Origin: a virus
Length of the DNA stretch: 33,008 bases
Strand: one strand, 5' to 3'
IMG/VR virus record: IMGVR_UViG_3300028835_000859
Location: 1-33,008 of that record
Shown here in pieces: positions 1-33,008 of this stretch. The notes beneath the pieces are model-generated. The model saw only the letters and a list, made by a program, of their open reading frames with translations, ran no database searches and was not told the DNA's origin. The position numbers were made by a program, and so were the translations under genes. Numbering within the stretch: position 1 is the stretch's first letter; every line of letters starts with the position of its first letter.

Positions 1-2
1 CG

Positions 3-161
3 ATGGTTCTCGGCATGATGAGCGGCCAACAGACCGGTCTCAAGAACAAACTCATGCAGGGTCTCGGGTGGATCAATGGCGGTGGTAATTTTGTGAGGGC
101 ACCACACCATGAGCAGTTCATCGAAGACGACGACAACGGACAGCATTCCCGCGTGGCTTGA
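3..161 (+). CDS. 3' end of an upstream phage gene (partial)
   Basis: The frame open from base 3 reads to a TGA at 159-161 and gives a glycine-containing tail (motifs GLGWINGGGNF and an acidic EDDDNG near the end). The other two forward frames stop at 16-18 and 86-88, so this is the best candidate for the end of the gene that enters the window from the left. Its true start lies outside or can be the ATG at 3. It would overlap the next gene (start 109) by 53 bases, which is long for this genome, so the assignment is tentative. Function cannot be judged from 52 residues. Confidence 0.4.
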   Translation: MVLGMMSGQQTGLKNKLMQGLGWINGGGNFVRAPHHEQFIEDDDNGQHSRVA

Positions 162-1203
162 AGCAGGTAGCGAACAGGCTGTAGGAATTGCCCGAAGAGT
201 TGCTGATCGGGAATACACGCCGTATGAAGAACAGCGAATTGCCGATCTCTCGGAGGGCGAGCGAGTCGCCGGGGAGCGGGCGCTTGGCATGGGTCAGGAC
301 TATCAGTCCGACCTGGAGCGATCCCGTGAACTGACCGAGCAGGGCGTCCAGGGATTCACCGAGGCCGACATGCAGGGCTACATGAGTCCCTACATTGAGG
401 GCGCACTGGATCCGGCGGCGCGTGAGCTTCGCGAAGAAATCGCCAGGCAGCAGCAGGCGATCGGTGGCAAAGCCGGCATGTCCGGTGCGTTCGGTGGCGC
501 TCGTCACGGCATCGCCGAGGCCGAAGGACGCCGCGGCGGCCTCGAGGCCATGAGCGACCTGTACGGGCGTGGCTACCAGCAGGCCTTCGAATCTGCCCGT
601 GACCAGTTCAATCGCGATCGCGATGTGTTTGCTCGAGGAGCGGAGCAGTTCCGGGCGACGGGTCAGGCAGGCCAGCAGATGCTGACGCAGGACATCCAGA
701 ACCTGCTGACAACCGGCGGCGTTCAGCGCCAGCTGGAGCAGGCAGGCCTTGACTTCGATTACGGCCAGTTCATCGAGGCCAGGGACTGGGACGTCAACAA
801 CCTGAAGCCACTGCTCGACACGCTGTCGACAGTTCCTCACACCAAGACCCGGACGCAGAAGGAGAAGAAGGGCGCCCTGGGTACCGTCCTCGGCGTGGCA
901 GCCACGGTTGCCGGCGCCTACTTTACCGGCGGCGCATCACTTGCTGCCTCTGGCGCGAGCGGCGGATTCCTGAAGAAGGTCGGTGTTGGATTCGGCGACA
1001 TGCTGGGCGGTGAAGGCGCAGGCATGGCGGCCTTTGGCGGAGGCGGAGGCGGAGGCGGCGGCAGCGGAGGCGGAGGCTGGGCTGGCTGGTCAGATCCATG
1101 GGCCGGCGGTTATGGCGGCGGTGGCGGCGGCGGTGGCGGCGGTGGTTCCTTTGGTGGTTGGAATGATCCATATGGTACCGGCGGCATGGTTCCAGAGTAC
1201 TAG
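109..1203 (+). CDS. Putative phage structural/ejection protein with glycine-rich C-terminus
   Basis: A 364-residue protein. Residues about 85-140 contain YMSPYIEGAL followed by an alanine/glutamate-rich helix and the motif GMSGAFGGARHGIAEAEG, which resembles the YMNPY...AFGGSR.G..EAE signature I know from phage internal or tail-associated structural proteins. A short hydrophobic stretch (about 262-290) precedes a low-complexity Gly/Ser/Trp C-terminus (about 305-364) made of GGC/GGA runs. The start at 109 has a GAGG about 11 bases upstream; it overlaps the preceding partial gene. It is followed after 9 bases by the next structural gene, whose Shine-Dalgarno overlaps this stop codon. The position directly before a polyvalent protein suggests a virion protein delivered with the DNA; this role is inferred. 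Confidence 0.6.
   Translation: MSSSSKTTTTDSIPAWLEAGSEQAVGIARRVADREYTPYEEQRIADLSEGERVAGERALGMGQDYQSDLERSRELTEQGVQGFTEADMQGYMSPYIEGALDPAARELREEIARQQQAIGGKAGMSGAFGGARHGIAEAEGRRGGLEAMSDLYGRGYQQAFESARDQFNRDRDVFARGAEQFRATGQAGQQMLTQDIQNLLTTGGVQRQLEQAGLDFDYGQFIEARDWDVNNLKPLLDTLSTVPHTKTRTQKEKKGALGTVLGVAATVAGAYFTGGASLAASGASGGFLKKVGVGFGDMLGGEGAGMAAFGGGGGGGGGSGGGGWAGWSDPWAGGYGGGGGGGGGGGSFGGWNDPYGTGGMVPEY
1036..1170 (+). repeat. Glycine-codon low-complexity tract
   Basis: Two runs of near-perfect GGC/GGA/GGT triplets (about 1036-1076 and 1114-1147) separated by a GWAGWSDPWAGGYG-coding linker, encoding poly-glycine in the C-terminus of the preceding CDS. Such tracts are prone to slippage, so copy number may vary between related phages. 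Confidence 0.8.
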
Positions 1204-1212
1204 GAGATAATC

Positions 1213-2592
1213 ATGGGCGACAAATTAAACGAATGGATCAACGCGAACTCCGCCACGCTGCAGGCGCTTTCTGGACCAGGGCAACCGGGCATACCGCCAT
1301 CAGCGATACCTGGTGCGCCAGGCGCGCCCGGTGCGCCACCGCCAGGATTCCCGCCGGCAGACCCTGCAGCAGCAGGGGGGTTTCCCCCGCCGCAGGCAGG
1401 ACCGCCGGCAGGCCCACCGCCTGGTGCTACTGACTACTCAGGTGCGTTCCCTGGTCCAGCGCCAGCCGCAACACCGCAGCCGCCTGCCTTCGACATGCCG
1501 ATGATGCAGCCACAGGCCGCACCGGTCGAAGTCGGCGGACCAACACCAGGCGCGCCACCGCCAGAGGCGGCACCGAAGCCGAAGCCCAAGGACGCCGTTG
1601 GATTCGAAGATGTAATGAAGGACGCCGATCCCAAACAGATCGACGAGGCGATCAAGGTCATGGAGACAGCCTCTGGCAAGTCGGTCGAGGAACTCTATAC
1701 CGCGCAGACTGGCGCACCGCCACCGGAGGGCATGGGCAAACGGAAGCTCGGTCAGGCCTTATTCGAATTCGGACTGAACCTAATGGCGGCGCCAGCAGGC
1801 TTGAGCGATGTCGAGACGATCGGCCGGGCTGGACAGGCCACCATTGCCCAAAGGACTCAGCGCGAAGAGAAGGAGGAGCAGAAGGCCTTGGCTGCTGAGG
1901 AACGGCGTGCTGCCGCACACGAGCGCGCTATGGGTCGCCTTGATCGCAAGTTCGATCGTGCTGCCACGCTGGAGCGCCTGTCGATGGAACGACAGCGCAC
2001 GCAGGCAGCGCTTGATAAACCGATCGGCGAGTTCACGAACTATGTTGGCCCTGGTGGCTACATGTATGAGTGGAACCCGGAGACTCAGGAAGGTCGCCAG
2101 ATCATTATCAATGGCAAGCCGATGAAGGCTACTGACCAGGCGATCGCAGGTAAGCAGCAGCGCTTCGATACCGAGGTTCGTTTCAACATGTACATGGGTG
2201 TCTACGGCAAGGATTCCGATGGCAATCCTCTCACTGGTGAAGCGTTCAGCCTGGCTCAGAAGGAAGCACTCAAGTTTGCCAATCGCCAGAAGCCATACAC
2301 CAGAGCGGAGGCGAATCGATCAGCGGTAGATGGTGCGACATCACTGTTCAAGAACGATTCGAACTACGCGCTGGCGACGCCTGAAGAGCAGCGCACGATG
2401 TTCAAGGCCAAGGTTGCCGAACTGACCGAGATGTACATGGCTGGCTATGGCAATGGCGGTGGCGAACCTGATGCATCGAAGCTAGTCGAGGGGGTTGCCA
2501 CTGCGATCACAAATGACAATGGCATCACCGAGTACTGGATGCTGAAGAACGGCGAGAAAGTCAAGGTAAACGAGAGTCAACTGGTGCGATAG
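1213..2592 (+). CDS. Proline-rich putative internal virion protein
   Basis: A 459-residue protein starting at an ATG preceded by AGGAG at 1203-1207, which overlaps the previous stop region: a strong, well-spaced Shine-Dalgarno. Residues about 20-130 are a Pro/Gly/Ala-rich disordered arm (PGAPGAPGAPPPG-like). A short globular segment (about 135-190) includes RKLGQALFEFGLNLMAAPAG, which looks membrane-active or amphipathic. Residues about 205-265 are a charged coiled coil (RTQREEKEEQKALAAEERR). The C-terminal 180 residues appear folded but I do not recognise them. Its stop codon TAG directly abuts the ATG of the giant polyvalent protein, so the two are probably translated in a coupled way. A virion or ejection role is inferred from position. 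Confidence 0.6.
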   Translation: MGDKLNEWINANSATLQALSGPGQPGIPPSAIPGAPGAPGAPPPGFPPADPAAAGGFPPPQAGPPAGPPPGATDYSGAFPGPAPAATPQPPAFDMPMMQPQAAPVEVGGPTPGAPPPEAAPKPKPKDAVGFEDVMKDADPKQIDEAIKVMETASGKSVEELYTAQTGAPPPEGMGKRKLGQALFEFGLNLMAAPAGLSDVETIGRAGQATIAQRTQREEKEEQKALAAEERRAAAHERAMGRLDRKFDRAATLERLSMERQRTQAALDKPIGEFTNYVGPGGYMYEWNPETQEGRQIIINGKPMKATDQAIAGKQQRFDTEVRFNMYMGVYGKDSDGNPLTGEAFSLAQKEALKFANRQKPYTRAEANRSAVDGATSLFKNDSNYALATPEEQRTMFKAKVAELTEMYMAGYGNGGGEPDASKLVEGVATAITNDNGITEYWMLKNGEKVKVNESQLVR

Positions 2593-5500
2593 ATGGCCTG
2601 GACCTACGGCGCACAATTTCAAGTTCGAGATCCTGACGAGCAGGACGAGAACGGCCTGACGTACGGCGAGCAGGTGCCGGTAGCATTCGGCGACTACTCG
2701 AAGGCTACCTATGGCGAGCGGTTCGATGTGCATGACCTTGATCCTATTCAGGGTGCTGAACCAGGCCTTCGCCAGCGACTGCTGTCCAGCGTCGATCTTG
2801 CATCTGAACCTGCCAGCGAGTTCCAGCCCGGTGATCGCAGGTGGGCAGAAAGCAGGTTCGAAGAGGACCAAGAGCGGCCCAAGGTCTACATCAATCACCA
2901 GAAATTTCAGGATGCCGGTGCCAGCGGCTACGAAGGCAAGATGCTGCTGGCCGAGTCGCTGCATAACCTGAAGAACGTCGATCCCGCCCGATACCGAAGA
3001 CTGCAGCGAGCAGCGGCAGAAAGCCCTGAGTACATGAAGTGGGCCAAGGAATCGTATCGTCTATCTCAGGACGAGGGCGAGGAACGGTCATTCGAAGACT
3101 GGCACAGGGTTTCGCGTTTCGACCAGGTCATCGGCGGTTACCTGTTCGCTCAGGATCCCAGCATCCCGACCATGGCCGAGTGGTCCCGTACTGATCTGCC
3201 GTTTGGCGAGGGGCTGACAAAGGAACTGGACGATCTTGAGAAGGCGCTCGGGGCTGAACAGCCGAAGCAAAGCCAGTCGTTCATCATCCGGCGCCCGAGT
3301 CCGGAAGAAGCCGCAGAGTTGCGAGAACGATATGAGACCAAACCATGGGAGCGAATTACATCCGAGGCTGCCGGTGGCGGCATCCTGGGACTGCCATCCA
3401 AGCAGGAAATAATGGAGCGGAAGTATCCGCGTGCCAAGGAGAAAATGCAGGCGATTGAAGATGCGTCCTGGGAAGGTGTCGAAGAAACTGGCTGGGGCGA
3501 GGGATTCTCAAAAACAATGGAGAAGCAACTGCCGAACTACAGGCGGCAGGTGTTCGGCGGTATGCGCGGTGGCAATCCGGTAACCGTCGCAGACCTCGAG
3601 CAAAATGCGATGGCCGAGCAGATGATTACCGGCACCGGACGTATCCAGGATTCAATTGAGAATAACCGCATCGCCAAGGAGTGGGGATTCGAGGAGGGAT
3701 CTGATCGGGTGCCTGAGGGCGTTCATCCAGTCGATGCCTTTGTGGAATGGCTCGGGACTGCTGATGGCCGTGGTGAAACGGAGTTGGTGGCAGCGAGTAC
3801 TCCGGTTGCAGTCATAGCCCAAGATATCTGGGATGCCGAAACACAGACCTGGGACGATGCTGCGCTTCTCGTTAAGCCACACAGCCTGAAATACTATGCG
3901 TTCGGATCGCTGGATGCCTTTCTCAATATGGGCCCAGCGGTGGCGGCCACGTTTTTGACAAAGAATCCCATGGTCGGTGCTGCCATCATGGGAACCCAGG
4001 TCTATGGCCAGACATACGGGACGATGCTGGATCGCGGATATTCGCCAGATCAGGCGAGGGCAGCCGCCGTTTTCTCAGCGCTTGCCGAAACAGTAACCGA
4101 GCGGGTCTCGCTTGGAGTTCTCACCAAGAATAATTTCACCGGGCTGAAACGAATCTTTGCCGGTGCCGGTGCTGAAGGCCTGCAGGAACCAATCACTGAA
4201 GCCCTGCAGATGGGTTACGACGTGGGAATCCTCGGCGATGACATAGGCATGGGCGAGGCCTTCATGCGCCTAGTCGATGCCGGCATCATCGGCTTTGGTG
4301 TTGGCGGCGGCATGGGGGCCACCGTCGAGGCGCTCAATCGTGCGAGTACTCCAGCCGCCCAGGAGGAAGCCAAATACGAACAGCACATGGATGCGCTGCA
4401 TCTCGACCTAACCAAGGCAAATCAAGAGGCGCAGGCGCTTGAAGTCCTCGAGGGGAATACCGAGCTCCTGGATAAGGTGATCAACAATCAGTTGGCAGAT
4501 GTTTCGAATGAGGAACTTGCTGAGCTTGAAGAGCAGAAACTGATCAGGATCGAAGACGATGGCACGATCAAGGCGCTGCCGAAAGCTCGGCGCCAGGTAG
4601 CCAAGGCACAGGTCGAAGTCAGACAGAAGCGCAAGAAGGAGGCACTCAAAGCTCGAGGTGTTAGTGAAGCCGAGGCAGGCCCGACCGTCGAAATCTTGGA
4701 CATGGCGCCTGCGTTTGCAGCGGCCGAAGTCGAGACTGAAATCGACCCGACCGATGCGCAGAAATCTGCTGGCAATTACCGCAAGGGACGTTTCACGTGG
4801 AACGGTGTCGAGGTTGCAATCGAAACGCCAGCTGGCGCAACAAGGTCTGGCGTCGACGAGCAGGGGCGTCCCTGGTCGCAGGTCATGAACTCTGGGTACG
4901 GTTACTTCACATCGAAACCCGGCGCCGACACCGTCGATGGAGAACCGACCGAAGGGGTCGACGCTTACATCGGACCCGACCTGACAGTCCCCACCGTGTA
5001 TGTGATCAACCAGGCGAAGAACCCTCGCCGGGAAGCCGTCGGCGAGAACTTCGATGAACACAAGGTCATGGTCGGCTACCAGTCGCAGCAAGCGGCTCTC
5101 AATGCTTACGCAGAAGACTTTGCGCCGGTTCGTGTAGTCGAGGGCGAAGTCGTTGGCAAGTACCCTGGTGAGCCGCTGGCAGATAACGAGATGGTCGACC
5201 TGTGGTTCGACGATCTTGCGCGCATGACAGAACGCGCGACAGACCTTGAGACGCGCGCCGAGCCGCTCAATTCCGTGGAGGAACTGGAGCTCGAGGAGCT
5301 TCGCGAAGATATCGAGACGCGCCGGACTGACATTGCCGGCGAAGGCTATGACCCAGCCGCGTTGCTTGCCGCACCTAAAGTATCCGTACTCCCCATGCAG
5401 CCGCAGCAGTTCAAGGCGTGGCTCGACAGACCATCGCATGCGCTGCCGGTTTCCCTGGATGATCGTGCCGGCTACGACAAGCTGCCGGTATTCGCTACCG

Positions 5501-8500
5501 TCGAGGCAACTGACCCGACACCTGAGCGCTACCCATCGCGTGGCAAGAAGGTCACTGGAGCGCCACCAGGGAGACGCTCCTTCAAAGACATCGACAAACT
5601 GATCGAGAAAACCGTGGCGATCCTCGAGGATTCGAAACTGATTCCGCCTGAGGCCTGGACCTGGTACGAGGACTCTGGGCGAAAGATTCGAGAGATCACC
5701 CGCAACGACCCGGAACTGATGCACTCCGTGGTCCAGATCCTGGCGGCCACATCGCAGGGTGCTGGCGTAGGCGCGAACACAACCTTCATGATCAAGGGTG
5801 CCTACGCGATCGCCAAGGGCGAGACCAAACCAGAGACCGGCATGTATCCGCAGACCGCCAGCGCGAACATCGAAACGATGGCTAAGCTTGAAACCCAGGA
5901 GATCACCAACCAGCAGCCTGGCATTGGCTCCAAGGTGATGAGCTTCTACCGCAACCTGTACGACGCCACATTCAACACCAACCTGTATCCCGACGATGTC
6001 ACGATTGATCGGTGGATGGTCAGGAATCTGGGCTACACCGCTGGCGATTCGGTCGAGGGTACGCAATACGATTACGCCCGGAAGATATTTCAGGATGCCA
6101 CCGCGCGTTACAACGCGAGGAACGGAACGAACTGGCTGCCGCGGAATGCTCAGGCAGCGCTGTGGGTACACGAGCGATCAAAGGCATCGATGTCGAAGAC
6201 GGGCAAGGTGACCCCGGTCGATGCATTTGCCGAACACATCGAGGCCGTGACCGCAAGAGTCACGCACGAGGCAGTGCCATCGAAGACTACCGAGCAGGGC
6301 CGTCAGGTCGATGTCTTACCGCGGGAAGAGAAGCAGGAACTCGGGCGGCGCCAGCGCGAGGCCTTGGCGGAGAACAATACGCATGTCGTGATGGAAGCAC
6401 TCGGCGTGCCGCTCTACAACGTCGCCACAGCGATCGGCGGTTACGAGGGCATGATCAACCCGAACGAGATTTCGAACATCGTCATGGTCGGTGGCGCTGA
6501 ACTTGACCGGCCGAGGGCAGATGTCTTCTCGCGGATCATGCAGTACATCTATACGCAGGATGCGGTGCCCTGGTTCCGAGCGGAGCGGAAGGCCGCAACC
6601 AGCGAGAAGACCGGCAACTTCGGGCGGAGATACACGCAGGGTATCAACTGGGATCTTCAGGGGCCGCTCAACGAGGATCAGGAAACCATGCTCTTCGATG
6701 CCCTGCGAAAGGCGCTGGGTCCAGACGCTGGGTTCAGCATGGTTGGTGAAGATCAACTAGTAATAATCGATTTCAAAGATGAGAAGGGCGTCACATTTTC
6801 TGGACTTAAACCTGCTGAATTCATTGAAAAAATCGACCAGATAGGGGAAAATATCGGAGCCGATCTTGGAGTTGTTAACAGCCACACTTTCGGCGCTGAG
6901 GGTAACTATTTAACACAGGACTGGGAGACTGACCCCAATGGCCAAAGACTCGAAGAAGCGATTCAAGAGTACGCCAGCACCCGCGGACCACCGGATCTTC
7001 TCGAACGGGTTCGTGCTTGGCGGGAAAGTGCGCAAGGCATCACCCGCGAGTTCCTCAAAGCCGATACCAGGCCGAGGGCGGGGGCAGCCGCACCGATATC
7101 CGTGGCTCGACTCGACGACCGATCCGCGACCGAAGACGCCGTCTTCCAAAGATTCGGGTCAGTAGATCGCACACGAGATACGACCGAAGAGCTTAAGTTC
7201 TATGACCTCACCCCGGTCGTAGAGAATCCCGAACTCACTGATCGCCTGGCCGATTCCTTCGGCTATACGATCGAAGTATTCTCGTTCGAAGCCGATAACT
7301 TCAAGCTGCCCAGACTGGGCAAAAAGAACTACGAGGAAGGGACGGTCTACATCTATGATCCGGCGGCCGCTCACGGGTCATTCAAAGACGAGACCTATAC
7401 CCGCGCCTGGCGAGTCAGCCACGAGATTGCGCACGGCATAACCGAACGCCTGATGCAGGAACGCTACGGTGACTCGAGGCGCTACGGTCGTCTCGGTCGG
7501 CCGATGATGGGCGAGCGCGGTGTGCCGCCGAAGCGCGTGGAGGTCGAGCTCGAGCCGCTGACACTGCTGCAGGCCCAGCGCGCAGTGGAGTGGGAAGATG
7601 TGGCGTTTCGTGTGCAGCGAGTCCTGCTCGACAAGATGGGCATCTCGATCCCTGACTCGGTCTTCAACCAGGAATACAACACCAACATTGCCGACGCCAC
7701 CTTCCGTACTGTGACCGGAGACTTCGCCGATGCTGGCGAGTTCGGATTCAAGCCGTCGGTGTTCAAGCCGACCATCAAGTCGATACTCACCGGGCTGGAG
7801 CGTACCGAGCAGGCCTTGGCCGAAGACCAGGGACGCGAGGCAACCGAGGGCATCGATCTCGCAACCTACAACCAGATCAGCGATGAGCAACTGCAGGAGG
7901 CGATCGATCTCCAGAGCAGGGAGCCAGCCGACAAGCCGCTCTTCTCTGTCGTACCTGGAGTGCCGGCGGACACGAAATGGTACCGCGGCTCGCAGCATGA
8001 GGAGATCAGGCTGCACAGGGAGACCGGCATCGTGCATGCCTCGACCTCTGAGAAAACGGCAAGCGCCTTCGGCCCAGTCAGCGAGGTGACGCTGCATGTG
8101 CAGAACCCGTTCGACTATGAAAACCCGGCGCATGCCAAAGCGCTGAAGGCACAGTTCAGGACCAATGCCCAGCTGATGAAATTCGCGCAGGCACTGGATG
8201 TGGTGCATGGCGGCGAGCGCACCTGGTTGGGCGGTGAAGGCACGCTCGAGGATGTGCGCGAGTATTTCAATGTCGGCCTTGAGATGGGCAACTACCAGAC
8301 GCTCGAGTCGCCGGCAGTGCTGGAGGCTATCCGGGCGATGGGCCATGACTCTGTGTACATGGTCGAGGATGACTTCGGACCCAAGGGCATAGCTGTCTTC
8401 GATGCTGCCCTGATGACCAGGGACGCACCGCTCTTTGCCGTGATCGAGGACGAGGTGTTCCCCGGGTTCTACTCCGGGCTTGCTCGAGCGGCCCGAAACC

Positions 8501-11500
8501 TGAAGCAGGACAAAGGAACCGGCAAGCAGATGCTGGCCATGCTGACCAAGATGCCAGGTGTCAAGGCTGAGGAGCTTGACTGGACCGGCGTACCTGAATA
8601 CCTGAGGGCCAAGGAGACCGTCACCAAGGACCAGTTGATCGCGTTCATCGACGCCAACGGTGTGCGGATCGAAGAAACCAATCTCGGTTACAGAGGGATT
8701 GGGCGTGGTGACATGCCTGAAGATGTCAACTGGAAGAAGGTGCAGGATGCCTACGAAGCCGGCGAGGCCGGAGGCATCATGGACTTGCCGGCTACCCAGC
8801 AAGACATCGGCGGAACGACATTAACCGAAGAACAAATCGAGGTGATTGAGGACAGGGGTTCTGAGTACGTTACCTGGGAGAGCATGACCCCAGGCCAGAA
8901 GAACCAATTCGCCCAGATCGTTTACAAAGTGGACACGACAGGCGCAGCCGTACTCGGGACCGAATATGGTGGCGACAGCGTAACGCTGCCCGGTGGCAAG
9001 AACTATCGCGAGATTCTGCTGAGGCTGCCCGAAAAATCCATCGACATACCGGATGTCTCCAGGGCAGTAGGCTGGCCAACCGATGCAACCATTCGCGATC
9101 TTGATCGGCAGATGCGAGAAAAGTTCAACGAAGGCCTGACGCTCGAGCAGCGCGACTTTCTGCAGGGCGGGGCGCCTGCACAAATCATCGACATGCTGGA
9201 TGACTGGGATGCCAGGCTTGGCATCGATGTGACAATGGCGAGAAGTCAGGTCGCACCGCCTCCTGTATCGATGACGGTACTGCAACTGGAAGAAGGCCCG
9301 GCGACAGAGGACCTTGCCGATGTCCTCATGACCGAACTGCACGAGACGGATATCCCCGTAGAAAAATGGGGTTGGTATAGCGAAGAGGGTCGATTCGAAT
9401 TCGAGAATCTTGATGCCGACGAGTACGACATTGTCTATGAACTGTCGCGAGCGAATGGGGTGCAACTTATCAGCGGCGCACCGGAAGGGGCAGTGCCTCG
9501 CGCCGGCAGGGTCAATGGAGTTATTCAGTTAGGCCCAGGCATCAGCCAAAATGTGTGGAACCAAATCAATAAGCAACTCTATGAGATCGGGCTGAGCGAT
9601 CAGGATGTCACCTGGGAAGATGACGAGCGTCGTTTTTATCTTAATGACGTGTCGCCCACCATGCTGGATCGCGCTAATACCATGGTCGGAAACTATGGCC
9701 TTGCAGCCCTGCAGCAGCCATCAGCAACGACCCCGGTTAAGCGAGCGCCTGCTGGCCGCCGACCGATAGAAACTTACTACGCTGCACACTGGAGCAGCTG
9801 GGCGAACATCCTTGCGAGCATTCGCATCACCGAGCGTATCGGTGAAGATGGCGAGCGCATCATGTTCATCGAGGAGATCCAGAGCGACTGGCACCAGACG
9901 GGCAGGGATGTCGGATATCGGGATCGACCCAGGGGCATGACGCCTGAGAGAGACGACCTCAAGGCAATCAAGAAACCGCTCACCGACACGGCCGACTACT
10001 GGGAAATCAGAACGAAGATCGGGCAGTTTGTTGTCAACGTCACCGCGGTGGATGGCGTCCTCCCAGACGAGAGCGCCGCCATTGATGAGGGCTATCGGCG
10101 ACTGACCCAGGAAACGGAGATTCGCCGTCGAATTGAAAGGGAAGAACGGGGAGCCGTACCCGATGCGCCGTTCAAAGGTAATGCCTGGGCTGAACTCGCG
10201 ATCAAACGAGTCATGCGCCTTGCGGCCGAAGAGGGATTCGATTCGGTTGCCTGGACCACAGGCGAGCAACAGTCAGCGCGGTATAGCCTGAGCAGGGTGC
10301 TTAACAGTCTTTCTGTCTCACCGAGCGCGCTCGAGGGCCGCCCGGATGTCCGTATCGTCTGGCTGGATCCACACATGGGAGATTCGATACAGCTTCAGGT
10401 TAATGCCGATGGCATGATCGAAGACTCGGGCAGGCATGAATTCAAGAACAAAAAACTTTCGGATGTCGTCGGCACTCCCATGGCGAAACAGATCATGGAG
10501 ACCGATAAGCGGATAGAGATCGACGCCGAGAACCTTGACATCGGTGGCCAAGGAATGAAGTCGTTCTACGACAGGACGATTCGCAACCTGGTCAGCAAGG
10601 TCATCAAGAAGCTCGACAATACGATAAAGACCAGCAGCACCAGGATCGACACAAGCGAAGGTCGCGGCGGGCCATACACGGTAGGCCGGTGGCCTGGATC
10701 ACCTCCGCCCGGAACACCTGTGGCCCAAGTAGTTGAAGTCCAACACGCTCAACTGGCAGACCTTGCGGCAGCGGCAAGGCCGATCGACGAAGCTGACTAT
10801 GGTTCGGACAGGCAGATCAACGCCCAGAACAATTTCACGTATACGCTGCAACAGATTTTGCCGAGCGAGCAATGGGAGAACTTTGAAGACTACGCACATC
10901 GGGCTACCCCAGAGGAGATGATCTCCTACGGCATGAGCCTGGCTGCCGCGGATGCTCCGCCGGTTATTATCACTCACGCAGAGATGGGGACGCTTACGGC
11001 CATGGCCGAAGAAGCGCGACGAGAGGCAGAGCAAGGCGCAGATGTGGGTCCTTATCCCACGGCCGATGAAGTTTTCTTTACGGAACTCTATGAATACATA
11101 AGCGAAGACCAGAAGGGCGTGCTTGATGACATAGCTTCTGATCCCGACACTGATCCGGGCGATGTCATCGACACCGGCCTTGGGATGGTCGTCGGGCAGT
11201 CACCAGATGTGGAAGTACCAGTTGCGCCACGAGAAACGGTAGTCTCAGAAGACGAGTTACGCGAGCTTCGAGAACTAGGACGAGCCGCAAGGCCAGCGGA
11301 AGCTGCTGATGAGGGAACGCCAGAACAACAAGACGCGTGGAATACCTTCGTTCGGAAGCTATCGGATACCTTGCCCTCATATGCCTGGGAAACATGGGAA
11401 GAGCGTGACGCCGAAGAAGCCCCCGGCGTTTACGAACTAATTACCTATGGCATTGCCTTGGCAGAAGAGGAGGCATTTACGATAACGCCAGAGATGGTGG

Positions 11501-14500
11501 CCAGACTTGAAAACACAGCGCAAAACGCGAAGCGAATAAACAATGAAGAACCCGACTCACAAAGAGCGCGGAATTCGATGGAAGCATTCTCTGCCGAGCT
11601 TAATGATCTGCTGCCCAGTTTGTCGTGGCAACGATGGTTAGAGCGGGAACCCCGAGGTGTTGACGACGACATTGACTCAGGCCTCAGAATGGCAAGGATG
11701 TTTGCGGGTATGCCTGACGTGGCTGTGGCTGCGCCCGTGCGCGTGGTTGGCGACCAGTGGGGTATTCAAAATACGCAGGGTGAGTGGACAGGTCCGTACG
11801 AGAGCGAAGAGGCTGCGATTGAGGGAGCGGCCCGACGAGACCTCGAGGATCTTGAGGCCGTCCATTTAGTCGACATCTCTGATCAGATGCGAGAGCGCCT
11901 GATCACGGATGGCCTGTCACTGTTTGCCGTGACGCGGCAGCCTGCTGCTGGTGTGCCAGTCGCTAACCTGCAGAGCGTGATCAGCGAGATCCTGGACCTG
12001 TACCCAGGGTCGCCGAACGTGAAGATCGCAGCGACCGAGGGTCACATGCCGAACAAGCAACTGCTTGAGATCAAGCACGCCGGCATGGAAGGCAAGGTCG
12101 GTGGCATGTTTGACCCGGAGACCGGCGATGTCTACCTGATTGCCAGCAACCTGAAGAATATGAAGCAGGCCGTAGAAATCTACCTGCACGAAACGGTGGG
12201 TCACTACGGCGTGCGGTCTATCCTGGGCGCCGAGTACGACACGATCATGGACCAGGTCTGGAAGTCTCACAAAGAGAAGGTCAGGGCGGCCGCTCGGCGG
12301 AATGGCCTGGACGTTAGGATCCCGTCGCAGCGGCGCATCGCCGCGGAAGAGTTCATCGCGTACAGGGCGCAGCGTGTGCTCGCAGGGGAGAAGATACCAG
12401 CCCGTGAGGCATCCTTACTCAAGCGCCTGGTCGAGGCCATACGGATCGCCATAGCGCGCCTGAGGGGCGTCCAGATGTCTGACGCTGACATCCAGCGGCT
12501 GATCAGAAAGGCGCGGATGTTCGTGGCCACGCCGGCAAACAAATCACCGGGGCTGCTGCCTGCTCGCAAGGCGCCGGTCATGTTCGCCAACCTGTGGAAA
12601 GCGATCAACAACGATCGCGTTCCGAACTCCGGGTCGGCCGCGATGTATCGCAAGGAACTGAATGCGCAGGTCCGCGCCGGCAATATCACCGAGGAGGATG
12701 CCGAGCCGCTTGTCTTCTACCTGGCGGAGGCCGCGCACATCGATAAGGGTGGGCTGCTGAACCAGATACGCGAACTCGGAAATCGCAATGCATTCCATGT
12801 CGACGAGTACGAGGGTAGGGCAAACGCTATTGAAACCGGTGACCTCCATGAAAGCTTCACCATGGACGAGGGGTCGCTAACCAGCCGGAGATGGAATTAC
12901 CTGGTCTTCAAAGCGCAGGACAAGTTCATCGACCTGCTGAATGTGCAGAAGGCGATCGAGCTACAGACCGGGCGGCCGATCGATGAGAGTCTTGATGCCT
13001 ACCTGGCTGAGGAATTGTTCCATGGTCAAGTGAAGTCACGAGTTGATCGCTTCGAGAAGGACTACATCCGGCCGCTCACTGAAGCGATCGATGATAGCGA
13101 GTACACCTGGGACGAGGTCGAGTGGTTCCTGTATGCCAGGCACGCACCAGAGGCCAACCGTCGGCTCTATCGCATCAACCGATCTGCCGTTCTGCGACGC
13201 GCGCGTAACAAGGCGAAGCAGAAAGCCGAGGCAAAACTTGAGAAGCGCATTGCCCGGATAGATGCGAACAAAGCCACGCAGCGAAACAAGATCGAAGCCG
13301 AGCATGCCAAGCGACTGGCTGTCATCGAGTCCGAGTACCGGTCACAGATGCGCCGCTCGAAAGAGAGCCAGAAGAAACGGCGTGAGAAAATCGAGACGGC
13401 CAAGGCCAACAAGATCAAGCGCGCCGATGCGAGCAAGAACCAGCGCATCGACAAGCTGGAAACGAAATACAAATACGTTCGTGCCGACTACGAACTCACC
13501 TACCAGGCCGAGATCGAAGAGGCCGATGTATCGTTCCGCGAACGCGAACAGGAGCGGGTCAAAGAAGACCCCGGGCTGCTGGCATTGTCCGGCATGAGCA
13601 ACGCGGATGCAGCCTGGGCGATGGAGGCGCTCGGGGAGAAGGGCGACATCAGTGAGCTTGAAGCGATCGCTGCCCAGGTCGATGCGATGACCGCGCGCAA
13701 CCGAGAGATCATGGTCAACGAAGGCCTCGAGGAGCAGTCGACGATCGACGCCTGGGAGAAGGCCTATCAGTTCTACGTGCCGCTGAAGGGGTTCAAGGAC
13801 GGCCCGATGAACACGACGTTCTTCCCGAAGAAAGGCAAGGGCTACGATACTGGCGGCAAACTGAATCAGCGCCGGCTTGGGCGCCGATCGATGGCGGCTA
13901 ACATCCTGGCCAACATCGTGGCTCAACATCAGTCGGCGGTGGTCGTGGCCGAGAAGTCGAAGGTCGGACGCACGCTTCTTGAGATGGTGAAGAAGCATCC
14001 GAATCCAGACCTCTGGACGGCCAACGAGATCGAGACCAAGAAGCGACTAGATCCGAAGACTGGCCTGGTGATCACTGCAGTAGACCCGACTTACAAGCTC
14101 AGGGACAACGTACTCCGGGTGAAGGTCGACGGCAAGGATTACCACATTACTTTCAATGAAGAGAGCGATGTGGCAATGCGGATCGCCAAGTCGATGAAGA
14201 ACCTGAGTTCCGATGAAATCAACTGGCTGTTCAGGAGCATGCTATCGCTGAACCGAATCCTGTCCGCGGTCAATACGAGCTACAACCCGGAGTTCATCGT
14301 GTCGAACCTGGCGCGTGACCTGCAGACGGCGATGATCAATCTCAATGCCACCGATGCTCAGAACATGAAGATGACGATTCTCAAGGATGTGTTCAAAGCG
14401 CACCGCGGCATCCGGAGATTCCTCGAGCTGCCTAGTTTCAAGGACCCTGAGTCTGCCGACTACTGGAAGCAGCAGTTCGAGGAGTATCGGGATCTCGGTG

Positions 14501-16134
14501 GTCAGGTCGGGTGGCTTGACAATTACAAGGACGTTCAGGATCTTGAGACCTCGCTCTATCGTGATATGCAGGACAAGACTGCCGGCACGCTTTCATGGGC
14601 CACGCTCAGGAAGATGGGCAAATTCATCGAGGCAGAGAATCAGGCGGTCGAGAACGCAGTACGCCTGTCCGCCTTCGTGCATGCAAAGACCGCAGGCCTG
14701 TCTCCTCGGAGGGCGGCATCGCTATCCAAGAACCTGACCGTCAACTTCAATCGTAAGGGCGATATCGGTACGCAACTAAACGCGGTCTACCTGTTCTACA
14801 ACGCATCGATCCAGGGCATGGCCGTCATATGGAATGCGGCCAAGTCACCGAAGGTTCGCAAGATAATGTACGGGATTGTCGCCTTTGCAGCTGGTCTCGA
14901 GATACTCAATCGCATGCTTGCCGGCGACGACGATGATGGCGAGAACCGCTACGACAAGATTCCGGCTTGGGTGAAAGAACGCAACATGATCATCATGATT
15001 CCAGAGCGCTTCCGCAGTCAGTCTCCAGATGATTTCACCGAGCACTACATCACGATTCCGCTGCCTTATGGTTACAACATGCTGCACACTATCGGGCAGA
15101 AGATCGGCGGCATCATCGATTACACGGGGATCGGCAACAAGCGGGAATGGTCGCCGCTTCAGGACAGCTTCGAAATTCTGGCGGCTGCGCTTGGCAGCTT
15201 CAATCCAATCGGCACCGGACCTACTCCGCTGCAGACGATATCGCCAACCGTGCTGACTCCGTTTGTGCAGGTCTCTGAGAATGTCGCCTGGCACGGTGGT
15301 CCGGTCATGCCGTCGGGGAATAAGTACGACCCGGCACCAGAGCCTGAATCGCAGCAGTACTATCGCAGCGTACCCAAGCACGCGATCGCCTTGGCCGAGT
15401 TCCTGAACAAGCTCGGCGGCGGAACGAAAGCACGGCCGGCACCGATCTCACCATTAGACATCTCCCCCGAGACCATTCAGTTAGTCGAAGACTTCCTGAC
15501 TGGCGGTGCCGGTCGCTTCGTTACCAATATGGTCGAGCTCGGGGTCATGGCCAAGGAACGGGAAGTCGACATGCGCAAGGTGCCGTTTGCTCGGCGCTTC
15601 GTTGGCGTGACCGATGAACGGGCCGTGAGCAACAGGTACTACGAGAACCGCACCAGGATCGAGTACGCCATTCAGGAAATCAAGGTCGCCGAGGAAGAGA
15701 TCAAGGTATCCGGTACTCAGGCCGAGCGGGAGGACGCCATCAAGAATCGGGCGCGCATCCTCGAGCAGTACCGTCCAGATGCTGCAATGAAGGAGGCGCT
15801 GCGATTAGTGCAGAAAGGCCTCAGGGATTTGAATGCCACGCGCAAGGCAGTGCGACAAAGCACCCGTGATGAGGACTGGAAGAAGGAGCGGGAGGAGCAG
15901 ATCGAACTGCAGAAGACCAAGCTGATGAACAAGTTCAACAAGCGCTACAACCAGATTCTTGAGAAGCGCCGACAGACCAAGGAAGAGACTGCCATGAATC
16001 CGCAGTTACCAGGTAAGCAGCGACTGGCCGCAGTCCAGCAATTCAACAAGGCCGGCTATCCAGCGACGGCCCGACTGGTCGGATCCCTGCCGGTGAATCC
16101 CGGCACTGACTTCGTGGAGCGATTAAATGCTTGA
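2593..16134 (+). CDS. Giant large polyvalent protein (4,513 residues) with multiple enzyme-like domains
   Basis: A single uninterrupted ORF of 13.5 kb. Regions by approximate residue: 1-50 three TYG repeats; 434-600 hydrophobic/Gly-rich helices; 727-850 pyrophosphatase-like InPase domain (GNYRKGRF...VDAYIGPD...FDEHKVMVGY); 994-1225 helical domain of unknown role; 1610-1614 HEIAH zinc metallopeptidase motif; 1796-1945 ADP-ribosyltransferase-like domain (WYRGS, HASTS, GHDSVYM); 1977-2025 GVKAEELDWTGVPEYL module common in polyvalent proteins; 2425-2570 FIEEIQSDWHQ...WTTGEQQSARY module; 2713-3041 four tandem repeats; 3199-3204 HETVGH metallopeptidase motif with AAEEFIA downstream; 3535-3657 long basic coiled coil; about 3876-4120 LPD38-like segment (NPEFIVSNLARDLQTA) with a hydrophobic helix at about 4080-4110; helical C-terminus. 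Known polyvalent proteins (DarB-like) travel in the virion and act early in the host. The domain names are from memory of those families; the virion delivery is inference. Confidence 0.85.
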   Translation: MAWTYGAQFQVRDPDEQDENGLTYGEQVPVAFGDYSKATYGERFDVHDLDPIQGAEPGLRQRLLSSVDLASEPASEFQPGDRRWAESRFEEDQERPKVYINHQKFQDAGASGYEGKMLLAESLHNLKNVDPARYRRLQRAAAESPEYMKWAKESYRLSQDEGEERSFEDWHRVSRFDQVIGGYLFAQDPSIPTMAEWSRTDLPFGEGLTKELDDLEKALGAEQPKQSQSFIIRRPSPEEAAELRERYETKPWERITSEAAGGGILGLPSKQEIMERKYPRAKEKMQAIEDASWEGVEETGWGEGFSKTMEKQLPNYRRQVFGGMRGGNPVTVADLEQNAMAEQMITGTGRIQDSIENNRIAKEWGFEEGSDRVPEGVHPVDAFVEWLGTADGRGETELVAASTPVAVIAQDIWDAETQTWDDAALLVKPHSLKYYAFGSLDAFLNMGPAVAATFLTKNPMVGAAIMGTQVYGQTYGTMLDRGYSPDQARAAAVFSALAETVTERVSLGVLTKNNFTGLKRIFAGAGAEGLQEPITEALQMGYDVGILGDDIGMGEAFMRLVDAGIIGFGVGGGMGATVEALNRASTPAAQEEAKYEQHMDALHLDLTKANQEAQALEVLEGNTELLDKVINNQLADVSNEELAELEEQKLIRIEDDGTIKALPKARRQVAKAQVEVRQKRKKEALKARGVSEAEAGPTVEILDMAPAFAAAEVETEIDPTDAQKSAGNYRKGRFTWNGVEVAIETPAGATRSGVDEQGRPWSQVMNSGYGYFTSKPGADTVDGEPTEGVDAYIGPDLTVPTVYVINQAKNPRREAVGENFDEHKVMVGYQSQQAALNAYAEDFAPVRVVEGEVVGKYPGEPLADNEMVDLWFDDLARMTERATDLETRAEPLNSVEELELEELREDIETRRTDIAGEGYDPAALLAAPKVSVLPMQPQQFKAWLDRPSHALPVSLDDRAGYDKLPVFATVEATDPTPERYPSRGKKVTGAPPGRRSFKDIDKLIEKTVAILEDSKLIPPEAWTWYEDSGRKIREITRNDPELMHSVVQILAATSQGAGVGANTTFMIKGAYAIAKGETKPETGMYPQTASANIETMAKLETQEITNQQPGIGSKVMSFYRNLYDATFNTNLYPDDVTIDRWMVRNLGYTAGDSVEGTQYDYARKIFQDATARYNARNGTNWLPRNAQAALWVHERSKASMSKTGKVTPVDAFAEHIEAVTARVTHEAVPSKTTEQGRQVDVLPREEKQELGRRQREALAENNTHVVMEALGVPLYNVATAIGGYEGMINPNEISNIVMVGGAELDRPRADVFSRIMQYIYTQDAVPWFRAERKAATSEKTGNFGRRYTQGINWDLQGPLNEDQETMLFDALRKALGPDAGFSMVGEDQLVIIDFKDEKGVTFSGLKPAEFIEKIDQIGENIGADLGVVNSHTFGAEGNYLTQDWETDPNGQRLEEAIQEYASTRGPPDLLERVRAWRESAQGITREFLKADTRPRAGAAAPISVARLDDRSATEDAVFQRFGSVDRTRDTTEELKFYDLTPVVENPELTDRLADSFGYTIEVFSFEADNFKLPRLGKKNYEEGTVYIYDPAAAHGSFKDETYTRAWRVSHEIAHGITERLMQERYGDSRRYGRLGRPMMGERGVPPKRVEVELEPLTLLQAQRAVEWEDVAFRVQRVLLDKMGISIPDSVFNQEYNTNIADATFRTVTGDFADAGEFGFKPSVFKPTIKSILTGLERTEQALAEDQGREATEGIDLATYNQISDEQLQEAIDLQSREPADKPLFSVVPGVPADTKWYRGSQHEEIRLHRETGIVHASTSEKTASAFGPVSEVTLHVQNPFDYENPAHAKALKAQFRTNAQLMKFAQALDVVHGGERTWLGGEGTLEDVREYFNVGLEMGNYQTLESPAVLEAIRAMGHDSVYMVEDDFGPKGIAVFDAALMTRDAPLFAVIEDEVFPGFYSGLARAARNLKQDKGTGKQMLAMLTKMPGVKAEELDWTGVPEYLRAKETVTKDQLIAFIDANGVRIEETNLGYRGIGRGDMPEDVNWKKVQDAYEAGEAGGIMDLPATQQDIGGTTLTEEQIEVIEDRGSEYVTWESMTPGQKNQFAQIVYKVDTTGAAVLGTEYGGDSVTLPGGKNYREILLRLPEKSIDIPDVSRAVGWPTDATIRDLDRQMREKFNEGLTLEQRDFLQGGAPAQIIDMLDDWDARLGIDVTMARSQVAPPPVSMTVLQLEEGPATEDLADVLMTELHETDIPVEKWGWYSEEGRFEFENLDADEYDIVYELSRANGVQLISGAPEGAVPRAGRVNGVIQLGPGISQNVWNQINKQLYEIGLSDQDVTWEDDERRFYLNDVSPTMLDRANTMVGNYGLAALQQPSATTPVKRAPAGRRPIETYYAAHWSSWANILASIRITERIGEDGERIMFIEEIQSDWHQTGRDVGYRDRPRGMTPERDDLKAIKKPLTDTADYWEIRTKIGQFVVNVTAVDGVLPDESAAIDEGYRRLTQETEIRRRIEREERGAVPDAPFKGNAWAELAIKRVMRLAAEEGFDSVAWTTGEQQSARYSLSRVLNSLSVSPSALEGRPDVRIVWLDPHMGDSIQLQVNADGMIEDSGRHEFKNKKLSDVVGTPMAKQIMETDKRIEIDAENLDIGGQGMKSFYDRTIRNLVSKVIKKLDNTIKTSSTRIDTSEGRGGPYTVGRWPGSPPPGTPVAQVVEVQHAQLADLAAAARPIDEADYGSDRQINAQNNFTYTLQQILPSEQWENFEDYAHRATPEEMISYGMSLAAADAPPVIITHAEMGTLTAMAEEARREAEQGADVGPYPTADEVFFTELYEYISEDQKGVLDDIASDPDTDPGDVIDTGLGMVVGQSPDVEVPVAPRETVVSEDELRELRELGRAARPAEAADEGTPEQQDAWNTFVRKLSDTLPSYAWETWEERDAEEAPGVYELITYGIALAEEEAFTITPEMVARLENTAQNAKRINNEEPDSQRARNSMEAFSAELNDLLPSLSWQRWLEREPRGVDDDIDSGLRMARMFAGMPDVAVAAPVRVVGDQWGIQNTQGEWTGPYESEEAAIEGAARRDLEDLEAVHLVDISDQMRERLITDGLSLFAVTRQPAAGVPVANLQSVISEILDLYPGSPNVKIAATEGHMPNKQLLEIKHAGMEGKVGGMFDPETGDVYLIASNLKNMKQAVEIYLHETVGHYGVRSILGAEYDTIMDQVWKSHKEKVRAAARRNGLDVRIPSQRRIAAEEFIAYRAQRVLAGEKIPAREASLLKRLVEAIRIAIARLRGVQMSDADIQRLIRKARMFVATPANKSPGLLPARKAPVMFANLWKAINNDRVPNSGSAAMYRKELNAQVRAGNITEEDAEPLVFYLAEAAHIDKGGLLNQIRELGNRNAFHVDEYEGRANAIETGDLHESFTMDEGSLTSRRWNYLVFKAQDKFIDLLNVQKAIELQTGRPIDESLDAYLAEELFHGQVKSRVDRFEKDYIRPLTEAIDDSEYTWDEVEWFLYARHAPEANRRLYRINRSAVLRRARNKAKQKAEAKLEKRIARIDANKATQRNKIEAEHAKRLAVIESEYRSQMRRSKESQKKRREKIETAKANKIKRADASKNQRIDKLETKYKYVRADYELTYQAEIEEADVSFREREQERVKEDPGLLALSGMSNADAAWAMEALGEKGDISELEAIAAQVDAMTARNREIMVNEGLEEQSTIDAWEKAYQFYVPLKGFKDGPMNTTFFPKKGKGYDTGGKLNQRRLGRRSMAANILANIVAQHQSAVVVAEKSKVGRTLLEMVKKHPNPDLWTANEIETKKRLDPKTGLVITAVDPTYKLRDNVLRVKVDGKDYHITFNEESDVAMRIAKSMKNLSSDEINWLFRSMLSLNRILSAVNTSYNPEFIVSNLARDLQTAMINLNATDAQNMKMTILKDVFKAHRGIRRFLELPSFKDPESADYWKQQFEEYRDLGGQVGWLDNYKDVQDLETSLYRDMQDKTAGTLSWATLRKMGKFIEAENQAVENAVRLSAFVHAKTAGLSPRRAASLSKNLTVNFNRKGDIGTQLNAVYLFYNASIQGMAVIWNAAKSPKVRKIMYGIVAFAAGLEILNRMLAGDDDDGENRYDKIPAWVKERNMIIMIPERFRSQSPDDFTEHYITIPLPYGYNMLHTIGQKIGGIIDYTGIGNKREWSPLQDSFEILAAALGSFNPIGTGPTPLQTISPTVLTPFVQVSENVAWHGGPVMPSGNKYDPAPEPESQQYYRSVPKHAIALAEFLNKLGGGTKARPAPISPLDISPETIQLVEDFLTGGAGRFVTNMVELGVMAKEREVDMRKVPFARRFVGVTDERAVSNRYYENRTRIEYAIQEIKVAEEEIKVSGTQAEREDAIKNRARILEQYRPDAAMKEALRLVQKGLRDLNATRKAVRQSTRDEDWKKEREEQIELQKTKLMNKFNKRYNQILEKRRQTKEETAMNPQLPGKQRLAAVQQFNKAGYPATARLVGSLPVNPGTDFVERLNA
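10729..11715 (+). repeat. Four degenerate tandem protein repeats inside the polyvalent protein
   Basis: Residues about 2713-3041 of the giant protein hold four copies of a module of about 76-92 residues, beginning near residues 2713, 2789, 2881 and 2962. Each has a helix with Leu/Ala spacing, a variable linker, then L...LPS..W..W/F (copies 1, 3 and 4: LPSEQWENF, LPSYAWETW, LPSLSWQRW; copy 2 diverged to YISEDQKGV) and an ending like I.YG..LA or I..GL.M. The DNA copies are not similar enough to be called a nucleotide repeat; the repetition is visible only at protein level. Confidence 0.65.
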
Positions 16135-16588
16135 GCTACTGAACAGACGCATCTCATCTGGAGATGAGGCCACCCTGGGTACGCTGTTCGATGTGACGGC
16201 CGAGCCTGAGTTCCTGTGCTACGTCCTCGAGGACCAGTTCAACGAACCGAAGATCAAGGGCGAGACCCGCATCCCGCCGGGCAGGTACCAGATCAAGTTC
16301 CGTGACGAGGGCGGCATGATCGTGCGCTACAAGAAGCGATTCCCCTGGCACCGCGGGATGCTATGGCTGCAGGATATTCCGGACTTCCAGTTTGTCTACA
16401 TCCACGTCGGCAACAAGGACGACGATACCGATGGCTGCCTCCTGGTCGGCGATGGTCAGGTGTCGAACGTAGAAGAGCGTGGCATGGTCACGACTTCGGT
16501 GGCTGCTTATCGCAGGCTGTACGAAAGAATTGCAGCCCAGCTTGAGGTTGGTGCCGAGGCCTGGATCACGGTGGAGGACTATGCATGA
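16127..16588 (+). CDS. DUF5675 family protein (possible cell-wall-active lysis protein)
   Basis: A 153-residue protein whose ATG lies inside the last 8 bases of the polyvalent gene. It shows the DUF5675 layout: an N-terminal strand set, CYVLEDQ (about 31-37), IPPGRYQIKFR (about 49-59), and a C-terminal IHVGNKDDDTDGCLLVG (His93, Asp102, Cys104). The H..GN...DT.GC.L.G pattern loosely resembles the His/Cys site of YkuD L,D-transpeptidases, so an activity on peptidoglycan is conceivable but unproven. It is the first gene of the lysis cassette and overlaps the holin-like gene by 4 bases (ATGA). No other endolysin-like gene is visible here. Confidence 0.75.
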   Translation: MLELLNRRISSGDEATLGTLFDVTAEPEFLCYVLEDQFNEPKIKGETRIPPGRYQIKFRDEGGMIVRYKKRFPWHRGMLWLQDIPDFQFVYIHVGNKDDDTDGCLLVGDGQVSNVEERGMVTTSVAAYRRLYERIAAQLEVGAEAWITVEDYA

Positions 16589-16782
16589 GCAACGACGCTG
16601 GAAGATATCGAGGGAAAAGATTCCTGAGCTTTATCGTCGCCACTCTGGCACTGTGCGCAGGATTTTTTTGGGGCGATCCAGAAAGCTTCGGATCCTTTTC
16701 GACAGCGCTCGGAGTAGTATACGGCGCTTATCTGACCGGGCAGTCGGCGACCGACTGGCAGAAGGCGAAAAACGGGGGGTAG
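16585..16782 (+). CDS. Holin-like small membrane protein
   Basis: A 65-residue protein with a basic N-terminus (GRYRGKR), one clear transmembrane helix (about 12-30, FLSFIVATLALCAGFFWG) and a second, weaker hydrophobic segment (about 36-52, FGSFSTALGVVYGAYLTG), ending in a hydrophilic tail. The F..F...L...Y..YL.GQS..DW pattern matches small phage holins I know. Its ATG overlaps the preceding stop (ATGA). A holin would form the inner-membrane lesions that trigger lysis; the function is inferred from size, topology and position between a candidate wall enzyme and the spanins. Confidence 0.65.
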   Translation: MSNDAGRYRGKRFLSFIVATLALCAGFFWGDPESFGSFSTALGVVYGAYLTGQSATDWQKAKNGG

Positions 16783-16784
16783 TC

Positions 16785-17195
16785 ATGGCTCTTAATTATT
16801 CGAAACTGGCCGAGACCAAGGTCACAGTACCGTTGATACTGATCCTTGCGGTGGCGGTCGGCGCTTACAAAGCGCAGAGCTTTACGGTCGAGATTCTTGA
16901 CGAGTTTTTCTTCACCGATGCGGCAGCCTCGGAGCTTGCCAAAGCAGTGCAGGACAATACTGACGTGCTGTCTTCGTACATCCAGCAGCAGGAGATTCGC
17001 AACCTCAATGAGCAGATAGCCCAGATCGGCGAGCAAATCACCGAGACCCAGTTGTGGATCGCAGCCAATGGGGAGAACCCGATCGCTACCGCAAGACTGA
17101 GCGACCTGGTGCAGCGCAGGACGCAACTGCAAAGCACGAAGGCCTGCCTGTTGAACGAGTCCATCACTGACAAGTCGGTGTGCGAAGATGCTTAG
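16785..17195 (+). CDS. Membrane-anchored coiled-coil protein in the lysis cassette
   Basis: A 136-residue protein starting at ATG 16785, with a G-rich Shine-Dalgarno (ACGGGGGG) just upstream; a longer upstream reading frame exists but would run through the holin gene. Residues about 14-31 (VTVPLILILAVAVGAYKA) form one transmembrane helix; residues about 48-125 are predicted coiled coil (EIRNLNEQIAQIGEQITETQ). Two cysteines (in KACLLNES and KSVCEDA) close the C-terminus. The topology suggests an inner-membrane anchor with a periplasmic domain. It could be an antiholin or accessory lysis protein; I do not recognise a family. It overlaps the Rz start by 8 bases. Confidence 0.65.
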   Translation: MALNYSKLAETKVTVPLILILAVAVGAYKAQSFTVEILDEFFFTDAAASELAKAVQDNTDVLSSYIQQQEIRNLNEQIAQIGEQITETQLWIAANGENPIATARLSDLVQRRTQLQSTKACLLNESITDKSVCEDA

Positions 17196-17539
17196 CCAAG
17201 GCCTGGGGATCGGCCTCGGCATCTCCATTCTCATCACCGTGTTTCTATTCAACCAGAATGGAAACCTGAAGCTTTGACCGGGTGAACGCTGACCTGACGG
17301 CCTGTGTTAATCAGTCGGCCGTTGATAAGGCGGCAAACGAGGTGACCGTAGCCAACCTGGAGGCTCGCTATGCACGGCTCGAGATACGCAAGAACAAAAT
17401 CGAAATCAGGCGCGAGGAGATTTTTCGGGATCCGAAGTGCGCCGAACTTCGTGACCTGGACATGGCTGCTATTTGTCCTGACTGGGCTACTGAGTTGCGC
17501 CAGCGCGCCGCCACCCTTGGTGGAGACGGAGATACGTGA
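17188..17539 (+). CDS. Rz: Rz-like inner-membrane spanin, apparently expressed through a +1 frameshift
   Basis: Frame one (17188-17277) encodes a 29-residue piece with one transmembrane helix (MLSQGLGIGLGISILITVFL) and stops at TGA 17275-17277. A second frame, open across that point, encodes 87 residues (DRVNADLTACVNQ...) with a coiled coil and a Cys-containing C-terminus (FRDPKCAELRDLD, AAICPDWATELRQR) typical of Rz, but has no membrane anchor and only a GTG at 17282 without a Shine-Dalgarno. Joined by a +1 shift at CTT-TGA-C they give a normal i-spanin of 116 residues. Rz spans the periplasm with Rz1 and fuses the membranes at lysis. A sequencing error, or two separate products, are the alternatives. 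Confidence 0.65.
17272..17278 (+). other. Candidate +1 ribosomal frameshift site CTTTGAC
   Basis: The heptamer CTT-TGA-C ends the membrane-anchor ORF. It is identical to the slippery core of the bacterial prfB (release factor 2) frameshift, where tRNA-Leu on CUU slips to UUU while UGA waits for RF2. Shifting here gives LKL-DRV and enters the coiled-coil frame. Unlike prfB there is no AGGGGG three bases upstream; only GGAAAC and TGAAG lie nearby, so stimulation, if any, must differ. Confidence 0.55.
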
Positions 17540-17762
17540 CGTCGAGGTTGCGGTGCGGGAGAAGATGCCCGACAAGTGCTTCAAGGATCACCAACCCCCA
17601 CAGCCTTTCTCGTCAGAGGGCAGGTTACCCGTGGGGCAACTTGACGATTGGGCTGAGGGGCTGGCGATCACACTGGAAAAAGAGTGGGCTACAAATGCCG
17701 AGTGTCGTCTTCTGAACGAGCAGCGGGGACAGCCGTCAGAGCCTCCCGCAGATTCGACATAG
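17370..17762 (+). CDS. Rz1: Rz1-like outer-membrane spanin lipoprotein, embedded in Rz
   Basis: A 130-residue ORF in a different frame from Rz and overlapping its second half. ATG 17370 has GGAGG at 17359-17363 with 6-base spacing; a GTG at 17451 is a shorter alternative start. A basic n-region leads to a hydrophobic core and lipobox (TWLLFVLTGLLSC, then ASAPPPLVE), followed by a Pro-containing mature part with PQPF and PSEPPADST. This is the standard o-spanin layout: signal peptidase II cleavage before Cys, lipidation, outer-membrane anchoring and contact with Rz. The mature part is longer than that of lambda Rz1. Its 3' end overlaps the converging gene 17689-17928 by 74 bases. Confidence 0.75.
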   Translation: MHGSRYARTKSKSGARRFFGIRSAPNFVTWTWLLFVLTGLLSCASAPPPLVETEIRDVEVAVREKMPDKCFKDHQPPQPFSSEGRLPVGQLDDWAEGLAITLEKEWATNAECRLLNEQRGQPSEPPADST

Positions 17763-17928
17763 CTTTCATGATTGCCGCCTGACGCTCGGGTTCGATCACC
17801 CGGTTGCGTTGGAATGGCATCTCGTAGTCACTCTCTTGTAAACCCTCAAGGAAAGCCCAGATGTCCTGGGCCTCCTGCTCGTCGAACGTGACGAGGTATT
17901 GCCGTTTGATCTTTTGCTTAATCTCCAT
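17689..17928 (-). CDS. Small hypothetical protein (79 aa)
   Basis: Starts at ATG 17928 (MEIKQKIKRQYLV), close behind a GAGG, and overlaps the end of the upstream gene by 11 bases. Residues 10-30 (YLVTFDEQEAQDIWAFLEGL) look like a small alpha/beta or helical fold; residues 35-62 are a helix with MKAMSNLREAL. No family recognised. It is the last gene of the leftward recombination operon and its 3' end runs 74 bases into Rz1 on the opposite strand. A longer upstream start in the same frame would lie inside the upstream gene and is not favoured. Confidence 0.6.
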   Translation of the reverse strand: MEIKQKIKRQYLVTFDEQEAQDIWAFLEGLQESDYEMPFQRNRVIEPERQAAIMKAMSNLREALTAVPAARSEDDTRHL

Positions 17929-18433
17929 CGACCTCGACATCCATATCCTCTTCGTCGGAGCCATCGAACAGGTCCCTGTTCTCAGACTCAATTTCAATCT
18001 CTGCCGTCTCGTCCATAAGTCGGCGCAGTCTGTTCATGGTGTCGTCGGTCGGTTCCGAAATCTGAATCTTGGCATCCACCGTTACCTGGTAGGGTGTACC
18101 GATTGTTACTTCTGGCGGCGTTAGTCGGCAGCCCTTGAGTTCGATGCACTGATCTTTCGGGCCGTCGTAAATCTTGACGGTCAGACCCTCTGGCTTACGC
18201 TTAGAGGCAAGCTTCAGGGTCGGGATAGTGACATGCCCCTGCTCGCTAAACAGGCACCTGGAGAGTGCCTGCTCGTCTACCTCGTGCGGAAAAAGCATGT
18301 CCAGAAGGTCTGGACCGCCAAGAATTGTGAAGGGAATATCTTCGGCTTCGACTGTCTCGTCTTTGCCACGACGTTCCTTGCGTACGTTGATGACTCTGAA
18401 TTCCGCACTAGTGCGGGTCACATTGAATTGCAT
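17918..18433 (-). CDS. Hypothetical acidic-tailed protein (171 aa)
   Basis: Start chosen at ATG 18433 because GGAGAG (18438-18443) lies 4 bases upstream; 11 extra codons upstream are possible. The N-terminal two thirds look beta-rich (FNVTRTSAEFRVINV, LTVKIYDG, PYQVTVDAKIQI), and the last 35 residues are strongly acidic (ESENRDLFDGSDEEDMDVEV), a feature of phage DNA mimics or of proteins binding basic partners. I do not recognise the family. It lies in the recombination/replication operon downstream of an exported protein and a small basic protein, so a DNA-metabolism role is possible but not shown. Confidence 0.65.
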   Translation of the reverse strand: MQFNVTRTSAEFRVINVRKERRGKDETVEAEDIPFTILGGPDLLDMLFPHEVDEQALSRCLFSEQGHVTIPTLKLASKRKPEGLTVKIYDGPKDQCIELKGCRLTPPEVTIGTPYQVTVDAKIQISEPTDDTMNRLRRLMDETAEIEIESENRDLFDGSDEEDMDVEVDGD

Positions 18434-18450
18434 ATCGCTCTCCGTTTTAG

Positions 18451-18690
18451 TTATTTGACTCGCCAAACTCTGATGCGCTGACGACCTCGCTCTTCTACTG
18501 TGGCGTATCGGAAACGCCGCTTTTTATTTCGGTTCAGGTTACCGACGGCGTTTCGAATCTGATCGTGTTCATCGATCGGAAACGCCTCGGTATCTCCAAC
18601 TTTCCAATTTCTAAATGGGTATGGCGAATAACGGCCATGCGTTGGCGGCGGCGGTGCGCCCTTCCAATCAATCTCTTTCTTTCCGCTCAT
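18451..18690 (-). CDS. Small basic protein (79 aa)
   Basis: ATG 18690 follows AGGA with 6-base spacing, and the upstream gene ends at 18692. Composition is proline-rich at the N-terminus (GAPPPPTHGRYSPYPF) and basic at the C-terminus (NRNKKRRFRYATVEE, RQRIRVWRVK). The order YPF..W.VGD.F.I......RF..R.....RVWRV resembles a short phage protein type that I know only as uncharacterised. The basic C-terminus would suit nucleic-acid binding; that is inference. Confidence 0.6.
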   Translation of the reverse strand: MSGKKEIDWKGAPPPPTHGRYSPYPFRNWKVGDTEAFPIDEHDQIRNAVGNLNRNKKRRFRYATVEERGRQRIRVWRVK

Positions 18691-18691
18691 G

Positions 18692-19165
18692 TTATTCCTC
18701 GTGGATATAGGTGACCTCGTGGGTGTTCTGATTCAAGTTCAGCGCGTGTGTGATCGCGCTGTCTGGTGCATCGATAGTCGCGACGACGACGCCGCCTTCC
18801 TTGATTTCAATATTGGATGTGGTCCCGTAGACCTGATTCAGATGGCTGCTGACCTTGGCGAAGTCCCGCTCGGTGGCTGACTTCAGAATGAAGGAACCGC
18901 CGACCAACAGGTTATTGGTGAAGACGTAGCCAAGCTCGCAGTCGATCCCCAGAAACGAGGAGCTATACCAGAGCGCCGAGTCAGTGTGATCGATGAGCGT
19001 GTAGCCCTCGGACTTCATGTCATTGGCGATGCCTTTGATGCCGGAGCCGTACTCGTAGCCGGCGAAGCCCCGGACCGGGGAGACTGGCGGCTGGCCCTGG
19101 TCGGCCGCATAAGCAGCGAACCCGAGTGACACCAGGATGAATAGCGCGTTTAGTTTCCTGACCAT
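18692..19165 (-). CDS. Exported periplasmic protein (157 aa)
   Basis: Start at ATG 19165 behind GAGGG (7-base spacing), which itself lies in a recurring TGAGGGTAAC motif. The N-terminus is a signal peptide: MVRKLNALFILVSLGFAAYA, probable cleavage AYA/AD. The mature part contains GYEYGSGIKGIANDMKSEGY, SALWYSSSFLGIDCELGYVF and a C-terminal strand TYIHEE; it resembles small secreted bacterial proteins of unknown function rather than a phage family. It sits between the DEDDy nuclease and small unknowns in the leftward operon, preceded by a 124-base gap with a large inverted repeat. A superinfection-exclusion or lysogenic-conversion role is a guess from the export signal. Confidence 0.65.
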   Translation of the reverse strand: MVRKLNALFILVSLGFAAYAADQGQPPVSPVRGFAGYEYGSGIKGIANDMKSEGYTLIDHTDSALWYSSSFLGIDCELGYVFTNNLLVGGSFILKSATERDFAKVSSHLNQVYGTTSNIEIKEGGVVVATIDAPDSAITHALNLNQNTHEVTYIHEE

Positions 19166-19167
19166 TT

Positions 19168-19178
19168 CGTTACCCTCA
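19168..19178 (-). promoter_or_regulatory. TGAGGGTAAC motif, copy upstream of exported protein
   Basis: Core TGAGGGTAAC on the - strand at 19169-19178, four to thirteen bases before the start at 19165. It includes the GAGGG used as Shine-Dalgarno, so conservation here may be for translation rather than protein binding. The core recurs at 24716-24725, 29411-29420 and, inside a coding region, at 6897-6906. Confidence 0.35.
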
Positions 19179-19187
19179 ATTTTGAAT

Positions 19188-19260
19188 GGAAATGCGGGAA
19201 TGGCTTTCGGGGAACAGCGTAATTCACAGGCCGTTTCCAACCCCTATCCCGCATATTTCC
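19188..19260. promoter_or_regulatory. Long inverted repeat in the gap before the exported-protein gene
   Basis: GGAAATGCGGGA (19188-19199) pairs with TCCCGCATATTTCC (19247-19260), a stem of about 12 pairs with a small bulge and a loop of about 47 bases. It lies 23 bases upstream of the exported-protein start on the - strand, inside the 124-base gap 19166-19289. No T-run follows either arm, so a simple intrinsic terminator is unlikely; an operator for a dimeric regulator or an mRNA leader structure are possible. No convincing sigma-70 promoter was found in the gap. Confidence 0.45.
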
Positions 19261-19289
19261 TGATCATTTTTACCACAACAACACTACAT

Positions 19290-19880
19290 CTACAAGGGCG
19301 GATTTAACGATAATCGGCGACCAGTTCTCGGATCTAAAAGCCACCCCGATTCTGTTGCTGTGCGGGTGTCGACGATGTGGTCTATACACTTCTTGGTCAG
19401 CCAGATATCGGTCAGGCAGTAGTCGATCACCTGCCCTATCTTGCCTTGCTGCCACAGGATGGGGGCCATGCCGCCGCTCTGCTTCTTGGTGATCTTGAAG
19501 TTGACGGCCACGAAGTCATCAAGCTTGTATCCTTTGTCGTACTTTCCAGCACCGGCAGCCTCCTTCGCCTCGACAAACAAATCCCAGTCCTTCCGAGGAT
19601 CGAACTCGATGCCATGGGCGCCGACCAGTTTGTTGTCGAAGTGGATGTGATTGAAGCCGATGACATGGTCGGAGTCATCCACCAGGGCGGCGAAGTCCGA
19701 CAGGTTGTCCTCGCAAAAGATTCTGTACTGGCCGACGTGGTAATCGAACACGCCGATGACCGAGATGCCCATACCCAGGTGGTCTTGCCAGCCTTTGCAG
19801 TAATTGATGTTCGGCCGGAGCGGTTCGTTCTTGTCGGGTATCGCGTTCTTGATTTCGCAGTCGTAGATAATTGCTTTCAT
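19290..19880 (-). CDS. DEDDy-type 3'-5' exonuclease (RNase H-like fold)
   Basis: A 196-residue protein with all three exonuclease motifs in order: Exo I YDCEI (Asp7, Glu9), Exo II GFNHIHFDNKLV (Asn77, Asp82) and Exo III YCLTD (Tyr154, Asp158). This is the DnaQ-like DEDDy pattern, expected to remove nucleotides from 3' ends with two metal ions. It lacks polymerase or helicase domains and is the usual size for a stand-alone phage nuclease. ATG 19880 follows GAGGA with about 7-base spacing. It stands downstream of RecT, YqaJ exonuclease and SSB, fitting a role in recombination or proofreading. Substrate (DNA or RNA) cannot be told from sequence. Confidence 0.75.
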   Translation of the reverse strand: MKAIIYDCEIKNAIPDKNEPLRPNINYCKGWQDHLGMGISVIGVFDYHVGQYRIFCEDNLSDFAALVDDSDHVIGFNHIHFDNKLVGAHGIEFDPRKDWDLFVEAKEAAGAGKYDKGYKLDDFVAVNFKITKKQSGGMAPILWQQGKIGQVIDYCLTDIWLTKKCIDHIVDTRTATESGWLLDPRTGRRLSLNPPL

Positions 19881-19889
19881 TTTTATTCC

Positions 19890-20072
19890 TCAGTGCTGCA
19901 CTGCCATAACTTCGGCCAGCTGGTTGACGATCTCGTCCTTGATGCCGGAGTTGTAGACGGTGGCCTCACCGTCAACGAACACGAAGACCAGGACGCCGTC
20001 GATCTCGCTGTCCCTGTGATCCATGATTACCTGCTTCAGGATTCCCTCGAGGGAGTCTTCTTCATCGGCCAT
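19890..20072 (-). CDS. Small acidic hypothetical protein (60 aa)
   Basis: ATG 20072 is preceded by GGAGG with 9-base spacing, and the gene overlaps the one upstream by 11 bases. The protein begins MADEEDSLEGILKQV and has a hydrophobic central strand (DGVLVFVFVDGEATVY) followed by a helix. It looks like one small folded alpha/beta unit. No family recognised. It immediately precedes the DEDDy exonuclease. Confidence 0.6.
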   Translation of the reverse strand: MADEEDSLEGILKQVIMDHRDSEIDGVLVFVFVDGEATVYNSGIKDEIVNQLAEVMAVQH

Positions 20073-20367
20073 CGTTGTCGGCCTCCAATGTGGCGATTAT
20101 TTTTTTCATGGTTTCCGGGTGGGCGACCAGGCACTGGCCATTCAAGTCGTCCTGCAATCTATAGAGATGCGGGTCTGGTATCTGCGGCACGTACATCCAG
20201 GTCTTGACCCATGGCCGCCACGGCCAGGTGAACCAGCGATCACGAAATGTCCTCCCCACTTCCGTTGCCTCCCCGGCGACCGTTAGGTTTTTGTTCGTGT
20301 GCCACCTCATCCCGTTGATCATCTTCGGCAGCTTCGGGTGGTTCGGTGAATTGCTCGAGGTATTCAT
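20062..20367 (-). CDS. Hypothetical Trp-rich protein (101 aa), overlapping its upstream neighbour out of frame
   Basis: ATG 20367 has GGAGAGG six bases upstream, the best Shine-Dalgarno in this stretch; later ATGs at 20322 and 20310 have weak ones. The start lies 128 bases inside the gene 20240-20590 in another frame. The N-terminus is Ser/Asn/Pro-rich (NTSSNSPNHPKLPK); the core has many tryptophans (DRWFTWPWRPWVKTWMYVP) and a C-terminal helix (HPETMKKIIATLEAD). No family recognised. If one of the later ATGs is used the overlap shrinks to about 70-83 bases. Confidence 0.55.
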   Translation of the reverse strand: MNTSSNSPNHPKLPKMINGMRWHTNKNLTVAGEATEVGRTFRDRWFTWPWRPWVKTWMYVPQIPDPHLYRLQDDLNGQCLVAHPETMKKIIATLEADNDGR

Positions 20368-20590
20368 CGCTGACCTCTCCAAGTAGCGTGAAATGTTTCA
20401 GCTTGTATGTGTGTCCAGTCTGTTCGCGGATCGCCTCGGCGAATGGAATCATTTCCTGGACGCGCATCAAGTCGGCGGCAACTAGCGGCATCATCGTGTC
20501 GCTCGTTGTCAGTTGCACTGCGATCACACCCTCGTCGCCGTCTTCATCGATCGACACAAATGCGAATAGCTCGTCGACTACAAATCCCAT
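20240..20590 (-). CDS. Hypothetical protein with disordered tail (116 aa)
   Basis: ATG 20590 follows AAGGAG with 5-base spacing and overlaps the upstream gene by 13 bases. The first about 80 residues look folded (MGFVVDELFAFVSIDEDG, GVIAVQLTTSDTMMPLV, HTYKLKHFTLLGEV), and the last 35 are disordered and charged (EPPEAAEDDQRDEVAHEQKP). That tail is the part that overlaps the next gene in another frame, so it may be shaped by overprinting. No family recognised. Confidence 0.6.
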   Translation of the reverse strand: MGFVVDELFAFVSIDEDGDEGVIAVQLTTSDTMMPLVAADLMRVQEMIPFAEAIREQTGHTYKLKHFTLLGEVSDEYLEQFTEPPEAAEDDQRDEVAHEQKPNGRRGGNGSGEDIS

Positions 20591-20814
20591 CCCTGCTCCT
20601 TGAGATCCTTAATGAATTTCTCGCAGGATGCCTGCACCTGTTTGATGTCTGGTGGCTCAATGCGCAGTTCGTACTGGCGCCACTCGTTCTTAATCTCGAT
20701 GCTCATGTAGGTCGTGCCTTTTCCGCGCACCTGAATTTTGATCTCGCCGTCCTGGGCTTCCATGATCCATGGCTCGCCTGACTTTTTGCTCGTGGACTTC
20801 AGGACCAGGATCAC
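20578..20814 (-). CDS. Hypothetical protein (78 aa), GTG start
   Basis: The start is taken as GTG 20814, which overlaps the upstream stop as GTGA, the same geometry as other junctions in this phage; the frame also runs open for 22 codons further into the upstream gene without a better start. The protein is strand-rich at first (ILVLKSTSKKSGEPW, GEIKIQVRGKGTTYMSIEI) and ends in a helix (IKQVQASCEKFIKDLKEQGW). It looks like a compact alpha/beta protein. No family recognised. Confidence 0.55.
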   Translation of the reverse strand: MILVLKSTSKKSGEPWIMEAQDGEIKIQVRGKGTTYMSIEIKNEWRQYELRIEPPDIKQVQASCEKFIKDLKEQGWDL

Positions 20815-21128
20815 CGGCCGTCTCGCTTCAGCATCTGCTTGCCCTCGTGCGTCAGCACGTATTGAATCCAGCCCATGCATGCGACCTTGCTGCTGCTGCC
20901 GCTACCGAGCGGGGCAATGAGTGCTTTCCTGACCAGACCCTGGATCCACTTCGGTGGAATCTTTCGCGTGTCGAACCAGGGTCCGCTCATGAGCGCGCCA
21001 GCGTGGCCCGGTCGTGCCGTGAACAGGATGGTGTTCGGCTCGTTGAGTCCCTTAAGGACATCAACCAGCAGCGGGTCCAGGGGCTTCTCGTCGTCCCAGT
21101 CGGTCGGCCCTGCAGTCGGGTCAGCCAT
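20811..21128 (-). CDS. Hypothetical protein downstream of SSB (105 aa)
   Basis: ATG 21128 overlaps the SSB stop by one base (TGATG), indicating coupled translation. The protein begins with a Pro/Asp-rich segment (MADPTAGPTDWDDEKPLDP), then LLVDVLKGLNEPNTILFTARPG, and ends with a winged-helix-like string (WIQYVLTHEGKQML), as in small helix-turn-helix proteins where LT..G...L marks the end of the domain. I do not assign a family. Confidence 0.6.
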   Translation of the reverse strand: MADPTAGPTDWDDEKPLDPLLVDVLKGLNEPNTILFTARPGHAGALMSGPWFDTRKIPPKWIQGLVRKALIAPLGSGSSSKVACMGWIQYVLTHEGKQMLKRDGR

Positions 21129-21625
21129 CAGAATGGGATGTCGTCGTCGAAGTCTTCCTCGCCCGGACCAGGATCATTGGGGTCACCCGTCGGGGCCGCT
21201 CCCGCAGACCCTGCATCCGCTGGCGGTGGCTTCTTGGTCCCCGCAGACTGGGCATTCGAATCTGCGGGATGCGAAGGGCGGCCGCTGTCTCCCTTGCGAT
21301 CAAGGAAACTGAATCGCATCACCCGAATCTCGGTCGTGTACCTGGTGACGCCATCCTTGTCCTCCCACTTGTTAGTCCTGAGCTCGCCCTCGACGTAGAC
21401 CTGTGATCCTTTCTTCAGGTGCTTGGCGATGGTGTCGGCGTTCTTGCCGAAGGCCACGCAGCGGTGCCACTCGGTGGCTTCTTTCTGCTCGCCGCTCTGC
21501 TTGTCTTTCCACCGGGCGGTGGTCGCCACGCTGAAGTTCGCCGCGGCTTCGCCGCTCGGCATGTAACGGACATCTGGGTCGTTGCCCAGGTACCCGATGA
21601 TCATTGCTTTGTTCAGGCTACCCAT
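21128..21625 (-). CDS. ssb: Single-stranded DNA-binding protein
   Basis: A 165-residue bacterial-type SSB. Residues 1-112 form the OB fold: MGSLNKAMIIGYLGNDPDVRY, ANFSVATT, TEWHRCVAFGKNADTIAKHL, KGSQVYVEGELRTNKW. A Gly/Pro/Ala-rich linker follows, and the C-terminus is the conserved acidic tip DDDIPF that recruits repair and recombination partners. ATG 21625 has GGAGGGAG upstream, and the gene overlaps the one before it by 8 bases. Its place beside RecT and the YqaJ exonuclease matches phage single-strand annealing modules. Confidence 0.95.
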   Translation of the reverse strand: MGSLNKAMIIGYLGNDPDVRYMPSGEAAANFSVATTARWKDKQSGEQKEATEWHRCVAFGKNADTIAKHLKKGSQVYVEGELRTNKWEDKDGVTRYTTEIRVMRFSFLDRKGDSGRPSHPADSNAQSAGTKKPPPADAGSAGAAPTGDPNDPGPGEEDFDDDIPF

Positions 21626-22016
21626 CGTTCTTTGCTCCCTCCGGAAACGGAATATCTAATTTCGCCATCTCTTCGTTGATGCCGGCATGGAACAGATGCA
21701 GTTCATGGTCGCCGGCTGGAGTCGGTACCCTGGCGCTGGCCACATACTTGATGTCGGCGTCCATCATCGGGAAGTCTTCGCCTGTGTTGACCATGACAAA
21801 TTCGTGCGTCTCTTCCTGCTCAGTCTCGATGATCAGGCACCATACGAAGACGGCGACCTTCGCTTGCTGCTGACCTTTCGCCAGGACGATCCCAGAGTCT
21901 TGGAAGACCTGGGCATCGAACTCCAGGCAATCGACCAGGTGACCTTTCACTCGGATGGCGAAGTGCTTTGAGTTCGGTACTGGCACCTTCATCACTCGGA
22001 GCGCGCCCTCGGTCAT
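21618..22016 (-). CDS. DUF7352-like phage protein (132 aa)
   Basis: ATG 22016 overlaps the preceding stop (ATGA). The protein has a beta-rich layout: GHLVDCLEFDAQVFQDSG, AKVAVFVWCLIIETE, FVMVNTGEDFPM, DIKYVASARVPTPAGDHELHLFHAG. The order (strand, short insert, W-containing strand, GT/NTG.., Y..S....G..E.HLF) resembles the small phage proteins grouped as DUF7352, whose function is unknown. The assignment is from memory and moderate. It stands directly upstream of ssb. Confidence 0.55.
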   Translation of the reverse strand: MTEGALRVMKVPVPNSKHFAIRVKGHLVDCLEFDAQVFQDSGIVLAKGQQQAKVAVFVWCLIIETEQEETHEFVMVNTGEDFPMMDADIKYVASARVPTPAGDHELHLFHAGINEEMAKLDIPFPEGAKNDG

Positions 22017-22732
22017 CTGACTGACAGCCTGGTCTCGCCCTTGACAGTGATGCCGTACTTGTTGATCTCGTCGAGCTCGGGATGCTGTTCATGCCATTCC
22101 CTGGCAAGGGCATTGAGACGGGACTTCGGGAACTCGATTAAGATATCAGACACATCGCCCCTGATAATCGCTTGCAAGAGAAGCTTGAGGTCACGGACCT
22201 CCGCAGTCCATATCTTGCTGGCGACACTCGCCGCCCCGGTGAGTTCGCCGCGGCCGATCGTTGGCTTGGCCTCTGGCTCGGGAATCTCCGATGCCATGTT
22301 GAGGATCGCCTCCGAGGTTGCGGCATCGCCGGACTCCTCGGCCTTCTCGGCGGCAGCGAGAGCCGCTTCCTCCTGTTCTTTTCGTTGTTGTTCTTGTAGC
22401 TCTCGCTGCCTTTTCTCTTCGACGTTGTGCCAGATCGTCATCTTTCCTTTGACCTGGTCGTCGGCCATCTCGAGGATGTCTCGTACCTTTTTGAACTCGG
22501 AATTGATAGAGCGCACCCGTTTGCCGTACGGATCCACAAGGTCCTTGCGCTGGTCCTCGAGTCGCTTCTTAATTCCAGACACGACCTTGCGGAAGTCGGT
22601 TCCGTTCTCGTATTGTTTTCGCTCTGTGATTTCTGCCCTGCCGGCTTGCTCGAGCAGGTCATTCGCTTTTGTCTGCAGGTCCGTGATCGTCACTGCCAGG
22701 GAGGCTGTCGACACAATCAATTCTTGGCTCAT
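22013..22732 (-). CDS. Coiled-coil protein of the RecT/exonuclease module (239 aa)
   Basis: ATG 22732 follows GAGGA with a 9-base spacer. Residues about 15-150 form a long coiled coil (KKRLEDQRKDLVDPYGKRVRS, EEKRQRELQEQQRKEQEEAA), followed by an Ala/Glu-rich region and a small C-terminal domain (TWTAEVRDLKLLL-like, EFPKSRLNALAREW). Similar long helical proteins sit beside annealing proteins and exonucleases in many phages; they start with a helix rich in K/E and the motif RK.LV.P. No activity is known to me. Overlaps the next gene by 4 bases. Confidence 0.65.
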   Translation of the reverse strand: MSQELIVSTASLAVTITDLQTKANDLLEQAGRAEITERKQYENGTDFRKVVSGIKKRLEDQRKDLVDPYGKRVRSINSEFKKVRDILEMADDQVKGKMTIWHNVEEKRQRELQEQQRKEQEEAALAAAEKAEESGDAATSEAILNMASEIPEPEAKPTIGRGELTGAASVASKIWTAEVRDLKLLLQAIIRGDVSDILIEFPKSRLNALAREWHEQHPELDEINKYGITVKGETRLSVR

Positions 22733-22838
22733 TTTTATAATTCCTCATTCGATATTTCCAAGTGATGTAGGCCTCCGTGTTCTTGGCGTCCGTGTCGATT
22801 CTGCTTGCGCGGAATGCCGCTTCCTGGGCGATGGTCAT
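22659..22838 (-). CDS. Possible small ORF between the exonuclease and coiled-coil genes (59 aa)
   Basis: The gap 22733-22851 contains an ORF starting at ATG 22838 (MTIAQEAAFRASRIDTDAKN) that ends at 22659, 74 bases inside the next gene. Its first 36 residues look like a normal helical peptide with ITWKYRMRNYKNEP, while the last 23 are a shadow of the next gene's start. The Shine-Dalgarno is weak. It may be a real small gene or simply a leader region; nothing else is visible in this gap. Confidence 0.3.
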   Translation of the reverse strand: MTIAQEAAFRASRIDTDAKNTEAYITWKYRMRNYKNEPRIDCVDSLPGSDDHGPADKSE

Positions 22839-22851
22839 CGGCCTGAGATTC

Positions 22852-23547
22852 TTAAAATAGCTGAGGGACTCCCTCTGCGTTTTGGACGACCGCGTGTTGG
22901 AACCTGGTCCCTGCCCTGAGATGCTCATAGAACTCCCCCGCCTTGGATCTGAACTTGCCAACCCACTCGTCGTTCCGGCGCTGCAGTTGCTGGTACAGCA
23001 CATCCTTCTTCACTGGGTGCCGCGGGTCATAGCTCACGAAGATCAGCATGTCCGCTTCTGGCGTACATTCCAGTTGCAACTGCGTCTGGTCGACATGCCA
23101 CTTGCCCATGCCGTACTGAATGGTCTTGGCGTGGTTGCCTTCTTTGCCAGGGCATTTTATCTCACCGCACCAGTTGTTGGTGGTGTCGATGAAATCCTGT
23201 GAGACGCCGAAGCATGGCCACCTCGGATGTTCTCTGAAGCCGGGCGAGTAAACGATGTCGGAGTTGTTCACCATCTGGTAGGTCTTCGCAGCGTCAAGCT
23301 CGTGAGCAGACCCCCAGCGCATGAACTCGTTGGCATCGGCCTGCTCTTTCTCAAACTGATCTGCGATCTGCTGGTCCGACCAGGTTAACTCGTCGGCGAG
23401 TTCATCCAGCAGGCGGTTCAGCGTATGCGGGTTGCCGAGGTTCGACATGAATGTGCCGATCCGCTGCGACCCGGTGATGTGTCCCATGCGCGTGGCGAAC
23501 CACTCAACGGTTCGTTGTTTGTCTTCAAGCGCTCCGAATTTACCCAT
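22852..23547 (-). CDS. YqaJ/lambda-type recombination exonuclease
   Basis: A 231-residue protein of the YqaJ viral recombinase (PD-(D/E)XK) fold. It begins with the typical R..T.EWFA.R.G.ITGS block (residues 12-27). The catalytic core is visible: RWGSAHELDA (Gly79, Glu83), GVSQDFID (Asp118), GEIKCPGK (Glu129, Lys131) and the DQTQLQ helix (Gln156, Gln158). It digests one strand of duplex DNA ends 5'-3', exposing 3' tails that RecT coats and anneals. It overlaps the recT end by 8 bases, the usual pairing of nuclease and annealing protein. Confidence 0.9.
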   Translation of the reverse strand: MGKFGALEDKQRTVEWFATRMGHITGSQRIGTFMSNLGNPHTLNRLLDELADELTWSDQQIADQFEKEQADANEFMRWGSAHELDAAKTYQMVNNSDIVYSPGFREHPRWPCFGVSQDFIDTTNNWCGEIKCPGKEGNHAKTIQYGMGKWHVDQTQLQLECTPEADMLIFVSYDPRHPVKKDVLYQQLQRRNDEWVGKFRSKAGEFYEHLRAGTRFQHAVVQNAEGVPQLF

Positions 23548-24610
23548 CGCGCTTCTCTCTCAGGCTGGCCTCAGTCTGGTATGTGGCACCGATGTCCTCA
23601 AGTTCGCGGAAGGTCAGGCCGTAGTCCGAGGCGTAGATCTCGTCGCCCTTGCCGGCATGCTTCACATCGTAGTGAGCCACCGCCTGCAGCAGCAGGTCGT
23701 GGCATTCCGCGCCCTTGGCGGCCGGCAGTTCCTCCATCACCCGACATTCGAATTTCTCGTAGACCCTGGCGACGCGCATGTGGGCGCGCTTGCACAGCAC
23801 ACGCAACTGGGCGGCCTGTTCCTTGTCGATCAGTTCGACTGCCTCGCCGACGATCGGCGCCGACTCGTCTGGGTCCTTGTATTGCTCGGCGACATTGGAC
23901 AGATGGATGGCGCGGTCCAGCCGCTCGTTGCCACCAGGCCACTGCTTGCGGCCTCTCTTGATGGCGGTCTTGACGCACATCTCCTGGAAGTCGGTGACCC
24001 ACGGGCCGCTCGGTTTCTTGCTCTTGTCTCGGGGATTGTAGGCCTCGGATTTCTCGGCCGCCTTCATGATGTCATCGATGGGCATCCAGGTTACGTGCGG
24101 CACTGGAGCGTGTTTCACATGCGCGATGCAGTAGGCGCCGATGATCTCGCCCATGTCCTCGATCTTCATCAGCGGATCCGTGTTGTGCAGGACGCTTGGA
24201 CTGGTGCCGCGGGTCAGCTTGAAATTGCCGAGCCGCTCCTCCTCCTCGTAGACGGCCGCAGCCTGCACCAGGGTGACGAGGCCGCCGTCTGTCGCGAGCT
24301 TGATCAGTCCTCGGTAGCCCGGGTCGAAGCAGCAGATCACATGGTTGCCTTGCCTTCGGGGGATAAGGAAGCCGTGCTGCAGCACTGGGTTCAACGAGAG
24401 GCCGATAGCCGCGACATTTACGACGGCGTCCTCTATGGTCTGGGGGATGCAACGCTGCATGTAGGGGCTACGTCGCATGGCCTGGAGGGCGTATCCAGCC
24501 TCCTCCTGGTAGCGGACCAGGTTGCCCATCGGCTGGGCAATTTTCTCGAAGGCTGGCTGGACATGGGCGATGGCCTGCTCGACCACCACCATGGGATTTT
24601 GCTGAGGCAT
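23540..24610 (-). CDS. recT: RecT-family single-strand annealing protein
   Basis: A 356-residue protein starting at ATG 24610, with AAGGAG (24617-24622) six bases upstream; an upstream in-frame extension of 23 codons lacks this support. Residues 1-240 match RecT: a helical N-terminus, AIGLSLNPVLQHGFLIPR, CCFDPGYRGLIKLA, EIIGAYCIAHVKH, and PGGNERLDRAIHLSNV. The remaining about 115 residues are a helical extension absent from classical RecT (269 aa), possibly for partner binding. RecT anneals single strands exposed by the neighbouring exonuclease; SSB is in the same operon. First gene of the leftward operon. Confidence 0.93.
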   Translation of the reverse strand: MPQQNPMVVVEQAIAHVQPAFEKIAQPMGNLVRYQEEAGYALQAMRRSPYMQRCIPQTIEDAVVNVAAIGLSLNPVLQHGFLIPRRQGNHVICCFDPGYRGLIKLATDGGLVTLVQAAAVYEEEERLGNFKLTRGTSPSVLHNTDPLMKIEDMGEIIGAYCIAHVKHAPVPHVTWMPIDDIMKAAEKSEAYNPRDKSKKPSGPWVTDFQEMCVKTAIKRGRKQWPGGNERLDRAIHLSNVAEQYKDPDESAPIVGEAVELIDKEQAAQLRVLCKRAHMRVARVYEKFECRVMEELPAAKGAECHDLLLQAVAHYDVKHAGKGDEIYASDYGLTFRELEDIGATYQTEASLREKRDG

Positions 24611-24748
24611 AGATCGCTCCTTATTATTGTCACCCTCACAGCGAAGGTACAGCACACAACCGCAGACTACAAGACGCAATTGATATCGGGCTGGGTATCA
24701 GATAGATTGACTTTCTGAGGGTAACAGAACAATAAAATTGGGCGATCA
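24611..24748. promoter_or_regulatory. Divergent intergenic control region between recT and the replication genes
   Basis: A 138-base gap between divergently transcribed operons, more AT-rich than its surroundings. Two copies of a 13-base element face away from each other: TGTGAGGGTGACA on the - strand (24628-24640) and TCTGAGGGTAACA on the + strand (24714-24726), 11 of 13 identical. Rightward, TTGACT (24707-24712) may be a -35 box; TAAAAT at 24733-24738 is a -10-like hexamer but the 20-base spacing is long. The paired elements suggest shared regulation of both operons by a repressor or activator; this is inference. Confidence 0.55.
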
Positions 24749-25516
24749 GTGGCGAATAATTATCCCTACTTCCCGTTCTACGTGTCGGACTTCGACGGCG
24801 ATACCAGGCACATGTCGGTGGAGTCGATCGGTATCTACATCCGGTTGCTGATTTACCAGTGGATCAATGGAAAGATTCCGGGCAGCGAGCCGATGATGGT
24901 CAGGATTGCCGGATGTGGCCACGACCAGTTCATGGAATCTTGGGAGAACGAGATCGGTACCTGCTTCGAGAAATTCGATGACGGCCCTGTCGTTTCATAC
25001 CGGAACAAGCGACTGCAAATTGAGCGCGACAAGGTGCTGGCGGCCACCGAACAGCGTCGTCAGGCAGGCAAAAAGTCTGGAGAGTCACGCCGAAAAACAT
25101 CTAAGAAACAACCACATCGAACGGGCGTTCCTTTCCCGTTCGAACGGGAGGGCAACGAGACGGCAACGATCCAGAGCCATAACCATAACCAGAGTAAAGA
25201 CAAACCAATAGATCGATTCGCCGAATTCTGGGAGACCTACCCGAAGAAGTCGGGCAAGAAGCCTTGCCTGGCAAAATGGAAAGCGAGACGATTGGACCGC
25301 CTCGCTGATCAGATAATCCAGAACGTCAGAGACCGCATCGAAGGCGACAGCCAGTGGCTCCGAGGCTTCGTGCCAAACCCCCTGACGTTCATCAACCAAG
25401 ATCGATGGGACGATCCCATCCAAGAGGAAACCGCTGGTGAAAAAACTCAGCGAACTCGTACCGAAACATTTGATGACATCCACGCCCGGAATCGAGAGAA
25501 AGCCGGACTCGACTAG
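24749..25516 (+). CDS. DUF1376-containing phage replication protein
   Basis: A 255-residue protein with GTG start 24749 and no strong Shine-Dalgarno. Residues 5-95 are a DUF1376 domain: YPYFPFYVSDFDGDTRHMS, IGIYIRLLIYQWINGKIPG, and RNKRLQIERDKVLAATEQRR. A basic linker (SRRKTSKKQPHR) leads to a C-terminal domain (about 155-235) with FAEFWETYPKKSGKKPCLAKW and WLRGFVPNPLTFINQDRW, typical of phage replication initiators that bind origin DNA or recruit a helicase loader. It is the first gene of the rightward replication operon and is followed, with overlap, by a P-like protein. Confidence 0.8.
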   Translation: MANNYPYFPFYVSDFDGDTRHMSVESIGIYIRLLIYQWINGKIPGSEPMMVRIAGCGHDQFMESWENEIGTCFEKFDDGPVVSYRNKRLQIERDKVLAATEQRRQAGKKSGESRRKTSKKQPHRTGVPFPFEREGNETATIQSHNHNQSKDKPIDRFAEFWETYPKKSGKKPCLAKWKARRLDRLADQIIQNVRDRIEGDSQWLRGFVPNPLTFINQDRWDDPIQEETAGEKTQRTRTETFDDIHARNREKAGLD

Positions 25517-25841
25517 GGCGATGCTGGTGTGGGTCCAGCTGGCTGAAATCTACGGCAAGGCGCTGTATCGGGAGCATGGCTCCGAGCCGCCGGCACTCTG
25601 GCTCCAGGCTATTGATCTGCTCGGTGACGAGGAGATTCAGCGTGGACTGAAGAACCTGGCGGAAGAGGCGCTCGCGTACCCAGCCAACCTCGGCCAGTTC
25701 GTTGAGTCCTGTCAGCGCATTCCTGAGGGCCGTCCCTGGCTGAACCAACCGAAGCAGATCGAGGACGATAGGCCACGCGGCACGATGTCATACGCCGAAT
25801 GGAAACGACAGAATGGTATCCCAGAACCCACAGCAGATTGA
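25437..25841 (+). CDS. Lambda P-like helicase-loader candidate (134 aa)
   Basis: GTG 25437 has GAGG (25426-25429) about 7 bases upstream and lies 80 bases inside the previous gene; an ATG at 25521 is an alternative but has almost no spacer. Residues about 30-85 contain LVWVQLAEIYGKALYREHG, EEIQRGLKNLAEEAL and YPANLGQFVESC, the W...F...GI...G......NR...PSPGQFV..C layout of lambda P. P takes the host DnaB helicase to the origin. The protein is shorter than lambda P (233 aa). The family call is from pattern only, supported by location behind a DUF1376 initiator. Confidence 0.5.
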   Translation: MKKLSELVPKHLMTSTPGIERKPDSTRAMLVWVQLAEIYGKALYREHGSEPPALWLQAIDLLGDEEIQRGLKNLAEEALAYPANLGQFVESCQRIPEGRPWLNQPKQIEDDRPRGTMSYAEWKRQNGIPEPTAD

Positions 25842-26556
25842 GCCTCGCAAAGAGACGCTACCGATCATCGCCTACAAGGGCGGGTTCGAATTACTGGATG
25901 CGAAATGGGACCTGAGTTCCGGGCGTACGGTCAAGTTCAGGCTAATGGAGGAACCGCGGCGGCCGCTGCTGATGCATCCGTTCGCGCAGTTTGTCCGGCG
26001 CCGAGGTGGCAGGGTAGGCACCAGGTTCCTGATGGTCATGACGGTGATTGGAAAGGACGAGCCGATGTTCAACGGTGAGCTTATGCTGATGTCCGGCGGC
26101 CAGCCCCTGGCCCAGGGATTCTGGGTATCATTCTGGCTGGACGATGAGACCGACCATCATCCGTTCGCCGGCTACCGCGGCAGGAAAGGTGACCGGCCGG
26201 GCGACATGTTCTCGGCCGCCTTCGTGGAGCTTGATGACGATGACTCGGCTATCGACCAGGACAAGCGCGGCAAGGTAGAAGACGCACATGCCCGGGCTGG
26301 ACAGAAGCTCAGTCAGTACTGCTACCTGCTGTGCAACAATGAGATGTTTATCCTCTACCTCGAGGAGCGCGCCCTGGTGAACAACAAAGCACGATCGATC
26401 CACTGGTGGGCAAAGGAGAACCGCGTCGCCCGGTGGGTGCGCTGGCGATGCGACATCGAATCAAGGTCAGATCTTGACAACAACCCTGCTGCGGCTAAAA
26501 TTTTCCATGAGCAGATACGTGAACCGTATGCAGACTGGCGGAGTGTGAATGAATGA
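25813..26556 (+). CDS. Conserved-looking phage protein of unknown function (247 aa)
   Basis: ATG 25813 lies 29 bases inside the preceding gene. The protein appears to be a single folded domain: AYKGGFELLDAKWDLSSG, KFRLMEEPRRPLLMHPFAQF, GVSFWLDDETDHHPFAGYRG-like central part, then FVELDDDDSAIDQD and a C-terminal helical part with IESRSDLDNNPAAAKIF and REPYADW. I have a faint memory of this pattern in other phage replication regions but no named family or activity. Its stop overlaps both start codons of the methyltransferase locus (AATGAATGAG). Confidence 0.65.
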   Translation: MVSQNPQQIEPRKETLPIIAYKGGFELLDAKWDLSSGRTVKFRLMEEPRRPLLMHPFAQFVRRRGGRVGTRFLMVMTVIGKDEPMFNGELMLMSGGQPLAQGFWVSFWLDDETDHHPFAGYRGRKGDRPGDMFSAAFVELDDDDSAIDQDKRGKVEDAHARAGQKLSQYCYLLCNNEMFILYLEERALVNNKARSIHWWAKENRVARWVRWRCDIESRSDLDNNPAAAKIFHEQIREPYADWRSVNE

Positions 26557-28549
26557 GTTGGCATTATTTGCGGGAGCGGGGGGCGGACTTCTCGCTTCCA
26601 AATTACTTGGATGGACTACGATCGCAGCCTGCGAGATCGATGAGTATTGTCGGCAGGTCATCCTTACTCGTCAGGCCGAAGGATATCTCGAGCGCTTCCC
26701 TATCTGGGATGACGTCAAGTCCTTCGACGGGCGACCTTTTCGGGGACTTGTTGATGTCATTACCGGAGGGTTCCCCTGCCAGGACATCAGTTCAGCTGGT
26801 CGTGGAGTGGGCATTACCGGCGAGCGTAGCGGCCTGTGGTTTGAGTATCTCCGACTTATTGGAGAGATTGGGCCTCGGTTTGTATTCGCCGAAAACGTCC
26901 CGATGCTCCGTACCCGTGGCCTTGGCACCGTCATATCAGGCCTTGCCGAACTGGGGTATGACGTACGATGGTGTGTGCTGGGAGCTTGGCATGTCGGCGC
27001 GCCCCATCGAAGAAACAGAATGTGGGTCCTCGCTGTGCGAAGGGAGGAATCATCATGTGCCGACACCGACGACCCAGGATCACATCGAGAGGGAGTCGAC
27101 CAGCACGGAGACGCTGAACTACGAGACCAACAAGTCAGTGAGCCTGGATCGCTGGGCAAAACAGTGGCCGACACCGAAAGCGATGGACGCAGATCGGACA
27201 TCGGTAATGACGCAGACCAGGTACAACAATCGGACGGGGCGAAAAAATCTCAAGTCAGAGGTGGGGAATTCACTGATGTGGCCGACGCCCGGAGCTCAGG
27301 AATCGCAGCCGACTCAGGAGATGATCGACGAGATCAAGGAGAACCAGGACAAGACACACGAGCGATTGTACCTTCCGGGTCGCAAGCACCACACGCAGCG
27401 GACGCTGTCGCGAGCGGTGCAGACTTGGCCGACACCAACCTCGAGCGTGGGCAGCGGCTCGAGGAACACGCCCGGCAGCAAGGCGCACCCAGGTCTCAGC
27501 CTGGACGACGCCGTCCGCGGCGACGGGGGAACGGGCAGGGGCCCAAGGAAGCCGGTGATAGGGACGCCAACCAGCATGGACTCGAGGGGCAAGGGGAGCA
27601 AGAGATCGGAGGCATTCAGGAGGGACACGGCGCCGACGCCGGCGGAGTTTGTGGAGCAGTTCCCGACGCCGACAGCCGGAGGCGGGGGCGGGACGAGCAG
27701 GAGCGGGGATCGTCAGGACGAGACCCCAAGCCTCCAGGGAATGGCTCGCAAGGGGACCTGGCCGACGCCAACGGCGAGGGACAGACACACCGACAAGAAG
27801 CTGACCAGGGGAGCGAACGCAGTTCCGGGCGGGACGCCTCTGATACTTGCGGTCCAACAGAAGGCAGCGAAGGATGCGGAACTGTACCCAACGCCAACGA
27901 GTTCGATGATGACAAAGGGCGACATGGAGCAGGCGAAGTATTCATCGAGCGATCCACGCCGCCCGAGTTACGAGGAGGCGAATCAGATGTTCCCGACGCC
28001 GACCTCGCAGGATCACAAGGGGCGGGGAGCGGGGAGCTACGATCGGCACAAGGGTCTGGACAATCACATGAAACTATTCCCGACGCCGAATGCATCGGAC
28101 GGGAATCAGGGGGGTACGACTCAGGGAAACCGGAAGTCGCCGAACCTCTCGATCACAGTGCATCAGCAATGGCCGACGCCGAATGCCAGGGATCACAAGG
28201 ACACGGGCGAGAACACGGATTACGAGAAGGTGGCGGCGAAGAGCAAGCTCGCCGGGGCGGTGCAGGTTTGGCCGACGCCGGCAGCGCACGAGGGGAGACT
28301 GGGTTACCAGGACAGGACCCGCGGCAAGAAGGGCAGCCAGAAATCCTTGACTACGGAGATCATCGATTCGGAGGGGGGGAGGCAGGCGACTACTGGACAA
28401 TTGAACCCGACGTGGGTCGAGTGGCTCATGGGGTGGCCTCTCGGGTGGACAGACTTAAAGCCATTGGAAACGGACAGGTTCCACTGGTGGCTGCACAAGC
28501 ATGGGCTATTCTGAGCTCGTCCCTGTCAGCCGGCACGAGAAAACCCTGA
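26549..28549 (+). CDS. C5 cytosine DNA methyltransferase with very large hydrophilic insert (frame A)
   Basis: A 666-residue protein. The N-terminal 165 residues are a clear C5 methyltransferase: motif I LALFAGAGGG (SAM binding), CEIDEY (motif II), DD (54-55), GGFPCQD (motif IV, catalytic Cys77), FAENVPML (motif VI, Glu115) and APHRRNRMWVLA (motif VIII). The extreme C-terminus has EPDVGRVAHGVASRVD and RLKAIGNGQVPLVA (motifs IX/X). In between lie about 450 residues rich in D, G, E, Q, R and S, almost without aromatics, punctuated by VADA/VPDA/LADA words; this does not look like a normal target-recognition domain. The same bases encode frame B. ATG 26549 has GGAG (26540-26543) five bases upstream. 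Expected role: methylation of phage DNA against restriction. Confidence 0.85.
   Translation: MNELALFAGAGGGLLASKLLGWTTIAACEIDEYCRQVILTRQAEGYLERFPIWDDVKSFDGRPFRGLVDVITGGFPCQDISSAGRGVGITGERSGLWFEYLRLIGEIGPRFVFAENVPMLRTRGLGTVISGLAELGYDVRWCVLGAWHVGAPHRRNRMWVLAVRREESSCADTDDPGSHREGVDQHGDAELRDQQVSEPGSLGKTVADTESDGRRSDIGNDADQVQQSDGAKKSQVRGGEFTDVADARSSGIAADSGDDRRDQGEPGQDTRAIVPSGSQAPHAADAVASGADLADTNLERGQRLEEHARQQGAPRSQPGRRRPRRRGNGQGPKEAGDRDANQHGLEGQGEQEIGGIQEGHGADAGGVCGAVPDADSRRRGRDEQERGSSGRDPKPPGNGSQGDLADANGEGQTHRQEADQGSERSSGRDASDTCGPTEGSEGCGTVPNANEFDDDKGRHGAGEVFIERSTPPELRGGESDVPDADLAGSQGAGSGELRSAQGSGQSHETIPDAECIGRESGGYDSGKPEVAEPLDHSASAMADAECQGSQGHGREHGLREGGGEEQARRGGAGLADAGSARGETGLPGQDPRQEGQPEILDYGDHRFGGGEAGDYWTIEPDVGRVAHGVASRVDRLKAIGNGQVPLVAAQAWAILSSSLSAGTRKP
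26553..28514 (+). CDS. Overprinted partner ORF of the methyltransferase (frame B, 653 aa, PTP-repeat protein)
   Basis: A 653-codon ORF in the +1 frame of the methyltransferase, starting at ATG 26553, nine bases after the same GGAG. It is not a random shadow: it has a balanced composition with W/F/Y, contains LPEGSPARTS, YQALPNWGMTYDG and ECGSS near residues 70-165, thirteen PTP words (VPTPT, WPTPK, WPTPT, FPTPT, YPTPT, WPTPN, WPTPA), GSRNTPGSKAHPGLSLDDAV, and a C-terminus LNPTWVEWLMGWPLGWTDL. I know these strings from phage and plasmid proteins usually labelled as hypothetical or as methyltransferase C-terminal pieces; LNP.WVEWLMG.P resembles the LTPRE..RLMGFP motif of C5 enzymes. It may be a second subunit or target-recognition partner. 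It could still be a conserved shadow. Confidence 0.6.
   Translation: MSWHYLRERGADFSLPNYLDGLRSQPARSMSIVGRSSLLVRPKDISSASLSGMTSSPSTGDLFGDLLMSLPEGSPARTSVQLVVEWALPASVAACGLSISDLLERLGLGLYSPKTSRCSVPVALAPSYQALPNWGMTYDGVCWELGMSARPIEETECGSSLCEGRNHHVPTPTTQDHIERESTSTETLNYETNKSVSLDRWAKQWPTPKAMDADRTSVMTQTRYNNRTGRKNLKSEVGNSLMWPTPGAQESQPTQEMIDEIKENQDKTHERLYLPGRKHHTQRTLSRAVQTWPTPTSSVGSGSRNTPGSKAHPGLSLDDAVRGDGGTGRGPRKPVIGTPTSMDSRGKGSKRSEAFRRDTAPTPAEFVEQFPTPTAGGGGGTSRSGDRQDETPSLQGMARKGTWPTPTARDRHTDKKLTRGANAVPGGTPLILAVQQKAAKDAELYPTPTSSMMTKGDMEQAKYSSSDPRRPSYEEANQMFPTPTSQDHKGRGAGSYDRHKGLDNHMKLFPTPNASDGNQGGTTQGNRKSPNLSITVHQQWPTPNARDHKDTGENTDYEKVAAKSKLAGAVQVWPTPAAHEGRLGYQDRTRGKKGSQKSLTTEIIDSEGGRQATTGQLNPTWVEWLMGWPLGWTDLKPLETDRFHWWLHKHGLF
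27057..28290 (+). repeat. Dispersed CCGACGCC-type words encoding PTP (frame B) and ADA (frame A)
   Basis: Thirteen degenerate copies of a word close to GGCCGACGCC, at roughly 27057, 27165, 27278, 27425, 27559, 27630, 27661, 27762, 27886, 27992, 28078, 28170 and 28269, about 30-150 bases apart. Read in frame B each gives [WFYV]PTP[TNA]; read in frame A each gives [VLIM][AP]D[AT]. The repeated unit is therefore meaningful in both frames. Confidence 0.7.
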
Positions 28550-28890
28550 GGCAATTGAAGTGCGTCGTAAGTCACCGAACACCTGTGACCCTGCACCACT
28601 GCCATGGCGGCAGTATGAAAGACCTGTTCCGAAACCCAGGCATGGCGCAGAAGGCCTGCCCGTACCTGCAGATTCCGCTGCACTCGAACTATCACACCGG
28701 ACAGTTTGGCATCGACTCCGGGGTTGGCGTGACTGGCTGGGTAGATGAATGGGAACGCACGTTCGGGTCACAGATCGACCATCTGACAGACGTAAGTGGG
28801 CAGCTTGGCTACGACGTAATCCGGAGCGCGAAGTTATGGATAGAGCAGCACAACCATCGCTTGATCTCGGCACGACGTTCGAACCAGTAA
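28501..28890 (+). CDS. HNH-like phage protein (129 aa)
   Basis: The frame from ATG 28501 contains CVVSHRTPVTLHHCHGGSM, then QIPLHSNYHTGQFGIDSG and WERTFGSQIDHL. The HHCHGGSM...PL...YH.G..GID.G...WE..FG.Q order matches phage zinc/HNH-type proteins that I know with an N-terminal C..CG pair; here only the first Cys is kept and the second position is Ser, so metal binding may be altered. The start is uncertain: there is no good Shine-Dalgarno at 28501, and a TTG just before KCVVSH (after GAGG) is possible. With ATG 28501 the gene overlaps both methyltransferase-locus frames. Predicted nuclease; activity unproven. Confidence 0.6.
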   Translation: MGYSELVPVSRHEKTLRQLKCVVSHRTPVTLHHCHGGSMKDLFRNPGMAQKACPYLQIPLHSNYHTGQFGIDSGVGVTGWVDEWERTFGSQIDHLTDVSGQLGYDVIRSAKLWIEQHNHRLISARRSNQ

Positions 28891-29327
28891 CGCTCGAGCT
28901 TCCCTGGCCGCCATCAATCAACAGCTATTTCATGGAGTACGCGATGCCGCCGGCAGGCGGTGTCGTTGCAAGGCAGATCAAACAGCATGGCATGGATGGC
29001 CTGCATGTCTGGCTGCGACAGAACACCAGGGTGATGAAGCGAGTCGGCGACAAGGGCCATGCATACCGAGCGGATGTGCAGGAGTACGTGCTGCGCAATC
29101 GCCTGAACAAGGGCTACCGCGAACCGCTGCTGATGCACATGGATTTCTATGCGCCGGATCGGCGCGAGCGAGATCTCGACAACCACTACAAGCCGCTGAT
29201 CGACGCGCTCGAGCATGCCTGCGTGTTCCTGAATGACAGCCAGATCAAGGGCCATCGAACGCTGATGCAAGAGGAGATCATTAAAGGCGGAAAGGTTGTC
29301 GTTCGCCTGGAAGAATTGTTATATTGA
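28836..29327 (+). CDS. rusA: RusA-family Holliday junction resolvase
   Basis: A 163-residue protein starting at ATG 28836, with GGAG about ten bases upstream; the in-frame upstream extension to 28749 lies within the HNH-like gene and is not supported. It shows the RusA signature: LELPWPPSINSYF at the N-terminus, and DRRERDLDNHYKPLIDALE (Asp113, Asp115, Asn116, Lys119, Asp123) followed by VFLNDSQIKG (Asp134). RusA dimers cut four-way junctions symmetrically, finishing recombination started by exonuclease and RecT. It is longer than E. coli RusA (120 aa) because of an insert between about residues 32 and 75. Overlaps the HNH-like gene by 55 bases; last gene of the rightward operon. Confidence 0.9.
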   Translation: MDRAAQPSLDLGTTFEPVTLELPWPPSINSYFMEYAMPPAGGVVARQIKQHGMDGLHVWLRQNTRVMKRVGDKGHAYRADVQEYVLRNRLNKGYREPLLMHMDFYAPDRRERDLDNHYKPLIDALEHACVFLNDSQIKGHRTLMQEEIIKGGKVVVRLEELLY

Positions 29328-29328
29328 A

Positions 29329-29447
29329 TTAAGGCGGCCCGAGTAAGCTCTTGCGATTGCCGACTCCGTGTCGGGTACCCGGTCGCAACATCTCGCTCCT
29401 GGCCGATTTGTTACCCTCAGATTATCCTGAAAGGGCCGCCGTCTTAA
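29329..29447. other. Structured intergenic segment at a convergent junction
   Basis: The 116-base gap between rusA (+) and the leftward block (-) is bracketed by an inverted repeat: TTAAGGCGGCCC (29329-29340) against GGGCCGCC-GTC-TTAA (29433-29447). Inside are TTGCGA (29351-29356) with TCGCAA (29383-29388), enclosing CCGAC-TCCGT-GTCGG (29360-29374), and a GGGTACCC palindrome at 29373-29380. It also holds a TGAGGGTAAC motif (29411-29420, - strand). No T-run is present, so it is not a plain intrinsic terminator. A structured RNA, bidirectional terminator or protein-binding site are possible. No tRNA T-loop or anticodon arm is visible. Confidence 0.45.
29409..29421 (-). promoter_or_regulatory. 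TCTGAGGGTAACA motif, third intergenic copy
   Basis: On the - strand this is identical over 13 bases to the copy at 24714-24726. It points away from the leftward gene block and into the 3' end of rusA, so it is not placed as a promoter for a known gene; binding of a common factor or an antisense start are both open. Confidence 0.35.
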
Positions 29448-29668
29448 CCCTCTTCCCTGGGTGGCGAGTGTTCCTCGACAAAATCAAAGATGCCTGCCTT
29501 GCAGGTCACGCAGAAGGCGACGGTCAGCATGCCGATGTAGCCTTCGACGCCACCCTCAGTGTCAAGATTGAATGGCCCCAGGCAGATGGTGCAGGTGCGG
29601 ATCGGGCTATCGGTTCCTGACGACTCGGTAGTCGTCTCGGCTGTAGTCGAGGCCTGCCTCTTTGACAT
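29444..29668 (-). CDS. Small zinc-ribbon-like protein (74 aa)
   Basis: From ATG 29668 the protein has a Ser/Thr-rich N-terminus (STTAETTTESSGTD) then RTCTICLGPFNLD and VAFCVTCKAGIFDF: two CxxC pairs about 30 residues apart, a minimal zinc ribbon. It ends with an acidic/basic tail. No Shine-Dalgarno precedes this ATG, and a further ATG at 29683 is possible; either start lies within the upstream gene, overlapping it by over 60 bases. The function is unknown; zinc ribbons of this size in phages often bind nucleic acid or host proteins. Confidence 0.55.
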   Translation of the reverse strand: MSKRQASTTAETTTESSGTDSPIRTCTICLGPFNLDTEGGVEGYIGMLTVAFCVTCKAGIFDFVEEHSPPREEG

Positions 29669-29801
29669 CGTCGAAGAATTCATCAAGCGCCTGGTTGGCT
29701 GCCTGTTCGCTCGGGAAAGTCCGAAGCTTATCATCCTCAAGCCAAGTGTTGATCCAGCCATCGCAGAAGGTGTAGGTCTGCACTTCGAACTCGGCGCTCA
29801 T
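29607..29801 (-). CDS. Small hypothetical protein (64 aa)
   Basis: ATG 29801 overlaps the stop of the upstream gene as ATGA. The protein is short and well-formed: MSAEFEVQTYTFCDGWINTW (a strand-rich start), PSEQAANQALDEFFDDV (a helix) and DYSRDDYRVVR (a final strand). The order strand, strand, helix, strand with an A..A...F segment is like small phage proteins that take an incoming DNA or host protein as partner, but I do not recognise a family. Confidence 0.6.
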   Translation of the reverse strand: MSAEFEVQTYTFCDGWINTWLEDDKLRTFPSEQAANQALDEFFDDVKEAGLDYSRDDYRVVRNR

Positions 29802-30052
29802 ACGGCTGGGTGCTTCTGGCCTTCGAAGTCCACATGTATGACGTTGCACTCATGCCGGCGGCACCAGACCTGAATGCCCAATAATGTCCAGCCAATCTCA
29901 AGCTGCGAGTAGGTGGACGGGCTTTCGCCATCGGTTCCGGGCGCGTCATCCTTGAAGTCCTGAAGGCATTTGCCGCAGTGCATGAACATGTGGATGTTGT
30001 TGTCTTCCATGCTCTTGGCATCGTTCGGGTCAGTCGGTTTGTCGTTGCTCAT
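29798..30052 (-). CDS. Small Cys/His protein, possible zinc binding (84 aa)
   Basis: ATG 30052 overlaps the upstream stop (ATGA). The core contains FMHCGKCLQDF and, 35 residues later, QVWCRRHECNVIHVDFEG: CxxC and CxxxxC/H residues that could hold one zinc. The N-terminus is hydrophilic (SNDKPTDPNDAKSMED). It has the same general layout as the zinc-ribbon gene two places downstream, so the two may be distant duplicates. No family recognised. Confidence 0.6.
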   Translation of the reverse strand: MSNDKPTDPNDAKSMEDNNIHMFMHCGKCLQDFKDDAPGTDGESPSTYSQLEIGWTLLGIQVWCRRHECNVIHVDFEGQKHPAV

Positions 30053-30264
30053 AGATTTCTCACCAGGACCTCGTTGTTGTAGCGGCGAACCCGAGCCGGA
30101 CTCATGCGCGCGTAGTCGCATTCAGACTTTGCTCGCTCGCCAAACCAGCGCCTAATCTCGTGACCGTCCCAGTCTTCAGGGACATCGTCGATGCGATCAA
30201 GCAGGTGTTCTTTCAGGCTGTTGCACAGTTCCTCGAGGACGCGCCTCTGGTCATTCCTGTTCAT
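30049..30264 (-). CDS. Small helical hypothetical protein (71 aa)
   Basis: ATG 30264 has a purine-rich Shine-Dalgarno (GAGGGAGGGAA) just upstream; longer starts in the frame lie well inside the neighbouring gene. The protein is helical and charged: RRVLEELCNSLKEHLLDRI, DWDGHEIRRWFGERA, MSPARVRRYNNEVLV. The second half is basic. No family recognised. It overlaps the upstream gene by 14 bases and the next by 4. Confidence 0.6.
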   Translation of the reverse strand: MNRNDQRRVLEELCNSLKEHLLDRIDDVPEDWDGHEIRRWFGERAKSECDYARMSPARVRRYNNEVLVRNL

Positions 30265-30868
30265 GGGTTCCCTCCCTCTTAATCCAGAATGGTTCGTAAG
30301 AAAATGGAATGTCGATCCACCGGTTGCGATCGATCTCGCTCGTGAATGCACGAGCATTACGTTTCTGCGTTGGGAAATCTTCCAGGATCCCCTGCAGGTC
30401 GGCGCAGTCCTTCACATAGAGATCGCTCTCGTGATGGTCGAACTCCAGACCAGCGCTGACCACTCGTTGGAACAGCGTCTCGGGAATGACCTCGCAAACA
30501 AACAGGTGGGCAATCATTAGCTTGTCGATCGCCAGCAACACGATGCGGCCATCAGGCCAGCGCTTTATTTCGAAGCTTCCGATCTGGCCCTCACAGCAGT
30601 GCGGCCTGGTGGCATTGACGATCCTCGGATTGACCCTGACATATCGGCAAGTCCAATCATCCTTGTGAAGTTTTTTGCCCTCCTGGGCGAGCCACCCGGC
30701 GGGGGGATGCAGCGTGTCATTGTCTGCCTTCAGGTAGTAGTAACCCTTGGAGGCAAGGCCGTGATCGTCAGCGGTGTTCTGGCGAATCTTCTCGCGATCA
30801 GCTTTGACATGCATGTCTATAACGATGTTCGTGATCGACATCGGTTCAACCAGCGGTTCCTTATTCAA
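30251..30868 (-). CDS. Hypothetical protein with TTG start (205 aa)
   Basis: The start is TTG 30868, overlapping the upstream stop as TTGA and preceded by GAGGAG with 8-base spacing; an ATG nine codons in has no Shine-Dalgarno. It is the largest protein of this block: an N-terminal region with VIDMHVKADREKIRQ, a middle part with Cys residues (WTCRYVRVNPRIVN, HCCEGQIGSFEIKRW), then a strand-rich part (RIVLLAIDKLMIAHLFV) and a C-terminal IDRNRWIDIPFSYEPFW. No family recognised. Confidence 0.65.
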   Translation of the reverse strand: MNKEPLVEPMSITNIVIDMHVKADREKIRQNTADDHGLASKGYYYLKADNDTLHPPAGWLAQEGKKLHKDDWTCRYVRVNPRIVNATRPHCCEGQIGSFEIKRWPDGRIVLLAIDKLMIAHLFVCEVIPETLFQRVVSAGLEFDHHESDLYVKDCADLQGILEDFPTQKRNARAFTSEIDRNRWIDIPFSYEPFWIKREGTHEQE

Positions 30869-31233
30869 TGTAGTTTCTCCTCTTCCATGGATACGAACGG
30901 TGCCTTGCCGAACTCCTTTAAGAAGGCAGCGGAGTCAGCGAAATCTTCCATCATCAGTTCGTACACTTCGGTCTCAGCCTGAGCGGCCATCAGGCCAGCG
31001 ATGGTGCGTACGACTTCTAGTAATTTTTTCAGGTCGCCGGGGTCAGCCTCATTCGGTTCCATCTGGTACCAGTTCTTCTGGTCTTTGGAATCGAAGGACT
31101 TGTCGTCTACGTGATAGCGAAACCTGTAGACCAGGCACGGCTTGTCGTCTTTCATGTATATGGAGGCGAGCCAATCGCTCTCTGGCATGCCGACAAACCA
31201 GATGCCGATGGTGTCTTCTGAGAATTCGATCAC
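30865..31233 (-). CDS. Hypothetical protein with GTG start (122 aa)
   Basis: The start is GTG 31233, overlapping the upstream stop as GTGA and preceded by GAGG with about 8-base spacing. The first 60 residues are beta-rich and aromatic (TIGIWFVGMPESDWLASIYM, KPCLVYRFRYHVDD, QKNWYQMEPNE); the second half is a helix pair (LKKLLEVVRTIAGLMAAQAE, ADSAAFLKEFGKAPF). It looks like a single folded alpha/beta protein. No family recognised. Confidence 0.65.
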   Translation of the reverse strand: MIEFSEDTIGIWFVGMPESDWLASIYMKDDKPCLVYRFRYHVDDKSFDSKDQKNWYQMEPNEADPGDLKKLLEVVRTIAGLMAAQAETEVYELMMEDFADSAAFLKEFGKAPFVSMEEEKLH

Positions 31234-31397
31234 TGTCCATCCTCAAAGTAGGGGTGGACGACATCGTCTTTGCCGCCATCGATAATTTTCAATTCGCGCT
31301 GATCCTCTGGCACTTTCCAGACAATCCTTACTGTGTCCGGCTTGCCATCCACGGTGACCAGTTTGAAGATGTCGTTCTCAAATACTACGGTGGCCAT
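31230..31397 (-). CDS. Very small hypothetical protein (55 aa)
   Basis: ATG 31397 is preceded by AGAGG with 8-base spacing. The protein reads MATVVFENDIFKLVTVDG, TVRIVWKVPEDQRELKIID and ends DVVHPYFEDGQ. It is strand-rich with no low complexity, and its stop overlaps the next start (GTGA), so it is a genuine member of the operon. No family recognised. Confidence 0.65.
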   Translation of the reverse strand: MATVVFENDIFKLVTVDGKPDTVRIVWKVPEDQRELKIIDGGKDDVVHPYFEDGQ

Positions 31398-31399
31398 GA

Positions 31400-31522
31400 T
31401 TAGAACCTCTTGAAGCGCACGATCTTGCCGTGCTGGTAGATTGGGATTGATCGCCTTTCGCCATTTTTTTGCAGCAACCCGGCGTACTGCAGGGCTTCGG
31501 TTATCCTGTCGAACCCATTCAG
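31400..31522 (-). CDS. Possible 40-aa protein with CTG start (or frameshifted product)
   Basis: Between two coupled genes, a frame with gene-like content runs to TAA at 31400-31402: NGFDRITEALQYAGLLQKNG, then RSIPIYQHGKIVRFKRF. It has no ATG, GTG or upstream TTG start. CTG 31522 overlaps the upstream stop as CTGA, matching the ATGA/GTGA/TTGA geometry of this operon. The open frame extends a little further upstream (RHDDRYYVDL), across a GGAGGT and ATGATG in another frame, so a single-base sequencing error placing an ATG start there is also possible. Confidence 0.4.
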   Translation of the reverse strand: MNGFDRITEALQYAGLLQKNGERRSIPIYQHGKIVRFKRF

Positions 31523-31845
31523 GTCGACGTAATAGCGATCATCATGTCTACCTCCACCTGGAGTTCAAATGGGAAGTTGAAATTCGCATCCTCTTTCGAA
31601 GCGCAACTAAGCACCTGGCAGATGGTCTCTGCCTCGTCATCATCGGCGACGGTAACGATTACCCTGGTAGGCGTAGGCTTGATCTCGTCGACATCGGTGA
31701 TTTCCCAATCACCTTCGGATTCTTCTTCAGCAAAGAGTCCGCCATCGGCATCCTTGGCTTTGCGGTAAGCGTCGTTTTCATCCTCGGCTTCGATGTCCAG
31801 ATAGCACACGGATGTCATGACGGCCTTGATTCGGTACTTGTTCAT
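31519..31845 (-). CDS. Small acidic hypothetical protein (108 aa)
   Basis: ATG 31845 overlaps the upstream stop (ATGA). The first 55 residues (MNKYRIKAVMTSVCYLDIEA, ENDAYRKAKDADGG, GDWEITDVDEI) have the strand-A.s..eA...a-strand layout of DpnD/PcfM-like small proteins. A second half (TRVIVTVADDDEAETICQVL, FPFELQVEVDM) looks like a second alpha/beta unit, suggesting two fused small domains. Function unknown; the family comparison is weak. Confidence 0.6.
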   Translation of the reverse strand: MNKYRIKAVMTSVCYLDIEAEDENDAYRKAKDADGGLFAEEESEGDWEITDVDEIKPTPTRVIVTVADDDEAETICQVLSCASKEDANFNFPFELQVEVDMMIAITST

Positions 31846-32315
31846 GGCGTGGACTTCCAGTTGTCTGGGTCAACCTCAATGATGGTGTACCCGAGTTCGG
31901 TCAGCCGATCCTCGCACTTGATGCGATCACGATCGCACGGCCATGTCTTGCTGGTTCCAAGGACGGCGCTGAAAAGATACAGCCTGAACTGATTCGAAAG
32001 CGTGTTCGATGTCTTGCCCAGCGGGAAAACATGAATCGTTTTCTGCTTGATCTTCAGGATGTGCTCGGCCAAAGCTTTTGCCTGGTACTTAATGCAGGGT
32101 GTGCCGCCGTTGGCGTAACGTCCTGCGCCGCGCGGTCCACCGGCAAGCTCGCCGTTCTTATTTCGCTTGCGATCGGCGCGAAAAATTCGATGCCCGGTGG
32201 AGCGGAACTGAGTGGCGCGTTCCTTTTCCTTGCGCTTCGAAAGCTTCTCAGGGTCTCGGCTCTGCGCACATCGTACGAACTGGCCCTCGGTCTGGATATC
32301 TAGTTGATACATCAT
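31842..32315 (-). CDS. Basic hypothetical protein (157 aa)
   Basis: ATG 32315 follows GGAGG with about 7-base spacing and overlaps the upstream stop by 4 bases. The first half is strongly basic (DPEKLSKRKEKERATQFRS, RADRKRNKNGELAG) and the centre glycine-rich (GPRGAGRYANGG); the second half looks folded (KALAEHILKIKQKTIHVFPL, LYLFSAVLGTSKTW, ELGYTIIEVDPDNW). Basic composition suggests nucleic-acid contact. No family recognised. Confidence 0.6.
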   Translation of the reverse strand: MMYQLDIQTEGQFVRCAQSRDPEKLSKRKEKERATQFRSTGHRIFRADRKRNKNGELAGGPRGAGRYANGGTPCIKYQAKALAEHILKIKQKTIHVFPLGKTSNTLSNQFRLYLFSAVLGTSKTWPCDRDRIKCEDRLTELGYTIIEVDPDNWKSTP

Positions 32316-32560
32316 CCTGCTGCCTCCATGGTTAGGCCATCGTTGAGAATCCCTTCGATGATGTCGCTAATGTAGCGGTGTTCGATCACGATGCCTTTCT
32401 TGCCCCAATACTGGGTTTCCTCGGTGAGAGAGACACGCTCTTCCACCCAATCGTCTGCCGCCTCGGTGAGTGGCGTCAGAATGAAAATGCTGTTCGCGTT
32501 CAGGACTTGGAAGTCGACATCCTTAGGCCGACTCCTGAATTGAAAGCCAACCCGGCCCAT
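32312..32560 (-). CDS. Small conserved phage-type protein (82 aa)
   Basis: The start is taken as ATG 32560; TTG 32581 is an alternative and neither has a good Shine-Dalgarno. The body reads VDFQVLNANSIFILTPLTEA, DDWVEERVS, TQYWGKKGIVIEHRYISDI, EGILNDGLT. This F.V.N..SI..L.PLT..A..W......WG...V.EHRY...I..G...DGL order is a recurring small phage protein that I know only as uncharacterised. It overlaps its upstream neighbour by 38 bases. Confidence 0.6.
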   Translation of the reverse strand: MGRVGFQFRSRPKDVDFQVLNANSIFILTPLTEAADDWVEERVSLTEETQYWGKKGIVIEHRYISDIIEGILNDGLTMEAAG

Positions 32561-32741
32561 TGCCTTCGGGGTCCATGTCAACCCAGACCTGCAGGGTTTT
32601 GCCCTGCTCCGTGGCTACGTTGAAGCCAAAGCTTCCCTCGGAAAAATCGTTACCAGGTGACTCAATTGCTCCCGTGATTTTGGCACCGACCAGTTTGTCG
32701 GCGATCTCTTTGGTCATGTATTCGATGTTGCTTCTGCCCAT
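32523..32741 (-). CDS. Small hypothetical protein (72 aa)
   Basis: ATG 32741 follows GGGAG with about 6-base spacing. The protein contains a helix (MTKEIADKLVGAKI), then strands (EGSFGFNVATEQGKTLQVWV) and WLSIQESA at the end. It resembles small beta-sandwich-like phage proteins with FGF.V.....L.VWVD, but no name is available. Four bases separate it from the upstream stop. Confidence 0.6.
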   Translation of the reverse strand: MGRSNIEYMTKEIADKLVGAKITGAIESPGNDFSEGSFGFNVATEQGKTLQVWVDMDPEGNGPGWLSIQESA

Positions 32742-32744
32742 GAT

Positions 32745-32963
32745 TTACTCCCTGTAATAACCGTCGAACCAATCGCCGTGCTTGCGCGTCCGTGCGCGCC
32801 CTGCGGCGTTGATGCAGGTGGTGGATGAACTCTCTGGGTCATTGCAATGTTCTTGCACCTGGTCCAGAGACAGGCCTGTTTCAATGGTTCGCTTGCGGGA
32901 TTGCAGATGCCCATCGGCACCTGCTTTCCCGTGAAAGAACCGAACGATCTTGTAGGTACTCAT
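32745..32963 (-). CDS. Conserved small phage protein with HCxDPESSS motif (72 aa)
   Basis: ATG 32963 follows GGAGG with 4-base spacing and overlaps the upstream stop (ATGA). The protein begins MSTYKIVRFFHGKAG, then TIETGLSLDQVQEHCNDP, ESSSTTCINAAGRAR and ends GDWFDGYYRE. The order YKIVRFF...TGL.L...Q.HC.DPE.SS.T......WFDGY is one I know from many unrelated phages, always without known function. Confidence in the gene is high; the role is unknown. Confidence 0.75.
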   Translation of the reverse strand: MSTYKIVRFFHGKAGADGHLQSRKRTIETGLSLDQVQEHCNDPESSSTTCINAAGRARTRKHGDWFDGYYRE

Positions 32964-33008
32964 TCCGCCTCCAGCGAGGCCTTGACCTCGTCGATGGTGG
33001 GGAATATT
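32960..33008 (-). CDS. 3' end of the next small gene (partial)
   Basis: The frame ending at TGA 32960-32962 reads IFPTIDEVKASLEAE to the window edge. It overlaps the next start as ATGA, fitting the operon. The 5' part lies beyond the window. PTIDEV..SLEAE is a helical ending; nothing more can be said. Confidence 0.5.
   Translation of the reverse strand, partial: IFPTIDEVKASLEAE

Follow-up and report, generated by a model that had tools for sequence, protein, structure and literature searches.

In the two-chain C5-cytosine DNA methyltransferases M.EcoHK31I and M.EaeI, the gene of the large subunit also encodes the small one, in another reading frame. Motif IX lies within the small domain of known C5 enzymes, and in the multispecific C5-methyltransferases of the Bacillus phages SPR, phi3T, and rho11s, target-recognition domains of about 40 amino acids stand side by side between motifs VIII and IX. 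To our knowledge, few cases are on record in prokaryotes of long genes that overlap on the same strand with clear selection on both products, and M.AquI is not known to contain a long overlap of frames. The larger subunit of M.EcoHK31I is reported to carry motifs I-VIII and X together with a predicted recognition domain, the smaller subunit carries only motif IX, and M.AquI is split within the variable region (PMC3404938).

The window analyzed here is a 33,008-base IMG/VR virus record (IMGVR_UViG_3300028835_000859), and all of the features described below are on its plus strand. Frame A (26549..28549; 666 aa), the alpha chain of a C5-cytosine DNA methyltransferase, contains motifs I-VIII and X and matches PF00145, phrog_363, and phrog_32758; frame B (26553..28514; 653 aa), the beta chain, is read in the +1 frame of A, lies wholly inside it, and consists of an N-terminal half, a module array, and motif IX. 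The original prediction, which was made from the DNA alone, had given exactly these coordinates, lengths, and strand for the two overlapping frames, and the peptide strings that it cited are present in them. The closest known system is M.EcoHK31I, which the window resembles in that A has motifs I-VIII and X while B has IX (motif scan and motif classes, 299 loci) and in that the small subunit is read in another frame inside the gene of the large one. Unlike the small subunit of M.EcoHK31I, the beta chain of the window approaches alpha in length, has its start 4 nt further on, extends over motifs I-VIII as well, and bears a variable array of exchangeable modules; and whereas the recognition domain of M.EcoHK31I is predicted in the large subunit, the region between VIII and X in alpha is neutral and it is the modules of B that are constrained. 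This resemblance is one of motif allocation and gene layout and does not imply homology of the beta chain to that of M.EcoHK31I or M.EaeI. The window differs from M.AquI in having motif X in alpha, and from the enzymes of SPR, phi3T, and rho11s in that these are single chains without overprinting. We interpret the locus as encoding one heterodimeric C5-cytosine DNA methyltransferase with overprinted alpha and beta chains, a reading to which we assign a probability of roughly 0.8, with translation of beta (for which there are no expression data anywhere), formation of the dimer, and the function of the modules being inferred.

Both frames are open over their whole length. The middle of frame A, approximately 450 residues between motifs VIII and X, is rich in D, G, R, A, and Q and includes VADT and VPDA words, as the original prediction had noticed in calling it composition-biased. 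Such bias makes stops scarcer in the other frame, and frame B could on that account be an artefact of the base composition and repeats of A, with GGCCGACACC repeats giving VADT in A and WPTP in B. When the A protein and its codon content were held fixed, however, a +1 frame of at least 653 codons arose in 0 of 2000 synonymous-codon shuffles (mean 253, maximum 530); frame A was likewise open in 0 of 2000 shuffles with B fixed (mean 110, maximum 224), and the third frame matched the behavior of the shuffles (849/2000). Stops are moreover depleted in the relatives, selection within the repeats favors B and not A, and some loci have B modules without an overlapping A, so that an origin of B in composition is refuted and retains a negligible share of our belief.

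To survey conservation without B information, viral contigs were scanned with only the N-terminal part of A, and frame B was kept in all 80 of the viral loci picked by A similarity alone. Repeated loss of B where A is intact would have spoken against the original prediction, and no such pattern was met. Among 74 non-redundant loci, 9 stops were seen in the +1 frame against 351 expected by synonymous shuffling, compared with 1058 seen and 943 expected in the third (+2) frame. A B profile, run against bacteria and archaea with each species represented by a single genome, matched in Pseudomonadota, Verrucomicrobiota, Planctomycetota, Spirochaetota, Bacillota, Patescibacteria, and others, in every case with A overlapping. 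Across all scans, which took in phages, prophages, and bacteria from many phyla, the +1 B frame was present in each of the 299 non-redundant loci. The dual coding is ancient. Sequence error as the origin of the overlap was considered and rejected, as the layout is repeated in hundreds of independent assemblies.

Frame A contains in order motif I (LFAGAGGG; 26564..26587), motif IV with the catalytic PCQ loop (GGFPCQDIS; 26765..26791, the same bases reading GSPARTS in frame B), motif VI with ENV (FAENV; 26885..26899), and the motif VIII region (HVGAPHRRNRMWV; 26990..27028), which meets the criterion for a C5-methyltransferase. The match to PF00145 (E = 2.4e-34) covers only residues 4-212, spanning motifs I-VIII, and stops at position 195 of the 324 in the profile; M.HhaI and M.HaeIII both match residues 1-166, with a phmmer E-value of 6.5e-12 for M.HhaI over residues 4-166. 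Motif X (RVDRLKAIGNGQVP; 28442..28483) satisfies the GNxxxP pattern with RLKAIGNGQVP and falls within the last 45 residues, 612-656, that match phrog_32758. Frame A has no motif IX.

Near the C-terminus of B, LNPTWVEWLMGWPLGWTDL (28401..28457), which motif X of A overlaps and lies just 3' of, is almost invariant across the family, with invariant LNPxWVExxMG columns. Two Rickettsiales relatives (L241 and L234) carry the same motif in a methyltransferase frame that matches PF00145 from end to end (profile positions 2-322 of 324), and the motif of the single-chain relative L241 aligns to LHPRECARVMGYPDSY of M.HhaI; in phmmer, ERLNPDWVEWLMGYPISW...GNSVV was aligned with RKLHPRECARVMGYPDSY...GNSVV of M.HhaI, the second stretch being weak alone, though in the correct register. 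Because the motif occurs in these methyltransferase frames and aligns to M.HhaI, frame B carries the motif IX missing from A, and B is thus, as judged by sequence comparison, the chain that supplies it. Frame B matches phrog_1008, annotated as 'DNA methyltransferase' (E = 1e-34), and phrog_26627 (E = 9e-17), in neither of which are the overlap, the motif allocation, or the exchange of modules described; there was no family match in Pfam or NCBIfam, and the beta profile had no credible match among PDB sequences. The N-terminal half of B has a conserved core (SPKTSRCSV ... LPNWGMTYDGVCWELG; 26886..26990) that overlaps motifs VI-VIII of A and shows near-invariant W/T, P, and G columns in the beta alignment. 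When a beta chain was modeled by itself with AlphaFold2 (L024; alignment of 119 rows), the mean pLDDT was 57 and the pTM 0.26, and with a model this poor there is no fold support for the small domain of beta or for its modules.

Selection was assessed with an OLGenie-like count in which substitutions were sorted by their effect in each frame over 67 and 88 independent pairs, without correction for multiple hits. In the module region, omega_B was 0.46 (0.43-0.50) and omega_A 1.01 (0.93-1.09), by which B is constrained and A neutral; from these per-region substitution counts, the middle of B is the selected product and the middle of A a neutral, stop-free filler. The catalytic motifs show the reverse pattern in less absolute form, with A the selected product: over motifs I-VIII, omega_A was 0.27 and omega_B 0.74 (0.69-0.78), indicating strong constraint on A and moderate constraint on B. 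At the IX/X end both frames are constrained (0.42 and 0.41). Control ratios with the third frame as partner were 1.3-2.4, and over the whole gene, changes synonymous in A occurred at 0.30 per site if they altered B versus 0.74 if they left it unaltered. The value of omega_B over motifs I-VIII is just moderately below 1, which weighs against the two-chain reading. The test for purifying selection that had been proposed for frame B was positive in every region, and the proposal of an enzyme with an overprinted partner of the M.EcoHK31I type is supported by this selection, by the retention of B in the A-selected loci, and by the motif IX in B.

The repeated PTP words reported in the original prediction are an array of approximately 12 modules of about 35 aa each (27057..28400), starting with W/F/Y/V/G-PTP or GTP, over which A is a neutral read-through. 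Boundaries were drawn for m1-m13, with m5 and m6 probably forming one module. This array is the longest found with certainty, relatives having 0-7 modules and mostly 1-5 by a crude pattern count. Between close relatives, modules have been deleted, added, and reordered: three loci (L012, L013, and L014) have the backbone and flanking modules in common with the window and lack several of the middle modules, and m7 and m10 of the window correspond to m6 and m5 of L014, in reversed order. In L064, whose beta N-terminal part is 36% identical to that of the window, the window modules m2, m13, and m9 occur in that order, and a comparison of 591 modules, drawn from 218 loci, showed pairs with 85-96% identity within backbones only 28-42% identical. 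Near-identical copies in otherwise unrelated backbones, together with the reordering, mean that the modules are swapped as cassettes.

This exchange suggests that the modules are target-recognition cassettes, a function that is inferred and has no structural support. The array resembles the multispecific enzymes of SPR, phi3T, and rho11s by its arrangement, in being phage-borne and in having small units in a row, here about 12 exchangeable ones for which no fold was obtained and whose role as separate recognition domains would hold only by analogy. It could instead be that beta is a real subunit bearing motif IX, with the modules serving as a flexible or multivalent spacer, or as a surface that host proteins bind or a decoy for them, and the targets being chosen elsewhere. 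The lack of a structure for the modules leaves room for this, and the recognition domain of M.EcoHK31I was predicted in the large subunit, apart from motif IX, which also counts against a recognition function in beta (PMC3404938). Against it, the module region is neutral in A and constrained in B, making the middle of A an unlikely seat of specificity, and the array that is swapped as cassettes sits at the variable region between motifs VIII and IX; we regard a spacer or decoy as unlikely, though it keeps some weight.

The two chains do not hold a fixed share of the motifs. The commonest layout has motifs I-VIII and X in A and the modules and IX in B. In eight loci (L063, L094, L218, L220, L294, L351, L370, and L376), A lacks motif X and usually ends soon after motif VIII, and B has the modules, IX, and X; L131 and L171, judged by eye, share this layout. 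In loci whose A stops past VIII, B is the only one of the two frames that runs over the modules and IX. On an alpha tree built from motifs I-VIII of A (a quick tree with long branches present), the eight-locus class needs eight changes, at least five of which are forced by well-supported branches. Two further groups have motif IX in A. Among actinophages, Filuzino, Babsiella, and others have motifs I-VIII, LPTP modules, IX, and X in one chain, and a shorter B frame persists, overlapping VIII; profile comparison ties the modules and IX of B to this chain with 98% probability. A model of one such chain (L363; pLDDT 73, pTM 0.75) matches M.HaeIII and M.HhaI with E of about 1e-14, with low confidence in its module. 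The regular-expression motif classes of the 299 loci mis-sort some members, including some actinophages, which have IX in A, and most of those classed as having X in A and neither motif in B have a degenerate IX in B. Since motif X has shifted from A to B in at least five lineages and IX is in A in two groups, the two chains behave as portions of a single enzyme. The original prediction had not picked up the exchangeable repeats of B, the neutral middle of A, or the movement of motifs between frames.

These natural single-chain fusions, and the fact that the motifs follow one another on the DNA as they do in a single-chain enzyme, would also fit programmed frameshifting that joins the frames into one chain, with I-VIII from A, the modules and IX from B, and X from either. 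However, an NTG start of A with a B ATG at +4, giving beta its own start, occurs in 166 of 274 non-redundant loci; the N-terminal half of beta, which would be absent from a frameshift product, is under purifying selection; the common layout would require two opposite shifts about 1.4 kb apart in the window; and the neutral A stays stop-free across the modules, a requirement only if translation of A goes on to X. We consider frameshifting very improbable and retain the reading of two separately initiated chains.

Under this heterodimer model, alpha would fold the large catalytic domain, in which motifs I-VIII provide AdoMet binding, the PCQ nucleophile, and ENV, and motif X, at the far C-terminus past a long neutral linker, would complete it. 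Beta would contribute in trans the small DNA-facing domain, comprising motif IX and the modules, which as interchangeable target-recognition units could confer several specificities where several are present. The start region of the window reads GGAG-TGTGA-ATGAATGA, in which the Shine-Dalgarno-like GGAG (26540..26543), whose use is inferred, lies 5 nt 5' of the A start and 9 nt 5' of the B start, and ATGAATGA (26549..26556) interleaves, on the basis of sequence, the A start at 26549, the B start at 26553, and the stop of the upstream ORF (25813-26556). With the starts 4 nt apart, production of both chains from one ribosome-binding site is possible, and together with the overlapping stop of the upstream gene it may be coupled. 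The most likely role, likewise inferred, is that the phage would methylate its own DNA at several sequences and thereby evade host restriction.

More broadly, the family may be a widespread viral enzyme in which target choice resides in an overprinted subunit whose cassettes are gained, lost, and shuffled so as to encode specificity in combination. The catalytic chain would cross the same DNA as a neutral linker without stops that leads to its last motif, and motifs IX and X would switch frames over evolution. We hold this wider view to be evenly poised. The two-chain type of C5 enzyme is already known, and what is new here is that the overprinted subunit carries an exchangeable array. A partial literature search found no paper on overlapping phage C5-methyltransferases, and prior notice elsewhere, for example in REBASE, is possible. 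The public phage records examined mostly annotate one frame and in some cases both; gene callers usually report one chain, and so many phage 'DNA methyltransferases' may be annotations of half an enzyme. In this family, hundreds of independent copies of a long, doubly selected overlap are spread over phages and bacterial phyla. Should the modules prove to be recognition units, they would provide a ready-made stock of short, interchangeable specificities for cytosine methylation, and the locus would be a natural experiment in which constraint is divided between A over the catalytic motifs and B over the modules and is shared equally at the IX/X end.

The window also encodes RecT (PF03837; 23540–24679, − strand), a YqaJ-type exonuclease (PF09588; 22852–23547, − strand), and a RusA-like resolvase (PF05866; 28749–29327, + strand). 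A 4513-aa ORF (2593–16134, + strand), which takes up 41% of the record, contains an inorganic-pyrophosphatase-like domain (PF18823) and an LPD38 domain (PF18857), and resembles the very large 'polyvalent' and DarB-like phage proteins.

Several related loci depart from a single pair of alpha, the C5-cytosine methyltransferase chain, and beta, the chain overprinted on it in the +1 frame. In L237, from a Pseudodesulfovibrio genome bin, two overlapping alpha/beta pairs lie in tandem (2827–4731), and tandem methyltransferases, two in each case, are also present in L348 and L349. An actinophage-like locus (L366, 2853–6211) contains two long frames with 8 and 9 PTP modules, the ~35-aa repeats of beta; its array is larger than that of the window if both frames constitute one system. 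In five loci (L195, L196, L155, L140, and L210), alpha is interrupted between motifs VIII and X by a single in-frame stop (TAA, TAG, or TGA) and beta is intact, possibly representing three-chain versions, readthrough, or decay. Finally, no stop separates the beta frame of L016 (2998–4650) from a second methyltransferase, which is of the amino type with a TSPPYW motif; in this locus, beta and a further modification enzyme are naturally fused.
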